Below are positions 1 to 64,000 of a stretch of DNA of 64,000 bases, piece by piece. Position 1 is the stretch's first letter. The number at the start of each line of letters is the position of its first letter. Under the pieces are notes generated by a model. The model did not search any database. It was given only the letters and a program-made list of their open reading frames with translations, and was not told where the DNA came from. The translations under genes and the position numbers were made by a program. This DNA is from Acidobacteriaceae bacterium (GTDB lineage Bacteria; Acidobacteriota; Terriglobia; Terriglobales; Acidobacteriaceae): contig JANXYB010000127.1 in NCBI GenBank assembly GCA_025350325.1, positions 1-64,000 on the forward strand. The letters are read 5' to 3'.

Positions 1-415
1 ATGGTCCTGATTCGAGTGATCGTGGGGTTGATATTTCTGATCGAGGGAATTTTAAAATTCGTGCGTCCCGGTGAACTCGGCGTCGGACGATTCGTTCATA
101 TTGGACTGCCCATCCCCCAAGTGCTGGCTCCATTTGTGGGCAGCGTTGAAATCGCAGCAGGTGCCGCTCTGATCCTGAATCTCTATACGGGCGAGGCTGC
201 GGTGCTGTTGCTGGTCGTGATTACCACGGCGCTGCTCACGACCAAGATCCCGATACTGATGGGTCGCCATCTCGGTCCCTTCGCTTCCGTCGAAAATGGA
301 GCATTACGGCTTATTGAGCTTCCTGCACGAAGCGCGCACCGATTTGGCTATGCTGTTTGGCCTCGTGGCTATTCTGCTCGACAGCGGTATGAAGTTTGGG
401 CGAAGAGGCCGCTAA
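1..415 (+). pseudogene. DoxX family membrane protein, frameshifted
   Basis: The first ~93 codons encode hydrophobic helices of a DoxX/SURF4-type small membrane protein (the LIRVIVGLIFLIEGILKF start is typical). In the initial frame the C-terminus becomes non-family sequence ending at 426. The +1 frame from about 281 instead reads SLPSKMEHYG, then LLSFLHEARTDLAMLFG and LVAILLDSGMKFGRRGR, which is the expected DoxX C-terminal helix with its HEARTD motif, and stops at 413-415. A one-base insertion or two-base deletion near 280-283 therefore splits the gene. The rebuilt protein is about 138 aa, a normal family length. The gene begins at the window edge, so the true start could lie further upstream. 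Whether this is a real mutation or a sequencing error cannot be told from the sequence. Confidence 0.75.
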
Positions 416-450
416 ATTTTGCATGAGGTTTAGATCGCTGAGTGCTCGCC

Positions 451-1266
451 TCAACCATCGAAGCGGTAGGCGCTGATTGCGGCTCCCATTGGCTCGTCAG
501 AGAACATTTGCTTTCCAGGCGCGTCGCCGCCGGCTCCCGCAGCAACCATCAATGGCAACAGGTGCTCTTCGCGCGGGTGTGCATAGGACGTGAACGAAGC
601 TTCGCGCCAATGCGATAACAGGCGGTCGCGCTCTGGCGTGGAAGATTCGACGGCGCTGGTGAGCCAGGCGTCGAAGGCGCGTGCGCGTTCCGGCGCCTCC
701 GCTCGAAGATAGCCGCGCAGGTTATGGAAGCTCATGCCGCTGCCCACAATCAGCACTCCCTCATCGCGTAAAGGGGCCAGCGCCCTTCCTGCCGCAATGT
801 GTAGTGCCGGATCAAGCGATCTGGCCAGCGACAGGGTCGCGACTGGAATGCGTGCCTCGGGAAATGCCACTTTGAGTGGAACGAAAACTCCGTGGTCGTA
901 GCCGCGGTCGGAGCATGTCGCGGTGGGCAGTCCCGCTTTTGAGAGCAAATTAGTTACGCGCGATGCCAACTCCGGGTTTCCGGGAGCGGGCCAGGTGAGC
1001 TGGTAGGTGTGCTCGGGAAATCCGGAATAATCGAAGATCAATGCGGGAGAGGCAGAGGCGCTGGCCGTGAAGGCCGCTTCCTCCCAATGACCGCTAATGA
1101 CCACCATCGCTTTGGGAGGAGCAGGCAACGTCGCGGCAATGCTCTCGAGAAATCGCCGCGTGGCAATCCACGTGTCGGCGGGGCCCCAGGTCCAATCCAT
1201 AAAGAAGCAGGGACCGCCGCCGTGGGGAATGAAGATGGATGGCTGACGTTGCGGGTTGGAGGTCAT
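451..1266 (-). CDS. ygiD: class III extradiol ring-cleavage dioxygenase (4,5-DOPA dioxygenase / YgiD-like)
   Basis: 271 aa. Members of this LigB-type family are cytoplasmic, use a non-haem metal and cleave catechol-type rings; E. coli YgiD acts on DOPA. The early IPHGGGP motif supplies the first metal histidine. SGHWE in the middle, the YDHGVFVPLK block and the IVGSGMSFHNL segment are family hallmarks, and the length fits. The ATG at 1266 is preferred over upstream in-frame starts because GGGAG lies about 9 nt before it. The gene is transcribed away from the downstream small secreted-protein gene and converges on the broken DoxX gene. The natural substrate cannot be inferred. Confidence 0.88.
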   Translation of the reverse strand: MTSNPQRQPSIFIPHGGGPCFFMDWTWGPADTWIATRRFLESIAATLPAPPKAMVVISGHWEEAAFTASASASPALIFDYSGFPEHTYQLTWPAPGNPELASRVTNLLSKAGLPTATCSDRGYDHGVFVPLKVAFPEARIPVATLSLARSLDPALHIAAGRALAPLRDEGVLIVGSGMSFHNLRGYLRAEAPERARAFDAWLTSAVESSTPERDRLLSHWREASFTSYAHPREEHLLPLMVAAGAGGDAPGKQMFSDEPMGAAISAYRFDG

Positions 1267-1488
1267 ATTTATATCTCCCGGGCTTGTCGCTGACGAAACT
1301 TGTTTAAACAACTATATTTTGGATGCAGGAAGGGCATCGAGGATTCATCGTCTATTCCCGGGAACCCCTCAACCTGACTTGTTGGCGTGTCCGCGTTGCT
1401 ACCCGCACAAATCTGCCGTCGAGGACGGTAGTTTGCTATGTTTGGGTAATTCGCTGCCTCGTCTTGTTGCGCGCGGAGGGACTCGTTT

Positions 1489-2022
1489 ATGAAGCGTCTT
1501 ATTTCGATTGCCCTATTGTTCGTCAGTACATCTTTATTCGCGCAGGTCGTCGCTGCTCCGTCAGGCGACATCAGTCCGTTGCGGGCTCTGAGCTTTCTTG
1601 AAGGAACCTGGGACGCTAAGACGCAGGCCGGTAGTGCGGGCGCGCAGAGTGCTGGAACGTATGAATTTCAACTGGAACTGAAGGGTCACATACTGGCGCG
1701 GCATAGCAACACCGATCCCGGTTGCAAGGGGCCGACCGACTTCAATTGCGAACACAGCGATCTGCTTTATGTCTATCCAGACCCTGTGAGCAAGACTCTG
1801 AAAGCGGTTTATTTCGATAATGAAGGGCACGTCATCCACTACACCGTGACCGTTCCCGATCCCACGACTGCCGAATTCATTTCAGACCCCTATCAGACCG
1901 GTCCCCAGTTTCACCTGGTTTACCAATTACGAAACGGCGTGATGTCCGGCAAGTTCCAGGTGCAGATGCCCGGCCAGCAGGTATGGACGTCATACCTGGA
2001 GTGGAGCGGCGGCAAGAAGTAG
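1489..2022 (+). CDS. small secreted protein, possibly DUF1579/lipocalin-like
   Basis: 177 aa with a clear signal peptide (MKRLISIALLFVSTSLFAQ), so probably periplasmic or exported. The mature part begins ALSFLEGTWDAK and alternates short beta-strand-like segments ending SYLEWSGGKK. This resembles the opening of DUF1579-type and other lipocalin-like domains, where a LxGxW motif starts the first strand, but I do not recognise a specific family with certainty. Two cysteines (GCKG and NCEH) could form a periplasmic disulfide. It converges on trpD with a 28 bp gap. No function is proposed. Confidence 0.7.
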   Translation: MKRLISIALLFVSTSLFAQVVAAPSGDISPLRALSFLEGTWDAKTQAGSAGAQSAGTYEFQLELKGHILARHSNTDPGCKGPTDFNCEHSDLLYVYPDPVSKTLKAVYFDNEGHVIHYTVTVPDPTTAEFISDPYQTGPQFHLVYQLRNGVMSGKFQVQMPGQQVWTSYLEWSGGKK

Positions 2023-2050
2023 CGCGGCCGGCGATGTCCCGACAGCGTCC

Positions 2051-3112
2051 TTATTGAGGTCGGGAATATTTCTCGCCAAACTTGCGCAGCTTGGCAAGGG
2101 TGACGGCCGCCTGGCCGGAATCGATCGCCTCTGCGGCCATCTCGACGCCTTGCTTAAGGTCTTCGCTGAGTCCCGCGGCCACCAGGGCTGCCGCCGCGTT
2201 GAATAGCACAATGTCCCGTCGCGGCCCAGGGATGCCAGTGAATACGTCGTAGAGCAACGATGCGTTGACTTGTATGTCGCCGCCCGAAAATTCATCAAGC
2301 GTGGCGCGGGGAAGGCCCGCCATTTCTGGAGTGACGCGCGCGGCTTTGATGGTAGGTGCTGCCCCGGGATTTGATTCTTCGATGCGGGCGACCACGGATT
2401 CGCCGGTGGTGGTGAGTTCGTCGATGCCGTCGGTACCGTGCACCACAAATGCTCGTTTGGCGCCGAGCACAACGAGCGCACGACCGACCAGCAAGACGCG
2501 GCTCGGAGCAAGCACGCCGATCACCTGAGAACGCGCCCCCGCAGGGTTCGTAAGCGGACCGCAGAGATTGAAGATAGTGCGGATGCCGAGTGCCCGGCGC
2601 AGAGGCCCGACAGCCTTCATCGCAGGATGATAGAGCGGGGCAAATAGGAACACGAACCCCGTCTCGCGAAGGCATGCTGCGGCTAATTCAGGACCGAGGT
2701 TAATAGGTACGCCAAGCGCCTCAAGCACATCGGCAGAACCGGCTTGCGAAGTGACGGCGCGATTGCCATGCTTGGCGACCAAAACGCCCGAGGCCGCAGC
2801 AACAATAGCTGCGCCGGTGGAGATATTAAACGTGAGCGGGCCTCCTCCGCCGGTGCCGCAGGTGTCGACTAGCGAAGCACGCTCTTGATCGGTGAGCGGA
2901 ACCGGCACAGCATTGGCGCGCATAACTTCGACAAAGCCGGCCAACTCAGGAGCTTGCTCGCCTCGCGTGGCTAATACGGTGACCAGGGCAGCGGTCTCAA
3001 CCTCAGGCACGGTGCCCGACAAGATTTCTGTGAGCGCGGCGGCAGCCTGCTCGCGGGTCATTGCTGCGCCGTCTTCGGCCAGCGGCTTGAGAAGCTCCTT
3101 CACAACGCCCAT
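2051..3112 (-). CDS. trpD: anthranilate phosphoribosyltransferase
   Basis: 353 aa, normal for TrpD. It transfers phosphoribose from PRPP to anthranilate, the second step of tryptophan synthesis, in the cytoplasm. Visible signatures are DTCGTGGGG (PRPP-binding glycine loop), [35 protein letters not shown] and [12 protein letters not shown]. The reading frame stays open upstream to 3562, but that part overlaps sucC antisense and is not family-like. The ATG at 3112 is preceded by GGAAG at suitable spacing and gives the normal N-terminus [11 protein letters not shown]. No other trp gene is adjacent. It is divergent from sucC, with about 190 bp between them. Confidence 0.95.
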
Positions 3113-3301
3113 ATCACTTCCTATGGTAACGGTGCGGCGCGGGCGCGCAGAGCATTTGAGAATGAGTGTGATGTTTGCGAGCCCTTCGGCCAGCAAGATA
3201 GTATTTGGGGTACCGCTGGCACGGTCGCTGCGATCTGGCTCCCAAAGGGCGCCGGAACGGACCTTTCCAACTTTCAGCGGACGTGGGCGGTCCCAACCAA
3301 A

Positions 3302-4483
3302 ATGAAAATTCACGAATATCAGGCAAAAGAAATTCTCGCCCAGTACGGCGTTGCCGTGCCGCGAGGCGAGATGGCCAACACGCTTGAAGAAGCCAATGCG
3401 GTGGCCCGCAAATTGTTTGCTGAGGGCGCGAGCGGCGTTGTGGTCAAGGCGCAGATTCATGCCGGAGGCCGCGGCAAAGGTGGCGGCGTCAAGGTCGCAC
3501 GCACCCGCGAAGACGCCGAACTTCACGCCAAAAATATTCTGGGCATGCAGTTGATAACGCACCAGACCGGACCGCAGGGGCAGAAGGTTCAGAGGCTGCT
3601 GGTTGAAGAGACTGCGGCCATTGACCGCGAACTGTACCTCGGCATCGTGCTTGATCGTGCTACCGGCAAACTGGTTTTCATGGCTTCGCAGGCGGGGGGC
3701 ATGGAGATTGAAGAGGTGGCCGCGAAAACCCCCGAGGCCATCTTCAAAGAGACCATCGACCCTGCCGTTGGATTTGGCGCATGGCAGGCACGCAAGCTGG
3801 CGTTTGCGCTAGGGTTAAAATCCACGCAGATCAATGCCGCAGTGGTATTCCTGCAGAGCCTTTATAAGGCTTTTATGGATACAGATGCTTCGCTGATCGA
3901 AATCAATCCTTTCATTACAACCAAGGATGACAAGCTCTTTGCGCTCGACGCGAAGATCACGTTTGATGACAATGCGCTCTTTCGCCATCCGCACATCAAG
4001 GCGTTGCGCGATACGGCTGAGGAAGATCCGCTCGAAGTTGAAGCCAGCAAGTACGCGCTCAATTACATCAAGCTCGATGGTTCGATCGCCTGCATGGTCA
4101 ATGGCGCGGGGCTGGCCATGGCGACCATGGACATCATTCAATATGCCGGCGGTAGTCCTGCAAACTTCCTCGACGTTGGCGGCGGTGCGACGCAGGAACA
4201 GATTGAGCATGCCTTCGAGATTCTGCTTTCGGACGCGAACGTCAAGGCCATCTTCATCAATATTTTTGGCGGCATTCTGCGCGTTGATCGGCTGGCGACA
4301 GGCGTCGTGGCCGCAGCGCGCAAGCTTAAGGTCACGGTGCCGATCGTCCTGCGGCTTGAGGGCACCAATGTTGAAGAGGGCCGCAAGATTCTTGCCGAGT
4401 CGGGTTTGAATTTTCAAGTGGGCGCAACGATGAAGGAAGCGGCAGAGCTGGTAGTGAAGGCCGCAGCGGGAGTGGGGGCATAA
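3302..4483 (+). CDS. sucC: succinyl-CoA ligase (ADP/GDP-forming) subunit beta
   Basis: 393 aa, standard length. With SucD it interconverts succinyl-CoA and succinate with NTP synthesis in the TCA cycle. The N-terminus [20 protein letters not shown] starts the ATP-grasp domain. Also visible are [18 protein letters not shown] (nucleotide loop), LIEINPF (metal and ATP binding), and the C-terminal CoA-ligase-like segment with [20 protein letters not shown], and INIFGGILR. One base separates it from sucD, so the two are certainly co-transcribed. Confidence 0.98.
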
Positions 4484-4484
4484 C

Positions 4485-5360
4485 ATGGCGGTACTTGTGA
4501 CCAAAGAGACTCGACTCATCGTGCAGGGAATCACGGGCAAGGAAGGCACGTTTCATGCCTTGGGTTGCGCAGAATACGGCACCAAGGTTGTGGGTGGCGT
4601 GACTCCCGGCAAGGGTGGAACCAAGCACGAAGGTTGGCCGGTATTCAACACCGTTGCTGACGCGGTAGAAGCAACAGGCGCCAATGCGACCATGATTTTT
4701 GTGCCGCCACCGTTTGCCGCCGATGCGATTCTCGAGGCTGAGGACGCGGGCATTCCGTTGATTGTCTGTATTACCGAGGGCATTCCGACCTTAGACATGG
4801 TGAAGGTTTGGGCCAAGCTAAAGACATCAAAGTCGCGACTGATCGGGCCCAACTGCCCGGGTGTTATTTCGCCGGGTAAAGCCAAAATCGGCATTATGCC
4901 GGGTCGCATTCACAAAGAAGGCTCGGTAGGGATTGTGTCGCGCTCGGGTACCCTGACCTATGAGGCTGTGCACCAGTTGACGCAGCGTGGAATCGGGCAG
5001 TCGACAGCCATCGGAATAGGCGGCGATCCCATCATCGGCACCACGCATATCGATGCTCTGCGGCTGCTCAATGACGATCCTGAAACAGAAGCGATCATCA
5101 TGATCGGCGAGATTGGCGGATCGGCTGAGGAAGCTGCGGCCGAGTTTGTGAAGCAGCATGTCAAAAAGCCTGTGGTTGGATTTATAGCAGGTCAGACAGC
5201 GCCACCCGGACGACGCATGGGGCACGCGGGGGCAATCATTTCCGGTGGTCAGGGAACGGCATCGGACAAGATGAAAGCGATGACGGAGGCGGGAATTCAC
5301 GTCGTGGTTTCGCCGGCTGAGATCGGGGCTGCGCTGGCCAGAGTGATCGGGAAAGCATAG
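4485..5360 (+). CDS. sucD: succinyl-CoA ligase subunit alpha
   Basis: 291 aa. It carries the CoA-binding Rossmann domain at the N-terminus ([16 protein letters not shown], with GGVTPGKGG) and the ligase domain with the phosphorylated histidine, His247, in [24 protein letters not shown] and [11 protein letters not shown] are further family motifs. It works as a complex with SucB-type partner SucC, encoded immediately upstream. A perfect 12-bp hairpin follows the stop codon and separates this operon from the convergent peptidase gene. Confidence 0.98.
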
Positions 5361-5384
5361 CTCTTTTGAGAAACGTACAAACGG

Positions 5385-5414
5385 AGGAAGCCCACTGCGT
5401 GGTGGGCTTCCTCA
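5385..5414. terminator. hairpin between sucD and the convergent M13 peptidase gene
   Basis: Twelve-bp perfect inverted repeat: GAGGAAGCCCAC at 5385-5396, a 6-nt loop, and GTGGGCTTCCTC at 5403-5414. It lies 25 nt after the sucD stop and 18 nt beyond the end of the opposite gene. The T-tract on the plus strand is weak (ATTTG), so it may rely on stem strength. The position between convergent genes suggests it serves both directions. Confidence 0.75.
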
Positions 5415-5431
5415 TTTGCCACCCGAATTGA

Positions 5432-7525
5432 TCACCACACCCTGCACGGCGTCGGGCTCACCATCTTTGCCGTCGTCTTGCAGCTAAAACTCTTCGCGAA
5501 TTCAGGCAAATCCTGCAGCACGGAGTTGGTACGGTATTCATCGGGGGCGTGTGGATCGCCTTGCGCCTGGCTGCGTAGTTGCTCGGGCCGTGTCTGAGTG
5601 CACCACTGTTGCGCATATGCGATCCAGAAGCGTTGCTCAGGGGTGTAGCCATCGGTCTCGGCAGCCATGTCAATGTGTGCGGCTTGAGCCTTGTCCTGCC
5701 ACGCGATCCATGCCAGCCACAACCCGCCAAGGTCGGCAAGATTTTCGCCCAATGTAAGCTTGCCGTTCAGATGCACGCCCGGGACCGCTTCGATGGCGTC
5801 ATATTGCTTGACCATGCATTGGGCGCGGTCAGTGAACTTCTCCTGATCGTCCTTGGTCCACCAGTCTTTGAGATTGCCGTCTTGGTCATACTGACGGCCC
5901 TCGTCGTCGAACCCGTGCGTGAGTTCGTGTCCAACCGTCGAGCCCATGTCGCCATAGTTGGCAGCGTCGTCTTCCTTGTCACTGAAGAAAGGCGGCTGGA
6001 AATAGCCAGCGGGGAAATTGACGTTGTTCTCCTGCGGATTATAGTAGGCATTTACGGTCGGCGGCGACATGTACCATTCGCCCTTGTCGACGGGCTTGCC
6101 GATTTTGGCAAGTTCGCGCGCAAAGTTAAATTGATGCACCCGCTCCGCGTTGCCAAGCGCGTCGCCGCGTACAATTTTCAACGTTGAATAGTCGCGCCAC
6201 TTGTCGGGATAGCCGATTTTATTCATCACCGTGTGCAGTTTTTCCTTGGCCTTGAGCTTGGTTTCGGCGCTCATCCAATCGAGGCCGTCGATGTCTTTAC
6301 TCATGGCTTGTTCAATGGCAAGTGTCATCTCCAGGGCGTGCTGCTTTTCGGCCGGAGGGAAATACTTGGACACGTAGACCTGCCCGAGAGCTTCACCCAT
6401 TTCTCGATCGACGCGGGTAGTGCAGCGCTTCCAGCGCTCCTGCTGCTTTTCGGCGCCATTCAGGATGTGCGCATAGAAGTTCCACGATTCTGTCTCGAAA
6501 CTTTCAGGCATGCTGGTTCCGGCATAAGCATGCAACACATGCCAGCGCAGGTAGGTCTTCACCGGATCGATCGGCGTATCCGCAAGAAGAGTATTGAACT
6601 CCGCAAAAAACTTTGGTTCGGAGTCATTGGCCTTGCCCGCGGCGGGCGCATGCGTGGCTGCCACATACTCCGGCACAGAAAAATGCGGAACCTCTTTTGA
6701 AAAGCTCACCACGTCGGTGGGATGGTTGAGATTTTGCGGATCGCGCTGCTCGGTTATCGTGAGAGAGGCCTTGGCGAGGCGCGTTTCAATGGCCATCACG
6801 TCATCGGCATCTTTGGCTGCCTGCGCTTCAGGCTCGCCGGCCAGCACAAACATCTTGTGCACATGATCGACATATTGCTTGCGCTGTTCAGCTGATTTCG
6901 CATCGGTGCGGGTGTAGTAATCACGTTCGGGCAGACCAAGGCCGCCCGCGTTATAGAACGAAATGACTTCGCTCGCATTCGCAAAATCCGGGGTAGCGCT
7001 GAAGTCGAAAAACGCGTTGACGCCGACGGTGTGTAAGTAAGCCAGCAGAGCGGGCAGTTCCGCGGTTGACTTGATTTGAGCGATGCGGTCGAGCAGTGGT
7101 TGCAGAGGCGTCACGCCTGCCTTGTTCACGGTCGCCGTGTCCATGCAACTCGCATATTCGTCGCCGATTTTTTGTTCATTGGCAGTGCGGTGGTGATCGG
7201 CCGATCCTGCCGCTTCTGGCTTCGCCGCGTCTTCTAGGATCTGTTTCAGGTGCAGGCGGTTCAGTTCAAATAACTCGGTAAATCGGCCATAGGACGTCTG
7301 ATCTGGTGGCAGCGGATTGCGCTTAAACCAAGTGTTGCAACTATATTGATAAAAGTTTTCGCATGGGTCAATTGACTTGTCGACGAGCGTTGGATCGAAG
7401 ACCCGCAGTTCTGGTGTGCTGGATAGGGCCACAGGGGCAGCGGTCTGGCTGAACGCCGGAGCGGCGAAGAGAACTGCAAAAAGCGCAAGACAGGAACGTT
7501 GCGGTGCAGCGGCAAACTCAAACAT
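5432..7525 (-). CDS. secreted M13 family metalloendopeptidase (neprilysin/PepO-like)
   Basis: 697 aa. The N-terminal signal peptide (LALFAVLFAAPAFSQ) indicates export. The catalytic zinc motif HELTH is at about residues 533-537, in VGHELTHGFDDEGRQYD; the third ligand and its partner lie in ENLADLGG at 594-601. NAYYNPQENNVNFPAG, upstream of the zinc motif, is a substrate-binding hallmark of the family. Cysteines near the mature N-terminus (DPCENFYQYSCNTW) are also typical of M13 peptidases. It probably degrades small peptides in the periplasm or outside the cell. Exported peptidases of this type are common in soil Acidobacteriota. Confidence 0.95.
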   Translation of the reverse strand: MFEFAAAPQRSCLALFAVLFAAPAFSQTAAPVALSSTPELRVFDPTLVDKSIDPCENFYQYSCNTWFKRNPLPPDQTSYGRFTELFELNRLHLKQILEDAAKPEAAGSADHHRTANEQKIGDEYASCMDTATVNKAGVTPLQPLLDRIAQIKSTAELPALLAYLHTVGVNAFFDFSATPDFANASEVISFYNAGGLGLPERDYYTRTDAKSAEQRKQYVDHVHKMFVLAGEPEAQAAKDADDVMAIETRLAKASLTITEQRDPQNLNHPTDVVSFSKEVPHFSVPEYVAATHAPAAGKANDSEPKFFAEFNTLLADTPIDPVKTYLRWHVLHAYAGTSMPESFETESWNFYAHILNGAEKQQERWKRCTTRVDREMGEALGQVYVSKYFPPAEKQHALEMTLAIEQAMSKDIDGLDWMSAETKLKAKEKLHTVMNKIGYPDKWRDYSTLKIVRGDALGNAERVHQFNFARELAKIGKPVDKGEWYMSPPTVNAYYNPQENNVNFPAGYFQPPFFSDKEDDAANYGDMGSTVGHELTHGFDDEGRQYDQDGNLKDWWTKDDQEKFTDRAQCMVKQYDAIEAVPGVHLNGKLTLGENLADLGGLWLAWIAWQDKAQAAHIDMAAETDGYTPEQRFWIAYAQQWCTQTRPEQLRSQAQGDPHAPDEYRTNSVLQDLPEFAKSFSCKTTAKMVSPTPCRVW

Positions 7526-7619
7526 CCCGCCACTTTATCAGATTCGTGCGCGGGTGGCTTGCGCTATGTGACCGGTACAATTGAAGGCGGGCTGAAACCC
7601 ACAAGAGGAGCAGATTTCA

Positions 7620-8036
7620 ATGGCGCAGCGCACTTTCAGCATCATCAAGCCCGACGCAGTTCGCAAGGGCTACACCGGGGCCATCCTGGCGGAGATCGAA
7701 AAAGCCGGCTTCAAGTTGGCGGCCATCAAAAAGCAGGCAATTTCGAACGACCAAGCCAAGGGCTTTTACCACGTGCACGCAGAGCGGCCTTTTTTCAAAG
7801 ACCTGTGCACGTTCATGTCGACCGGTCCGCTCTTTTTGATGGTGCTGGAGAAGGAAAATGCCATTGCCGACCTACGCAAGCTGATGGGCGCGACCAATCC
7901 CGCCAACGCTGAAGAGGGCACTATCCGCAAGAAATTTGCCGGGTCGATTCAGGAGAACGCAATTCACGGGTCAGATGCCGAGGACACCGCGGCCTTTGAA
8001 ATTGGCTATTGGTTCGCGGGGTACGAATTGATTTGA
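7620..8036 (+). CDS. ndk: nucleoside diphosphate kinase
   Basis: 138 aa, standard length. It transfers the terminal phosphate between nucleoside triphosphates and diphosphates through a phosphohistidine. His116 sits in the conserved NAIHGSDA motif, and the N-terminus [14 protein letters not shown] binds nucleotide. A good Shine-Dalgarno sequence (GAGGAG) precedes the ATG. It converges on the yceH-like gene, with 14 bp between the stops. Confidence 0.98.
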
Positions 8037-8050
8037 TTTTGCGCGCGTGA

Positions 8051-8722
8051 TCAGCCGAGAAGGCCATCGATCTTTTGGCTGAGCTTGGTCATTTCGCGTT
8101 GCAATTCGGCGACAGTAGATTCGAGTTGCGCAATGCGGTCTTCATGTCCCGCGTCGCTGCTTGCTTCTCGGCGCGTGGAGACGGCTTCATCTTCGTCGAC
8201 AGGCAGCGATGCGACTCTTCCCGAAAGCAGATGTGCGTAGCGCGCCTCCTTGGTCCCAGGCTGGCGCGCCAGCATTGCGACCAACGATGGGTCGCGCTCA
8301 ATCAATTTTTGCAGCGCCGCAAGCACGTCGCCTATTTCCTCAAAGCGATGCATGCGTTCAGTGCGGCCGCGCAGTTCGCCTGGAGTCTGTGGTCCGCGCA
8401 GCAGCAGCACGCAAATCAACGCAGTTTCGGCGCGACTGAAGTTGAAGACTTCACCAAGCCAGTGCTCATATTTAGTAACGCGGCCATCGGCGCTGCGAGC
8501 TCTGCCGGCCACGCGCTTGTCTTCAAGCCCATGCAGGGCCTGACGCACATCATCCTCATCCAGATCAGTCACCGGCTCGCGGTTAGAGCGCTGGTCGCAG
8601 GCGTTGATGAGCGCGTTCAGTGTGAGGGGATAGTAGTCCGGCGTGGTCACTTCTTTTTCGACCAGCGCTCCCAGGACACGGGCTTCGGCGGATGTGAGCT
8701 TAATGGGCTCGGTAGACGGCAT
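8051..8722 (-). CDS. yceH: YceH/DUF480 family winged-helix protein
   Basis: 223 aa. The start (LTSAEARVLGALVEKEVTTPDYYPLTLNALINACDQ, read in part) is the DUF480 signature. Two tandem winged-helix-like domains follow, with NREPV, GPQTPGEL and YAHLLSG conserved blocks. The last ~35 residues (RIAQLESTVAELQREMTKL) form a predicted coiled coil, as in many homologues. The molecular role of the family is unsettled, so none is claimed. It is the gene directly downstream of the RND permease, 15 bp away, and could be read through from that operon. Confidence 0.92.
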   Translation of the reverse strand: MPSTEPIKLTSAEARVLGALVEKEVTTPDYYPLTLNALINACDQRSNREPVTDLDEDDVRQALHGLEDKRVAGRARSADGRVTKYEHWLGEVFNFSRAETALICVLLLRGPQTPGELRGRTERMHRFEEIGDVLAALQKLIERDPSLVAMLARQPGTKEARYAHLLSGRVASLPVDEDEAVSTRREASSDAGHEDRIAQLESTVAELQREMTKLSQKIDGLLG

Positions 8723-8737
8723 AATCTATTTTGCCAC

Positions 8738-11700
8738 TCAATGCGCCGAGGCCTCGCGGTTGCGCGTAAGCAGGAAGTAGACTACCGGCGTGACCACGAG
8801 GCTAAGCACCATTGAGATGGCGAGTCCGCCGATGACGGCGATGGCCAGAGGCTGCAACATTTGCGAGCCTGCGCCGAGTGCGAAGGCCAGGGGCAACATG
8901 CCGCATACCGCGGCTATCGCGGTCATCACGATGGGGCGAAGACGGCGTTGCGCCGCCTGCATCATGGCATCGGCTGCGGTCGCGCCCTCCAAGCGAAATT
9001 TCTCGTCGGCATCCAGCAACAGAATTCCGTTTTTTGCCACGATCCCTATGACCATGATCAAGCCCATGAACGAAGCAACATTGAAGGAAGTGTGCGTAAC
9101 CAGCAGGGCCAGTATGACTCCGGAGATCGAGAGTACCGACGAGGTCAGGATGGCGATCGGCGCGGGGAAATTGCGAAATTCGATCAACAGTACGCCAAAA
9201 ACCAATGCCAGAGCCAGGGCGAGAACGCGCAACAAGTCACGGAACGATTTTTGCTGTTCCTCATACGTGCCGCCGTATACGACGCGTGCAGATGCAGGCA
9301 GATGGAGACCGGCAACCGTACTTCGAACCTTTGCCATCGCAGTACCGAGATCGGAGCCTTCGAGGCGGCCTGAGACTACGACCAGACGCTGCAAATTTTC
9401 ACGGCGAATTTCATTTTGCGGCGGCAGTTGAGTGATTGTGGCGAGCGAGCCAAGGTTTGCGGTGTGGCCTGACGCGCTGTTGAATACAGTGTTCTGAATG
9501 CTCTCGAGCGAAGCACGATGTTCATCGCCGAGGCGCACACGAATGGTATACGGACGGCTGTTGGCGATGAGCGGGTCGCTGATGGGCAGACCATCGAGAA
9601 TCGAGGTCGCGTCCTGCGCAACTTCGGTAGGAGTGAAGCCAAATCGGCCGGCAACCACAGGATCGACCTGAAAGCTTGTAGCTGGGCCGCTGATAGTATT
9701 CTCGATTCCGTTTTGCACATCGACAACGCCCTTAATCTTTTGAATCGCGTCCGCGACGCGTGGGCCAAGCTGCTCGAGCATGGCGGGGTCGTCCACAAAA
9801 ATCTTGATCTGGATCGGCTCGGGAGAATTGGATAGATCGCCGATCATGTCTTGTAGCACTTGTATGAACTCGACGTCGAGGCCCGGTTCAGTCGCCTTGA
9901 TCTGCGACCGTACATCTTCTATGACATTGTCGATGGCGCGGCTGCGCTTGGCTTTGAGCCTTACGGTGAAGTCGCCGGTGTTTGCTTCAGTAACCGCGGC
10001 GAGGCCCATCTGCATGCCGGTACGACGAGACGTTGTATCCACTTCCGGCGCTGCGTGCAGGATTCGTTCAACATGATTGAGTACGCGATTGGTCTCGGTG
10101 AGCGAACTGCCCGCGGGCATGATGTAGTCGAGAATGAACCCGCCCTCGTCCATCTCCGGCAACAGGTCTGAGCCAAGCGCCCGGTATCCGAAATAGGTCG
10201 CGGCTACCAGCGCCAGGCAAACTATTCCAAGCCACAACGGCTTGGCCAGCGACCAATCGAGCACCCGGCGATGGACCTTGAGAACGCGGCCTAGAAGCGG
10301 TCCAGTGTTGTGGCCCTCAGCCGCCTTGTCGGCGCGCCGTTCGCGCAGCAGCACCATGCTCAGACCGGGAGTCCAGGTTAGTGCTAGGACCAGCGACGTG
10401 ATCAAGGACGCAGCCATGGTGATAGCCAGGGCGCGAAAGAAGCTGCCGGTCACTCCACTGACTGACACAAGCGGCAGGAACACAACGACTGGAGTGACGG
10501 TCGAGCCGATCAGGGGCGCGGTAATTTCGCCAAGCGCTTTGCGCACTGCGCTGGCGCGAGGTTCGCCGGCATCGCGGTGCATCACGATGTTTTCAACCAC
10601 CACGATGGCGTCGTCGATCACCAGGCCGATGGCTGCGGCCAGACCGCCGAGGGTCATCAAATTGAAGCTCTGCCCGATGGCCCAGAGCACCAGTACCGTC
10701 ACGGCAATGGTGACCGGAATGACGAGGCCTGCGATGAGGGAAGACGTCCAGTCGCGCAAAAAGATAAACAGAATTATGCAAGCCAGTATAAGACCGATCA
10801 GAATGGCGTCGCGCACACTCGAGATGCTGTCGCGCACCAGCTGTGATTGATCGTAGAAGGGCTGGAGCGCGACGCCTTGCGGCAACTTTTGTCGCAACTG
10901 CGCAACCTCTGCCGCAACTGCATCGGCGACGGCAACGGTGTTACTCGAGGGCTGGCGCGCGATGTTCAACAGCACGGCCTGCTTGCCGTTTGCGGTCACA
11001 TTTGTGTAAACGGGCAGGGTGGCCTGCTCGACCGTCGCCACATCCGCAACGCGCACCGGGGCTCCGCCAAGCGTGGTTTTCACGATCAATTGACGCAACT
11101 GGCCGGCGTCGTGCACCTGCGCACCTACAAGACCGAGGACGAGTTGATGGTTGGCTTCGTAGAGGCCGGGCGACTCAACAATGTTAGAAGCCTGAATAGC
11201 GTTTACGAGGTCGGGAATGGTGACGCCGGTTGCGGCGAGCAGGGCCACGTTGGGCGTGACGTGAAATTCCGGTACCTTGCCGCCCTGCACAATCACGGTG
11301 CTCACACCCGTAACGCGATTGAGCGGCGGCTTCAGTTCGTAGGTGGCTATTTCCCATAGACGGGTCAGCGGTACGGTGTCGGAAGTAAGGCTATAGCCGA
11401 GTATTGGAAACGTCGCGAAGGTTAGGCGATTGGTAGTGACGCGCGCCGTAGGCGGTAGCGTCTGCTCCACCTTGCTGAGCGCCGCATCGACCAACTGCAG
11501 CGAACGATACATGTCCTGATTCCAGTCAAAGAGGAGGCTGACTTCAGCCGAGCCGCGACTGGTGGTAGATCGCACGGTCTGCAGCCCAGGCACTGAATTC
11601 ACCGCGTCTTCGATGGGGCGTGTGATGGTAACTTCCATCTGCTCGACGGGCATGACCCCGTTGTCGACGCCAATTACGACGCGCGGAAAACTGGTTTCAG

Positions 11701-11842
11701 GGAAGACCGAGATGGGCACTTGCAACGCAAGATATGCGCCGGCCAACGTAAGAATTCCAGCAAAGAAAAAAATTGGTCGCGTGGCGCGGGCTAGCCAGAA
11801 AGGTTTTTCCGTCACCGTCGGCGCAGGAGATGCGATGGACAT
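8738..11842 (-). CDS. RND family efflux transporter, inner-membrane permease
   Basis: About 1034 aa, the usual RND pump size. Twelve membrane helices are expected, with two large periplasmic loops. Helix 4 carries the proton-relay aspartate pair (GLVIDDAIVVVENI), as in HAE-type drug and solvent pumps; CusA-type metal pumps differ there. N-terminal PISVFPETSFPRV and the second half with EFRNFPAPIAILT are typical. The likely start is ATG 11842, which overlaps the adaptor stop codon by one base (a GTG at 11845 is also possible). It is the third gene of a tolC-adaptor-permease operon, so the substrate would pass from inner membrane or periplasm straight outside. The substrate is unknown. Confidence 0.95.
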   Translation of the reverse strand: MSIASPAPTVTEKPFWLARATRPIFFFAGILTLAGAYLALQVPISVFPETSFPRVVIGVDNGVMPVEQMEVTITRPIEDAVNSVPGLQTVRSTTSRGSAEVSLLFDWNQDMYRSLQLVDAALSKVEQTLPPTARVTTNRLTFATFPILGYSLTSDTVPLTRLWEIATYELKPPLNRVTGVSTVIVQGGKVPEFHVTPNVALLAATGVTIPDLVNAIQASNIVESPGLYEANHQLVLGLVGAQVHDAGQLRQLIVKTTLGGAPVRVADVATVEQATLPVYTNVTANGKQAVLLNIARQPSSNTVAVADAVAAEVAQLRQKLPQGVALQPFYDQSQLVRDSISSVRDAILIGLILACIILFIFLRDWTSSLIAGLVIPVTIAVTVLVLWAIGQSFNLMTLGGLAAAIGLVIDDAIVVVENIVMHRDAGEPRASAVRKALGEITAPLIGSTVTPVVVFLPLVSVSGVTGSFFRALAITMAASLITSLVLALTWTPGLSMVLLRERRADKAAEGHNTGPLLGRVLKVHRRVLDWSLAKPLWLGIVCLALVAATYFGYRALGSDLLPEMDEGGFILDYIMPAGSSLTETNRVLNHVERILHAAPEVDTTSRRTGMQMGLAAVTEANTGDFTVRLKAKRSRAIDNVIEDVRSQIKATEPGLDVEFIQVLQDMIGDLSNSPEPIQIKIFVDDPAMLEQLGPRVADAIQKIKGVVDVQNGIENTISGPATSFQVDPVVAGRFGFTPTEVAQDATSILDGLPISDPLIANSRPYTIRVRLGDEHRASLESIQNTVFNSASGHTANLGSLATITQLPPQNEIRRENLQRLVVVSGRLEGSDLGTAMAKVRSTVAGLHLPASARVVYGGTYEEQQKSFRDLLRVLALALALVFGVLLIEFRNFPAPIAILTSSVLSISGVILALLVTHTSFNVASFMGLIMVIGIVAKNGILLLDADEKFRLEGATAADAMMQAAQRRLRPIVMTAIAAVCGMLPLAFALGAGSQMLQPLAIAVIGGLAISMVLSLVVTPVVYFLLTRNREASAH

Positions 11843-13185
11843 CACTTGTCCTCCCCACCCTTGCCAGCCGCGGGTTTTGCGTCATCCCCCTCCGCGGGTC
11901 CAACCTTGACCTTCGCGCCTTCATCCAGCCCGTACGCGCCGGTGGTGATCACTGTGTCTGTGGGGGCAAGACCGTTGGTGACCTGCACATCGTCGCCATC
12001 CTGAATGCCCAGGGTGACGGGCTTACGGTGCGCAGTGTTATCGCTGCCCATCACCATGACGGATTTGCTGCCGTCCTGCCCAGTGAGGACTGCGGAAGCG
12101 GGAATTTTCAATGCGTCACTAACCGACCGGCCGGTGATGGATACCTTGACCGGCGTGCCGACTTTGAGCGTGCCCGCCTTGTTGTCGATCTTGAGCCAGA
12201 CCTCAACCGTGGTGCTGCCGGGATCAAGCGCGGGGCTAATTAAAGAGATTTTTGCGGGCACCGGGTCGGCAATGCCCGGGACTTGAATCGATGCCTCGTC
12301 GCCTACCTTCATTCTCTGGGCGACACTTTGGGCGACATGCGATTTGGCTAGCAGCGTAGACGTGTCCATCACCGTAATCAGCGCTGCGCCTGCGGCGACC
12401 GTCTCGCCGGCAAAAAGCGGGCGATCCGTTACCACGCCTTTAATGGGGCTTCGGATCTCAGAGAAAGCGACCTGCGCGGCGGCGCCTTTGTACTTGCCTT
12501 CAGCGGACTTCAACTGCCCCTGTGCAGATTTGAGCGCGGCTTCGCGGCTCACGCTCTTCACCGACTCAAGATGTCTTGCTGCGGTTTCGTAAGCCGCCTG
12601 CGCTTGAACCAATGCGGCCTGCGCGGTGTCGAGATCGCGGCCGGGAATCGCGCCCTCGGCAAAAAGTTGCTTGCGATTGTTTACGATGCTGGTGTTGAGA
12701 CTGAGATTGGCTTTAGCTTGCTCGACATCGAGTTCCGCCTTTTGCGTATCCTCAGGAACTTGCGCTTTAGTGGCAGTTGCGTAAGCGGCCTGGGCCGCTT
12801 CATAGGTCCCCTTGTTGTCTTGCACGGCGGCGGCGAGATCGCTGTTTTCGAGGGTCGCGAGCAATTCGCCTTCGTTCACTCTTGCACCGCGTTGCACGTA
12901 GAATTTTTTGACTGGTGCGCTGATTTTCGGCGCGATGGCAGCCTGCGCGAGTGGCGCCAGAATGGCGTCGGCGGTGATGTGTTCGGCCATCGTTCCCCGT
13001 TCGGGATGCTCGGCCTGCACGGTAACTTCGGGGGTTGGTGTCTCTTCCTTCTTGCAACCCGGCAGCAAAATCAACGGCAGCACGATGGCACTTGCCAGCA
13101 TCCACCGTGCGCTACGCAACGCGCGCGGCGCCAAGGCTGCAAAGGCGGCGATGCTTACGGTCGCGATCATTTCTTTCATCTTCAT
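11842..13185 (-). CDS. RND efflux periplasmic adaptor (membrane fusion protein), lipoprotein
   Basis: About 447 aa. The N-terminal hydrophobic stretch ends in LLPGC, giving lipidated Cys44. The alpha-hairpin region is rich in Ala/Gln (AQAALVQAQAAYETAARH), flanked by biotinyl-lipoyl half-motifs (KKFYVQRGARVNEGELLATL and FSEIRSPIKGVV), then the beta-barrel and a C-terminal KVKVGP segment. The ATG at 13185 lies 4 nt after the tolC stop and the stop overlaps the permease start, so translation is probably coupled. The open frame continues upstream to 13305 but only inside tolC. The adaptor bridges the RND pump and the outer-membrane channel. Confidence 0.93.
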   Translation of the reverse strand: MKMKEMIATVSIAAFAALAPRALRSARWMLASAIVLPLILLPGCKKEETPTPEVTVQAEHPERGTMAEHITADAILAPLAQAAIAPKISAPVKKFYVQRGARVNEGELLATLENSDLAAAVQDNKGTYEAAQAAYATATKAQVPEDTQKAELDVEQAKANLSLNTSIVNNRKQLFAEGAIPGRDLDTAQAALVQAQAAYETAARHLESVKSVSREAALKSAQGQLKSAEGKYKGAAAQVAFSEIRSPIKGVVTDRPLFAGETVAAGAALITVMDTSTLLAKSHVAQSVAQRMKVGDEASIQVPGIADPVPAKISLISPALDPGSTTVEVWLKIDNKAGTLKVGTPVKVSITGRSVSDALKIPASAVLTGQDGSKSVMVMGSDNTAHRKPVTLGIQDGDDVQVTNGLAPTDTVITTGAYGLDEGAKVKVGPAEGDDAKPAAGKGGEDK

Positions 13186-13189
13186 CGAT

Positions 13190-14605
13190 TCACTTTGTTC
13201 CCGTGAGAGTTTGCAGGTCTGACAACGCGGCCTGGTAGCGCACGCGGCCGTCTTCGCGTGCATTCTGGACGACGATGAACTGAGTTTGTGCGTCCACCAC
13301 TTCAAGCACCGTGGCCTCGCCGCCGGTGTAACGCAGCTTGGTTAGCCGCAGGCTCTCAGCGGCCGTTGTCACGCTGGCATCGAGAGAAGCCAGCTGATCG
13401 CGCGCCCCTGCAGCCTCGTCGTAAGCCTCGTCGAGCCGTGCAATCACGCGCCTCTGCGTAGCGGTCAACGCCACCTTGGCAGCGTCGCGACGTATTTGGC
13501 TTTGCTTCACTTTGTGTTCGGTCGCCAGCCAGTCCCATACCGGAATGTCGAGCGTCACAGCCGCAGAGTAGCCAAGGTTGCGGACATGATCAGGTCCGTT
13601 TACCGCAAACTGCGGCGCATCGATGCCGTAGGTGAAATTCAAACCTAAAGCCGGCAGATAAGCGCCGCGCGCGCTCAGCACTGCGGCGTTGCTCACACCC
13701 AACGTGGCGAGTGCACTCTTCAACTCGGCATTGTTGCCTGCCACGGCCTGCTGCACCTCCGTGCGGGAGGCAAGCATTGCCGGCTTGCCGTCCGCAACGA
13801 CTGTGTAGGCCGTGCGCGGATCGGGGAAGAGCAGTACAGCCAACTCAAGTCGCGCTTTGTTGGCAGCCAGTCTGGCGTCAGACAATTCGCGTTCTCGCTG
13901 CTGCTGCGCCAGTTGCGCTTTCACCGCGTCGGCGTGGGCAGCTTCGCGGGCCTGTTCGCGCTGGCCGGTCAGCTTTGTGAACTCCTGTGCTTCGGCGAAA
14001 GCGCGTTCCGCGATAGCGAGTTTGTTGGCGGTTGCGGTCAGCCCAAAATAAAGGCCGGTTACCGTGGCGACGAGGCCGCGGCGCGCTATCTCCAACTCCG
14101 CCGCGGCCAATGCTGAGGCTGCATCGGCACGTCGCAACTCAGATAATTGGCCAAGACCGAGAGTCTCGTTTACTACACCCTGGCTGGCGTATTCGCGCAC
14201 CGCATTGTTGGCGATAAAGCGCGGTGACGGCTGTGAACCGTTGCCTTGCCCCGCTTGATTTTGCAGACCATTTGGTTGTGTATAGAGGGCTTGGTTATGA
14301 AATGTTGTACTCGGCAGCAGGCCGGCTCGTGCGATGGAGCGGTCGAGTCGCGCGACTTTGCTATCGGCCAATGCAGTTGCGTAGGCCGGCTCGTTAGCCT
14401 CAGCGCGGTGGATCGCCTCTTCGAGCGTGATCGAGACAGGTTTGACGTCTTCAACTTGAGCCGCAGCCTGGGTGGCGCCCTGGCCGTTTGCCGAGATAGC
14501 AGCCGCAACGATGAACGCGCATAAAATCGTGCCCAGCCGCACTTGAGGACAGCGTTTTTCACGGCATGGCTGGATGATCTGGCGCGTCGTCACATCTAGC
14601 AGCAT
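13190..14605 (-). CDS. TolC family outer-membrane efflux protein
   Basis: 471 aa. An N-terminal signal (LGTILCAFIVAAAISANGQG) precedes two repeats rich in long amphipathic helices, the TolC/OEP fold. VTLDIPVWDW and LTKLRYTGGEATVLEVVDAQ are the conserved strand and helix ends typical of this family. First gene of the efflux operon; GAGG lies just before the ATG. It should form the outer-membrane exit duct of the tripartite pump encoded by the next two genes. Confidence 0.94.
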   Translation of the reverse strand: MLLDVTTRQIIQPCREKRCPQVRLGTILCAFIVAAAISANGQGATQAAAQVEDVKPVSITLEEAIHRAEANEPAYATALADSKVARLDRSIARAGLLPSTTFHNQALYTQPNGLQNQAGQGNGSQPSPRFIANNAVREYASQGVVNETLGLGQLSELRRADAASALAAAELEIARRGLVATVTGLYFGLTATANKLAIAERAFAEAQEFTKLTGQREQAREAAHADAVKAQLAQQQRERELSDARLAANKARLELAVLLFPDPRTAYTVVADGKPAMLASRTEVQQAVAGNNAELKSALATLGVSNAAVLSARGAYLPALGLNFTYGIDAPQFAVNGPDHVRNLGYSAAVTLDIPVWDWLATEHKVKQSQIRRDAAKVALTATQRRVIARLDEAYDEAAGARDQLASLDASVTTAAESLRLTKLRYTGGEATVLEVVDAQTQFIVVQNAREDGRVRYQAALSDLQTLTGTK

Positions 14606-14712
14606 ACGACCTCAACCTTAATTTCACCTGAGCCTTGCGTCCAATCGCATTCCCAGGGCTTCAACCGAACACGCGCGCCAGCGGCAGGACGCTTCGCATA
14701 ATATGTTTCTGC

Positions 14713-15699
14713 ATGAAGATGACGACGATTGCAAATGTTGAAGTTTCCCGCATCGGCCTCGGAACCTGGGCCATCGGCGGGTCAGAATGGGGTCAGGTAC
14801 CGGACGACATTGCCGTTGCCACCTGTCTCAGCGCGGTCGATCGCGGCATCAACCTTATCGATACCGCTCCCATCTATGGGCGCGGCCACGCCGAAGAGAT
14901 TGTTGGTAAAGCGATGCGCTCCCACGGCCGCCGCGAGGCGTTTTTCATCGCGACCAAAGCGGGATTGGAGTGGAACGAGCACGGTGTCTTTGCCAACTCC
15001 ACTGCGCCGCGGTTGCGGCGGGAGCTTGAGGACAGTCTGCGCCGCCTCAATACGGATTACATCGATTTGTACCAGGTGCATTGGCCGGATACGCGCACCC
15101 CAATCGCAGAGGTGGCGCGTGTTCTTCTGGAGTTTCAGCGCCAAGGCAAGGTACGCGCGTTGGGGGTAAGCAACTTCAGCGTGGCGCAGATGGAAGAGTT
15201 CCGCAGCGTCGCCCCGTTGTCGTCGAATCAGCCGCCCTACAACTTGTTTGAACGCGAGATCGACAACGCCGTGCTGCCCTGGTGTGCGGCGAAGGGCGTG
15301 GCCGTGCTGACCTACAGTTCCCTGTGCCGCAGTTTGCTCGCTGGACGGCTGCAGCGCGGCATGACGTTCAACGAAAAAGACATTCGCCACGTGGATCCGA
15401 AATTCCAGGAGCCGCGTTTCAGCCAATATTTGACTGCCGTTGAGCGGCTGACGAGGTTCGCCAAAGAGCGGTACCAAAAAAGCGTCGTCGAACTTGCTGC
15501 GCGCTGGGTACTCGATCGGCCCGGAGTGTCGGTCGCGCTTTGGGGTGCCCGGCGCCCCGATCAACTCGATGCGGTCTCGGGACTGTCAAACTGGAGTCTT
15601 GATTCCTCAGCAATGGCGCAAATAGATCGAATCGTGTCAGAGTCAGTGACTGATCCTGTCGGACCCGAGTATCTGACTCCGGGTGTCCGCGAGGCCTGA
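14713..15699 (+). CDS. aldo/keto reductase
   Basis: 328 aa TIM-barrel NADPH-dependent oxidoreductase. The catalytic tetrad is visible: Asp and Tyr in NLIDTAPIYGRGHAEE, Lys in FIATKAGLEW, and His in YQVHWPD. The GxxxxGVSN-type segment (VRALGVSNFSV) and the C-terminal VALWGARRPDQL cofactor region also fit. The ATG at 14713 gives the family start MTTIANVEVSRIGLGTW after two residues; the longer frame from 14635 lacks similarity. Substrate unknown. The gene is divergent from tolC. Confidence 0.93.
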   Translation: MKMTTIANVEVSRIGLGTWAIGGSEWGQVPDDIAVATCLSAVDRGINLIDTAPIYGRGHAEEIVGKAMRSHGRREAFFIATKAGLEWNEHGVFANSTAPRLRRELEDSLRRLNTDYIDLYQVHWPDTRTPIAEVARVLLEFQRQGKVRALGVSNFSVAQMEEFRSVAPLSSNQPPYNLFEREIDNAVLPWCAAKGVAVLTYSSLCRSLLAGRLQRGMTFNEKDIRHVDPKFQEPRFSQYLTAVERLTRFAKERYQKSVVELAARWVLDRPGVSVALWGARRPDQLDAVSGLSNWSLDSSAMAQIDRIVSESVTDPVGPEYLTPGVREA

Positions 15700-15770
15700 G
15701 CGGCGATGAAAGCAGCGAAATTATTTTCAAGCAGGCTCCGCCTCGTCTGACTCTGCGATACTTAGTCGTT

Positions 15771-16322
15771 ATGCCAATCGCCGACTTGCAGCAGGCCGCT
15801 CAAAAAATTGCCGGATTCCTCGCCTCCCTCAACAAGCTGGGCGGCATGCGTTTCAAGTACCGCATCACTGCCGGCGACGCCGCACCCGATCCTCAAGGAC
15901 TCGAGGCCCGCACAATAAATGTCGAGCTAGCCGGCCCCGATGTGCCGTTGGTGACCCAGCACAATGGCGAACTGTTGCGCGCGCTTGAGACGATCGCTGC
16001 GCAGATGCTGCGTCTCGATCAGCGCGAACACGAATTGGTGAGCTTCGACGCCGGCAATTTCAAGGCTCTGCAGGCGCAGGAAATGAAAATGGCTGCTGAG
16101 ACGGCCGCCGAAAAAGTGAGAAAGTCGGGTGTTCCGTACGCCTTTCCGCCGACCAACAGCCGCGAGCGCCGTCTGCTGCATCTGGCATTTAAAGGCTTGC
16201 CGGGGGTTGAAACCGCTAGCTCCGGCGAAGGGCAAGATCGCTTCCTCGTGGTCTATCCCGAAGGCAAGACCGATCTCCCGTTCGCTCCTCCCATAAAGCC
16301 CCGCAGTTTTGGCCGCAGGTAA
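15771..16322 (+). CDS. khpB: KhpB/Jag-like RNA-binding protein (degenerate KH plus R3H)
   Basis: 183 aa. The C-terminal third (NSRERRLLHLAFKGLPGVET, then SSGEGQDRFLVVYPEGK) matches the R3H domain of Jag/KhpB proteins. The preceding SFDAGNFKALQAQEMKMAAE, then TAAEKVRKSG, is their typical linker helix, and the region before it resembles the type II KH domain. The GxxG nucleic-acid loop of that KH appears as QHNG, so the first glycine is lost. The N-terminal Jag_N domain is absent. In other bacteria KhpB pairs with KhpA, whose gene lies about 4.3 kb away at 20643. Function is inferred from family; a role with KhpA here is a hypothesis. Confidence 0.8.
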   Translation: MPIADLQQAAQKIAGFLASLNKLGGMRFKYRITAGDAAPDPQGLEARTINVELAGPDVPLVTQHNGELLRALETIAAQMLRLDQREHELVSFDAGNFKALQAQEMKMAAETAAEKVRKSGVPYAFPPTNSRERRLLHLAFKGLPGVETASSGEGQDRFLVVYPEGKTDLPFAPPIKPRSFGRR

Positions 16323-16632
16323 ACGCCGCTGGCTGTGGCAGGGTATGTCACAACACTCCAAATGACGACTGCAATCGTTCTGCTGCTGACTCTTGTAGCG
16401 GTCAGACGGACCTCGCCTTGCGTCGCTTTCAGTAGATATTTGTTGAGTTGATGCACCGATCGGCTCGATGACGCAAGCCCGTCGGCTCCAACCTCTTACG
16501 GCAGTACCGTTGCCAAACCCGTCCGCATGAGCGTTACTAGAGATAGCTATCCAAGAGAGATGTTGCCCCCGCGACACGAGTGTGCCGTCTCTTGCCGGTG
16601 CGCTTAAATGAGTGAACTGGGAAAGGTCGATC
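16323..16632. other. 310 bp intergenic region with no recognised gene
   Basis: Between the KhpB-like gene and the glycine-zipper lipoprotein gene. I see no plausible coding frame, tRNA-like fold or strong terminator. It probably holds the promoter of the downstream lipoprotein gene, though no convincing -35/-10 pair could be assigned by eye. Confidence 0.5.
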
Positions 16633-17469
16633 ATGAAGTATTTAGAATTTAACGTTCACACAGCGCGGACACCGTTGCTGATGCTGGCTGTAGCGGTCAT
16701 GTTGATTGCAGGTTGCGGGTCCAAACAGCAGAAGGCCATCGATCTGGCCAAGACCGAGGCGGCCAAAACGGGACAGCCACAGCAGGTCGTATCCGTTGAC
16801 AAGGATGGCACCACAACGACTACCGTGGTGCAACCGCCGGCACAGGGACAAACCAGCCAGGCGCTTACGACGACCACGACCCCACCGGTCGCCGGCGCCC
16901 GGCCTGTTGCTGCCGCCGATCCGGCTGTGTCTGCCGTGCGCCCGCCAGCGCGCGTCAGCGTGACCATTCCCGCAGGCACAAATTTGGCCGTTCGCATCGA
17001 TCAGACCATAAGCGTCAAAACCAATCGCGCCGGCGACACCTTTACCGGCGAAGTAGTAGATCCGGTGTTCGATGCCGATCAAAACATTCTGGTGCCTAAA
17101 GGTTCTCCAGTGGGTGGGGTTGTTGACGCTTCGCATAAGCGGGGCCATTTCAAAGGCAGTTCTACACTTGAGTTGCGGTTGACCTCGCTCACATTGCATG
17201 GGAACGAATATCCCTTGGCCACGCGCGACCTCGCGCAAAACAAAAAAGGCAAGGGCAGGCGCTCAGCCGCTATGATTGGCGGTGGAGCGGGCCTTGGCAT
17301 GTTGATTGGCGGCCTCGCTTCGGGCGGAACGGGTCTGTTGGTCGGCGGCTTGGTCGGCGGCGGCGCAGGAACTGCGGCAGCCGGGTTGACCGGGAATAAG
17401 GATGTCGAAATCAAGGCAGAATCGATCGTTCATTTCAAGCTGGCCGAGGGGCTGGTCCTTCATCCATAG
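16633..17469 (+). CDS. glycine-zipper lipoprotein
   Basis: 278 aa. An N-terminal membrane segment ends in LIAGC (lipobox, Cys28). A low-complexity Thr/Pro/Gln linker follows to about residue 105. The middle domain (SVTIPAGTNLAVRIDQTISV, then TFTGEVVDPVFDADQNILVPKG) is a beta-rich module seen in exported acidobacterial proteins. Near the C-terminus lies a glycine-zipper membrane-like segment (IGGGAGLGMLIGGLASGG and LVGGLVGGGAGTAAAG). The protein is probably anchored in the outer membrane and may form an oligomer or insert through the glycine zipper. No specific function is known to me. Confidence 0.78.
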   Translation: MKYLEFNVHTARTPLLMLAVAVMLIAGCGSKQQKAIDLAKTEAAKTGQPQQVVSVDKDGTTTTTVVQPPAQGQTSQALTTTTTPPVAGARPVAAADPAVSAVRPPARVSVTIPAGTNLAVRIDQTISVKTNRAGDTFTGEVVDPVFDADQNILVPKGSPVGGVVDASHKRGHFKGSSTLELRLTSLTLHGNEYPLATRDLAQNKKGKGRRSAAMIGGGAGLGMLIGGLASGGTGLLVGGLVGGGAGTAAAGLTGNKDVEIKAESIVHFKLAEGLVLHP

Positions 17470-17484
17470 GCTGAATGGAGTGCG

Positions 17485-17910
17485 TTGACGCACAAAACGG
17501 GCGCAATACTGTCGGGTAGCACGCTCGTGGCATTTGCCGCGACTACCGACCCGGCCAGAGCGCAGACTTTTTATGAAGGTCTGCTAGGGCTGCGACTGAT
17601 CGCAGACGAGCAGCCTTTTGCTCTGGTGTTCGATGCCCACGGCACCATGCTGCGCGTGACTACCGTTCACGAACACACCCCGGCGCCGTTTACGGTGCTG
17701 GGGTGGATGGTCGCTAACATCGATCAAACGGTTGCGGACCTGGCTGCAGCCGGTGTTGAGTTCATTCACTACGAAGGAATGAATGACGGCGATCCCCATG
17801 GCATCTGGACAGCCCCGAGCGGGGCGCGCATCGCCTGGTTCCACGATCCCGATAAAAATGTGCTCAGCGTCACGCAGTTCCCGCTGGCCATTGAGATTCC
17901 ATCAAGTTGA
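17485..17910 (+). CDS. VOC superfamily (glyoxalase/bleomycin-resistance-like) protein
   Basis: 141 aa, a single vicinal-oxygen-chelate domain pair: FAATTDPARAQTFYEGLLGL in the first half and IAWFHDPDKNVLSVTQF in the second, each with the characteristic FY and DPDGN-like motifs. The start is a TTG, with GGAG a few bases upstream. It lies 15 bp after the lipoprotein gene and could be co-transcribed with it. Substrate unknown. Confidence 0.85.
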   Translation: MTHKTGAILSGSTLVAFAATTDPARAQTFYEGLLGLRLIADEQPFALVFDAHGTMLRVTTVHEHTPAPFTVLGWMVANIDQTVADLAAAGVEFIHYEGMNDGDPHGIWTAPSGARIAWFHDPDKNVLSVTQFPLAIEIPSS

Positions 17911-17969
17911 AGATTCTCTAAAGCCAAGTCTCCACTAAAAGGGCCGCCGTTAAGGCCGCACTGCCTCCG

Positions 17970-19367
17970 CTAGCCGTTGAGCAGTTCCTGCAGCTTGTTG
18001 AGGGTGCGGTGCAGATCCTTGTCGGTGCGACGCAGTTCGTCGATCTTGCCGATGGAGTGCATGACCGTAGTGTGATGCTTGTTGCCGAACTGGCGTCCGA
18101 TTTCGGGCAAACTGGCCTCTGTCATCTGTTTGGCAAGATACATGGCGATCTGGCGCGGCACCACGACGGCGCGTGAATTGTTCTTCTGCTTCAGGTCGCT
18201 GACCTTCATGCCAAATTGCTCGGCCACGGCACGCTGAATCGACTCGATGGTGATTTTGCGCACCTGCATGTCGATGTATTGCTTGAGGCACTGCTGGGTT
18301 GTGGCCAGGGTGATTTCCATGCGGTTGAGATTGCACCAGGCAATGAGGCGCGTCATGGCGCCCTCCAGTTCGCGCACGTTGGTCCGCACGTTCGACGCGA
18401 TGAATAGCGCCACATCGATGGGCAATTGCACTTGCTCGTTCTCTGCCTTCTTCTGCAGAATGGCGACCTTGGTTTCAAGATCGGGCGGCTGAATGTCCGC
18501 GATCAATCCCCACTCAAAACGGGAACGCAAACGATCTTCAATCTCGGCCAATTCTTTCGGCGGACGGTCAGACGCGATGACGATCTGCTTCATGCTTTCG
18601 TGCAGCGCGTTGAAGGTATGGAAGAATTCCTCCTGCGTACGTTCCTTCTGCGCGATGAATTGGATGTCGTCGATGAGCAGCACGTCCACGGTGCGGAAGC
18701 GATCTCGGAAACTTGTCATGCGATCGTTACGCAGCGAGGTAATCATCTCGTTGGTAAATTTTTCTGCCGAAACGTAACAGATGCTCGCCGAAGGCTGGCG
18801 GCGTTTTACCTCGTGTCCAATGGCATGCATGAGGTGGGTCTTGCCCATCCCGACACCGCCGTAGAGGAAGAGTGGGTTGTAAGCGCGAGACGGCCGTTCG
18901 GCCACGGCCAGCGAAGCCGCGCGTGCAAACTGATTGCCGTTGCCAATGACGAACGCGTCGAACGTATACCGCACGTTGAGTTGCGCAGCGGTCGACCAGT
19001 CAAACCGCGCCTGCTCAGGCGAACGCGGTGCCGGCGCGCTCGGCGCATGCGCGGGCACTGGTCCGAAGCCGCCATCTTTGCGTTGCGGCGGAATTGAAGG
19101 ATCGTCTTCCGCAGTCACAAAACACACGTCGTCGAATTCCAGAGACCCTAGATCGATCGCTTCCTGGATTAGGTCGCCGTACTTGTCACCAATATGCTGA
19201 AATTCTGGAGAGGGCACGCGCACATAAAGGATGCGGCCTGCGGCGTGACTATAACGAGTCGGTTTGAGCCATGTCTCGAACGACTGACGAATCACCTTTT
19301 TTTCTAACGCTGAGAGGATCTGGAGCCAGGGGTTGAGAGCCGAAACTGGCGAAATTGCGAATGCCAT
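17970..19367 (-). CDS. dnaA: chromosomal replication initiator protein
   Basis: 465 aa. Domain I at the N-terminus (WLQILSALEKKVIRQSFETW), a linker to about residue 125, then the AAA+ domain III with Walker A GGVGMGKTH (170-178) and Walker B VLLIDDIQF, and C-terminal domain IV containing the DNA-binding signature HHTTVMHSIGKID. It opens the origin and is an essential gene. ATG 19367 has AAGGA upstream; the longer frame to 19418 is unlikely. No dnaN or other classical origin neighbour is present, and I found no convincing DnaA box cluster in the upstream gap. Confidence 0.97.
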   Translation of the reverse strand: MAFAISPVSALNPWLQILSALEKKVIRQSFETWLKPTRYSHAAGRILYVRVPSPEFQHIGDKYGDLIQEAIDLGSLEFDDVCFVTAEDDPSIPPQRKDGGFGPVPAHAPSAPAPRSPEQARFDWSTAAQLNVRYTFDAFVIGNGNQFARAASLAVAERPSRAYNPLFLYGGVGMGKTHLMHAIGHEVKRRQPSASICYVSAEKFTNEMITSLRNDRMTSFRDRFRTVDVLLIDDIQFIAQKERTQEEFFHTFNALHESMKQIVIASDRPPKELAEIEDRLRSRFEWGLIADIQPPDLETKVAILQKKAENEQVQLPIDVALFIASNVRTNVRELEGAMTRLIAWCNLNRMEITLATTQQCLKQYIDMQVRKITIESIQRAVAEQFGMKVSDLKQKNNSRAVVVPRQIAMYLAKQMTEASLPEIGRQFGNKHHTTVMHSIGKIDELRRTDKDLHRTLNKLQELLNG

Positions 19368-20232
19368 CGAGCGAATCCTTACCCGCGTCACCTGTTTACT
19401 GCTGAAGTGTTTTTTCAACCCGGTTCAGGCAAAAGCTCTCTCGTCCGCTGAGGCTTACCCTCACCGCACAATTGCCTTTGAACTGCCTGATCTCCATTGA
19501 TCTGCCTCAGATGGAACAGTACGAGGCACGAGTTGAAACTCACTCCGTGGGACGCTAGGAAACTTTCTTGAACGGACCCGATAGTAGCACAGTTGACGCT
19601 GCTTGCAATGTGTCTTTCACATAACTTTAGTTCGCTGTTTACACCTTGCACCATTGATGGTGAAACAAGCTTTCAAATTAGCTCTAGGCTCCAAATTTTT
19701 GTTTGAAAATCGCAAATCAATTTCCCAAATGCGAACCGAGACGAGCACTTCGAATGCATTCCTGTCGCGGCTCATCGAGACACAGCGCAGTCTCTTCCAA
19801 TTGAAGGCTGCGCCTGAGAGTCTGAACTCCCTCAACAAGCTTTTAGCGGGCCGCTTCTGACGCGGGTCTTCGCGACGACACAACAGCCGCTCCACCCGAC
19901 CGTCAATCCCCATGCGGCCGCAACCGGCAAACCGCACACCCTCCGAAGCCGCAAGAAATGCCTGGATCTCAACCAAACTCAACGTCTCGGCTCAAAGCAC
20001 GCTGATCATCAATCCTCAGCTTGCCCGCTCAGACGCATTTAGGCTCATCTCGCGCTGGACAAAAGCGAAACTTGCTCCGAAGCTGAATTTCGGCGATACT
20101 TAGGTGTTGTGCCTTGAGCGGCCGGCTTGCTTGTCTGGCTCCAGTTTGGTGATACGTAATCTGCGTGAACCGAAATCTCCAAAAGACAGCAACAGAGCAT
20201 TGGAATCTGAAAGGAACAGTATCGCCGTGGTG
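19368..20232. other. 865 bp region between dnaA and rpsP without a convincing intact gene
   Basis: Two short plus-strand frames occur here (85 aa at 19603-19860 and 63 aa ending at 20103) but neither looks like a known protein. A minus-strand stretch at about 19845-19982 resembles the N-terminus of an integrase/transposase and is listed separately. The region must hold the dnaA and rpsP promoters. I looked for TTATCCACA-like boxes that would mark an origin and saw none with fewer than two mismatches. Confidence 0.5.
19845..19982 (-). pseudogene. possible remnant of an integrase/transposase N-terminus
   Basis: The frame reads (L/M)SLVEIQAFLAASEGVRF, then AGCGRMGIDGRVERLLCRRE, and KRPAKSLLREF. 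This resembles the beginning of a family of DDE integrases that start MSLEQIQAFL...EVRF and continue with YGWVER and RR-rich helices. After this point the similarity disappears, the start ATG is TTG, and no catalytic core follows. If the resemblance is real it is an old fragment. I rely on memory of that family and give it low-to-moderate confidence. Confidence 0.35.
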
Positions 20233-20487
20233 ATGATTCGTTTGGCGCGTGTCGGCGCCCCCAAGCAGCCTTATTATCGTATCGTGGTCATCGAGAAGGA
20301 CCGCGCCCGCAATGGTCGTGCGATCGAAGTGGTCGGCACCTACAATCCCCGCACCAGCCCGGCTTCAGTTGACCTGAAGCATGAGCGCATCGCCTATTGG
20401 CGGAGCAAGGGTGCACAATTCACCAAGATTGTTGCCAAGCTGGTGGCTAAGAATCCGGCGACAGTTGCGGAGCCGGTGGCAGCCTAG
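20233..20487 (+). CDS. rpsP: 30S ribosomal protein S16
   Basis: 84 aa. MIRLARVGAPKQPYYRIVV is the standard S16 start, followed by GTYNPRT and RIAYWRSKGAQFT. It binds 16S rRNA in the small subunit body. Two in-frame GTG codons immediately upstream (20227, 20230) are alternative starts, because the AAAGGAA Shine-Dalgarno-like sequence is far from the ATG. First gene of the conserved rpsP-khpA-rimM order. Confidence 0.96.
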   Translation: MIRLARVGAPKQPYYRIVVIEKDRARNGRAIEVVGTYNPRTSPASVDLKHERIAYWRSKGAQFTKIVAKLVAKNPATVAEPVAA

Positions 20488-20642
20488 CTCGCTGGTATAT
20501 TTCCACTCCTGAGCTTTGCCCAGCCATCGCCCACTGCTGATGATCCCGCTTGCTATTACTGACGACGACGGGTGTGTGCTGTTACTATTCGCGCACCGAT
20601 CCAAGTGGCTTTTATTTGGATGTTAAGGTCAGAGGCAAGTGG

Positions 20643-20963
20643 ATGACCCAACTCAATATGGTAGCAGTGGACGAACTGATCCGCGAGATTGCACGGGCTC
20701 TTGTAGACGAGCCGGCAGCGGTGGACGTACAGTCCGTGGACCGCGACGAAAATACGATCTTGAAGTTGCGAGTTGCACCCGGCGACGTTGGCAAGGTAAT
20801 TGGCAAGCAGGGGCGCACGGCTCGTTCGGTTCGCACCATCCTGGGCGCCGTCAGCATGAAGCTGCATCATCGGTACACGCTCGACATTCTAGAAGAGGAT
20901 GACAAAGCTTCACCGTCCTCCAGCGATCAGAATGCGGCGCCGCAAACCCCTAGCCCAGCTTAA
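20643..20963 (+). CDS. khpA: KH-domain RNA-binding protein
   Basis: 106 aa. The core ELIREIARALVDEPAAVDV, then LRVAPGDVGKVIGKQGRTARS, is a single type II KH domain with an intact GKQG loop, matching KhpA (YlqC). A Gln/Pro/Ser-rich tail of ~25 residues follows and is longer than usual. ATG 20643 is preceded by GAGG; 20658 is an alternative start. In other bacteria KhpA sits between rpsP and rimM, as here, and pairs with KhpB; a KhpB-like gene lies at 15771. Confidence 0.92.
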   Translation: MTQLNMVAVDELIREIARALVDEPAAVDVQSVDRDENTILKLRVAPGDVGKVIGKQGRTARSVRTILGAVSMKLHHRYTLDILEEDDKASPSSSDQNAAPQTPSPA

Positions 20964-21070
20964 GAGCCGACTTTAGCAGGCGGAACTGAGTGACCGTGGG
21001 CCGGTTGCCCTGGAACCTTGCCGAACTTGCTCAAGAAATGCTGCGGGCCACGAACCGTTCGGAGACAGCC

Positions 21071-21694
21071 ATGGCGGAGCAATGGGTGTGGCTGGCACGT
21101 ATCCGCCGGCCGCAGGGACGCAAAGGCGAAGTCTTCGCCGACATTCTTACTGACTTTCCTGAAAAATTCTCCGAACGGCGCAACCTATGGCTCGTCAGCC
21201 AGGGCGATGGTGTTAAGTCTGTTAGCATCGCGCCGGTCGCGTCGGCGCAAGCTGTGCTGCGCGCCGTCGAACTGGTGCGTCACTGGATGCACAAGGGCGG
21301 CATCGTCCTGCATTTCGCCGGGGTCGATTCGATTTCGGAAGCGGAAACGCTGAGCGGGTTGATTGTGGCTGTTCCCTTGGCGGAACGTGCGACGCTGCCT
21401 GACGATGAGGTCTACATTGATGACTTGATTGGCTGTGTGCTGATGGATGTGGCGGGCGCAGAGCCGGTCGTGGTGGGCGAGATTGAAGATGTGGATAGGA
21501 CGGCTGGAGCGGTCGCGCTGCTGGTAGTGCGCGGGTCCGCTTCGGCAAGCACGCGAGGCGGCGAGACAGAGAGTCGGCAGGATGCTGCGGAGATCCTGGT
21601 TCCGTTTGCCAAGAGCTATTTGCGCCGCATCGATCTTGATGGCAAGCGGGTCGAGATGGCGCTGCCCGAGGGCCTGGCGGAGTTGAACAGTTAA
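21071..21694 (+). CDS. rimM: 16S rRNA processing protein RimM
   Basis: 207 aa. The N-terminal RimM barrel (WVWLARIRRPQGRKGEVFADILTD, read in part, and RKG motif) is followed by the PRC-barrel domain (DDEVYIDDLIGCVLMD and ILVPFAKSYLRRIDL). It assists late 30S assembly and works with S19. About 20 residues of a low-complexity insertion (GSASASTRGGETESRQ) lie inside the PRC-barrel. ATG 21071, with GGAG upstream, gives the normal N-terminus. In most bacteria trmD follows directly; here three opposite-strand genes intervene. Confidence 0.94.
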   Translation: MAEQWVWLARIRRPQGRKGEVFADILTDFPEKFSERRNLWLVSQGDGVKSVSIAPVASAQAVLRAVELVRHWMHKGGIVLHFAGVDSISEAETLSGLIVAVPLAERATLPDDEVYIDDLIGCVLMDVAGAEPVVVGEIEDVDRTAGAVALLVVRGSASASTRGGETESRQDAAEILVPFAKSYLRRIDLDGKRVEMALPEGLAELNS

Positions 21695-21734
21695 GAAAGG
21701 TCCGTAGTCCGAAGAATAATCTTGCGATCATTGC

Positions 21735-21775
21735 GGTCTCCCCCTTGCGCTTGATTGGCGCAAAAAATGGGACCC
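21735..21775. repeat. palindromic repeat unit, copy B
   Basis: CCCCCTTGCGC, a 7-nt spacer and GCGCAAAAAATGGGACCC form an imperfect palindrome with a perfect TTGCGC/GCGCAA core. Its layout and flanks match the palindrome inside trmD (CCCACCCTTTGCGC ... GCGGAAAGAATGGGG), so I treat them as members of one repeat family. It sits between the convergent rimM and C45-like genes. There is no T-tract on the plus strand after the stem, so it does not look like a normal terminator. Confidence 0.55.
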
Positions 21776-21816
21776 TACTGCAACTCCCTGACTTGAGGTC
21801 GTTAGCTCACACCGCT

Positions 21817-23256
21817 TTAGTTCTCTGCGACGGCCGCGGGCTGTTTTTCATTCGCGGTGAAGGTCGTCCATGGGCCGGCTTTCATGTCGTGCAGAATTGG
21901 TTTTTGCCATGAGAACTCGGGATGTGCTTCGAGGAATGGCGCCGCGATAAAATCCTCGCCGCACGGGTGGCCTGCCCTACCGGTGAAGCTCAGCTTCGCC
22001 GCCATATCCGAATCCATCACCTTGCCGGTAACTGCGCCGCCCGGATCGAACGGCGGATCGCCCCAGACTTTCTCACCAACCGGGGACGTGTCTTCATGAC
22101 CACAGAGGCTGCGCTTGCCTGCATTCATCTTGTGTTCATAGCTGTCGTAATGGTCGGAGAGATAGGCCTCGGCCAGCGCGGTATCGAGTTTGCCGTAGTG
22201 CTCTTTGACAAATTGCTCGGCGCGAATATGACGTGCATTCATCGAGCTTTCAGGGTCGTCGGTTTTAAATCCAGGAGTATCGTCGCGCACCAGTTCTGGA
22301 TCGGCCGCAAAGTTGGACGAGACAAAGTAGCCATCCTTCTTTTTAGTCAGCGGAGTGTGATGCAGGCCCAATTCGAGGTAGCCGATCTCGCCGGTCTTAC
22401 GGTCGCCGACGAGCCAGGAGTTGGCGTATCCGCCATTGTCGCCCTCGCGCATGATCGCCGCGTACTGATCGATCGAGGTTGCGTATTGCATGGCCTTGCG
22501 CGAGCGCTGAAATTCCGGAATTCCCGTCTCGTCAAATCCCTTGGCCATGGGCAAAGTGGTCTCGGTGATCATCAGGCCGCTGGCGTTGACGCCGAAATCA
22601 TCCTGACTGGTGATCACGCCGGGCAAGCCATCCATCAGGAAGTGCTGGCCTTTTTCCGGCACGATGTCAAAGACGACGGTCCAGCGTTCGCCCTCGGCGT
22701 ATGAAGACCAGTTGCTGTGCGCAATAACAATCTTTCCGTCCTTGGTCGCGGAGCCGGTGGCGATGAACGCGCTGCACTTGCCGGGAGCAACAGCCTGGGG
22801 CGGGTTGGGTTTGTGCTCATTCTTATTCAGCGCGGGCAGATAATAGTTGCTCAATTCAATGTCGCCGTTAAGTGCGACGATGTCCCATAGATCGAGCTTG
22901 GAGCCCTGCGCCAGCAGACCCTCTGCGATGCCTTTCAATTCCGCTTGATACTCGGGATCGAGATGCGGCCACAGCACATTTTTACCGGCGTCGCGAAAGA
23001 AGCTCCATGGGCGCTTGTCCTGGTGCGGAGCGGTCAGCGTGTACACACTCACGTTGTCTTCAATCTCGTGCGCGAGCAGATATCCGTGCTGGAATCCGAC
23101 TTGTTCTGGCGTGCCTTCGAGATGAATGTAAGTCCATCCACCCTCGTTGAACTTGTAGCTGTTTTTAAGTCGCGGGTCTGCGGATGAAGCGATTGGAGAG
23201 GCGCAGGCTGCAATGGACGCGGCGGCAAGCAGAAGCAGGGAAGCTAAGCGGTTCAC
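21817..23256 (-). CDS. C45/phospholipase B-like Ntn-hydrolase lipoprotein
   Basis: 479 aa. The start is a GTG at 23256 with AGGAGA 5 nt away; the frame to 23364 has no such signal. A lipobox (SIAAC, Cys18) predicts a lipoprotein. KCSAFIATG with Cys161 looks like the self-processed N-terminal nucleophile of phospholipase B-like and acyl-CoA:6-APA acyltransferase (C45) hydrolases. The preceding segment would be the propeptide, and GNGDI-like and HSNW motifs follow as in that fold. It could cleave an amide or ester of a lipid or peptide in the envelope. Substrate unknown. It ends the minus-strand group that splits the translation operon. Confidence 0.72.
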   Translation of the reverse strand: MNRLASLLLLAAASIAACASPIASSADPRLKNSYKFNEGGWTYIHLEGTPEQVGFQHGYLLAHEIEDNVSVYTLTAPHQDKRPWSFFRDAGKNVLWPHLDPEYQAELKGIAEGLLAQGSKLDLWDIVALNGDIELSNYYLPALNKNEHKPNPPQAVAPGKCSAFIATGSATKDGKIVIAHSNWSSYAEGERWTVVFDIVPEKGQHFLMDGLPGVITSQDDFGVNASGLMITETTLPMAKGFDETGIPEFQRSRKAMQYATSIDQYAAIMREGDNGGYANSWLVGDRKTGEIGYLELGLHHTPLTKKKDGYFVSSNFAADPELVRDDTPGFKTDDPESSMNARHIRAEQFVKEHYGKLDTALAEAYLSDHYDSYEHKMNAGKRSLCGHEDTSPVGEKVWGDPPFDPGGAVTGKVMDSDMAAKLSFTGRAGHPCGEDFIAAPFLEAHPEFSWQKPILHDMKAGPWTTFTANEKQPAAVAEN

Positions 23257-23365
23257 GATTTCTCCTGGAGTCAGAGGAGTCAGACCTGACCTGCGCATAG
23301 TGTAAATGGATTTACTGGTCAGGGCGCAAATAGATGAAACACCAACCCATTGATGCGCAGTCACA

Positions 23366-23947
23366 CTAATTGAAGGCGAGCGGCTTCCAAGTGCCGGCTT
23401 GCTTCAAAGCCAGTCGCAGGGGGCGGGGTGGGCCTTTGGGCGGTACGGTGACTTCGATCCAGAGTTCCTCGCCGGCTTTGAGGATGGTGGGATTCTCGGC
23501 GTGCTCGGGAATGTAGAAGTCTACGGGGTCGACGAGGCGGAGTGCGTCGCAGGGCGCGCCGGGCCACGCCGCTACGCTTTGTCCGCTTGGCTGGCCATCG
23601 GTCTCGAGAAGGCGAATTGCGATCAACTTATTGTGATTCACTGAAATTTTGGCAGGGAAACGAATCGTATCGGGCGCCCAGATTGAGAAGCGGTTTCCGC
23701 CCGGTATGCCGTTAACATCACGCGGGAAATGGGCTTGTTTGCCGGAAGGCAGCGTACTTTGGCACCCATCCACGTCGAGTTGCAGGCTCAGGTAGCGCCC
23801 GCGCAAGACCATGTCGGGATCGTACGCCGCAGTGCGCGTCCAGACGCGAGGACAGGCGGAGCGCTGATACAAATATTTCGCTGCGATCGACGAGACAATA
23901 ACAAGCTGAATCGCCAGGAGCAGGAGTGAGGTCTTGGCGATTTTCAT
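23366..23947 (-). CDS. GDYXXLXY-domain membrane-anchored protein
   Basis: 193 aa. An N-terminal membrane helix (SLLLLAIQLVIVSSIAA) is followed by a periplasmic domain containing LRGRYLSLQLDV, the position of the GDYxxLxY motif of that domain family, slightly altered here. The ATG overlaps the stop of the DUF2157 gene by four bases, so the two are translationally coupled. Proteins of this family commonly sit next to DUF2157 or DUF4401 membrane proteins, as here. Function unknown. Confidence 0.8.
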   Translation of the reverse strand: MKIAKTSLLLLAIQLVIVSSIAAKYLYQRSACPRVWTRTAAYDPDMVLRGRYLSLQLDVDGCQSTLPSGKQAHFPRDVNGIPGGNRFSIWAPDTIRFPAKISVNHNKLIAIRLLETDGQPSGQSVAAWPGAPCDALRLVDPVDFYIPEHAENPTILKAGEELWIEVTVPPKGPPRPLRLALKQAGTWKPLAFN

Positions 23948-25176
23948 TGTGCCTCCAGCGGCGTCGCAGTGAGGTGCTGCATGTGCGCAAGCAGACTGCG
24001 TCGCGTCTTCTCGAGAGCCCACCCACCGGCAAGGAACAGGACACCTAGTCCGATGAGGCCCAGGGAGCGACCCATCTTGTCGTAGATGCTACTGAAGTAG
24101 AACCACCCCACCGCAATGGCAAATCCCACGATGGCAAGGTTGACCAGGGCGCGGCTTGATTCACGCACTCCCCACCAGATGAAGAAGACGGCGAACGCAG
24201 CAACCATAGCGTGAGCAAGCAGGTTGGGCTCGGTACGCACAAACGATCCGTGATTCGTAGCGCCGTAGTTGTAGAACTCCGTCCAACTGCGGTTGCACCA
24301 TGGCAATGCGATGGCAAAGGCGAGGCCCACCAAGACGGGAACGAAGCTTTTCCGCATCCGAAAGAGTGAAAGGGCCAAAGGCAACATGGCAATTTCAACC
24401 CAGACCCAGACGCGCATATGCAAAGGCAAGAAGAATTGCGTGCTCGACCAGGAGTGCCATCCTTGAAGCTGCAGGCTGATACCTACCACGATTGCGATAG
24501 CTGCGGCGGCGAACAGAATTCCGCGAACGATTTTGCGCGGGGACCCGAGGAAGGCGGTAAGGTAGAGCACTGCCCATACGATCAGAAAGCGGCCAACATA
24601 TACGTCAATTCCGATGTGGCCCTGGGCGGCAAAGGCCCACTCGGAGACGAGCCACGCCGGCATCAAAAGAAGGGTAAGAGTCTGCTGCGCCTCGTCGCGG
24701 AGCAGTGCCCACCCGGCAAGCGCGGCGACAGCCCAGAGCAGCACCGCGGCGGGCCAGTGTTCCTGAATGTTGAAAATCTGGCCGACCAGTGCAATGGCTG
24801 CGCCGGTTGAGAGGGTGCCGACAGCGTGGAGAGCAGTTGAGAGACCATGGTACTTGTCGCGCACCATGGCGCCGCCGATGTGAAAGATGGCGACCATGGC
24901 CATCACTACGGCGTAGCGCCAGCCGGGACCTAGCTGATCCCAATGCGCAGAGACGAAGAGAGCGACGCCGCTGGCGAGCAGGATGCCGCCGAGAATGAGG
25001 GCGACGCGGCCCTGCCAGGCCACTCCAGCGACGCGCACGGCCCGCTCTGAGTTTGCGTGTTCCGGCTCGCTTGGGTACCCGTGTGCGGACTCATAGACGC
25101 GAATGCGGCTTGCCGCCCCCGCATCGAGGACGCCGGCGGATTGCCAGCGGCTTAGCAGCGTTTCAATGTCAGCCAT
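23944..25176 (-). CDS. DUF2157 multi-pass membrane protein
   Basis: 410 aa. A short cytoplasmic N-terminus (IETLLSRWQSAGVLDAGAAS) is followed by roughly eleven or twelve hydrophobic helices, starting GRVALILGGILLASGVALFV. The N-terminal layout and the final helix with MGRSLGLIGLGVLFLAGGW are typical of DUF2157. It overlaps the GDYxxLxY gene and is divergent from trmD, with about 180 bp between. The role of the family is not established. Confidence 0.85.
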   Translation of the reverse strand: MADIETLLSRWQSAGVLDAGAASRIRVYESAHGYPSEPEHANSERAVRVAGVAWQGRVALILGGILLASGVALFVSAHWDQLGPGWRYAVVMAMVAIFHIGGAMVRDKYHGLSTALHAVGTLSTGAAIALVGQIFNIQEHWPAAVLLWAVAALAGWALLRDEAQQTLTLLLMPAWLVSEWAFAAQGHIGIDVYVGRFLIVWAVLYLTAFLGSPRKIVRGILFAAAAIAIVVGISLQLQGWHSWSSTQFFLPLHMRVWVWVEIAMLPLALSLFRMRKSFVPVLVGLAFAIALPWCNRSWTEFYNYGATNHGSFVRTEPNLLAHAMVAAFAVFFIWWGVRESSRALVNLAIVGFAIAVGWFYFSSIYDKMGRSLGLIGLGVLFLAGGWALEKTRRSLLAHMQHLTATPLEAQ

Positions 25177-25354
25177 GGTCGTTGCCGATGATTAAAGCAC
25201 AGCTGGAGTGGGTGAACGGAAAATCTTTAGATGGGGATGAGCGTAAGAGTCATCAGGTTTCGACTCGTTCGCTAGAAATGCTAGTAATGAAACAGCCTGT
25301 CGCCCGGAGAATTGCTAGGGGAGAGAGCGCAACGCATATCATGGAGCTACGCCT

Positions 25355-26347
25355 ATGCGCTTTGAAATCATCACGATTTTTCCTGGATTTTTTGCCGGCT
25401 TTTTTGAGCACGGCATCGTGCGACGGGCGCAGGCCGAGGGGCTGGTCTTGGTGGGCGTGCATGATCTGCGTGCGTTCACCCATGATCGGCATCGGACGGT
25501 GGACGACCGTCCTTTCGGTGGCGGCGAAGGGATGGTCCTGAAACCCGGACCGTTAGCAGAAGCGTTGGCGGCGCTGGGGATTGGAAAGAAGGCTGCCACT
25601 GCGCAGATCGAGGAGTCTCGCTCTCCCACCCTTTGCGCAGAAACAAGCGGAAAGAATGGGGCACCCCCCCTTTCACTTGAGCAAGAAAGGATGAACCGCA
25701 GGTCTCTCGACTGCCTGCACTCCGTTACGGTCGCTCAGGGTGCCAGTGGAGGGGATAGCGCACAGGGGCCGGTCAATGAGCCTGCCCCAAAGACGCGGGT
25801 GATTTTGCTTTCGGCCCAAGGGCGGCAGTTCACGCAGGCAGTCGCGCGGGATTTGGCGGCCGTGGAGCGGGTGGTGCTGATCTGCGGACGCTATGAGGGC
25901 GTGGATGAGCGCATCAATCAGCTTTATTGCGATATGGAGCTCTCGATCGGCGACTACGTGTTGAGTGGCGGTGAGTTAGCGGCGGCTGTGGTGGTGGACG
26001 CAGTGATGCGGCTGGTGCCGGGCGTATTGGGCAATGAGGCTTCAGGTGAGTTTGAGAGCTTCGGCATGGCCGATGCTGAGATTTTGTCTCCTGTTGATGG
26101 GGTGCCGCGGTCGCAGCACGGGGCCGGGGGGCTGCTCGACTATCCGCACTACACGCGTCCCGCAGAGTTTGACGGCGTGCGCGCACCGGAGGTGCTGATG
26201 AACGGCGACCACTTGGAGATTCGGCGCTGGCGGCGAGAGCAGCAATTGCGCAAGACGCTTGAAAACCGCCCGGATTTGCTCGAAAATGCGTCGCTGAGCG
26301 GCGAGGATCGCCGATTGCTCGATGAAATACGGCGAACCCCTAGATGA
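25355..26347 (+). CDS. trmD: tRNA (guanine-N1)-methyltransferase with an in-frame insertion
   Basis: 330 aa, while TrmD is usually 230-270. It methylates G37 of tRNAs to keep the reading frame, using S-adenosylmethionine in a trefoil-knot fold. The N-terminus MRFEIITIFPGFF, VDDRPFGGGEGMVLKPGPL, ICGRYEGVDERI, GDYVLSGGELAA and the tail with PHYTRPAEFDG are conserved. Residues about 78-145 (nt 25586-25789) are not TrmD-like: they encode a low-similarity stretch derived from a palindromic repeat-like DNA segment. The frame remains open, so the protein may tolerate it as a loop. GGAG precedes the ATG. Functional status is likely but unproven. Confidence 0.93.
   Translation: MRFEIITIFPGFFAGFFEHGIVRRAQAEGLVLVGVHDLRAFTHDRHRTVDDRPFGGGEGMVLKPGPLAEALAALGIGKKAATAQIEESRSPTLCAETSGKNGAPPLSLEQERMNRRSLDCLHSVTVAQGASGGDSAQGPVNEPAPKTRVILLSAQGRQFTQAVARDLAAVERVVLICGRYEGVDERINQLYCDMELSIGDYVLSGGELAAAVVVDAVMRLVPGVLGNEASGEFESFGMADAEILSPVDGVPRSQHGAGGLLDYPHYTRPAEFDGVRAPEVLMNGDHLEIRRWRREQQLRKTLENRPDLLENASLSGEDRRLLDEIRRTPR
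25620..25745. repeat. palindromic repeat-like insertion inside trmD, copy A
   Basis: CCCACCCTTTGCGC (25625-25638), an 8-nt loop and GCGGAAAGAATGGGG (25647-25661) form an imperfect hairpin, followed by a run of seven C (25664-25670). Further on, 25701-25745 reads GGTCTCTCGACTGCCTGCAC then TCCGTTACGGTCGCTCAGGG, which has the look of extragenic repeats I remember from related acidobacterial genomes. Together they occupy most of the extra region of TrmD. A related palindrome is present at 21735. Confidence 0.6.
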
Positions 26348-26426
26348 GTGATCGCGGCGGTATTAGGCAGGATCACAGATTCTCTGTTAAAATCAAGGTT
26401 CTTAGTCCAAACAGCAGGAAGTTATC

Positions 26427-26792
26427 ATGTCCATCCATCCCGTAATGCAGCGCCTGGCAGACAAGCTCAAGCGCACCGACCTCCCGGAGTTTGTGCCCGG
26501 CGATCAGATTCGCGTCCAGGTAAAGATCAAGGAAGGCGATAAAGAACGTTTGCAGGCTTTTGAAGGCCTGGTGATCGCCATCAACCGTGGGCCGCAAGGC
26601 ACCTTTACCGTTCGTAAGATGAGCTTTGGACAGGGCGTAGAGCGTATTTTTCCGTTCAACTCCAAGGTCATCGACAAGATCGAGAAAATTCGCAGCTACA
26701 AGGTGCGTCGCGCCAAGTTGTTCTACATTCGCGGATTGCGTGGCAAGGCTGCCCGTCTTAAAGAAGTGGATCGCGTGATTACGAAGGCTTAG
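26427..26792 (+). CDS. rplS: 50S ribosomal protein L19
   Basis: 121 aa. [20 protein letters not shown] and [20 protein letters not shown], then [16 protein letters not shown] and [22 protein letters not shown], are canonical L19. It sits at the 30S/50S interface. AGGAAG precedes the ATG. The order trmD-rplS-rnhB is the common one. A strong intrinsic terminator follows within 25 bp. Confidence 0.98.
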
Positions 26793-26815
26793 AATGGCTT
26801 CCCTTTTCAATGCAA

Positions 26816-26846
26816 ACGACCCCGGCTTTTGCCGGGGTCGTTTTTT
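26816..26846 (+). terminator. intrinsic terminator after rplS
   Basis: Perfect 11-bp stem ACGACCCCGGC / GCCGGGGTCGT with a TTTT loop, followed directly by a T-run to 26846. It lies 24 nt after the rplS stop and separates rplS from rnhB, so rnhB probably has its own promoter in the 130 bp that follow. Confidence 0.95.
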
Positions 26847-26979
26847 GCGCAATTGCAAGGCCGCACAGCAGGTAGACCGCAGTCCTAATCAACCGGAAAA
26901 AATTAAAGGCCGTTTTTCCGCAGGTTCCTTTAGTGATTAAGAATGCGCAGCGGGGCCACCGCTTCTTATACTGGAACCC

Positions 26980-27630
26980 ATGGGGTCTCTCGTTTGCGGT
27001 TACCGGCTTGAGAAGGCTGCGCGAAAGCTTGGTGCGCAATGCATCGCCGGTTGCGACGAGGTAGGGCGCGGGCCGATGTTCGGGCCGGTGGTCGCGGCGG
27101 CGGTCATTTTGCCCTTGGGACGCAGGTTTCCTGGCCTGACGGATTCGAAGCAGCTCACTGAGAACCAGCGGAACGAATACAACTTGATGATTCGCGCAAC
27201 GGCGCTGGCCTTCGCGGTGGCAGTCGTCGATGCTGAAACCATCGATCGCATTAACATTCGCCGGGCATCGCTGCTGGCAATGCGGATAGCTGTTGAACAG
27301 TTGACGCTCATCCCAGATTATCTGCTAATCGATGGACGCGACACCATTGATTGGAACTGCCCGCAGCAGGCGGTAATTCAAGGGGACGCGACCAGCCTCT
27401 CGATCGCGGCAGCGAGTGTGCTGGCCAAGGTTCATCGCGATAGGATGCTGGTGGAGTTCGATGCCGTCTTTCCCGGATATGGCTTGGCGCGCCACAAGGG
27501 GTATTGTTCGCGCGAGCACATGGCCGCACTTGATCGGCTGGGGCCGACTCCGCTGCATCGCAGAAGCTTCAGCCCGGTATCGCAGACGATGCTCGACTTC
27601 GGTGAGCTCGCCGAAGAGTTCGCGAACTAA
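26980..27630 (+). CDS. rnhB: ribonuclease HII
   Basis: 216 aa. IAGCDEVGRGPMFGPVVAAAV contains the first catalytic Asp-Glu pair; DGRDTI and DATSLSIAAASVLAKVHRD contain the others. It removes RNA from RNA-DNA hybrids and single ribonucleotides misincorporated into DNA. The C-terminal HKGY and HRRSF motifs are typical. It converges on msrQ with 18 bp between stops. Confidence 0.96.
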   Translation: MGSLVCGYRLEKAARKLGAQCIAGCDEVGRGPMFGPVVAAAVILPLGRRFPGLTDSKQLTENQRNEYNLMIRATALAFAVAVVDAETIDRINIRRASLLAMRIAVEQLTLIPDYLLIDGRDTIDWNCPQQAVIQGDATSLSIAAASVLAKVHRDRMLVEFDAVFPGYGLARHKGYCSREHMAALDRLGPTPLHRRSFSPVSQTMLDFGELAEEFAN

Positions 27631-27648
27631 ACTTCGCACGGCATAGAT

Positions 27649-28269
27649 TCAAGGGACCGCGACAGCGCGCGTTTTGCGTGACTTGATGTACGTAAGCACT
27701 GGGCGAGCCAGCAGCAGGAGGGCGAGCGCGATTGTCAGTCGCATAGGGCTCAGCACGCCCGGCTTGACTTGCCACCAGTAGTGAATAATTCCGCAAACCG
27801 CAGCGAGATAGACGAGCTTGTGCAGACGATTCCAACGCTTGCCGCCGAGCTTGCGAATCGCCCAAGTCGTGGATGTGGCGGCGAGGGGAAGCAGCAGCGT
27901 CCACGCAGCAAAGCCCATGATGATAAAGCGGCGCTTGGTAATGTCGGTCTTGAAAACGCTGAGATCGAAGTTCATGTAGAGAGCGATATAGGTAGCCAGG
28001 TGCAGCGACGCATAGAAGAAAGCAAACAGCCCCAGCAGACGGCGGAACTTGATCAGCCAACTGAGACGCGGGAAAAGGGTGCGCAGCGGTGTGATAGCCA
28101 GCGAAATGATCAGCAGCAACAGGGCGTTGTAGCCCGTCGTAAGCGTGATCTTCGCCGTGGGATCGGGGCCGAGATTATTAGTGATCGCCTGATAGACGAG
28201 AAGCAGGAATGGCGACAGACAAGCTATCCATGTGAGGGTCTTGAGCAGGATTTGCGTCGATCTTTTCAT
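27649..28269 (-). CDS. msrQ: MsrPQ system haem-binding membrane subunit
   Basis: 206 aa with about six membrane helices. RRLLGLFAFFYASLHLATYI carries a haem-ligand histidine, and the HKLVYLAAVCGIIHYWW segment carries two more, as in YedZ/MsrQ of the ferric-reductase superfamily. It passes electrons from the quinone pool to MsrP for repair of oxidised methionine in periplasmic proteins. Its partner msrP lies upstream on the same strand, with a 129 bp gap. Confidence 0.92.
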   Translation of the reverse strand: MKRSTQILLKTLTWIACLSPFLLLVYQAITNNLGPDPTAKITLTTGYNALLLLIISLAITPLRTLFPRLSWLIKFRRLLGLFAFFYASLHLATYIALYMNFDLSVFKTDITKRRFIIMGFAAWTLLLPLAATSTTWAIRKLGGKRWNRLHKLVYLAAVCGIIHYWWQVKPGVLSPMRLTIALALLLLARPVLTYIKSRKTRAVAVP

Positions 28270-28398
28270 AGTTAGTCTTGCCGGTCGTGTGCGCGTTTCT
28301 CAGAGCGGCGATTTAGTTGCGGAGTGAACGTTATCGTGCCACCGTTAACCGCTGGCGTCGAGGCCAACATCGTTACGCTGCTACCCTTTTTGCTGCGC

Positions 28399-29391
28399 TC
28401 AATAATTCTTCTTCAGGTCCATTCCGTTATACAACGACGCAACCTGCTCGCCATAGCCATTGAACATTAACGTCGTCTTGCGCTGCGCGTAAAAGGCCTG
28501 ACCAATACGGCGCTCTGTCTTCTGGCTCCAGCGCGGATGGTCCACGTTTGGATTGACATTGGAGTAGAAGCCGTATTCATTGGGGCCTTGCTCGTTCCAG
28601 GTCGTCGGCGGCATCTTGTCGAGGAACCGAACGGTGACGATCGACTTCGCAGATTTGAAGCCGTATTTCCACGGCACCACGATGCGTATAGGCGCGCCAT
28701 CCTGGTTGGGGAGCACGTCGCCATAAAGGCCAAACGTCAGCAGCGTGAGGGGATGCATCGCCTCGTCCATGCGCAGCCCTTCGGTGTAGGGCCACGCGAT
28801 GGCGGACTGAGAAGCCCATTTCTCAACCTTGCTGTCGTAGTAAGAGAGGAACTGGACAAATTTCGCGCTGGGCAGGGGATCGCACACTTTGATGAATTCA
28901 GAGAGCGAGTAGCCAATCCACGGGATCACCATGCTCCACGCTTCGACACACCGATGGCGGTAGACGCGATCCTCGAGCGGACGTAATTTGAGCAGGGCAT
29001 CAATGTCAAAAGTTCTAGGAGTCTTGACTTTGCCGTCAACCTTTACCGTCCAGGGACGGGTAGGTAGATGGGCGGCATTCGCAGATGGCTCATCCTTCTG
29101 CACGCCGAACTCGTAAAAGTTGTTGTAGTGCGTAATGTCCTGGAGGCTGGTGAGCGTTTCGCCGGTGGTGGTCAAACGGCTGGGCACAGTCTGCAGTTTG
29201 CCGGCGGCGAGGGCTCCGATACGCGGAGAGAGAACTTCCGCAATCCGATCAGCGCCCGTTGCGGCCGCGCCTGCAACGACTGCGCCCGAAATGGCATTGC
29301 GCAAAAACCGACGCCGGCCCATGAAAAGATCGTGCTGGGTTTGTGACGTGATCTCTGAAGACGGAATATCGGACGGTTTACGAATCAGCAT
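28399..29391 (-). CDS. msrP: MsrP protein-methionine-sulfoxide reductase catalytic subunit
   Basis: 330 aa molybdopterin enzyme (YedY family) that reduces methionine sulfoxide in periplasmic proteins. The twin-arginine signal GRRRFLRNAIS (residues 25-35) predicts folded export. The molybdenum-ligating Cys148 is in YRHRCVEAWSMVIPW. FYEFG near the mature N-terminus and the C-terminal FMFNGYG-like LMFNGYGEQVA are conserved. ATG 29391 is used; upstream in-frame codons to 29448 look like leader. mogA is just upstream and msrQ downstream. Confidence 0.95.
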   Translation of the reverse strand: MLIRKPSDIPSSEITSQTQHDLFMGRRRFLRNAISGAVVAGAAATGADRIAEVLSPRIGALAAGKLQTVPSRLTTTGETLTSLQDITHYNNFYEFGVQKDEPSANAAHLPTRPWTVKVDGKVKTPRTFDIDALLKLRPLEDRVYRHRCVEAWSMVIPWIGYSLSEFIKVCDPLPSAKFVQFLSYYDSKVEKWASQSAIAWPYTEGLRMDEAMHPLTLLTFGLYGDVLPNQDGAPIRIVVPWKYGFKSAKSIVTVRFLDKMPPTTWNEQGPNEYGFYSNVNPNVDHPRWSQKTERRIGQAFYAQRKTTLMFNGYGEQVASLYNGMDLKKNY

Positions 29392-29612
29392 GAACGACCT
29401 CAGCGGGAAAACTGAACTGTGAGTATTAGACACTCTGGACCACGGCAAGTTCCAGCGGCCGACAAGTTTTTGATGGCATCAAGCTCTGGCTTCGGTGTGA
29501 GAACGAGTTGCGGAGTGGCTTTGGATTGCACCAGGATGGGTCGGGAGAGGTGCGACGGCAAAAAATTTCGACGAATCAATCGGGTTGTGTGCGTCTCCAT
29601 GAAACGTTCGTT

Positions 29613-30092
29613 TCACGGATGGGTTTGTGCGCCTGCAATCACCTCAAGGCCATGTTTCAGCAGCGACAAGATCGTGGTGAGGCTTTCTTCTGCTCCGCGC
29701 AGGCTGCCGGGCAGGTTAATGATCAGGGTGTTGCCGATGAGGCCCGACACACCGCGCGATAGAAATGCGAACGGATTGCTTTCGGCGCCTTTGGAACGCA
29801 TGGCTTCTGAAAAGCCCGGCGCGTGGCGGTCAATAACCCGCAAGGTCGCCTCAGGAGTGCGATCGCGGGGGCTGAGGCCGGTGCCACCCACGGTCAACAC
29901 CAGGTTCGCTCCTTGAGCGCTCCAACTCTCGAGATGAGCGGCGATGATGTTTTCATCGTCTGGAACCAGTGCGGTTTCTATGGCGGCGGAGGGCCACTCC
30001 CGTGCAAGCAACGCGAGCACGGCCGGGCCAGCGGTGTCGGCGGCTAGGCCCTGCGAGCAACGATCGGAGACGGTGAGAACGGCGAGCAACAT
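29613..30092 (-). CDS. mogA: molybdopterin adenylyltransferase / MoaB-MogA family
   Basis: 159 aa. AVLTVSDRCSQG at the start, LVLTVGGTGLSPRD with the TxGGTG nucleotide motif, and LIINLPGSLRGAEE are MogA/MoaB hallmarks. It activates molybdopterin with AMP before molybdenum is inserted. It stands 220 bp upstream of msrP on the same strand, whose product needs the cofactor, so a functional link is likely. Whether it acts as MogA or the close homologue MoaB cannot be decided by eye. A 7-bp inverted repeat (TGAAACG/CGTTTCA, 29600-29615) spans the stop codon. Confidence 0.9.
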   Translation of the reverse strand: MLLAVLTVSDRCSQGLAADTAGPAVLALLAREWPSAAIETALVPDDENIIAAHLESWSAQGANLVLTVGGTGLSPRDRTPEATLRVIDRHAPGFSEAMRSKGAESNPFAFLSRGVSGLIGNTLIINLPGSLRGAEESLTTILSLLKHGLEVIAGAQTHP

Positions 30093-30109
30093 AATGACGA
30101 TTGTAAAAG

Positions 30110-31036
30110 CTAATTGCGAGGAAGCATCTTGATTGTGTGCAACCAGGTTTCAACCGTCTGAGGCCAGGTGGTTACAGGCAGCGCAGTGCGACGCAGGCCG
30201 TAGCCATGGCCGCCTTCTGCGTAGAGGTGAAGTTCAGCAGGCACTTTTGCCGCTTTGAGTTGCAGGAAATAGACGGTGGAGTTTTCGACGTGAACCGGAT
30301 CGTCTTCAGCCTGCGTGATGAAAGTGGGCGGCGTCTTTTCGGTGGGCATGATTTCAGGATTTGCTGCAAAGTTTTTCTCTTCGAGCGCAAGATAGCCGGG
30401 GTAAACGATGACCGCGAAATCGGGACGGCAGCTCAGTTGATCGGCAGCGTCAACTGAGTCATAGAGGCGCTTGTCGAAGTGCGTGCTGAGGGCCGCGGAC
30501 AGGTGCGCTCCGGCAGAGAAGCCTAAAACGCCTACGCGCTTGGAATCGATATGCCATTCAGCCGCATGTTGTCGAACCAGGCCCAAGGCACGCTGTGCAT
30601 CCTGTAAGGCGGCGGACGACTTGGGATAGGGACCCGTGTTTGGCACGCGGTACTTGACCAGCACGCAGCTCATGCCTGCGGTGTTGAGCCAGTCGCAGAC
30701 TTCGGTGCCCTCAAGATCGATAGCGAGAATTTGATATCCGCCGCCGGGAAAGACCACGACCGCGGCACCCGAATTTTTGCCTTTCGGCGTGTAAACGGTA
30801 AGGGTCGGCGTCGCCACGTTGCCAAGGCGGACTAGCGGGCGACCGGCGATGAGCTTGTCGGTGGCGGACGTGGTGTCTACCTCGGCAGGCAAATTGGTCG
30901 GCGCGCCGGGCGCGGCGCTGGGCCAGAGATTCAGGGTGATGTGTCCCGGAGCAGGCTGCCATGTCGGCTTTTGTGCAGCGAGGCTCAACGGGAAGAGTCC
31001 GATGGCGGCGCAAAGAATGAGGGCTGGTTTGTTCAT
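30110..31036 (-). CDS. secreted alpha/beta-hydrolase (esterase, BD-FAE-like)
   Basis: 308 aa. The signal peptide (LILCAAIGLFPLSLAAQ) indicates export. The oxyanion region VVFPGGGYQILA, the nucleophile elbow GFSAGAHLS with its catalytic serine, and the late TEDDPVH-type (QAEDDPVHVENS) aspartate and GHGYG histidine complete the triad. Such proteins often deacetylate sugars or hydrolyse small esters; a role in polysaccharide use would suit the GH3 gene 1.3 kb away, but that is inference. ATG 31036 is supported by AGGA at 8 nt. It ends 17 bp before mogA. Confidence 0.88.
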   Translation of the reverse strand: MNKPALILCAAIGLFPLSLAAQKPTWQPAPGHITLNLWPSAAPGAPTNLPAEVDTTSATDKLIAGRPLVRLGNVATPTLTVYTPKGKNSGAAVVVFPGGGYQILAIDLEGTEVCDWLNTAGMSCVLVKYRVPNTGPYPKSSAALQDAQRALGLVRQHAAEWHIDSKRVGVLGFSAGAHLSAALSTHFDKRLYDSVDAADQLSCRPDFAVIVYPGYLALEEKNFAANPEIMPTEKTPPTFITQAEDDPVHVENSTVYFLQLKAAKVPAELHLYAEGGHGYGLRRTALPVTTWPQTVETWLHTIKMLPRN

Positions 31037-31109
31037 GCGAAGAATCCTCGATGAGATTGTCGATGTGAATAATCGCAGTCGGGGCAACGCAAATGCAAAT
31101 AAGACGGAG

Positions 31110-32057
31110 TCAGGGGCGGGCGTGGGGCGGGATGAGGAGGGTTAGCGTTTCGCTGGCGACCTCGATGAGTGCCGGTAGGTTGCCGAGCACTTCACCATCT
31201 GCCTCAACAAATACCGGGGCCGGCGAACCGGCCCGCGTGCGGCACTTTACCGAATCGGCATCGATCATCTGAATGCTCTCTGAAAATGTTTGTCGGCCGG
31301 CAATGGTGGCCAATAGAAAGCGAAGATACTTGATGCGGCTCCGCGTTTTGAACGCCATAAGGCTGAGCGTATTTTTGTGCAGGGTGGCGCCGGGCGCGAG
31401 CGTACCCAGAACTCCACCGAAGGACCGAATGCGCACGGCGAGAAGTTGTGAAACGTGCTCAGTGCGCCCGCCGTTGCCGTCGATAGTGAATGCGGCTTCG
31501 AAGAGCGGGAATGGATTGGTAGCCCAAATTCGGAACGCCTCGAGCATGTAGAGGGCATAGCCGTAGCGCCGCTTGAGGCCTGCATCCATGCGTGACATCA
31601 GCAACGCGTCTGCGCCGACACCAGCCGCCACGGTGAAGAAGCGCCAGCACTCCGCGCCCGTCTTGTCGTGATAATAAATGCGCCCGACGGGAACCTCTAC
31701 TGCGGCAGCAGAGAGCAACGCACGCACCGCTTTCAATGGACTCTTACCCAAGCCAAGATTTTGTGCCAGCGCGTTGGCGGTGCCCAGTGGAACGACGCCC
31801 AGGGCGACCGAGGTTCCCACCAGCGCTTGCAGAATTTCATGAACAGTGCCGTCGCCGCCGCAAGCGAAAATTGTGTCGTAGCCCTGGCGAATGGCCGCCT
31901 GGGTGAGCGATTTCGCGCTGCCCGGAGCATGCGTTTCCAACGCTTCCGCTTCTACCCCCGCATTGCGCAGGAGGGCCAGCGCATCCTTGACGACGGACGT
32001 GCGCCACGAAGAATGCTGGCCTGAAGCGGGGTTGTAAATCAGCGCGACACGGCGCAT
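31110..32057 (-). CDS. diacylglycerol/sphingosine kinase family lipid kinase
   Basis: 315 aa. RRVALIYNPASG at the start, GGDGT (67-71) with TVHEIL, and VPLGTANALAQNLGL are the DAGK catalytic-domain motifs that bind ATP. The C-terminal beta-domain follows, ending EADGEVLGNLPALIEV. It phosphorylates diacylglycerol or a related lipid at the inner membrane. The open frame to 32411 runs across the upstream GH3 start, so ATG 32057 with the family N-terminus is preferred. No strong Shine-Dalgarno sequence is seen. Confidence 0.88.
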   Translation of the reverse strand: MRRVALIYNPASGQHSSWRTSVVKDALALLRNAGVEAEALETHAPGSAKSLTQAAIRQGYDTIFACGGDGTVHEILQALVGTSVALGVVPLGTANALAQNLGLGKSPLKAVRALLSAAAVEVPVGRIYYHDKTGAECWRFFTVAAGVGADALLMSRMDAGLKRRYGYALYMLEAFRIWATNPFPLFEAAFTIDGNGGRTEHVSQLLAVRIRSFGGVLGTLAPGATLHKNTLSLMAFKTRSRIKYLRFLLATIAGRQTFSESIQMIDADSVKCRTRAGSPAPVFVEADGEVLGNLPALIEVASETLTLLIPPHARP

Positions 32058-32311
32058 CTGTAGTCTTCTACCTCGCAGGCTGTCGATGAAGTCAGGAAGC
32101 GTAGTTCTATCTTCGCAGACCGGTGCTGACACGACACCTCTATGGGGGTTAGATGCGGGCGAATCGTAACTGTAAGCAGCGAACACGTGACGCGGCGGGG
32201 CTTGATGGCGCGCCCTTTGCACCATCTTTGTTGAACCACACAGGCTGAGGCTGCGTAGTTCAGGTAGAATTCGCCGTTGATCACCGAGAGGACGCAGGCG
32301 TCGCCAACAAT

Positions 32312-35218
32312 ATGAAGACATCCATGCGCAATATTTTGAGAACTGTTTCCTTAGGCATTTTGATGAGTGGAGCGATCTTTGCGGCCCACGGGCAGAGCAC
32401 ACCGGCAACACAAGACAAGACTCCGCGTTACAAGGATGCGAGCCTGCCGATTCAGGATCGAGTCGCCGACCTGCTGCCGCGAATGACGCTGGAAGAAAAG
32501 GTATTTCAACTGACGGGCGGGTGGGACACGCACGTCGAAGTGATCGACCCGACCGGCACCTTCACAACTGAAAAGGCGCGTCAGACTCTGGCGGCGGAGT
32601 GGGGTACAGAGTTGAAATTTACTCCGCGTGACGCTGCGATTTTGCGCAATGGCGTGCAGCGCTATTTCAAGGAGAAGTCACGCCTGGGAATTCCTGCGAT
32701 GTTTCTCGGCGAGGGCCTGCACGGTTATATGGAATACGGGAGCACCAGTTTCCCGCAAGCGCTGGGGATGGCCAGCACCTGGGATCCGGCGCTGGTAAAG
32801 CGTGTCTTTACTGCCGTCGGCGAGGAAGCAGGTTCGCGTGGTGCGGGCCAGGTATTTTCACCGGTGCTGGATCTGGCGCGTGATCCGCGATGGGGCCGCA
32901 CAGAAGAGACTTATGGCGAGGATCCATATCTTGTCGGGCGCATGGGCGTGGCTGCGATTGAGGGATTGCAGGGCGACCAATTCGTGATCGGACGGCATCA
33001 TGTGTTGGCTACTGCGAAGCACTTCGCGGTGCACGGCCAGCCCGAAGGCGGCACCAACACTGCGCCCGCAAATTTTTCAGAAAGATTGATTCGCGAGACT
33101 TTTCTAGTGCCATTTGAGGCGGCAGTCAAGGAAGCGCACGTGGGCAGCGTGATGGCGTCGTATAACGAAATCGATGGCGTGCCCAACCACATCAATCATT
33201 GGTTGCTCGACAAGGTTCTACGGCAGGAGTGGGGTTTTCAGGGTTACCTCACATCCGACGGAGACGGTCTGCAAATGCTGATCGGTACGCATCACGTGGC
33301 TTACAACAAGGAAGATGCGGCGCGGCAGGGGCTTGCTGCAGGGGTGGATTACGATTTGTCAGATGGCTCGGTTTACAAGACGCTGGCGGACCAGGTGAAG
33401 CAAGGGGTCGTGCCCGAGAGCCAGGTCGATCTTGCAGTCGCGCGCGTACTTACGGCCAAATTTCGGTTAGGGCTATTCGATGATCCCTATGTCGATCCAG
33501 ATCTTGCCGAGAAGACTAACAACAGTCCAGAACACAAGAAGCTGGCGGCCGAAGCGGCGCGGAAAGTTCTCGTGCTGCTTAAGAACGATAGGAATCTGCT
33601 GCCCCTGGATACCACAAAGCTGAAGACGATAGCGGTGATTGGGCCGAATGCTGCGGACGTGCATCTAGGCGGCTATAGTCGCGATCCCGGATACGGCGTG
33701 AGCGTGCTCGATGGCATTCGCGCGAAAGTCGGCGGGAAGGTAAAAGTGCTATATGCCGAAGGCTGCAAGATCACGACTGCGCCGCAGGGGTTCCGCGGAT
33801 GGTGGGCGAACGATGTAGCCCTGGTGGATCCCAAGACGCAGGTCGCTTCGATTCAGGCTGCCGTGGATGCTGCGAAGAAAGCCGACGTTGCGATTCTCGT
33901 AGTCGGTGAGAACGAGAGCACCAATCGCGAGGCGTGGGCCGAGAATCACCTCGGTGATCGCGATTCGCTTGATCTGCTTGGCGCACAAAACGATCTCGTT
34001 AAGGCCGTGGTGGAAACGGGGAAGCCTGTTGTCGTGCTGCTACTCAATGGGCGTCCGCTCTCAATCAATTACATCGCGGAGAAAGTGCCTGCAATTCTTG
34101 AGGGTTTCTATCTCGGCGAAGAAGGCGGCACAGGTGCGGCCGATGTAATTTTCGGCGATGCAAACCCGGGCGGTAAATTGCCGATAACATTTCCGCATAC
34201 GGTGGGAGCGCTGCCGGACTACTACAATCATAAACCTTCGGCAAATCGCAGTTATGAATTTTCAACGCGCCAGCCGCTCTACGCTTTTGGATACGGACTG
34301 AGCTATACGGCGTTCAAATTCGACAATTTGAAGGTTGAGCCGCAGCAGATCATGCCTGCTGGAGCGGCGAAGGTAAGCGTCGATATAACCAACACAGGCG
34401 CCCGCGAAGGCGACGAAGTGCCGCAGTTTTATATTCATCAACGAGTGGCTTCGGTGACGCAACCCGTAATGCAGTTGAAGGGTTTCGAACGCGTCACTTT
34501 GAAGCCCGGCGAGAAGCGGACGGTTACGTTTGCAGTCACTCCTGAGATGTTGTCGATACTCAATGTAGACATGCATCGTGTTGTCGAGCCGGGAGTTTTT
34601 GATCTGATGGTTGGCCCAAGTTCGAATAAGACCACCACCGTGAAGCTGACTGTGGCCGGAGCGAACGGAGACACGGGAAAGCCGGCTGCAACGGCGAAAG
34701 TGCCCGCGGGGTCGGAGTCGAACATGGTGAGCAGCTTCGACGAAGGGAAAGTTGCGGCCACGTACGGGATGTGGGTACCCGCCTCTGACACTATGAACGG
34801 CGGGAAATCTTCGTCGAAGCTTGACGTGGTCGCACCTGGCGCCGCGCACACAAAAGGCGCACTGCAGGTGACCGGCGAAGTCGTACCCGGAGGGCAGTTC
34901 ATTTTTGCGGGTGCACTTTTTTCGCCGGGGACTGCGCCGATGCAGCCGGCAAATTTATCTAAGAAGAGCACAATCAGCTTCTGGGCCAAGGGCGACGGCA
35001 AGTCTTATACGCTGCTGGTGTTGACTGAGGCGCGATCGGGACAGAACGGCGATGTACCAGCGATGACGACGTTTACTGCCAGTCCAGAGTGGAAACAATA
35101 CACGTTTCCGTTCTCGACGTTTGAGACCGACGGAAGCGACCTGACCGGAATTGGCTTTATCAAGTCTATGGAACCTGGCAAGTTTCAGTTTGAACTTGAT
35201 GAGTTTGAGATTAAGTAA
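32312..35218 (+). CDS. secreted GH3 glycoside hydrolase with C-terminal accessory domain
   Basis: 968 aa. A signal peptide (SLGILMSGAIFAAHGQ) is followed by the GH3 N-terminal barrel with the nucleophile Asp in LTSDGDGLQM, then KHFAVHG, the C-terminal GH3 domain (KVLVLLKNDRNLLPL) and the fibronectin-III-like domain with FYIHQRVASVTQPVMQLKGF. After a linker at ~770-790 there is an extra ~170-residue domain (from SSFDEGKVAATYG, including TISFWAKGDGKSYTLLVL, to FELDEFEIK). It resembles CIA30/CBM11-like sugar-binding jelly rolls. Likely a beta-glucosidase or beta-xylosidase acting outside the cytoplasm. Confidence 0.92.
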   Translation: MKTSMRNILRTVSLGILMSGAIFAAHGQSTPATQDKTPRYKDASLPIQDRVADLLPRMTLEEKVFQLTGGWDTHVEVIDPTGTFTTEKARQTLAAEWGTELKFTPRDAAILRNGVQRYFKEKSRLGIPAMFLGEGLHGYMEYGSTSFPQALGMASTWDPALVKRVFTAVGEEAGSRGAGQVFSPVLDLARDPRWGRTEETYGEDPYLVGRMGVAAIEGLQGDQFVIGRHHVLATAKHFAVHGQPEGGTNTAPANFSERLIRETFLVPFEAAVKEAHVGSVMASYNEIDGVPNHINHWLLDKVLRQEWGFQGYLTSDGDGLQMLIGTHHVAYNKEDAARQGLAAGVDYDLSDGSVYKTLADQVKQGVVPESQVDLAVARVLTAKFRLGLFDDPYVDPDLAEKTNNSPEHKKLAAEAARKVLVLLKNDRNLLPLDTTKLKTIAVIGPNAADVHLGGYSRDPGYGVSVLDGIRAKVGGKVKVLYAEGCKITTAPQGFRGWWANDVALVDPKTQVASIQAAVDAAKKADVAILVVGENESTNREAWAENHLGDRDSLDLLGAQNDLVKAVVETGKPVVVLLLNGRPLSINYIAEKVPAILEGFYLGEEGGTGAADVIFGDANPGGKLPITFPHTVGALPDYYNHKPSANRSYEFSTRQPLYAFGYGLSYTAFKFDNLKVEPQQIMPAGAAKVSVDITNTGAREGDEVPQFYIHQRVASVTQPVMQLKGFERVTLKPGEKRTVTFAVTPEMLSILNVDMHRVVEPGVFDLMVGPSSNKTTTVKLTVAGANGDTGKPAATAKVPAGSESNMVSSFDEGKVAATYGMWVPASDTMNGGKSSSKLDVVAPGAAHTKGALQVTGEVVPGGQFIFAGALFSPGTAPMQPANLSKKSTISFWAKGDGKSYTLLVLTEARSGQNGDVPAMTTFTASPEWKQYTFPFSTFETDGSDLTGIGFIKSMEPGKFQFELDEFEIK

Positions 35219-35421
35219 GCGGGACTCGCAATAAGAAAACGTCGAGGCTATCAGGCTTAGGCGCTTTTTTCTCTACTGTCGCTTCGCTTGCGTATCCACA
35301 ATATTTGTATTGGAACTTTGCACAAAAACCGGTTTGAATAAATCTATCGATCCGCAGAGATGGCGCAAGTGTTGTTGGGAGCGCAGTCCCATGCTTGGCT
35401 TGGCAGTTCGTTTGTCTCGGC

Positions 35422-36858
35422 CTACATTTTCGACTGACGATGTAGTGCAAGCGTGGCGGCATGGAATCCGCACATGCCGTGGACGCCGCCGCCGGGAGGC
35501 GTGGACGCCGAACAAAGATACAGATTAGGCGCGCTCGTTGCGTATCCAGAGATACCGGGGCGGAACAGAAATTGCCGCACCGTCATTGCACCCCCGCTGA
35601 TGTCTCCACCGAGAAGATTTGCGTCCATTGATTCAAGCGCGGCGGGCGAGAAAGTCTTGCGAGCCAGCACACAATCACGAAAGCCCGGCGCAAAGCGTTC
35701 AATCTGCGCTTCGATGCGATCAGTCATATCGATTACCGACGCATTGGGCACATGGCAGTATGCCCAGAGCGTGTGCCGACCTGCGGGTGCGCGCGTGGAG
35801 TCGAAGAGGCTGGGCTGCGCGATGAGGACGAATGGGCGTTCAGGATGTCGGCCGTGGGCTACATCGTACTCAGCGGCAGCGATCTCCTCAAAGGTTCCTC
35901 CGAGATGCAGGCTGATAGCACGACGGCACTCTGGAGCGCGCCACGGAACCGGCTCTGAGAGTGCGTAATCGATTTTGAATGCGCCTGGCCCAGGACGGAA
36001 TCGCTGCATGGCGCGCCGGAAAACCGGCGTGAGTTGTTCGTCTGTAAGCGAGATCAATTGGCGCGGGGATATATCGCAAAGCGTGAGCGCGCCCTCGGTA
36101 TTGAGCTCGCGCATGGCAGCCGCATCGATGCGGTGCGAAGTGTGCAAGGTCCCGCCCAGCGTCTCTAGATACGACAGCAGTGCTTGCGTGATAGCTCCCG
36201 ATCCACCGCGTGGAACGGGCCACCCAACGGCGTGCGCGGAGGCACCGAGGACCAGCGCTATTGCGGAACTGAGTGGCCGATCAAAGCTGAGAAATGAATG
36301 CGCAGCAAGTCCCGCGAAAAGGGCACGTGCCCGTTGACTGGTAAAGTGGCGATCGGCCAAACGCTGCGCCGGCTGAAATCCGCTCAGGCCGAATCGAGCC
36401 ATAAGAATCGGGTGTCGCGGCATTCGGACCAATGGGCCCAATGCGTCGTGCGTGAATTTGTTCCAGTGCTTGACGACGGGCTCAACCAGATGCCGCCACG
36501 ACTTACCGTCGACGCCCAGCTCCTTCTCCGTTTCATCGAGGCTGCGCTCTAGAATTACCGCAGTGCCATCATCGAGCGGGTGTGCCAGGGGCGCGTCGCC
36601 GTGAATCCATTGCAGGCCGTGGTCCGCCAGAGGAAGAGTAGCGAAGAAAGGCGAGCCCGCCCCCATGGGATGGACGGCGGAACCGAAATCGTGAAGGAAG
36701 CCAGGCAGTGTGAGGGGCAGCGTCCGCGCACCGCCGCCGGGGTCGGGTTCGGCCTCGAAGACTTCAACCTTAAGACCGGCCTGGGCGAGAACGATGGCTG
36801 CGGCAAGTCCGTTGGGACCTGACCCGATCACATAAGCGCGGCTCATGGTCTCAACCAT
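35422..36858 (-). CDS. NAD(P)/FAD-dependent oxidoreductase (phytoene desaturase-like)
   Basis: About 478 aa from TTG/ATG 36858, or 474 aa from ATG 36846. The N-terminal dinucleotide fold reads AYVIGSGPNGLAAAIVLA, followed by VEVFEAEPDPGGGARTLPL, and the C-terminal FAD contact is YLCSASTPPGGGVHGMCG. These define the CrtI-like amine-oxidase/desaturase superfamily. No carotenoid-pathway neighbours are visible, so the substrate is not assigned. It is divergent from the M3 peptidase gene. Confidence 0.9.
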   Translation of the reverse strand: MVETMSRAYVIGSGPNGLAAAIVLAQAGLKVEVFEAEPDPGGGARTLPLTLPGFLHDFGSAVHPMGAGSPFFATLPLADHGLQWIHGDAPLAHPLDDGTAVILERSLDETEKELGVDGKSWRHLVEPVVKHWNKFTHDALGPLVRMPRHPILMARFGLSGFQPAQRLADRHFTSQRARALFAGLAAHSFLSFDRPLSSAIALVLGASAHAVGWPVPRGGSGAITQALLSYLETLGGTLHTSHRIDAAAMRELNTEGALTLCDISPRQLISLTDEQLTPVFRRAMQRFRPGPGAFKIDYALSEPVPWRAPECRRAISLHLGGTFEEIAAAEYDVAHGRHPERPFVLIAQPSLFDSTRAPAGRHTLWAYCHVPNASVIDMTDRIEAQIERFAPGFRDCVLARKTFSPAALESMDANLLGGDISGGAMTVRQFLFRPGISGYATSAPNLYLCSASTPPGGGVHGMCGFHAATLALHRQSKM

Positions 36859-37012
36859 ATCAAGTCACAGCAGTGCAATGAAGGCAGGGTACGGAGCGAT
36901 GAAGCCAGGTGCGAACAATCAATTCACGGAGCGGAGCGTTCAATTCATCCACGCAGCAAGATGAGCGACAGCAGGAGTCGATCGCTACAATTAAATTTGA
37001 CCGGGACAGACA

Positions 37013-39169
37013 GTGCGCCCGCTCATCGAGAGGGTGATGCTGATACCTATGACAATTTTTCTTGCTGCAGGCGTGATGACGACCGGGTCGCAGACCGCGA
37101 CAACTGCGGCCTTCGGGCCTTCGAACCCATTCTTTGCGCCGAGCACGCTGCCGTTTCATGCGCCGCCTTTTGACAAAATTAAAGACGAGGATTACCAACC
37201 GGCGATCGAGGCTGGGATGGCCGAGCAGAAGCGCGAGATGGACGCCATCGCTGGGGACAAGTCCGCGCCGACATTTGACAACACCTTGGTTGCGATGGAG
37301 AAGACGGGTCTGCTGCTGCATCGAGCCCTGTCGGCATTCAGCGCAGTGACAGGTGCGAACACCAATCCGCTTCTGCAAAAAGTGAAGACCGAAGAAGCGC
37401 CAAAACTCGCGGCCCACGAAGACTCAATTTATCTAGGCAGCAAACTCTTCGCAAGGGTCGAGCAGGTATACAGCAACCGCGATTCGCTGAAGCTCGATGC
37501 TGAATCGTTACGATTGCTCGAAGTGACGTACGACAAATTTGTGCGCTCCGGGGCAAAACTGTCGGACGCGAAAAAATCCGAACTAAAAAAGTTGAATGAA
37601 GAGATTTCCACGCTTTCAAATGCATTCACGACGAAGCTGCTGGCGGCCACAAAGGAAGCTGCATTCGTTACAAAAGACAAGGCAGCGCTTGCGGGACTGA
37701 GCGATGCACAAATTGCAGCGGCAGCGCAAGCGGCGCAAGGACGAAAGCTGGAAGGGTACTTGATCCCGTTGCAAAACACGACGCAGCAGCCCGAAGCAAC
37801 CTCGATAACTGTGCGGAGCACGCGCGAGGTGATCTTCAAGAATTCCTTGACAAGGACAGAGCGCGGCGACGCTAACGACACGCGCCAGGACGTTCCGCGG
37901 CTCGCACAATTGCGTGCACAACGCGCGCGTTTACTTGGCTACGAAAGTCACGCGGCCTGGAAACTCGAAGATCAGATGGCAAAAACGCCCGCAGCGGCAT
38001 TGAAGTTTATGAATGATTTGGTGCCCGTGGCTACCGCAAAAGCTGCGCGTGAGGCGAAGGATATTCAGGACGTCATCGACGCGACGAATGGCGGTTTCAA
38101 GCTCGAGCCGTGGGATTGGGACTTTTATGCCGAGCAAGTACGCAAGGCTAAATTTGATTTGGATGAAGCGGAGATCAAACCCTATTTCGAATTGAACAAT
38201 GTGCTGGAGAATGGCGTCCTCTACGCGGCGCATCAGCTTTATGGAATCAATTTCAAGGAGCTCAAAGACATTCCGGTATATCAGCCGGATGTGCGCGTTT
38301 TCGAAGTATCGGACGTGGACGGCAAGCCGCTTTCACTTTTCTATTGCGACTACTTCAAGCGCGACAATAAAAACGGCGGCGCGTGGATGTCTAGTTTCGT
38401 AGTGCAATCGAAACTGCTGGGGACACTGCCGGTTATCTACAACGTCGCGAATCTTCCCAAGCCTGCCGCTGGCGAGCCCGCGCTGATCAGTTTCACCGAC
38501 GTAACGACGATGTTCCACGAGTTTGGCCACGCTCTGCACGGGATGTTTGCCAACAGCGAATATCCAAGCTTGTCGGGAACCTCTACGGCGCGAGACTTCG
38601 TCGAGTTTCCGTCGCAGTTCAACGAACATTGGGCCATCTATCCGGCGATTTTTAACAATTACGCAAAGCACTACAAAACTGGCGCGCCTATGCCGCCGGA
38701 GTTAGTGGCGAAGATCAAGCAGTCGCAGACTTTCAACGAAGGATATGACTTGACCGAGTTGCTGGCGGCGGCGGAACTAGATATGCAATGGCATACGCTC
38801 AGTGCCGATGCGCCCGTACAGGATGCTGACGCGTTTGAAAAGAAGGCCCTCGAAGCAACCCATCTGTCGTTGCATGGTGTGCCGCCGCGCTATCGTTCTA
38901 CGTATTTCAGTCATATCTGGGGCAGCGGGTACTCAGCAAGTTACTACGCGTATTTGTGGACGCAGATGCTCGACGACGATGCCTATCAATATTTCGAAGA
39001 GCATGGCGGTTTGACGCGTGAAAATGGTGACCGCTTCAGGCAGATGATCTTGTCGCGTGGCAACACGCAAGACTTGTCAAAGCTATATATTGCGTGGCGT
39101 GGCAAAGCACCCAGCGCCGAGCCGATGATGAAATTCAGAGGCTTGGAAGAGTCTGCTCCCACGAAGTAG
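37013..39169 (+). CDS. dcp: M3 family metallopeptidase (peptidyl-dipeptidase Dcp-like)
   Basis: 718 aa. The zinc motif HEFGH is at about 502-506 in TTMFHEFGHALHGMF, with the third-ligand region SGTSTARDFVEFPSQFNEHW. RYRSTYFSHIWGSGYSASYY near the C-terminus is characteristic of Dcp. A hydrophobic N-terminus (PMTIFLAAGVMTTG) suggests export or anchoring. The start is uncertain: GTG 37013, ATG 37037 and ATG 37049 are all possible, and GAGAGG lies before 37037. It removes C-terminal dipeptides from peptides. Confidence 0.93.
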   Translation: MRPLIERVMLIPMTIFLAAGVMTTGSQTATTAAFGPSNPFFAPSTLPFHAPPFDKIKDEDYQPAIEAGMAEQKREMDAIAGDKSAPTFDNTLVAMEKTGLLLHRALSAFSAVTGANTNPLLQKVKTEEAPKLAAHEDSIYLGSKLFARVEQVYSNRDSLKLDAESLRLLEVTYDKFVRSGAKLSDAKKSELKKLNEEISTLSNAFTTKLLAATKEAAFVTKDKAALAGLSDAQIAAAAQAAQGRKLEGYLIPLQNTTQQPEATSITVRSTREVIFKNSLTRTERGDANDTRQDVPRLAQLRAQRARLLGYESHAAWKLEDQMAKTPAAALKFMNDLVPVATAKAAREAKDIQDVIDATNGGFKLEPWDWDFYAEQVRKAKFDLDEAEIKPYFELNNVLENGVLYAAHQLYGINFKELKDIPVYQPDVRVFEVSDVDGKPLSLFYCDYFKRDNKNGGAWMSSFVVQSKLLGTLPVIYNVANLPKPAAGEPALISFTDVTTMFHEFGHALHGMFANSEYPSLSGTSTARDFVEFPSQFNEHWAIYPAIFNNYAKHYKTGAPMPPELVAKIKQSQTFNEGYDLTELLAAAELDMQWHTLSADAPVQDADAFEKKALEATHLSLHGVPPRYRSTYFSHIWGSGYSASYYAYLWTQMLDDDAYQYFEEHGGLTRENGDRFRQMILSRGNTQDLSKLYIAWRGKAPSAEPMMKFRGLEESAPTK

Positions 39170-39184
39170 AGTCGTTACTAATCG

Positions 39185-40063
39185 CTAGTCTTCGAGCGGT
39201 TCCATGTCGACAGAGACGCGTAGCCGGTGTGCGCCTCCGCCCAGAATCAAGCCGCGCAGCGGGCTCACGTCGCTATAATCGCGACCCCATGCGAGAGTCA
39301 CGTGGCCGTCGGATGGAACGAGATTATTTGTCGGATCGAGATCGAGCCATCCATACCCCGGACAGTATGCAGAGAGCCACGCGTGCGAAGCATCGGCACC
39401 GATGAGTCGCGGACGCCCCGGCGGCGGGTAGGTGCGCAAGTACCCGCTGACATACCGCGCCGCGAGATTGAGAGAGCGCAGGCAGGCAATCTCAATGTGC
39501 GCAAAATCCTGGCATACGCCGCGGCGCTTTCTAAATGCATCTTCGGTGGGCGTGCGAACCGTAGTCGCTTTTGAGTCAAAGCGAAAATCTTTATAGATGC
39601 GCGTATTTAGATCGATGAGTGCCTCGGTTAAGGGGCGTCCCGGCGTAAACGATCGCAGCGCATAGGCCGCAAACTCTGGCCGTATACGAATGCGCGGCGA
39701 TTCAAATTGGAACTGATAGGCTTCTAGTCCCGCACGGCTCTGGTCGGTGGGCAGCAACCGCACGGCCTCTTCCCACGCGATGGACTGCGGCTTTAGACTG
39801 ACCGCATTGCGCTGCACCGTCACTTCGCTGCGCGCTTCGACTTCTAATTCTTTGTGCGCCTCTTGAATCGTGAAGAAGCAAAGTATATTTCCAAAATAAT
39901 CAATGCGCTCGGTGCGCGTTGCGGGCTCAGGGTGGATGATGAGTTCGCTGCGCGCAGCTTGATGAACAAGCGATGGACGCGGCGTGAGGCATGCGACATG
40001 GTTGCCGAGCGAGACCGGATATTTGTACTTGTACGTAGTACGGTGAAGGATTTTGTAATTCAT
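39185..40063 (-). CDS. transglutaminase-like cysteine peptidase domain protein
   Basis: 292 aa. A bacterial transglutaminase N-terminal region opens (YKILHRTTYKYKYPVSLG). The core carries the Cys-His-Asp triad: RRGVCQDFAHIEIACLRSL, then GADASHAWLSAYCPGYGWLDLDPTNN. It overlaps the ATP-grasp gene by four bases (ATGA), so the pair is translationally coupled. In the conserved neighbourhood, similar proteins are predicted to cleave or form amide bonds. It is the last gene of the three-gene operon. Confidence 0.93.
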   Translation of the reverse strand: MNYKILHRTTYKYKYPVSLGNHVACLTPRPSLVHQAARSELIIHPEPATRTERIDYFGNILCFFTIQEAHKELEVEARSEVTVQRNAVSLKPQSIAWEEAVRLLPTDQSRAGLEAYQFQFESPRIRIRPEFAAYALRSFTPGRPLTEALIDLNTRIYKDFRFDSKATTVRTPTEDAFRKRRGVCQDFAHIEIACLRSLNLAARYVSGYLRTYPPPGRPRLIGADASHAWLSAYCPGYGWLDLDPTNNLVPSDGHVTLAWGRDYSDVSPLRGLILGGGAHRLRVSVDMEPLED

Positions 40064-42558
40064 TGGCCTATGCTGATGGGAAATGTACGCGCGTGGCTAA
40101 AGTAACGGCTCGATAAGTCATTTGACCATGATGGCAGCAGTCGCTCCAACTCTCGCAGGAACCGCTCAAGGCGCGCCAACCCATCAGAATCGCTATCAGT
40201 TGCGGTTGCGCCGGGTAATGGATACGAAAGCGTGCGCAAGTCGAAATTGCGCAGGGTCGACTGGGCCTCTTTCATTGCCTGCAGATCATCGGCTAAGTAG
40301 CGCGGAAGCTTCTCATAAAGGTCGACGAGATGATTGAGTTGGAACGCCAAGGCGCGCGGATTGGTTTCGTCGGCCATGAGCACATCGAGAACAGCCAGCG
40401 GCTGCAGCGTAGTGTAATACCGCGTGCGGTAGGTCATGGAACTGTCGGCTACCTCGAGCAGACATTCAAGCAGCGACCAGTCCCGGGCGGAGAGCGGAGT
40501 AGTGATTTCCCGCAACTGTCTTGAGAGGTAGATGGCGCGTTCGAGTCGCCGGCCAAGGCTCATGAACAGCCAGCCAGATCCGCGATTGATGTTCTCACGT
40601 TCCATGCCAGAGAACGCTGAAAGCATCTCGAGACATGCCGTGAGTATTGCTGGTGATTCGAGAAGTTCGACACGCTCGTCTGGCTGGATACAATCGCGCA
40701 GCTTGCCGATGAGAGACATCATGTCGCCTGAGAGTCGATCGCGTACATGTCCGCCGATGCGGGAGATTTCCTTGAGCGTCGACGCAAGGCTATCGGGCCG
40801 CTTGCTGTCGATTAAGAGCGAAATCATTTCGATTTCAAGCTCGGCGGAGTTCGGTTTTGCATCCTTCGCTTTGGGAAACTTGCTATGCCTCGTTTCGAGG
40901 CAACCATGCAAGCGAAGCAGGCACCCGTGGTCAGCATCATCGGCGCGGCGGATGCGCGGAATGACGGCGCGCAAGATGCGAGCGATATTTTCAGCGCGTT
41001 CGACATAACGGCCCAGCCAGAACACATTGTCCGCTACGCTGCTTTGCACCACGCGGGAGACACGACGCAACTCCACCGGTTCATTGCGGGGATGCAACAT
41101 GCTGAATGTGTCAACAGGGCTATCCCAAAGCACCCATGCATCTTTGCTGTGACCGCCACGCTGCATCGAGACGACCGATCCCTCGGCATCGGAGACACGC
41201 ACCAGGCCGCCGGGTATCGCAACAAAGCCGCTGCCGGTATTGAGAACGTAGGTACGCAGCACCACTCCGCGCGACTTCAGATGTCCACTCTCCCACACCG
41301 GCGCGGTCGATAGAGATATTTGCTCCTGCGCTACGAATTCATAAGGACGTGCGCGCAGTTGTTCTGCAAACTTATGTTTCTCGGCCTGGGCAAGTTCAAC
41401 GCCGAAGACAGGCTCCATGCCGCGCGCCGGGAATGCCGGTTTCACCACCACGGAATCGAGATGGTTCAGTACCCAGTCGAGGGCATCCTCCTGGCCGCAC
41501 CACCAGGTGGCAACGGATGGAAGCTTGAGCGTTTCGCCGAGCAAATGACGACAAAGCCCCGGAAGAAACGGCATCACCGCGGCGGTTTCAATCACGCCAC
41601 TGCCAAGCGCATTCGCAATTTTTATATTGCCCGCAACAATTGCTTCTACAAGGCCGGGCACACCGAGCAGCGAATCGCCGCGCAACTCAAGAGGGTCGCA
41701 AAAGCTATCGTCAACGCGGCGCAGGATGACATCGATCTGTTCCAGTCCGTCCACTGTTTTCAGGTAGACGCAACGATTGCGAACAGTCAGGTCCGTTCCC
41801 TCAACGAGCGTAAATCCCAAATAGCGCGAGAGATAGGAATGCTCGAAGTAAGTCTCATTGAGCGGACCCGGCGTGAGCAGCACGACGCGGGGATTGTCGC
41901 ACTGCGCAAGGTTGATAAGCGCGTCCCGTTGCGCGCGAAAGAATGGTGCGAGTCGCAAAACGTTTGAGTCACGGAACGAATCAGGCAACACATCCGACAC
42001 TATGGTGCGATTCTCTAGAGCGTACCCACTCCCTGAAGGCGCCTGGGTGCGATCGGCCAGCACCCACCACTTTCCGTCGGGCGAACGCGCCAGATCGACC
42101 GCAAGCATGTGCAGATAACTGTAGTCGGGCACCTGCACGCCCACCAACGGACGCAAAAACGCGGGGTTCGCATAAAGCAGCGGGGCCGGAATATTTCCAT
42201 TTGCAATGAGATTCTGCGGTCCGTAAATATCTTTGAGCAGTAGGCTCAGCAGTTGCGCCCGCTGAATAATTCCTGCCTCGATAAAGCGCCATTCGTTCGC
42301 AGGAAGAAGGAGCGGAACGAGGTCGGTTTTCCATGGACGATTTGCGCCGAGAGGGTCGCTGTAAATGTTGTACGTAATTCCGTTTTCGCGAATACGGCGC
42401 TCTGCGCGGCTCCAGCGTCGTCCCAGTTCTTCAGGGCCCATGGTACGGAGCGACTCCATCAAGTGCGCCCAGTGCGGCCGGGGATTCACACCATCGGCCG
42501 ACAATTCATCGTAGGCGGCGCCGTAGCGGAGCGCGGTTTGATAAAGGTCCAGGGTCAC
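40060..42558 (-). CDS. circularly permuted ATP-grasp fused to alpha-E domain
   Basis: 832 aa from a GTG at 42558. About residues 1-480 form the circularly permuted type 2 ATP-grasp (early IYSDPLGANRPWKTD, RTQAPSGSGYALENR, LDSVVVKPAFPARGMEPVFG, and VVLRTYVLNTGSGFVAIPGG). From about 510 the alpha-helical alpha-E domain begins (SVADNVFWLGRYVERAENIARI). Usually these are two adjacent genes; here they are one chain. Each end overlaps its neighbour by four bases. ATP-grasp proteins of this class are predicted amidoligases joining carboxylates and amines, so this may build a small peptide or tag a protein. No substrate is known. Confidence 0.93.
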   Translation of the reverse strand: MTLDLYQTALRYGAAYDELSADGVNPRPHWAHLMESLRTMGPEELGRRWSRAERRIRENGITYNIYSDPLGANRPWKTDLVPLLLPANEWRFIEAGIIQRAQLLSLLLKDIYGPQNLIANGNIPAPLLYANPAFLRPLVGVQVPDYSYLHMLAVDLARSPDGKWWVLADRTQAPSGSGYALENRTIVSDVLPDSFRDSNVLRLAPFFRAQRDALINLAQCDNPRVVLLTPGPLNETYFEHSYLSRYLGFTLVEGTDLTVRNRCVYLKTVDGLEQIDVILRRVDDSFCDPLELRGDSLLGVPGLVEAIVAGNIKIANALGSGVIETAAVMPFLPGLCRHLLGETLKLPSVATWWCGQEDALDWVLNHLDSVVVKPAFPARGMEPVFGVELAQAEKHKFAEQLRARPYEFVAQEQISLSTAPVWESGHLKSRGVVLRTYVLNTGSGFVAIPGGLVRVSDAEGSVVSMQRGGHSKDAWVLWDSPVDTFSMLHPRNEPVELRRVSRVVQSSVADNVFWLGRYVERAENIARILRAVIPRIRRADDADHGCLLRLHGCLETRHSKFPKAKDAKPNSAELEIEMISLLIDSKRPDSLASTLKEISRIGGHVRDRLSGDMMSLIGKLRDCIQPDERVELLESPAILTACLEMLSAFSGMERENINRGSGWLFMSLGRRLERAIYLSRQLREITTPLSARDWSLLECLLEVADSSMTYRTRYYTTLQPLAVLDVLMADETNPRALAFQLNHLVDLYEKLPRYLADDLQAMKEAQSTLRNFDLRTLSYPLPGATATDSDSDGLARLERFLRELERLLPSWSNDLSSRYFSHARTFPISIGQ

Positions 42559-45500
42559 GAGACGAAACCCGCTTTCGCGATGCTGGTCTCCTGGTTCGGC
42601 GGAGGAATGCGCAGGTCAAGAGTCATCGGGTAGATGGAGTTGTGTTCTTCTTGTGGAATTAACATCGGCACTGGGGAGCGATCAGAGATTTTGAAGCGTT
42701 CGGTGCGGCGCTGTTCGGCCTCTGCAGCGTTCGTGGGTCGCTCGTTATAAATGCGACCGTCTGGCGGGTCGACAGAATAAGTACATCGTGCTACGGAACG
42801 GCTGGCCCAGCGATCGATGATGTCGAACACCAGTGGCACGTGCACTGGAATGGTGGGATGCAGCGAGGCCGAGAGTCTTCGCGCTCGATATCGTATACCG
42901 GCTACTAATTCGTTGGCCTCACCCGTGGCAGCGAGTGGCACTCTGCGCCCATTGCAGGCAACCACGTAGCGCCCGTCGGCGCTGATGCCGGATAGTGTCA
43001 CCTGCATGCGCTCGAGCGATGAGTCGACGCTGCGCACCGTGCCCCCGGCGTTGGTCTCTTCGGCGAGCACATTCCATGGCTCGAGTGCACGCCGTAATTC
43101 CAGTTCAGCTCCGTCCGCGGTGATTGACCCAATCTTCGGAAAACGAAATTCAAAGTGGGAAGAAAACCATTTCTGTTCGAAGTTGATCCCGAAGCCGCAC
43201 AACCGCGAAAGCACATCGTGAAAGTCGCTGCGCACGAAATGGGGAAGCAAAAAACGATCATGCAGCGCTGCGCCCCACCGTATCAACGCGTTCTCGCAAG
43301 GCTGCTTGAAGAACATGCAAACCAACGCGCGAATGAGCAGCATCTCCATCAAGCCCATTTTCACGTGCGGCGTCATTTCAAAGGCGCGCAGCTCAAGCAG
43401 ACCGAGGCGCGGGCCGCGTCCCTCGGGCGGATAGAGCTTATCGATGCAGAATTCAGCGCGATGCGAATTACCTGTGACGTCGACCAGCAGGTTGCGAAAC
43501 AAACCGTCGATGGTGAGGGGCGGACAGTGGCTCAATCGTAATTGGTCAAACGCAATTTCAAGCTCATACAAAGCATCCATGCGCGCCTCGTCAACGCGCG
43601 GATACTGGCTTGTAGGGCCGATATACATGCCTGAAAACAGGTACGAGAGCGATGGATGGTTCTGCCAAAACGCCACCATGCTGCGCAGCAGATCAGGACG
43701 CCGCAGCAGAGGGCTATCAGCCAGCGTGGCGCCGCCGATAACGATGTGGCTGCCTCCGCCGGTAGCGAGTCGATCGCCGTTATAGCCAAATTTTTCGGCA
43801 GTCAATCGATTGCGGTGCGCCTCGTCAGCGAGGAGCATGTTGATGTGCTCGAGTTCATCCCAGTTGCTGGCAGGCGGCAGATTCACTTCCAACACGCCTG
43901 GATCAGGCGTGACGCTGAAAGATCGCAGGCGCGGATCCGATGGAGGAGCATAGCCCTCGAGCCACACCGGCAAACGAAGATGTTCGCACGTATCTTCAAT
44001 GGCGGAGAGCAAGTCGAAGTAGTCTGCCAGCTTAGGCGAGTAGGGAAGAAAAACATGCAGCCGTCGATCGCGCGCTTGCACGCACAGCGATGGCCGGATC
44101 AGTTCTGTAGCAGTTTCAGCAGTGCTCGAGAGCGCGGGCAACGGATCGGGGGCTGGATCTTTATCGAACCGGTCTGAAGAGTGCGCGGGCCGCGCTGGAA
44201 GCATGACCCGATCGGCAAACGGTGCCGGCTCGTGTTCATAGACAAGGTCATCAGGAGCGACCCATGGCATACCTTCGGTGGGAATGCGAAACCCTATAGG
44301 TGAATCGCCCGGAAAGAGCAACATCCTCTCCGGACGGGGAAACCATAACTGGCTCGACCAATAGAGCCGGCCTGCAATTTGACGCCGCCGCAGGGGCAGG
44401 ATGTACCCAACGGGCTCCGTGGTTTCATCGTCAGGGTTGTAAGCAGGCAACGAATCTTCAGACCGGACCTGGAGGCGACGCGCGAGAGCCTGCATAAAGT
44501 TGTGCGCATCTTTCACACTCAAGCCGTAATCGTGATCCTCGCGCGCGATGTGGGCGATATTGTCCCACACCGGAACTCCGTCCGCGCGCCAATAGCAACT
44601 GAGCGCCCAGCGCGGCAGCGGTTCGCCTGGATACCATTTGCCCTGTCCGTAATGAAGCATCGCGCCGGGAGCGATCTTTCTGCTCAGAGCCTGAATCAGT
44701 GCCAGGCCACGCGCCCGCTTTTCTGCTCCGTGCGCATCGATATGCCATTGCGGACTCTCTAGATCATCGATCGAGACATAGGTTGGTTCGCCGCCCATGG
44801 TGAGACGAACATCCTGCTCCGCGAGCTTCGCGTCGACGCTGTGGGCAACGCTCCGCACCTGCACCCAATCCTCATCACTAAAGGGTTTTGAGAGACGCGG
44901 CGATTGGTCGATACGGCGAATCGTCATGGCGTAAGTGAATTCAACCCGGGCCGGCTCAACGGTGCCGCCGATGGGCGCGGCATTGGATGCAAGGGGCGTG
45001 GCCATCAACGGAATGTGCCCTTCGCCGGTAAACAGCCCTGACGTCGGATCCATACCGATCCAACCGGCACCGGGCAAAAATGCTTCTGTCCATGCGTGCA
45101 AATCGGCAGAGTCTTTTAGCGGACTCGTGGCGTCACCAGGATCACGCTCGTCGGGCGCGAGTTGAATTAGATATCCCGAAATGAAGCGCGACGCGATGCC
45201 CAGGTGGCGAAGAATTTCAACCAGCAACCATGCGGAGTCTCGACAGGAGCCAGTGCGCTTTTCGAGGGTCTCTTCGCAGGTTTGAACACCTGGATCGAGG
45301 CGGGTCACGTAGCCGATTTCATTGCGCAGTCGGTGATTCAGATCGAACAAAAAGCCAATGGTCGGTTGGCTGCCCGTGGTGAGCCCATTGAGAAATGCTC
45401 GCAGATGGGGACCCTCCGGTGCGAGCACCATGTACGGCTCAAGATCCTTAGCCAGATCGGGCGCGTATCTAAATGGATAGGTCTCGATTCCGGGCTCAAG

Positions 45501-45782
45501 GAAAAAATCGAACGGATTGATCGGCGACAACTCGGCAGTAAGGTCGACGTTGACCACAAACTCTTTGGTCTTTCCCGAAAACAGCACCCGCGCAATGTGA
45601 TTGTAGTGGGGGTCAAGTTGCCAGTTGATGCGATGCTGGGCGGGGCTGATGGTCAGTGAATAAGTAAGGATGGGCGTGCGGCAATACGGGGCCGGGCGCA
45701 ACTGTATGACCTGAGGACCAAGTGAAACCGCTTTTTCGTAAACGTACTGCGTACGATGATGTAGCGCAACCCGTATGCCCAT
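42555..45782 (-). CDS. transglutaminase fused to DUF2126
   Basis: 1075 aa. The N-terminal transglutaminase-N domain (ALHHRTQYVYEKAVSLGPQV) precedes the papain-like core with the triad Cys in RTGSCRDSAWLLVEI, His in SADLHAWTEAFLP, and Asp in IGMDPTSGL. The rest, about 270-1075, is DUF2126, for example VRLTMGGEPTYVSIDD and LPYSPKLADYFDLLSAIEDT. It is first in the operon and overlaps the ATP-grasp gene by four bases. Such genes occur together in many bacteria, yet the product of the system is not established. Confidence 0.94.
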   Translation of the reverse strand: MGIRVALHHRTQYVYEKAVSLGPQVIQLRPAPYCRTPILTYSLTISPAQHRINWQLDPHYNHIARVLFSGKTKEFVVNVDLTAELSPINPFDFFLEPGIETYPFRYAPDLAKDLEPYMVLAPEGPHLRAFLNGLTTGSQPTIGFLFDLNHRLRNEIGYVTRLDPGVQTCEETLEKRTGSCRDSAWLLVEILRHLGIASRFISGYLIQLAPDERDPGDATSPLKDSADLHAWTEAFLPGAGWIGMDPTSGLFTGEGHIPLMATPLASNAAPIGGTVEPARVEFTYAMTIRRIDQSPRLSKPFSDEDWVQVRSVAHSVDAKLAEQDVRLTMGGEPTYVSIDDLESPQWHIDAHGAEKRARGLALIQALSRKIAPGAMLHYGQGKWYPGEPLPRWALSCYWRADGVPVWDNIAHIAREDHDYGLSVKDAHNFMQALARRLQVRSEDSLPAYNPDDETTEPVGYILPLRRRQIAGRLYWSSQLWFPRPERMLLFPGDSPIGFRIPTEGMPWVAPDDLVYEHEPAPFADRVMLPARPAHSSDRFDKDPAPDPLPALSSTAETATELIRPSLCVQARDRRLHVFLPYSPKLADYFDLLSAIEDTCEHLRLPVWLEGYAPPSDPRLRSFSVTPDPGVLEVNLPPASNWDELEHINMLLADEAHRNRLTAEKFGYNGDRLATGGGSHIVIGGATLADSPLLRRPDLLRSMVAFWQNHPSLSYLFSGMYIGPTSQYPRVDEARMDALYELEIAFDQLRLSHCPPLTIDGLFRNLLVDVTGNSHRAEFCIDKLYPPEGRGPRLGLLELRAFEMTPHVKMGLMEMLLIRALVCMFFKQPCENALIRWGAALHDRFLLPHFVRSDFHDVLSRLCGFGINFEQKWFSSHFEFRFPKIGSITADGAELELRRALEPWNVLAEETNAGGTVRSVDSSLERMQVTLSGISADGRYVVACNGRRVPLAATGEANELVAGIRYRARRLSASLHPTIPVHVPLVFDIIDRWASRSVARCTYSVDPPDGRIYNERPTNAAEAEQRRTERFKISDRSPVPMLIPQEEHNSIYPMTLDLRIPPPNQETSIAKAGFVS

Positions 45783-45995
45783 CCGCCCTCACGCGGCCCA
45801 ATCTGGAATTGCCGGCTTATCTTTCATGTTTACCCACCGTGTGACCGGGCCAGGCGCCTCGCTTGAGCTGCTGTTGTAAAGCTACCTCAAGCCGGGCCGG
45901 GTTGAATCAATTTTCTGACTGCGGCGCAAAAATCGGAGATCGCCCAGCGCTCATGAGGATGTGAAAGAACTCCTACTTCGTCCAACTTGGCACAC

Positions 45996-46028
45996 CTAAA
46001 AAATGGAGCAGACCGAAGTCCGCTCCAT
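45996..46028 (-). terminator. intrinsic terminator after nrdJ
   Basis: On the minus strand ATGGAGCGGAC, a TTCG tetraloop and GTCTGCTCCAT form an 11-bp stem with one mismatch, followed directly by a run of T (A-run 45998-46003 on the plus strand). It lies about 25 nt beyond the nrdJ stop. The UUCG loop is exceptionally stable in RNA. Confidence 0.9.
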
Positions 46029-46053
46029 ATAAAAACAACCACGTTGGAGTCGT

Positions 46054-49000
46054 TCAGCTACATCCACTGGTTGAGCCGCAACTCATGCATCGATAACAAC
46101 TGCCGTTGCGGACCATGATGGCTCCGCAGGTGCCGCAACTCGGTGCGTCCCCCATGTCGTAGAGACTGCGCATGGCGTCTGACGGATGGTAGATGCCGCG
46201 GTCTTGCATTGACGGTCCGTGCGTCGGCGTGGCCTGCGTCGTTCCCGAGGCTTGAATCTCGGGAGCAATACCGCCGCCCGGTGCTGAGGTGCTGCCCATA
46301 CCCGTTGGTTGCCCATTGGCCTGGCTGATTCGCTTTGCTACTTCGTCGGCGAGCCGGGAGAGTTGATTCTGCAAAGCCACATTCTCGTTGTTTTCTGCGT
46401 CGTGCAGCAGTGACGGAGGCGCGGGCAGCGATTCGGCCTGCGGGCCGAGGCCTGCAAACAGCGTCATTTGGGTGCCCGAAAGAAAGCGCAGGCTGAGCCA
46501 GCGGAAGATGTAATCCATAAGGCTCTTGGCATAGCCGATCTGCTCGTTGCCCGTCCAGCCGGAAGGCTCGAAGCGGGTGTGCGCGAACTTCTCGCATAGC
46601 ACGCGCAGCGGAACGCCGTGTTGCAGTGCCAGCGAAATGGACGTGGCGAAGGCATCCATCAACCCTGAAACGGTCGAGCCCTCCTTGGCCATCTTGATGA
46701 ATATCTCACCCGGCTGGCTGTTGGGATAAAGGCCGACGGTAATATAGCCTTCGTGACCGGCGATGGAAAACTTATGAGTGATCGAGGCGCGCTCATCCTG
46801 CAGGCGATGGCGCACAGCGCGCGGCGGGCCGTTTAGATCCTGCTGCGCAAGCTTGGCCTCAGGGTCGAGACTAAGAGCAGCCGCGAAGGCAGGCATTGAG
46901 CCAGCCTTGGCGATTTCCTCAATGGCGCGGGAGAATGAGTTGGCAGCGGCAATGACCTGCTTCGCTGTAATTTCAAGCCTTTCGCCGATCTTGGCTTCGA
47001 GGGTTTTGAGGTCGGCCTCGGCAACCGGTTGGCCCATAGCGAGATTTGTCATCACGCGATGACCGGCAGCATCGAGAGCCGACGGCTCGCGCTTGGCATC
47101 GAGGCTGGTGTTCAAAGGCTGCGTACCCTTCGACCCATCGCGATAAATCGCAACCGCCTTGATTCCCTGACGCCAGCTTTCCGCATAGGCCTCGGCAACA
47201 TCTTCGACGGTAGCCTCGTGAGGCAGGTTAACCGTCTTTGAGATCGCGCCAGAGAGGAACGGCTGCGCTGCGGCCATCATTTTGATATGACCCATGTACT
47301 GAATGGAGCGCGTTCCCTTGGATGGCTTGAAGCTGCAGTCGAACACCGCCAAGTGCTCAGGCTTGATCCCGGGTGCGCCTTCGATCGTGCCGGTAGCATC
47401 GATATAGCTGACGATGGCGTCAACCTGGTCGTTGTCGTAGCCGAGCTTGAAGAGCGCGGCAGGCACAGTGTTGTTAACGATCTTGATCATGCCGCCGCCA
47501 ACCAGTTTCTTGTACTTCACTAGGGCAAGGTCGGGTTCGATGCCGGTGGTGTCGCAATCCATCATGAAGCCGATGGTGCCGGTAGGCGCAAGCACGGTGG
47601 TCTGGGAATTGCGATAGCCGAAACGCTCGCCGTAAGCCAGCGCCATGTCCCAGCAATCGCGGCTGGCATCGATGAGGGCGTCGAGCTGCGGCACGTTGAA
47701 AGGCTCGCCGCTGATGCGCGACTTGCCGATGTTATTCACTTCGGCGCGATGCATCCGGATCACGTCGAGGAATGGCTCGCGGTTCACGTAGAAGCCGGGG
47801 CAAGCGCCGCCTTGGCGATCGACCGAAGCGGTGAGCGGTGTGGCGGACGCAATGGGCGGGCAGTGCGCGGCAACGATCGCCGATTGCAGGTAAGCCTGGC
47901 CGCACATGATGGCAGTCAATACCGCTGCCAGGTCGCGGCCGGCCGTCGAGTCATAAGGCAAACCAAATGCCATGAGCAGCGCGCCAAGATTGGCATACCC
48001 CAGACCCAGCGGGCGATAGTCGTGCGAATTGCGCGAAATCGCTTCAGTGGGATAGCCGGAATTGTCGACCAGGATTTCCATAGCCGTGATGACTACGGAA
48101 ATCGCGTGTCGGTATGCCGGGATATTGAACGTTCCCGAGGGCGTAACGAACTTGAGCAGGTTAAAGCTGGCCAGGTTGCAGGCCGAATTGTCGAGGAACA
48201 TGTACTCCGAGCAAGGATTGGAGGCGTTGATGCGCGCCGTGTTCTTGCTGGTGTGCCACTTGTTGATGGTGGTGTCGAACTGCAGACCAGGATCGCCGCA
48301 CAGCCACGTGGCTTCGGCAATCTTGCGCATGATGTCGCGCGCCTTATACGTCTTGACGGGTACCTGATCCTTGACCGTGCGGGTCGTAAATTCACCGTCG
48401 GTTTCATAGGCGTGCATGAACTCGTCGCTCACGCGAACGGAGTTATTGGCGTTTTGAAAGAAGATGGAAGAATAAGCTTCTGAGTCGGGGCCCGAGCCGT
48501 CGTAGCCAGCCTTGATCAAGCTGAATGCCTTGGCCTCTTCCTTGGCTTTGCATTGAATGAAATCCATGATGTCGGGATGGTCGGCGTTGAGGATGACCAT
48601 CTTGGCAGCACGTCGCGTCTTGCCGCCCGACTTGATGACGCCGGCAAAAGCGTCGAATCCGCGCATGAAGCTGAGCGGACCGGAAGCCGAACCGCCACCC
48701 GAAAGCAGTTCCATCGAGCCACGGATCGAGGACAGATTTGTGCCCGTGCCGGAGCCCCACTTGAAAAGCATCCCCTCGGTCTTGGCCAGGGTCAGGATGG
48801 AATCAAGCGAATCGTCTACGGAATTGATAAAGCAGGCCGAGCACTGTGGATTGCGATAGCCGGTAGCGGAAAACTTCACGCCCCCGGTCGCCGTATCCCA
48901 ATGCCAGTTTTGGCCGTCCGACTGGGGTTCAAGGCGATCGCAGCCCACGTTGAACCAAACAGGAGAATTGAAGGCGACTTTTTGCGTCAGCAGCATGTGC

Positions 49001-49386
49001 GCGAGTTCGTCATGGAAGGTCGCGGCGTCCGCAGCCGAGGCGAAGTAACCGCCCTCGATGCCCCAGTCGCGAATCGTTTCGGTGACGCGACCAACAAGCT
49101 GGCGCGCGCCCGTTTCGCGGTCGGGCGAGCCCATCTGGCCGTGAAGATACTTCGAGGCAACGATATTAGTCGCAGTCATCGACCAGTCGAGTGGCACCTC
49201 TACATTCTTCTGCTCAAAAATCGTATTTCCCTTGTTATCAGTGATGAGAGCGGTACGGCGTTCCCATTGCACCTCGTCGTAGGGAGAGACGCCCTCGGTA
49301 GAAAAGCGGCGGGCAAATGTCAGTCCACTCTGGTTATATTGGGCTTGAAGATCGGCAGCCGAAGTTTGGAGGTTGACCTCGTTCAT
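46054..49386 (-). CDS. nrdJ: adenosylcobalamin-dependent class II ribonucleotide reductase
   Basis: About 1110 aa. It reduces ribonucleotides to deoxyribonucleotides with a B12-generated radical. The active-site motif NPCSEYMFLDNSACNLASFN, SACFINSVDDSLDSI with the catalytic cysteine, and APTGTIGFMMDCDTTGIEPD are class II/I core hallmarks. The C-terminus ends in a four-cysteine zinc-ribbon (SCGTCGAIMV and SCYRCMSCGSTSGC) that recycles the active-site disulfide. ATG 49386 has AAAGGA 5-6 nt upstream. A pair of NrdR-box-like sites lies ~200 bp further upstream and a strong terminator follows. Confidence 0.96.
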   Translation of the reverse strand: MNEVNLQTSAADLQAQYNQSGLTFARRFSTEGVSPYDEVQWERRTALITDNKGNTIFEQKNVEVPLDWSMTATNIVASKYLHGQMGSPDRETGARQLVGRVTETIRDWGIEGGYFASAADAATFHDELAHMLLTQKVAFNSPVWFNVGCDRLEPQSDGQNWHWDTATGGVKFSATGYRNPQCSACFINSVDDSLDSILTLAKTEGMLFKWGSGTGTNLSSIRGSMELLSGGGSASGPLSFMRGFDAFAGVIKSGGKTRRAAKMVILNADHPDIMDFIQCKAKEEAKAFSLIKAGYDGSGPDSEAYSSIFFQNANNSVRVSDEFMHAYETDGEFTTRTVKDQVPVKTYKARDIMRKIAEATWLCGDPGLQFDTTINKWHTSKNTARINASNPCSEYMFLDNSACNLASFNLLKFVTPSGTFNIPAYRHAISVVITAMEILVDNSGYPTEAISRNSHDYRPLGLGYANLGALLMAFGLPYDSTAGRDLAAVLTAIMCGQAYLQSAIVAAHCPPIASATPLTASVDRQGGACPGFYVNREPFLDVIRMHRAEVNNIGKSRISGEPFNVPQLDALIDASRDCWDMALAYGERFGYRNSQTTVLAPTGTIGFMMDCDTTGIEPDLALVKYKKLVGGGMIKIVNNTVPAALFKLGYDNDQVDAIVSYIDATGTIEGAPGIKPEHLAVFDCSFKPSKGTRSIQYMGHIKMMAAAQPFLSGAISKTVNLPHEATVEDVAEAYAESWRQGIKAVAIYRDGSKGTQPLNTSLDAKREPSALDAAGHRVMTNLAMGQPVAEADLKTLEAKIGERLEITAKQVIAAANSFSRAIEEIAKAGSMPAFAAALSLDPEAKLAQQDLNGPPRAVRHRLQDERASITHKFSIAGHEGYITVGLYPNSQPGEIFIKMAKEGSTVSGLMDAFATSISLALQHGVPLRVLCEKFAHTRFEPSGWTGNEQIGYAKSLMDYIFRWLSLRFLSGTQMTLFAGLGPQAESLPAPPSLLHDAENNENVALQNQLSRLADEVAKRISQANGQPTGMGSTSAPGGGIAPEIQASGTTQATPTHGPSMQDRGIYHPSDAMRSLYDMGDAPSCGTCGAIMVRNGSCYRCMSCGSTSGCS

Positions 49387-49588
49387 CAGAATCCTTTCAA
49401 GACAGAAAAATTGGTGATGCATAGCCCATCTGGCGCACTGCTGCCTCAGATGTGGGCGAAATCTAAGCCACAAATCGGAACGGGGACTGAATCAGTGCCG
49501 CGGGATTTGTATTTCTTTGCGGTCTGCTGAACAGGTCTCGTTCACCGGGGCTAGTCAAAGCCTGTAAAGAGCCGCAGATGAAAAAGTA

Positions 49589-49634
49589 CCCCTGTCTATG
49601 GTGTCTGTCAACAACAAACCACAACATGTAGTGA
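49589..49634. promoter_or_regulatory. candidate paired NrdR boxes upstream of nrdJ
   Basis: 49619-49634 (CCACAACATGTAGTGA) matches 12 of 16 positions of the ACACAATATGTTGTGT NrdR-box pattern as I remember it, and is itself near-palindromic. A weaker site at 49589-49604 (CCCCTGTCTATGGTGT) matches 9. They are 30 bp apart start to start, close to the 31-32 bp spacing typical of NrdR pairs. NrdR represses reductase genes when deoxynucleotides are plentiful. No nrdR gene is in the window. Confidence 0.45.
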
Positions 49635-49697
49635 CTGTTGGCGTTTCTGGCGGCTGCCTGAGGAAACATTGGCAATTAGCCTGTGGAAAGCGCAAAA

Positions 49698-49710
49698 GCC
49701 CCTAAGGGGC
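49698..49710 (-). terminator. short hairpin, possible minus-strand terminator
   Basis: GCCCC-TAA-GGGGC palindrome. On the minus strand it is followed by TTTTGCG, on the plus strand by GCGGGTTT. No minus-strand gene ends nearby, so the role is doubtful. Confidence 0.3.
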
Positions 49711-49896
49711 GCGGGTTTCAGGTGCCAAATCTCCTACGCAGGTGTATCTGATCGTGACGTCTTTTAGTCTTCCACTTAAAAGGATATGCCCCGGTAACAC
49801 CCGGTGCAAGGCGTGGAGACGAGCTATTTGCCCGGGCAAAGCTGTGGAGATGTGGACAAACAGGCGGCATCTGTTTGAGACGACCGCCCTGCTAAC

Positions 49897-50616
49897 GTGG
49901 TCTGCATGACAGAGAACGAAACCAGGTTCGCAGGGTGGAAACCGGTCGCCCTTCCTCGCCCAACAATCTTGCGTGGCAGCCATGTAACGCTCCAGCCATT
50001 GAGCGCTGAACGCGATGTTACGGCGCTCTGGAAGGCCATTGCAGGCCACGACGAGGTGTGGGCATGGCTGGCAGATGGACCCTACGCTTCCGAGGCCGAC
50101 CTGCGCCGCGCCGTTGAGGAGAAGCAGAGCCCTGCTGCCGAGGAGAAACAGAACGGAGCGCACGCCGTTTTTCTGGCAATTGTGCCTGCGATGAGTGCCG
50201 TTGCCGAGGGCTATGCCAGCTACATGCGCATGGATCCATTGAACGGCGTGATCGAGGTCGGCAACATCCTGCTCTCTCCATCGCTGCAGCGCACCACCGC
50301 AGCCACCGAAGCCATGTACCTCATGGCGCGGCATGTTTTCGAGGATTTAGGCTATCGCCGCTACGAATGGAAGTGCAACGCAAAGAACGAGCCCTCGCGC
50401 CGTGCTGCTTTGCGCTTGGGCTTTACCTTCGAAGGTGTTTTTCGGCAGCACATGGTGGTGAAGGGGCAAAACCGCGACACGGCGTGGTTCTCAATGCTCG
50501 ACTGCGAATGGCCGGCCCGCAAGAGGGCATTCGAGGCGTGGCTGGACCCCGCTAATTTTGACGGCGAGAGGCGTCAGCGGCAACGGTTGAGCCAGGTCAT
50601 ACCTCGCGCAGTCTAA
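49897..50616 (+). CDS. GNAT family N-acetyltransferase (RimJ/RimL-like)
   Basis: 239 aa. GSHVTLQPLSAERDVTALWKA starts the RimJ/L-type fold; NGVIEVGNILLSPSLQRTTAATEAM is the acetyl-CoA pyrophosphate-loop region; YRRYEWKCNAKNEPSRRAALRLGFTFEG is the C-terminal conserved segment. These enzymes acetylate N-termini of proteins or small amines. The target is unknown. Divergent from nrdJ. Confidence 0.9.
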   Translation: MVCMTENETRFAGWKPVALPRPTILRGSHVTLQPLSAERDVTALWKAIAGHDEVWAWLADGPYASEADLRRAVEEKQSPAAEEKQNGAHAVFLAIVPAMSAVAEGYASYMRMDPLNGVIEVGNILLSPSLQRTTAATEAMYLMARHVFEDLGYRRYEWKCNAKNEPSRRAALRLGFTFEGVFRQHMVVKGQNRDTAWFSMLDCEWPARKRAFEAWLDPANFDGERRQRQRLSQVIPRAV

Positions 50617-50656
50617 TTCCCAAATCCCTGAGAAACTGGCATTGCACTTGAGGTTT

Positions 50657-50824
50657 CTAGGCCTGCCATGTAAAGCCACAACTCCCGCACACCGTAGGCT
50701 TACGTCCTGCAAGCAACGCCAGCAGACCCACCGGAAAAGCACAAATTGAAACGATAATCGTCCAGACAGGAAAACCGCCTTGCGAGGTAATTGTGTTGCA
50801 TTTAGGGCAAGAAACTGTGGCCAT
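50657..50824 (-). CDS. 55-aa zinc-ribbon membrane microprotein
   Basis: A complete short gene: ATG at 50824 with GGGAG 6 nt upstream, stop TAG at 50657. The product has CPKC at residues 6-9, one membrane helix (VWTIIVSICAFPVGLLALLA, ~20-39), and CGSC at 47-50, so two CxxC pairs flank one helix and may bind a metal or a disulfide. It begins 12 bp after the DUF2752 stop and is very likely the downstream partner of that gene. No function is known to me. Confidence 0.75.
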   Translation of the reverse strand: MATVSCPKCNTITSQGGFPVWTIIVSICAFPVGLLALLAGRKPTVCGSCGFTWQA

Positions 50825-50836
50825 GAAATCTCCCTG

Positions 50837-51247
50837 CTAATGAATTAGTTTCGCGACCCACACCAGGCACAGGCTGCAGGAAGCTAAAAGGCTGATGAAA
50901 CGTGAAGATCGATCGATCACGGACTCTAAACGCTTCGACGACGAACGAAGTGTTAACGGACGGATGAAGACTTGAAAGCTCAGCAAGAGCGCGAGAGGCA
51001 AAGCCGCCACATTGATCTGCGCAGCTGTATGAAAATCAAGCTTGCAAACAGCGACCAACGCACTCGTAATGCCGCAGCCTGGGCAGGGTATCCCTAGTAA
51101 CCATTGAAACAAACATACATGCGGGATCAGGCGTAGATAAGGAAGAGCAATGGCCAGGGTGATGGCGGACAGGCAATAGTTCAGGTGTCTTCTTCGCCCA
51201 TCCTCCATTCCTCCAAAAATCCATCGAGGAAAAAACGCTATTTCCAT
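50837..51247 (-). CDS. DUF2752 small membrane protein
   Basis: 136 aa. CLFQWLLGIPCPGCGITSAL with the conserved CPGCG motif and following helices is the DUF2752 signature, and HTAAQINVAALPL fits the second conserved block. Three membrane helices are predicted. The N-terminus is uncertain: ATG 51247 and 51208 both have a G-rich but closely placed Shine-Dalgarno sequence. The gene precedes the 55-aa zinc-ribbon gene. Confidence 0.82.
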   Translation of the reverse strand: MEIAFFPRWIFGGMEDGRRRHLNYCLSAITLAIALPYLRLIPHVCLFQWLLGIPCPGCGITSALVAVCKLDFHTAAQINVAALPLALLLSFQVFIRPLTLRSSSKRLESVIDRSSRFISLLASCSLCLVWVAKLIH

Positions 51248-51380
51248 CCTTTTCCATCCCCAATTCCGGCCATCGTGGCGCGATGCAGGAGTGTTCGATC
51301 ATATTTGACTCACAGAAAACAAGGGTCATGAAGAACATACCGCGCAAAGCAGATTGATAAGCGCGTACGAATTGTGCAAA

Positions 51381-51411
51381 GAAAACGCCGCCCATTTCAG
51401 GCGACGTTTTC
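51381..51411 (-). terminator. intrinsic terminator after hppA
   Basis: GAAAACGcCGCC (51381-51392) and GGCGaCGTTTTC (51400-51411) form a stem with one mismatch. On the minus strand it is followed by TTTG after GTTTTC. It lies 26 nt beyond the hppA stop codon. Confidence 0.8.
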
Positions 51412-51437
51412 TACGATTTACACAGAAAAATCAGTTG

Positions 51438-54035
51438 CTATCCCTTGGAGTCGATCCTCATGCCGTAGAACGATTTGTGCACGAAGAACACCGACACCAG
51501 GAAGAATGCCACTGCCAATACACGTGTGAGCAACGGATTATTCGCACTGAGCGTAACGGCAAGCTCGACAGCAAGTAATCCAAACAACGTCGTGAACTTG
51601 ATCACCGGGTTCATGGCCACCGACGAGGTGTCTTTAAACGGATCGCCGACGGTGTCTCCAATCACGGTTGCGTCGTGCAGAGGCGTCCCTTTCTGGTGCA
51701 TGTCGACCTCGACGATCTTCTTCGCGTTATCCCATGCGCCACCGGCATTGGCCATGAAGATGGCCTCATACAGACCGAAGATCGCAATCGAGAACAAGTA
51801 GCCGATGAACAGGAACGGCTCAATGAACGCGAACGCAAGGGTCGAGAAAAAGACGGCGAGGAAGATGTTGAACATCCCCTTCTGCGCGTACTTCGTGCAG
51901 ATCTCTACCACTTTCTTGCTGTCACTGACCGATGCTTTCTCCGCACCTTCGAGGTGGATGTTTGCCTTGATGAACTCAACCGCGCGGTAGGCGCCGGTTG
52001 AGACCGCCTGTGTAGAAGCACCCGCGAACCAGAAGATCACTGCTCCACCGCAGATTAGCCCCAGCATGAAGGGCGCGTGCAGCAGAGAGAGCTTATCCAC
52101 GTTATCCTTCAGTCCGTGGGTCAGAGCCATGATGATCGAGAAAGTCATGGTGGTTGCGCCCACCACAGCCGTGCCGATCAGCACTGGCTTGGCCGTAGCC
52201 TTGAATGTATTGCCGGCTCCATCGTTGGCTTCCAACAGGTATTTTGCGCGTTCGAACTTCGCGTCGACGCCGAAGTCCTTCTTCAACTCAGCCGCGATGT
52301 TGGGCACATCTTCGATCAGCGACAATTCGTAGACGGACTGAGCATTGTCGGTAACCGGACCGTAGGAGTCCACGGCAATGGTGACCGGACCCATACCCAG
52401 GAAGCCGAAGGCCACCAGGCCGAAGGCGAAGACGGCTGGAGCCAGCATCATTCCCGCCGGATTGTTCTGCGAATCCGGTATGCCCATACTGAAGTAGTAG
52501 CCCATTCCCATGAGGGCGACCATGCTAAGCCCTAGCCAGTAGGCCGACATATTGCCTGCTACGAATCCCGACAGGATTCCCAGCGAAGCTCCGCCTTCCT
52601 GCGCGGATTTAACGACTTCTTTGACGTGGGTGGACTTGGTTGAAGTGAAGACCTTGACCAATTCGGGGATGAGCGCGCCCGCCAGGGTTCCGCACGAAAT
52701 GATCGAAGCCAGCTTCCACCAGAGCGTTCCGTCCCCGAGATTGGGAATCATCAGGTACGTGACGACGTAGGTCAGGAAAATGGATACGATGGACGTCAAC
52801 CATACCAGTGAGGTCAATGGCGCCTCAAAGTCCATCTCGTCGGCGTTCGCGTATTTCGCGCGAGCGATTGCGCCATTGAGGAAGTAGGCGCCGGAGCTGG
52901 AGATCAGCATGGCCACGCGCATGACGAAGATCCAAACCAGCAGCTGCGCTTGGGTCGTGGCATTCGGAACTGCCAGCAAAATGAAAGTGATAAGGGCTAC
53001 GCCGGTGACGCCGTAGGTTTCAAAGCCATCGGCGCTGGGGCCGACGGAGTCGCCCGCATTGTCACCCGTACAGTCGGCGATGACACCCGGGTTGCGCGCA
53101 TCGTCTTCCTTGATTTTGAACACGATCTTCATCAGGTCGGCGCCAATGTCGGCGATCTTGGTGAAAATGCCGCCGGCAATACGCAGAGCCGCGGCACCTA
53201 AGCTTTCGCCAATGGCGAAGCCAATGAAGCAGGGGCCCGCATAATCGCGCGGAATGAACAAAAGGATGAAGAGCATGATGAGCAACTCGACCGAGATCAG
53301 CAACATGCCGATGCTCATGCCAGCCTTCAGCGGAATCTCAGAGATTGCATATGGTTTGGCGCGCAATGCTGCGAATGCCGTCCGTGAGTTCGCAAATGTG
53401 TTGACGCGAATTCCGAACCACGCCACCCCATAGCTTCCCGCAATGCCAACCAGGCTGAACCCCAGAATGATGGGCAGCGTAACCCAGATCGGTTTATTCG
53501 GCACCGGCGCCAGCCAGCCGAAGTACAGCGAGATAATGACCGCGATGAACGCCCAGAGCATAAGAATGAATTTGCCCTGCGTCACCAGGTACGTTTTGCA
53601 GGTCTCATAGATCAGTTCGGAGATTTCGAGCATCGAGCGATGAACCGGCATGTTCTTCAACTGCACATAAATCGCGAGGCCGAACAACAGGCCGCCGGCG
53701 CAGAATAACAACCCGATCATCAGAAGGGCATGTCCGTTCATGCCGAAAAAATTCACGGTCGAAAGATCCGGCAGTGTCAGGTTGGCTTCGCCGCCGCCAG
53801 CGTGTTCCGGCTGGGCGTAAGCCAAAGTGGGAAGCAGCAGGCCCATGACGGCCGCCACGGTCCTGTACGGGCGCTTGAAGAATGCCGCGGTGCCTCCCTT
53901 AATGGTGGCAGAGGTGCCTCGCATAGCCGGTGTCCCGGTCTCTGAGCCGAAAACCTGACGCGTATAGAAGAAGGCCGCAAAGAGCGAACATAGGCTCACG
54001 GCCAAAAAGAAGTACACCCAATCCTGTGCAGTCAC
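51438..54035 (-). CDS. hppA: membrane-bound proton-pumping pyrophosphatase, probably K+-independent
   Basis: 865 aa with about 16 helices. It couples pyrophosphate hydrolysis to proton (or sodium) transport. The catalytic loop DIGADLMKIVFKIKEDDARN and NPGVIADCTGDNAGDSVGPS contain the Mg-PPi-binding Asp residues. The segment GNTFKATAKP carries a lysine at the position where K+-dependent pumps have alanine (GNTxAA), which suggests K+ independence. The start ATG 54035 is followed by one helix and a variable loop. The C-terminal HDATVIGDTVGDPFKDTSS is conserved. Confidence 0.95.
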   Translation of the reverse strand: MTAQDWVYFFLAVSLCSLFAAFFYTRQVFGSETGTPAMRGTSATIKGGTAAFFKRPYRTVAAVMGLLLPTLAYAQPEHAGGGEANLTLPDLSTVNFFGMNGHALLMIGLLFCAGGLLFGLAIYVQLKNMPVHRSMLEISELIYETCKTYLVTQGKFILMLWAFIAVIISLYFGWLAPVPNKPIWVTLPIILGFSLVGIAGSYGVAWFGIRVNTFANSRTAFAALRAKPYAISEIPLKAGMSIGMLLISVELLIMLFILLFIPRDYAGPCFIGFAIGESLGAAALRIAGGIFTKIADIGADLMKIVFKIKEDDARNPGVIADCTGDNAGDSVGPSADGFETYGVTGVALITFILLAVPNATTQAQLLVWIFVMRVAMLISSSGAYFLNGAIARAKYANADEMDFEAPLTSLVWLTSIVSIFLTYVVTYLMIPNLGDGTLWWKLASIISCGTLAGALIPELVKVFTSTKSTHVKEVVKSAQEGGASLGILSGFVAGNMSAYWLGLSMVALMGMGYYFSMGIPDSQNNPAGMMLAPAVFAFGLVAFGFLGMGPVTIAVDSYGPVTDNAQSVYELSLIEDVPNIAAELKKDFGVDAKFERAKYLLEANDGAGNTFKATAKPVLIGTAVVGATTMTFSIIMALTHGLKDNVDKLSLLHAPFMLGLICGGAVIFWFAGASTQAVSTGAYRAVEFIKANIHLEGAEKASVSDSKKVVEICTKYAQKGMFNIFLAVFFSTLAFAFIEPFLFIGYLFSIAIFGLYEAIFMANAGGAWDNAKKIVEVDMHQKGTPLHDATVIGDTVGDPFKDTSSVAMNPVIKFTTLFGLLAVELAVTLSANNPLLTRVLAVAFFLVSVFFVHKSFYGMRIDSKG

Positions 54036-54263
54036 GAATCCTCCGAAGTTGATGTTTGAAGCCGAATCACAAAGAAATCCCGGGATCGCGACCTGACGAA
54101 ACCTGGGGTAAAGTCACCGGAAGCCTATCATCCGGGTTGGTTACTGTCGAGTGATTGCAGTCACAGGTTACCGCGTCGCGTTCGCTGCCGGGAAATCGGC
54201 CCGCACCCTGTTGGGCGGCTGCTACGCCTATACACTTACCGCGCAAGAGATTATCAATAACTC

Positions 54264-54656
54264 ATGTCTTCGTCCACTTTGCTGACGCCCCGGCAGGCGG
54301 CAGAGAAACTCGGCATCAGCTACCCCGCCCTCAAGCACTGGATTCTGGCAGGCCGCATTCGCACCCTGAAAACGCCGGGCGGTCATCATCGTGTTCCGCT
54401 CGATGCGCTCGATGAGTTCCTGCCGTCGGCCGCGGCGCATACCGGCGCAACCCGCATCAGTGGGCGCAACCAGTTACTCGGCACAATCGTGGAAGTGGTA
54501 GTAGACGGACTTCTGGCGAAGGTAGTGCTTGCGGTGGGCAATCAGCGCGTAACCGCAATTATTACTGCCGATGCCGTACGCGAATTGGACTTGAAGCCAG
54601 GCGAACAGGCCGTCGCACTCATCAAGGCAACGGAAGTGATGGTTGGTAGGCCCTGA
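54264..54656 (+). CDS. HTH plus molbindin (TOBE/Mop) protein, possible molybdate-responsive regulator
   Basis: 130 aa. Residues ~6-50 are an excisionase/MerR-type helix-turn-helix (TPRQAAEKLGISYPALKHWI and KTPGGHHRV). Residues 64-128 are a classic molbindin domain (RNQLLGTIVEVVVDGLLAKV and TAIITADAVRELDLKPGEQA, ending ALIKATEVMVG), which binds molybdate or tungstate. The pairing suggests a DNA-binding sensor. ModE uses a different, winged-helix DNA domain, so this is a distinct architecture. It fits with mogA and msrP at 28-30 kb. Targets unknown. Confidence 0.85.
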   Translation: MSSSTLLTPRQAAEKLGISYPALKHWILAGRIRTLKTPGGHHRVPLDALDEFLPSAAAHTGATRISGRNQLLGTIVEVVVDGLLAKVVLAVGNQRVTAIITADAVRELDLKPGEQAVALIKATEVMVGRP

Positions 54657-54719
54657 AAGACGACCGGCCACATTCCGATTGGGCGCGCAACGGATCGTTC
54701 GAGAACAGGTCCGCCGCCA

Positions 54720-56363
54720 CTATTGAACCGGGATAAGAATTTTGTCGTCCGGAAGCGGGACTTGGAGGCTGGTCCCGTCTGTCTCGCGAACGCTGTCCCC
54801 AGGCAGCGGATGCAGCTTGAACAGAACAAGCGTGTTGCGCTCAGGGTCATCGAAGGCACGAAACGTTGCTACTTGTTCCAGCGAGAAGTGAGTATGAATG
54901 TCTTCGAGCGTGCCGGGGTCGATGTCGTTCCACGTAGCCCACCAACCGGGCTGGTAAAGGGCTAGTTTCGTCGCCAGATCCGGGTAGGCGCGGGTGGGCG
55001 TGCCGAAGTCGTCACAGAGAGCAGGAATGTGCGACACCAGGCTGATTTGATCCCCGCTGATTGAGACCAGCAAACGGTTCCCGTTGGGATGTTGGTCGAT
55101 GTAACGCGTCAACTGGTGCGCAGCATTGACGAAGGTGTATTCGGGGTGCATCCCGTAACCGATAGTCATCACTCCGTTGACGACGACGGCAAGGGCCGCA
55201 AAAGCGATCCCCACTCTACCTGTCAGGCGGGCCATTCCGCCCTGCGCAACCAGGGTTTCGATCCCCATGGCCACCACGAATAAGCAGAAAATCGCAACCA
55301 CCGCGTAGTAGCGAGGCTGAGGATGGTTCTGGTAAGTCATGAACAGGATGTATCCGATGGCGGCAACGATGGAAGATCCAAACACCGGGTCAAGCAGCAG
55401 GCCGCGGCCCCACGTATTGCGGCGGGATAGCACAGTGCCCGCGAAAACTGCGCCAATAATCAACAGTCCCGCCAGGGGCATGAGGATGCGGTCGGCCCAC
55501 AACGCGCCTTTGATAGACCACCAGAAGCTGAGCAGCGGCCAATAGATCTCGGTAGGCTTGGTGTACTTGTTGATGAAGAACAAGTATTTGTAGTCAGCGA
55601 AGAGGCCGGAGTGCACGACTAGCGCCATCCACGCGCCAAAGGTGGCCACAAAAGCGCCGGCCGCAGCCAGTGCGCAGCGGAAGGCTGAAGCCCTATTCCA
55701 AGGCCGCATTGCGGCTATGGGTTTTTGAGAGTCGCTTCGCCACAGGGTGGCCAGCAGGGCCCATCCTAGCGCGGGTAACAGAAAAACTGCCGTTGTTTTG
55801 GTGAGCATCATCAGCGTAAAGAGGCTGCCGACCACAATCGAGGCACCTACGCGGCGATGCAGACGGGGCAGCCGCACGATGATGTTCAAAGCCGTCAGCA
55901 TGAGGGTCGTCAACATCGGCTCCAAAATCGCCAGCCGGCTGAAACAGTAGAAAAACGGGCTGGTCACGATCAATGTGAGCGCCAGCAGACCCATCCAGCG
56001 CGATCCCCGGGTGCGGAGCAGCAGGTAGCTCAACACCAGATTGGCCATAAAGAACGCTACCGCCAACCCGCGTGCCGCCTCAATTGATACGCCGGTGAAG
56101 AAGAACAGCATCCACTCGAGAAAAGGCCAGACAGGAACCGCCGGCGCGGGGTTAAAGTCTCCAGGGACATACCAGCTGCCAAACAAATGCGCTCGTATGG
56201 CTGCATTCGAATACCAGCCTTCGTCGGTGTACTTGGCCCAATCCCCAAACCATGGCGTGTGGTTGGGAAAATCAGCGCTGAGATGCACCGCGTGCAGCAT
56301 GGCGAACGCGCCGATGCCGAGCACCCACAGGACGTAAATCCAGCGCTTCAGAGTATTTGACAA
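54720..56363 (-). CDS. GT39-like membrane glycosyltransferase
   Basis: 547 aa with about twelve hydrophobic helices and a hydrophilic C-terminal part. The acidic loop DWAKYTDEGWYSNAAIRAHL contains the DE-type motif typical of dolichyl-phosphate or polyprenyl-phosphate sugar transferases (ArnT/PMT superfamily). It likely uses a lipid-linked sugar on the outer face of the inner membrane. The start is TTG 56363; GGAG lies about 10 nt before it. Target unknown. Confidence 0.85.
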   Translation of the reverse strand: MSNTLKRWIYVLWVLGIGAFAMLHAVHLSADFPNHTPWFGDWAKYTDEGWYSNAAIRAHLFGSWYVPGDFNPAPAVPVWPFLEWMLFFFTGVSIEAARGLAVAFFMANLVLSYLLLRTRGSRWMGLLALTLIVTSPFFYCFSRLAILEPMLTTLMLTALNIIVRLPRLHRRVGASIVVGSLFTLMMLTKTTAVFLLPALGWALLATLWRSDSQKPIAAMRPWNRASAFRCALAAAGAFVATFGAWMALVVHSGLFADYKYLFFINKYTKPTEIYWPLLSFWWSIKGALWADRILMPLAGLLIIGAVFAGTVLSRRNTWGRGLLLDPVFGSSIVAAIGYILFMTYQNHPQPRYYAVVAIFCLFVVAMGIETLVAQGGMARLTGRVGIAFAALAVVVNGVMTIGYGMHPEYTFVNAAHQLTRYIDQHPNGNRLLVSISGDQISLVSHIPALCDDFGTPTRAYPDLATKLALYQPGWWATWNDIDPGTLEDIHTHFSLEQVATFRAFDDPERNTLVLFKLHPLPGDSVRETDGTSLQVPLPDDKILIPVQ

Positions 56364-56536
56364 CTCTATCTTTCTCCGCGCCCAGCCAGAATTTTAGATG
56401 TAGCAGTGCTTGCTCGAAGTATATCGTGCCGTCGAAACACTTTCCTTATTTCTAATCAGCTGGAAAAGGCTGTTGAAGAGTTCTGCGATGCGCCGTGAAA
56501 CTGCAAAGTGTTAGAGCTACCATGGGCAGATACCGG

Positions 56537-57640
56537 CTATTCGTAAGCCAGCGCGTCGATGGCATCTTTCCTTGCGGCCATCCACGCTGGGTAAAGCGCA
56601 CCGCCGAGCGCTCCGGCAAATGCGATCAGTGTGCCCCAGCCGATCCAAGCTGGGGTCAATTCAAAGGCAAAAGTAGAAAACTTGATCCGCAGCAGTTGCC
56701 GCACGCCATAAGTTGAGACGATGCCCACGAGCACGCCCGCGACGGCGAGCACAGCGGTCTCCCTCAGGACAACAGATACGATGGTCAGATTCGATGCGCC
56801 CAGCGATTTTAGAATCCCGATTTCGCGGGTTCGCTCAAGCACAGCCGTATACATCGACTGAAAGATCACCAGAAAACCGACGATAACAGCGATTGAAATC
56901 ACCACGCGCAGGGCGAGATCAAAGCCCGGAAATCGGGATGGAGTATAGAGCGCGACCAGATCCGCCATGGTCTGCACCTTGTAGTTTTCAAGTCCTTTAG
57001 TCGAATGGATCTCATCGCTGACCAGGGTGTCATTCGCTGGCGTGTCCATTTTGAGGTAGATCACCGATGCCTTGCCTTCCGAGCCCATGAGGGAAGACAA
57101 AGTGTCGATTGGGAGCAATTTGCGACCGCCCTTCCCGCTTTCCACAATGCCCGAAATACGAAATGGGTGATTCAGGATCATGATCGATTCCCCGACGCGG
57201 TGTCCTTGACCGGCGCGGGCAAAAACGTCGTCGACAATCACGTCGTTGGGGTCCTGAAACGGGCCTCCGGAGAGGAATACGAAGGGCTTGAGAGCGTTGA
57301 AGCTGGGGTAGTCGATGCCATAGAGCACCTCGACCGAGCTGCCCATGGAGAAGTTAGAAATCACCGGCGAAGCGACGGCGACATGCGGCAGCCTGGCAAG
57401 GAACGGCCCCAGTTTGGCCGACATCGGGGCGCCGCTCATGCCGCCAATAAAGCTGGCGTTGGACGGCATCACGATCAGGTCGGCCCCAATTCCATTGGTG
57501 CGCGCCTTCTGATCGTCGAGCATCCCCATAAAAATGGCCACGATCGAGAGAATCATGATTACTTCAATCGCCACAGCCAGCACGCTGATGGCAGAGCGCA
57601 AGGGGCGATGAACCAAGTTGGCAAACACTAGCTTATTCAT
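56537..57640 (-). CDS. FtsX/MacB-like ABC transporter permease, no ATPase partner adjacent
   Basis: 367 aa. One N-terminal helix (LRSAISVLAVAIEVIMILSI), a large periplasmic domain, and three C-terminal helices, with the FtsX signature LERTREIGILKSLGAS before the last pair. The type suits lipoprotein release, toxin export or DevC-like transport. ATP-binding and adaptor genes normally flank such permeases, but neither neighbour here is one. They may lie elsewhere, or the gene may have lost its partners. Confidence 0.88.
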   Translation of the reverse strand: MNKLVFANLVHRPLRSAISVLAVAIEVIMILSIVAIFMGMLDDQKARTNGIGADLIVMPSNASFIGGMSGAPMSAKLGPFLARLPHVAVASPVISNFSMGSSVEVLYGIDYPSFNALKPFVFLSGGPFQDPNDVIVDDVFARAGQGHRVGESIMILNHPFRISGIVESGKGGRKLLPIDTLSSLMGSEGKASVIYLKMDTPANDTLVSDEIHSTKGLENYKVQTMADLVALYTPSRFPGFDLALRVVISIAVIVGFLVIFQSMYTAVLERTREIGILKSLGASNLTIVSVVLRETAVLAVAGVLVGIVSTYGVRQLLRIKFSTFAFELTPAWIGWGTLIAFAGALGGALYPAWMAARKDAIDALAYE

Positions 57641-57911
57641 AGCTTTTCAACCGCTCCGCAAGGCGAGTTTCCTCGCTCGCACTCTAGGCTGAAGGGTAAC
57701 AGGGTCTTGCAGCTATGCAGTTTAGGGAAATTGTCCGTTTGGGTTTTAAAGGGGGACTCCGGGTCGCTCAGGTCACTTAGAGTGCTATTCGACACAGCAT
57801 ATGTCCGGTGACAGTGGTAGAAATAGCCATCGCGCTGATGAATTTGTGGTATGCCATAAGTAACTTGCCTGTGGTACAGCGGCAGGCTACAATTCCGGCA
57901 CTGGTTACCTA

Positions 57912-58415
57912 ATGAGTACTTTTGGGGAAGAGCTTCGGACGCAACGGCTGTCTCGCGGCATCGCGCTGGAGGAGATTACCGCTGTCACAAAGATCTGCCA
58001 ACGCCATCTCATTGCGTTGGAGCAGGACAAGTATCGCCAATTACCGGGCGGCATTCTTGCGAAAGGGATCGTGCGCGGGTATGCGGGAGCGGTTGGCCTG
58101 GATCAGCGTGACTGGACAGCCAGGTTCCTAAAAGCGTCGAACGACTCAGGTCAGCCCATTGAAGATGCGAACGGTTGGGCCGCCTTTGCCTCAAATGTGG
58201 CTAAAGAGAGGCTAGTGCGCCGCGAAGCAATGCAATTGCGCCTGCGATGGGCGGGGGCGGTCGTGCTCCTCTGCATGGTGACGGCTGCCGGGTATTTCAC
58301 CGTACGCTATTTTGGGGTCAGAGCAGGATGGTGGAGTACGCTGCTGCCCGTGCATAGCGCTGCGGCTAAAGCACATGCACTCGGCCTGCATATTGCCGAA
58401 TTGCTTCACCGCTGA
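57912..58415 (+). CDS. RodZ-like helix-turn-helix membrane protein
   Basis: 167 aa. Residues ~5-70 are an Xre/HTH_25 domain (GEELRTQRLSRGIALEEITA, then QRHLIALEQDKYRQLPGGIL and GIVRGYAGAVGL), matching the cytoplasmic part of RodZ. A membrane helix (LRWAGAVVLLCMVTAAGYF) follows, with only a short periplasmic tail of ~35 residues, so the RodZ beta-domain is missing. RodZ links MreB to the membrane; a role in cell shape is possible but not shown. Confidence 0.85.
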   Translation: MSTFGEELRTQRLSRGIALEEITAVTKICQRHLIALEQDKYRQLPGGILAKGIVRGYAGAVGLDQRDWTARFLKASNDSGQPIEDANGWAAFASNVAKERLVRREAMQLRLRWAGAVVLLCMVTAAGYFTVRYFGVRAGWWSTLLPVHSAAAKAHALGLHIAELLHR

Positions 58416-58758
58416 TCCGGCTAGCTAAAATTCTAAGATTAGAAATTCTGCAATAGATCGACCCCAATGCCTTAGAGCATCCCTTAATGCTGTTTGCCGG
58501 TACACTCAATTTTCTCGGTCTGCGGTTCACCTGGTATATGGCTCCGCTCAGACCCTTATGCTGCCCATTCACTGTCAGACTTTGCCCTGTGTCCGGCCGC
58601 GCGATTAACATACTAGTGTTCACGTCGGACGCAATCTCCTAACGCTGATTGTCTCCCCAATACGGGAGTGGAAGTCTTATCAGAGCGCCACATGCATCTA
58701 ACCAGACGTGGCAACAGTCCAATACATGTAAATCCCTTCAATGGGGAGGAATACGAAG
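58416..58758. other. 343 bp leader/intergenic region before metK
   Basis: No gene is visible. Two small hairpins occur near the end: CTCCC (58653-58657) with GGGAG (58664-58668), and GCCAC (58687-58691) with GTGGC (58708-58712). I looked for a SAM-I, SAM-II or SAM-IV aptamer core and did not find the conserved segments, although a long untranslated leader in front of metK is where one could be expected. Confidence 0.45.
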
Positions 58759-59928
58759 TTGAGCGATCGTTTCTTGTTTACCTCTGAGTCCGTTACCGAA
58801 GGGCATCCGGACAAGATTGCCGATCAGGTTTCAGATGCCATTCTGGATGCCTGCCTTGAGCAAGACCCCTACAGCCGCGTAGCCGCAGAAACACTGACAG
58901 CGACGGGTCTCGTCGTTATTGCGGGTGAAATCACGACCAAGGCGTACGTAGATTTTCAAAGCCTGGTGCGGGGCGTCATTGCCTCCATCGGCTATGACAA
59001 TGCGCTGTATGGTTTCGACTCGAACACCTGTGCGGTGATCTCGACCATCAACAAGCAGTCCGGGGATATCGCCCAGGGCGTTGACACGGGGGGCGCGGGC
59101 GACCAGGGCATGATGTTCGGATACGCCTCCAACGAGACTCCCGAACTGATGCCGGCTCCTATCTCGCTTGCGCACAAACTTACCCGCCAATTAAGTGCGG
59201 TACGCAAGAGCGGCAAGCTGCCCTATCTGCGGCCCGACGGCAAGAGCCAAGTCACAGTCGAGTACGACGAGAACGGCAAGCCCGCCCGCATTGATGCTGT
59301 CGTCATCAGCAGCCAGCACGCGGAGCATATCAGCAACGAAGAATTGCACGCTGACATTCTCAAGTACGTCATTCAGGCGGTGCTGCCTGCGGCGTGGCTC
59401 GACGAACACACCAAGTACCATATCAATCCCACGGGAAGATTCGTTATCGGCGGCCCCATGGGCGACACCGGGCTTACCGGCCGCAAGATCATTGTGGACA
59501 CCTACGGCGGAGCGGGTCGTCATGGCGGCGGCGCGTTCAGCGGCAAGGATCCAACCAAGGTCGATCGCTCGGCGGCATACGTCGCGCGCTATATTGCCAA
59601 GAACATTGTCGCCGCTGGACTAGCCGAGAGAGCCGAAGTGCAGTTGGCATATGCCATTGGCGTGGCGGACCCCGTCAGCGTGCGCATTGAAACCTTTGGC
59701 ACTGGCAAGGTGGGCGACGCCAAGCTCACGGAACTAGTGCGCAAGAATTTCTCGCTTACGCCCAAGGGCATCATCGATAGCCTCAACCTGCGGCGCCCGA
59801 TCTACCGCGCGACCGCAGCTTACGGCCACTTCGGACGCACCGAGCCGGAGTTCACCTGGGAAGCGACGGACAAAGCTGCGGCATTGGCAGAGCAAGCCGG
59901 CGTGGCGGTTCCGGTAAAAGCGAAATAG
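58759..59928 (+). CDS. metK: S-adenosylmethionine synthetase
   Basis: 389 aa. [20 protein letters not shown] is the ATP and methionine N-terminal motif; [26 protein letters not shown] and [16 protein letters not shown] are the other signature loops. It makes SAM from ATP and methionine; trmD in this window is one user of SAM. A TTG at 58759 is preferred over ATG 58741, because the GGGGAGG Shine-Dalgarno sequence lies inside the longer version. A terminator follows. Confidence 0.97.
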
Positions 59929-59953
59929 CACGCAGCACGGATAATGAACGTAT

Positions 59954-59980
59954 GAATGGGGCCCATTACGGGTCCCATTC
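59954..59980 (+). terminator. hairpin after metK
   Basis: GAATGGGgCCC (59954-59964), loop ATTAC, GGGtCCCATTC (59970-59980): a 10-bp stem with one G-T pair, 25 nt after the metK stop. The T-tract after it is short (TAGTTTAAGG). Confidence 0.65.
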
Positions 59981-60120
59981 TAGTTTAAGGGAAGCTGCAC
60001 CAGTGGATTCGCTGCAAGTTGCTGGTTTGAAGACGGGCGCATGGCAGCAAAGGTCGCATGACTAGTAAGGCAGCAAAAGCATCAAAGATAAAGTAGAATT
60101 CGATAGAGACGGAGGTTCCA

Positions 60121-60336
60121 ATGCTTGATTCAATTCAGAGAAAGCGATACGCGAAGAGGTTCTCGGCGATCGAGTCGAGTTTCCGGATTGAAGATATGGA
60201 TCCTAGTCATGACTCTATCTATCAAGAAGCCAAAACCCATATCTTAGCGGGCAGAATGACTCCAAAGCAGGCTCTGTCGTTCGTGATTAAGCAGAGTGAA
60301 AGTCGAAACTGTAAAGAAACAGCCGCTTCCGCTTGA
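60121..60336 (+). CDS. VbhA-like antitoxin of a Fic toxin
   Basis: 71 aa, with GGAGG 8 nt before the ATG. Residues 19-34 (SSFRIEDMDPSHDSIY) resemble the inhibitory-helix region of VbhA (SxxxE with G/N next); here the motif is SFRIED, with D at the last position. The C-terminal half (HILAGRMTPKQALSFVIK) is the conserved helix pair of this antitoxin family. It overlaps the fic start (TTGA) as in other vbhA-fic pairs. It would block Fic AMP-transfer by holding an arginine away from ATP. Confidence 0.72.
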   Translation: MLDSIQRKRYAKRFSAIESSFRIEDMDPSHDSIYQEAKTHILAGRMTPKQALSFVIKQSESRNCKETAASA

Positions 60337-60969
60337 CATCCAAGGAGAGCGACGATCCGTATTGCTATCCCGGAACAACAGTTTTGCGTAACAAGTTCAA
60401 CATCCGAAACGAAGATGAATTAAAGGCGACTGAGGCCCGCGTGGCTGCCGTCGCTTTATTTGTTTTGGAAGACGAACCGTGGCATGGACCTATCGACGAG
60501 GCTCGTCTGCAAGCTGTGCAGCGGGCCATCTTTCAAGACGTATATGACTGGGCCGGAAGGTATCGGGTTGGTATCGGTCGAATGACCAAGGGGCGCGCCA
60601 TTGGCTACACGGTCACCTATGGCAATTCCGAATTCGTTCCCGGTGAAATGGCTCGAATCTTTACTGAGCTTCGTAATGAAAATTACCTCCGCGCCTTGGA
60701 CCCCGACCAATTCTCATGCCGTCTTGCTTACTTTTATAGTGAAATAGATTCGACCCATCCGTTTCGCGACGGAAACAGGTACGTTGCGTCAATTTTCTAC
60801 GGATCTCGCAAGAGCAGCAGGATATGAACTCAATTGGGAAGCGACTGGCCTCACCGAAGATTCTATAAATAGTCTGTACATAGCGCGGGATCTGGCGTTT
60901 CAACGCAAGCAATACCGCAAGCTTGAACTCATTATCCGTAACAATCTTACGTCGTTGAATTCAGAGTGA
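60333..60969 (+). pseudogene. Fic domain AMP-transferase toxin, frameshifted in the active site
   Basis: From TTG 60333 the frame reads a normal Fic domain (YDWAGRYRVGIGRMTKG, then AYFYSEIDSTHPFRDGN). HPFRDGN at residues 142-148 is the start of the HxFx(D/E)GNGRxxR motif. After AAC (60774-60776), AGGT precedes ACG TTG CGT CAA; the expected six bases for G-R are four, a two-base deletion. From 60781 the other frame continues TLRQFSTDLARAAGYELNW and ends at 60969, exactly as an intact homologue would. The original frame ends at 60827 with an unrelated tail. The toxin is probably inactive, unless the shift is a sequencing error or is bypassed. Confidence 0.82.
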
Positions 60970-61083
60970 AGCACTGTATGCTTTGAAGAGAATTGAAGCC
61001 CGCTTCGCTCTCCCGCTCCTCGCTGCGGCTGGATGAAATAGAATTTTCCAGAGTTTATTTGCTTGACAGATAGAGGAGCATGT

Positions 61084-61854
61084 ATGCGTTTTTTTGCTTT
61101 TGCAGCACTTCTGCTTGGTGCCACTGCGCTGGTCGCGGGCCAATCGGCCGTGCCCTCGACTGACGCTTCTGCCACGCAGTGGGATTACGCGGGAAAGCGC
61201 GGGCCGCTGATATGGGGCAAGCTGGATGCGGCGTACAAGACGTGTTCGCAAGGCCATCAGCAGTCTCCCATCGACATTCGCGGTGCGCACTTGAACAAGG
61301 GGCTGCAGCCAATCGAATTTCACTATATTGCCGGCGCTGTGAAGCTTGAGAATGACGGCCGCGCGATCCTGGTGCATGTAAATCCGGGCAGCTACATTGT
61401 CGTGGGTGGAGTGCGCTACGAACTGCAGCAATTCAGTTTTCATCACCCCGGCGAAGATGCGGTCAAAGGCAAACTGGTCGACATGGGCGTGGAGTTGCTG
61501 CACAAGAGCAGCGATGGCAAAGCGGTTGTGATCGAGGTGCGCATGGGCGAGGACCGCGGCGCGCCCAATGCGGTGCTGGCGCAATTGTGGCCGCTGCTGC
61601 CAAAAACTCCGGGCGCAACCGCCAAGGTGGCCGAAATGGTGAACCCGGCAGGCTTTTTGCCGTCCGACCGTGGCTACTGGACCTACATGGGTTCGTTGAC
61701 GGTGCCGCCCTGCACGGAGGGTGTGCGCTGGTTTGTCTTCGAAGAGGAGATAAGCGCGAGTCGCGACCAGTTGCGCAGCTACACTGCGCTTTTCAGAATA
61801 AGCTCACGTCCGCTGCAGGACACGCATGGACGACGCATCGAAGCCAACGAATAG
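61084..61854 (+). CDS. alpha-carbonic-anhydrase-like secreted protein with degenerate zinc site
   Basis: 256 aa. Signal peptide (AFAALLLGATALVAGQ), then WDYAGKRGPLIWG, QQSPIDIRGAHL and GSLTVPPCTEGVRWFVF, all strong alpha-carbonic anhydrase motifs. In active enzymes the zinc sits on three histidines, as in QFHFHxP...E and MExHFVH. Here the first is serine (QFSFHHPGED, Ser118; His120 retained) and the third is glutamate (VELLHK, Glu137). Only one of three ligands remains, though a neighbouring His121 is present. It may be a catalytically inactive carbonic-anhydrase-related protein or bind metal differently. AGAGGAG precedes ATG 61084. Confidence 0.88.
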   Translation: MRFFAFAALLLGATALVAGQSAVPSTDASATQWDYAGKRGPLIWGKLDAAYKTCSQGHQQSPIDIRGAHLNKGLQPIEFHYIAGAVKLENDGRAILVHVNPGSYIVVGGVRYELQQFSFHHPGEDAVKGKLVDMGVELLHKSSDGKAVVIEVRMGEDRGAPNAVLAQLWPLLPKTPGATAKVAEMVNPAGFLPSDRGYWTYMGSLTVPPCTEGVRWFVFEEEISASRDQLRSYTALFRISSRPLQDTHGRRIEANE

Positions 61855-61858
61855 AAAT

Positions 61859-62548
61859 TTAGAGTTGCAGCGGCCTCAGGCTTAAAAGCAAACCCTCGTC
61901 ATTGGCGAGGGTTTTTACTTTGACCCCGGTGACATCGGCGATCAAATAATGCGCGGCCGTCAGTGTTTCGATAGCGTGAGAAAACGTCGTCGCCACCACT
62001 ACGCATCCGGCGGCGCGGCCAGCCTTGACCCCTGGAGTTGCGTCTTCAAACACCACGCACTCTTCGGGGGCAAAGCCGAGTAGCGCGGCACCGGCAAGGA
62101 AAGGCGCAGGGTCTGGCTTGCCCGTGGTAACGGTGTCGGCCGTGACAATTCTGTCCGGCAAGGGGATACCGCCTTGAGCGAGCCGCACGCGCGCCAGCCG
62201 GTCCGTTGCGCTGGTCACGACTGTCCACCGATGGCGGGGCAGCGCCGCAAGCAGTGAGAGCACACCCGGCAACACTGAAAGCTCCTCGTTATCTGCAATT
62301 TCAATGTCTTCGATGATCTTCAGTTCTGCTGCACTGTCAAGGTCCGGGCGTAGCTGCGCAGCGGTCTCGATGGCACGGCGACCGTGCGCCATTTTGCAGG
62401 CATAAACGGGATCGACGCCGCGCAAAGTGGCCCATTTCGTCCAACTACGCTCGACTGAACCGATGGAGGAGATCAGAATTCCATCCATATCGAACAAAAT
62501 GCCTTTGCAGCGAATCTCGACGGAAGAAGCAACGATAAGAGGAGCCAT
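61859..62548 (-). CDS. HAD superfamily phosphatase (sugar-phosphate type)
   Basis: 229 aa. The nucleophile motif reads DMDGILISS (usually DxDGTLxDS), followed by VVTSAT (motif II), a lysine in TTGKPDPAPF (motif III) and VFEDATPGVKAGRAAG (motif IV). These fit beta-phosphoglucomutase-like or sugar-phosphatase members such as the YfbT group. An ATG at 62557 is also possible. Its stop lies 4 bp from the carbonic-anhydrase-like gene, on the opposite strand. Confidence 0.9.
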   Translation of the reverse strand: MAPLIVASSVEIRCKGILFDMDGILISSIGSVERSWTKWATLRGVDPVYACKMAHGRRAIETAAQLRPDLDSAAELKIIEDIEIADNEELSVLPGVLSLLAALPRHRWTVVTSATDRLARVRLAQGGIPLPDRIVTADTVTTGKPDPAPFLAGAALLGFAPEECVVFEDATPGVKAGRAAGCVVVATTFSHAIETLTAAHYLIADVTGVKVKTLANDEGLLLSLRPLQL

Positions 62549-62577
62549 AGAGTCCATTGTAGCGGCGTGTAATCGAA

Positions 62578-64000
62578 CTATTTTTTCACGATGGTCGCTG
62601 CGGGCGGGGTAAAGCTGACTCGCGGCGGGTTGCCCAGGGTGACCACTGTTTCAACCACGGTCTTGCGCCTGCCTTGTTGAACCTGGTTCTGCTTGAGCGT
62701 TGCGACTCCGTTGGCGATCTCTGCATCGCCGGACCAGTGATCGAAGCGAGCCAATGCCGGGGGGATAGGCTCGTCCAACTCATCTTCGCGGCGAACCACT
62801 GACCCCCGTCGCCAATCGAAGTGGAAAGTTCCTTTGGCTGAAGCACCCAGATCTTTGTCGGTAAAACCGGAGAGATCGACTTTGCCCGTGCCGTCGAGCC
62901 CGGTGCCGGTACACTGCAACCGAAGCAATCCGCAAAAAACTGCGGGACTGATCTCCCGAAACTCGCCTTCGAGGGAATAGGTGGGCTTATCTCCGTTGTT
63001 AATTTTGCCGGTCCCGTGAAGCTGTCCCCCGAGAATCCCTGCATCGAGGCTCGTCAAGTCTGCGCCCGTCTCGGTCACTTTGAGCGCGATGACCGCGTTA
63101 TGCAGCGTCACCGGACCGATCACGAGAGCGTCGGCTCTTACGGTGCCGATAAAGGATGGCCAGGCTGGTTTCGCCGGTGAACTCAACCGCGCAATGACCG
63201 TAGACAGCAACGATCCGGACTTGTGGGCGCCCAATAAAGCGGACTGTAGCGCGTCGGCGTTGAGGGTCGCAAATTGAAAATTTAATTGCGGCGGACACTC
63301 TGCTGGGGCTTCGCAGGCAGCCGGGACTTGCAGGCTCGCTGTCCCTTTAAGTGGTCCGTAGGAGAATGTCACCGGGTCCCAGCGCGGTGGGCCCGAGCCG
63401 ATATGCAGCGTGGCCTGCGGAATTTGAACCGCAGTGGCTAGCGCATCCGATTTCCAATTCGCATTGCGTAAAGTCACTGTACCGACGAGGCTATCTGACG
63501 AGAAAATTGCTGCCGACTGTGCGCCGGGCGCGGCAGATGCGGGTTGCGCTGAAGCGGTGCGCGCAAGGTCGGTGCTCGACGTCGAATCTAAAGCCGGTAA
63601 CCACGGACCCGCCGCACTCAGCTCGACAACCACTGGCTCTCCCGCGAACGCGTTCAGCGCAGCGGCGTCGGGCAAATTCGCAGCACGCGCAAATTCCCGC
63701 ATGCGCGCCACCGAACCGGGCCCGCGCACCGTAAATTGGTATCCCGCCAGCGCCATGTGAACCGTTACCAAAAGCGGGCTTACTGCGCCCGCCGACATTG
63801 CTACGGACGCGGCCAGAGTCTCGTGATCGCCAGCCGCTACCAACGCCGGTTGCAGTGTGATCTTGGGAATCTGCACAGGCTGGCTCAGGCCATCCCCACG
63901 CAGGACGAAGCCATCGACGACGAGGCTACCCGACAAGGCGCCATGCGCTGACTCTTTTGCTATAGGTCCCCTCGCAACTTGTACTTTGCTTGAGCGACGT
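62578..64000 (-). CDS. AsmA-like C-terminal region protein, truncated by the right edge
   Basis: The frame is open through the right edge; at least 474 codons are visible and the 5' end is missing. Long runs of beta-strand-forming repeats (TNxxLVIGPVTLHNAVIAL type) and segments such as TSLDAGILGGQLHGTGKI and YSLEGEFREISPAVFCGLL are typical of the AsmA C-terminal domain, which is linked to lipid transport or outer-membrane assembly. The last residues are VSFTPPAATIVKK. The N-terminal part, including any membrane anchor, lies outside the window. Confidence 0.85.
   Translation of the reverse strand, partial: RRSSKVQVARGPIAKESAHGALSGSLVVDGFVLRGDGLSQPVQIPKITLQPALVAAGDHETLAASVAMSAGAVSPLLVTVHMALAGYQFTVRGPGSVARMREFARAANLPDAAALNAFAGEPVVVELSAAGPWLPALDSTSSTDLARTASAQPASAAPGAQSAAIFSSDSLVGTVTLRNANWKSDALATAVQIPQATLHIGSGPPRWDPVTFSYGPLKGTASLQVPAACEAPAECPPQLNFQFATLNADALQSALLGAHKSGSLLSTVIARLSSPAKPAWPSFIGTVRADALVIGPVTLHNAVIALKVTETGADLTSLDAGILGGQLHGTGKINNGDKPTYSLEGEFREISPAVFCGLLRLQCTGTGLDGTGKVDLSGFTDKDLGASAKGTFHFDWRRGSVVRREDELDEPIPPALARFDHWSGDAEIANGVATLKQNQVQQGRRKTVVETVVTLGNPPRVSFTPPAATIVKK

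Follow-up and report, generated by a model that had tools for sequence, protein, structure and literature searches.

The window, a stretch of 64,000 nucleotides from an Acidobacteriaceae bacterium, encodes a protein with the predicted fold of an alpha-carbonic anhydrase (alpha-CA) in which two of the three zinc-binding histidines and the proton shuttle have been replaced. Most of its relatives in the genus have made similar swaps, some independently, and these follow a recurring pattern: positions 94 and 119 are replaced by mostly polar or acidic residues and His96 is retained (ligand positions 94, 96 and 119 are given throughout in human CA II numbering, and sites are written in that order, H/H/H being intact). 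The altered gene is under purifying selection and is not decaying. On the sequence evidence, we think it fairly probable that the window protein has kept the CA fold without catalysis and that its repurposed polar or acidic cleft binds a ligand or a partner.

The window protein scored 102.5 bits against PF00194 (Carb_anhydrase), well within the family given a curated cut-off of 27; a search against NCBIfam assigned no family. Its nearest solved relative by sequence is the bacterial alpha-CA 6im0 (E value 5.3e-53), and its predicted structure matched the same protein (Z 23.6 over 193 residues, rmsd 3.2), which supports a CA fold for a model with a mean pLDDT of 66.6 and with 87 of 256 residues below 50, in the stretches 1-4, 9-53, 55-65, 203-209 and 240-256. 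The protein is probably secreted and periplasmic, and Cys54 and Cys210 presumably form the disulfide of secreted alpha-CAs. The gene is the sole PF00194 match in the window's own genome, in which we found one beta-CA match.

Table 1. Features of the alpha-CA-like gene and its neighbours, in window coordinates
Feature	Position	Strand	Basis
metK, S-adenosylmethionine synthetase, frequent upstream neighbour of orthologues	58741..59928	+	PF00438/PF02772/PF02773; synteny
GAGGAG, likely ribosome-binding sequence, 5 nt ahead of ATG 61084	61073..61078	+	sequence read by eye
Alpha-carbonic-anhydrase-like protein, zinc site altered, 256 aa	61084..61854	+	PF00194, E value 3.8e-29; 6im0 the nearest solved relative
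Likely Sec signal peptide, residues 1-20 (MR...AGQ), without lipobox Cys	61084..61143	+	inferred from sequence and aligned N-termini
Cys54, invariant (28/28 aligned rows)	61243..61245	+	alignment
Arg93, proton-shuttle position His64	61360..61362	+	alignments
Ser118 (AGT), zinc ligand position His94	61435..61437	+	alignments
His120, zinc ligand position His96, kept	61441..61443	+	alignments
His121, position 97	61444..61446	+	alignments
Glu124, gatekeeper position Glu106, kept	61453..61455	+	alignments
Gly135, position 117	61486..61488	+	alignments
Glu137 (GAG), zinc ligand position His119	61492..61494	+	alignments
Thr206, gatekeeper position Thr199, kept	61699..61701	+	alignments
Cys210, invariant, partner of Cys54	61711..61713	+	alignment
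HAD-family phosphatase, frequent convergent downstream neighbour	61859..62557	-	Pfam; synteny
Large ORF, runs off the window, frequent downstream neighbour	62578..63999	-	ORF list; synteny

We aligned the protein with 6im0 and found no gap between the ligands; Ser118 falls at His94 and Glu137 at His119, as a preliminary description made from the sequence alone had proposed. The fold motifs that it reported as well kept, QSPIDI and GSLTVPPCTEGV, are present. It had also named a re-alignment that restores three histidines as grounds for refutation, and by eye no shift puts three histidines in register; intact H/H/H orthologues that are 67-72% identical to the window protein (L033, L037 and L042) align with it at the ligands without gaps. 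Where an active alpha-CA has three zinc histidines, the window protein has Ser118, His120 and Glu137. Both gatekeepers are present, and the shuttle histidine is replaced by arginine. Beyond what had been described, we noted Arg93 at position 64, Asp125 at position 107 and Gly135 at position 117, the last of which we take to lie in the second shell of the zinc site. Coral CAs with all three zinc histidines likewise vary at position 64, according to PMC4981384.

The preliminary description had further raised the possibility of a rearranged metal site involving the adjacent His121. This residue occupies position 97, where 66 of 81 clade rows have His, H/H/H members among them, and we rejected it as a replacement ligand. 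His121 is unlikely to be a new metal ligand because position 97 is histidine in intact members and its side chain should, from beta-strand alternation, face away from 94 and 96.

To place the altered site within the genus, we searched all 80 of its available genomes with the window protein, and 73 had a match. PF00194 matches were found in 72 of the 80, and the seven genomes without a match to the window protein include one that is 99% complete (G039). Readable orthologous copies numbered 72, from 71 genomes, a count that omits second copies in G014 (L132) and G004 (L158), both of them H/H/H, as well as fragments at contig ends in G044, G050 and G058. The site was H/H/H in 13 of these 72 copies and altered in 59. 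Position 94 was E in 22, D in 21 (thus E or D in 43), H in 14, T in 5, Q in 4, S in 3, N in 2 and A in 1; position 96 was H in 66 and R in 6; and position 119 was D in 28, H in 19, Q in 15 and E in 10. One histidine ligand was left in 50 of the altered copies, two in 5 and none in 4. The combination S/H/E, which had been put forward for checking as a possible clade pattern, was confined to the window protein among the 72 copies. One genome, G014, carries two alpha-CAs, an altered E/H/E copy (L019) and the separate-lineage H/H/H copy L132.

A contig scan yielded 28 loci, all from Acidobacteriota by title, including one from Occallatibacter savannae. Its protein (L039) is identical over the last 150 residues to L011 of genus genome G009, which ties the genus to Occallatibacter. 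An altered copy is found in a named strain, Occallatibacter savannae AB23, with the state E/H/E taken from the identical L011.

We also searched the genus for beta-CA (PF00484) and found matches in 72 of the 80 genomes. Among the eight without a match, several of which are incomplete, seven carry an altered alpha-CA. Four genomes that are at least 96% complete (G011, G026, G033 and G262) combine an altered alpha-CA with no beta-CA match.

We then surveyed the family using every PF00194 match of two draws of 200 and 397 genomes. Outside the genus this gave 61 rows from 17 genera (two rows being fragments of one genome), of which 47 were H/H/H and 14 altered; a separate family line had R/K/Q, R/R/Q, H/R/Q and N/H/H sites. 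As a control outside the family, we used a phylum-wide draw of 396 genomes, in which 36 of 38 readable copies were H/H/H (one of them, in G713, with a stop) and the others were one H/R/Q and one Q/H/H; this count omits one piece not covering the site and the short match G760:C119. A neighbouring genus coded g44 (14 loci between L074 and L169) had H/H/Q in 6, H/H/D in 1 and H/H/H in 7, and is possibly a first stage of zinc-site loss. A second, more distant Acidobacteriota alpha-CA lineage, and thereby another line of altered CAs, comprises L155, L173, L175, L176 and L205 (from genera coded g50 and g66, and from G486 of another family), with the sites N/H/H, R/K/Q, H/R/Q, R/R/Q and H/R/Q. Its members have a common PGE..A..GKRP.MS stretch, with GQRP in L155.

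To compare genomic neighborhoods, we took 55 of 62 loci with flanking sequence, one per identical-protein group, some of which end before a neighbour. At 39 of the 44 altered loci and 10 of the 11 intact ones, at least one of the three window neighbours was in the same arrangement. Upstream, metK was present on the same strand at 27/44 altered and 7/11 intact loci; downstream, the HAD gene was present on the opposite strand at 29/44 and 8/11, and the large ORF beyond it, which we take to be AsmA-like, at 34/44 and 6/11. Both metK and the HAD gene were found at 19/44 altered and 5/11 intact loci. Loci without any window neighbour were the intact L132 and the altered L038, L041, L100, L105 and L127. 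Altered and intact copies have common neighbours and are therefore orthologues, one gene changed in place; on the same evidence, we rejected a degenerate paralogue beside an active copy.

We next estimated how often the site had changed, using three trees from which the active-site columns were removed. Loci with identical C-terminal 150 residues were merged, reducing 131 loci to 99 proteins, and fragments were left out (L060 from the first quick tree; L133, L156 and L157 from the 133-row quick tree). On the careful tree of 92 rows, covering the genus and its near kin, parsimony gave 13 changes between H/H/H and altered states in either direction, and 23, 3 and 21 changes at positions 94, 96 and 119, respectively. 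The 133-row quick tree gave 14 changes; if the intact site was never regained, it gave 18 losses, falling to 16, 12 and 6 when branches with support below 80, 90 and 95, respectively, were collapsed. Because many deep branches are weak, we regard 6 losses as a cautious floor, one that counts the separate R/K/Q lineage too. Depending on the tree and row set, parsimony placed 17 to 23 changes at position 119. Both quick trees group the window protein in a set of nine, which includes E/H/E, T/H/E and one H/H/H, with an SH-aLRT of 95, and support for this set in the careful tree is 92/93. In the careful tree the window protein is in none of the starred sets that span at most half the rows, and the row nearest to it by path is the H/H/H copy L091. 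The 133-row quick tree flags long branches meeting in two places, L174 with the R/K/Q lineage and the outgroup with eight rows.

The suggestion that selection has kept the gene agrees with its low dN/dS. Among the closest 34 pairs listed, altered-altered pairs had dN/dS of 0.04-0.24, and the window gene compared with the intact L033 had a dN of 0.162 and a dS of 1.223. Over pairs with dS of 0.02-1.5, which are non-independent and noisy where dS is large, the median omega of the 143 intact pairs was 0.238 (range 0.059-0.648), and that of the 1297 altered pairs was 0.264 (range 0.042-0.781). No internal stops were found among the genus matches listed.

To determine which other residues accompany the altered site, we used a clade alignment of 81 rows (18 intact, 63 altered) and 220 columns, and called a column separating if its commonest residue was present in at least 85% of the intact rows and fewer than 60% of the altered rows. 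Nine of the 220 columns separated the two groups: 94 and 119, which themselves help define the groups, 92, 107, 64 and 199, and three others at window residues 149, 94 and 117. Positions 92, 107, 64 and 199 are part of the active site or of the shell around it. Ser197 and Trp209 were invariant in the clade, and Glu106 and Phe95 changed once each. Among 121 columns with at least 12 changes, only position 119 was confined to H, D, E, N, Q and C, its residues being D, E, H and Q only, in the 81-row clade as in the 72 genus copies; with S and T also allowed, one further fast column qualifies (D, N, S), and position 94 fails, having one row with Ala. The 28 genus copies with Asp119 have E117 in 26, H107 in 25, R64 in 18 and E198 in 14, and 23 of them have lost Thr199. 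We read this as a pocket that was remodelled rather than randomly decayed, with common descent accounting for part of the pattern. Independent-pair tests on the careful tree, with 10 pairs on starred branches, gave no significant coupling of an acidic residue at 117 with loss of His119 (4.6 pairs for, 0.6 against, 4.8 with no difference; median p 0.22), and for loss of His94 with loss of His119 gave 3.6 pairs for and 0.0 against (median p 0.125, 10 independent pairs). For the altered state against loss of His64 (0.5 to 0.3), Thr199 (0.2 to 0) and Leu198 (1.1 to 0), the median p was 1 with 9 pairs.

The history that we favor would begin with an H/H/H bacterial alpha-CA, presumably active, at an unchanged locus, followed by loss of two zinc ligands and the proton shuttle in the window copy. 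Because these are gone, the window protein probably does not hydrate CO2 and does not bind a catalytic zinc tightly. Purifying selection has kept the remainder of the fold and the gatekeeper Glu, so the protein should still have a function, and since the gene was retained with swapped ligands, this is probably a different job now. In the periplasm, the former active-site cleft, now polar or acidic, may hold a partner or small ligand; no partner or operon points to such a binding function. Given purifying selection together with the loss of two ligands and the shuttle, the best reading seems to be a role without catalysis that resembles the one of animal CA-related proteins, as the preliminary description proposed. 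CO2 hydration may be covered elsewhere, because a beta-CA match is present in the window's own genome and in 72 of the 80 genomes of the genus, but the altered alpha-CA in seven of the eight genomes that have none sits badly with a beta-CA having made the alpha-CA dispensable.

The strongest rival is that the pocket has become a different metal site, in which His96 and carboxylates at 94 and 119 bind Mn, Fe, Mg, Ca or weak Zn and support new Lewis-acid chemistry. Metal may indeed still be bound, given that position 119 is limited to D, E, H and Q and that His96 is present in 66 of 72 copies, and the 17 to 23 changes at 119 that arrived at only these four residues, along with E or D at 94 in 43 of 72 copies, favor such a site. 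The residues that accompany D119 (E117, H107, R64 and E198) also look like ordered remodelling, of which common descent explains part. The site would take the forms E/H/D, D/H/D and E/H/E, with E117 and, in some D119 copies, E198; it is more plausible for copies of these types than for the window's S/H/E, which would be a weak-site member. We nevertheless consider it rather unlikely: the serine that the window protein has at 94 makes a poor ligand, 11 of the 72 copies carry T, S, N or A there, 23 of the 28 D119 copies no longer have Thr199, a polar residue at 119 may merely suit a wet buried cleft, and the coupling of an acidic 117 with His119 loss was not significant in independent pairs. The wider proposal that the alpha-CA scaffold of the genus was repeatedly turned from a three-histidine zinc site into a one-histidine carboxylate site with another metal and a new periplasmic reaction also seems unlikely. 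If true, a single locus would show in nature how a metal site is rewired stage by stage, with H/H/H, H/H/Q, D/H/H, D/H/Q, E/H/E and E/H/D coexisting.

The window protein could instead have remained a carbonic anhydrase, of weak activity, that can do without tight zinc binding, for example by taking up zinc at high periplasmic concentration. Single-ligand variants of human CA II retain some zinc binding or activity, the equivalents of Glu106 and Thr199 are kept in the window protein, and an altered copy is what seven of the eight beta-CA-less genomes have. We find this quite improbable, as two ligands and the shuttle have changed together in the window protein and 50 of 72 genus copies have one histidine ligand only. 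PMC10175565 also counts against it, reporting the largest loss of zinc affinity for H94A and the lowest predicted zinc probability for H119N and H119Q. That the gene is relaxed and decaying on its way to loss, a periplasmic CA being no longer needed, would fit the seven of 80 genomes without a match (among them the 99% complete G039) and the wide variation of the zinc ligands. Such decay is very improbable given the dN/dS of 0.04-0.24 in altered pairs among the closest pairs listed, the lack of internal stops among the matches listed, the restricted residues at 119, and the concentration of much of the intact-versus-altered change at the active site. A sequence or assembly error, or a misalignment, has a negligible chance of explaining the site: the window assembly is a draft of 160 contigs, but the codons AGT of Ser118 and GAG of Glu137 would each need two base changes to become a His codon, and orthologues have related changes at the same positions. 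On the dN/dS values and the orthologue states, we rejected a pseudogene or a sequence error.

Comparison with known CA-fold proteins places the window protein nearest to bacterial alpha-CAs (Persephonella marina CA, 6im0; Neisseria gonorrhoeae CA, 1kop), by sequence and, for 6im0, by predicted fold, with the QSPIDI and GSLTxPPC motifs in both. Unlike these enzymes, it has two zinc ligands and the shuttle replaced, and 59 of 72 genus copies have an altered site. Zinc-site variants of human CA II were reportedly engineered by Kiefer and Fierke in 1994. Replacing a single ligand in CA II by design need not abolish zinc binding, which tells against the main reading. The D/H/H copies L015 and L018 look like natural counterparts of the engineered His2Asp-Zn site (PDB 1cvc), and the H/H/Q copies L027 and L080 of H119Q; the engineered proteins, however, are designed single changes in an active enzyme, whereas the bacterial copies have multiple natural changes. 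The CA-like domains of PTPRZ/PTPRG and vaccinia D8 also matched by structure, at 17-20% identity, and in these the CA fold serves binding, not catalysis. They bind partners, whereas the window locus gives no sign of one. Dioscorin (4twl), a plant storage protein, is a further CA-fold protein related in sequence to the window protein (E value 8.9e-27).

Like the animal CA-related proteins (CARPs) CA VIII, X and XI and the cnidarian CARPs, the window protein has the CA fold by prediction and lacks at least one zinc histidine (two in this case), and His96 is often kept in both groups. Two papers describe CA-related proteins without zinc histidines as animal proteins, among them CA VIII without one ligand histidine (PMC9032886) and cnidarian cytosolic CARPs with R-H-Q, in which the middle histidine is kept (PMC4981384). 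Of the 72 genus copies, 14 have the comparable x-H-Q, and the second family lineage includes R-K-Q and R-R-Q sites. Common descent with animal CARPs was not found: in trees built without animal CARP rows, altered copies lie among intact ones that share their family and locus, and the solved proteins closest to the window protein by sequence are bacterial. Unlike in animal CARPs, the change arose within a family of bacteria and where the intact gene lies, with E or D most frequent at 94 and D, Q or E at 119. The window protein is most likely comparable to, yet independent of, the animal proteins. Among the matches listed from the open-access literature, we found no account of bacterial alpha-CAs with replaced zinc ligands, and the consulted part of PMC6158936 holds nothing on the subject.

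The altered copies would be a bacterial counterpart of the animal CA-related proteins, and if they are inactive, the label 'carbonic anhydrase' for all PF00194 members is wrong for most genus copies. They also provide a good system for studying evolution, with one gene, mostly at one locus, in dozens of close species in which intact and altered states are interleaved. This opens questions about the order of metal loss, the later use of the scaffold, and whether a carboxylate site holds another metal.

Between metK and the alpha-CA-like gene of the window lies a Fic-domain ORF (60333-60970, plus strand; PF02661, E value 1.9e-9), whose nearest NCBIfam models, PRK10347 and VbhT, were both under cut-off. 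This Fic gene looks broken or mis-sequenced, because its frame breaks just past the HPFRDGN motif and the C-terminal part seems to resume in another frame.
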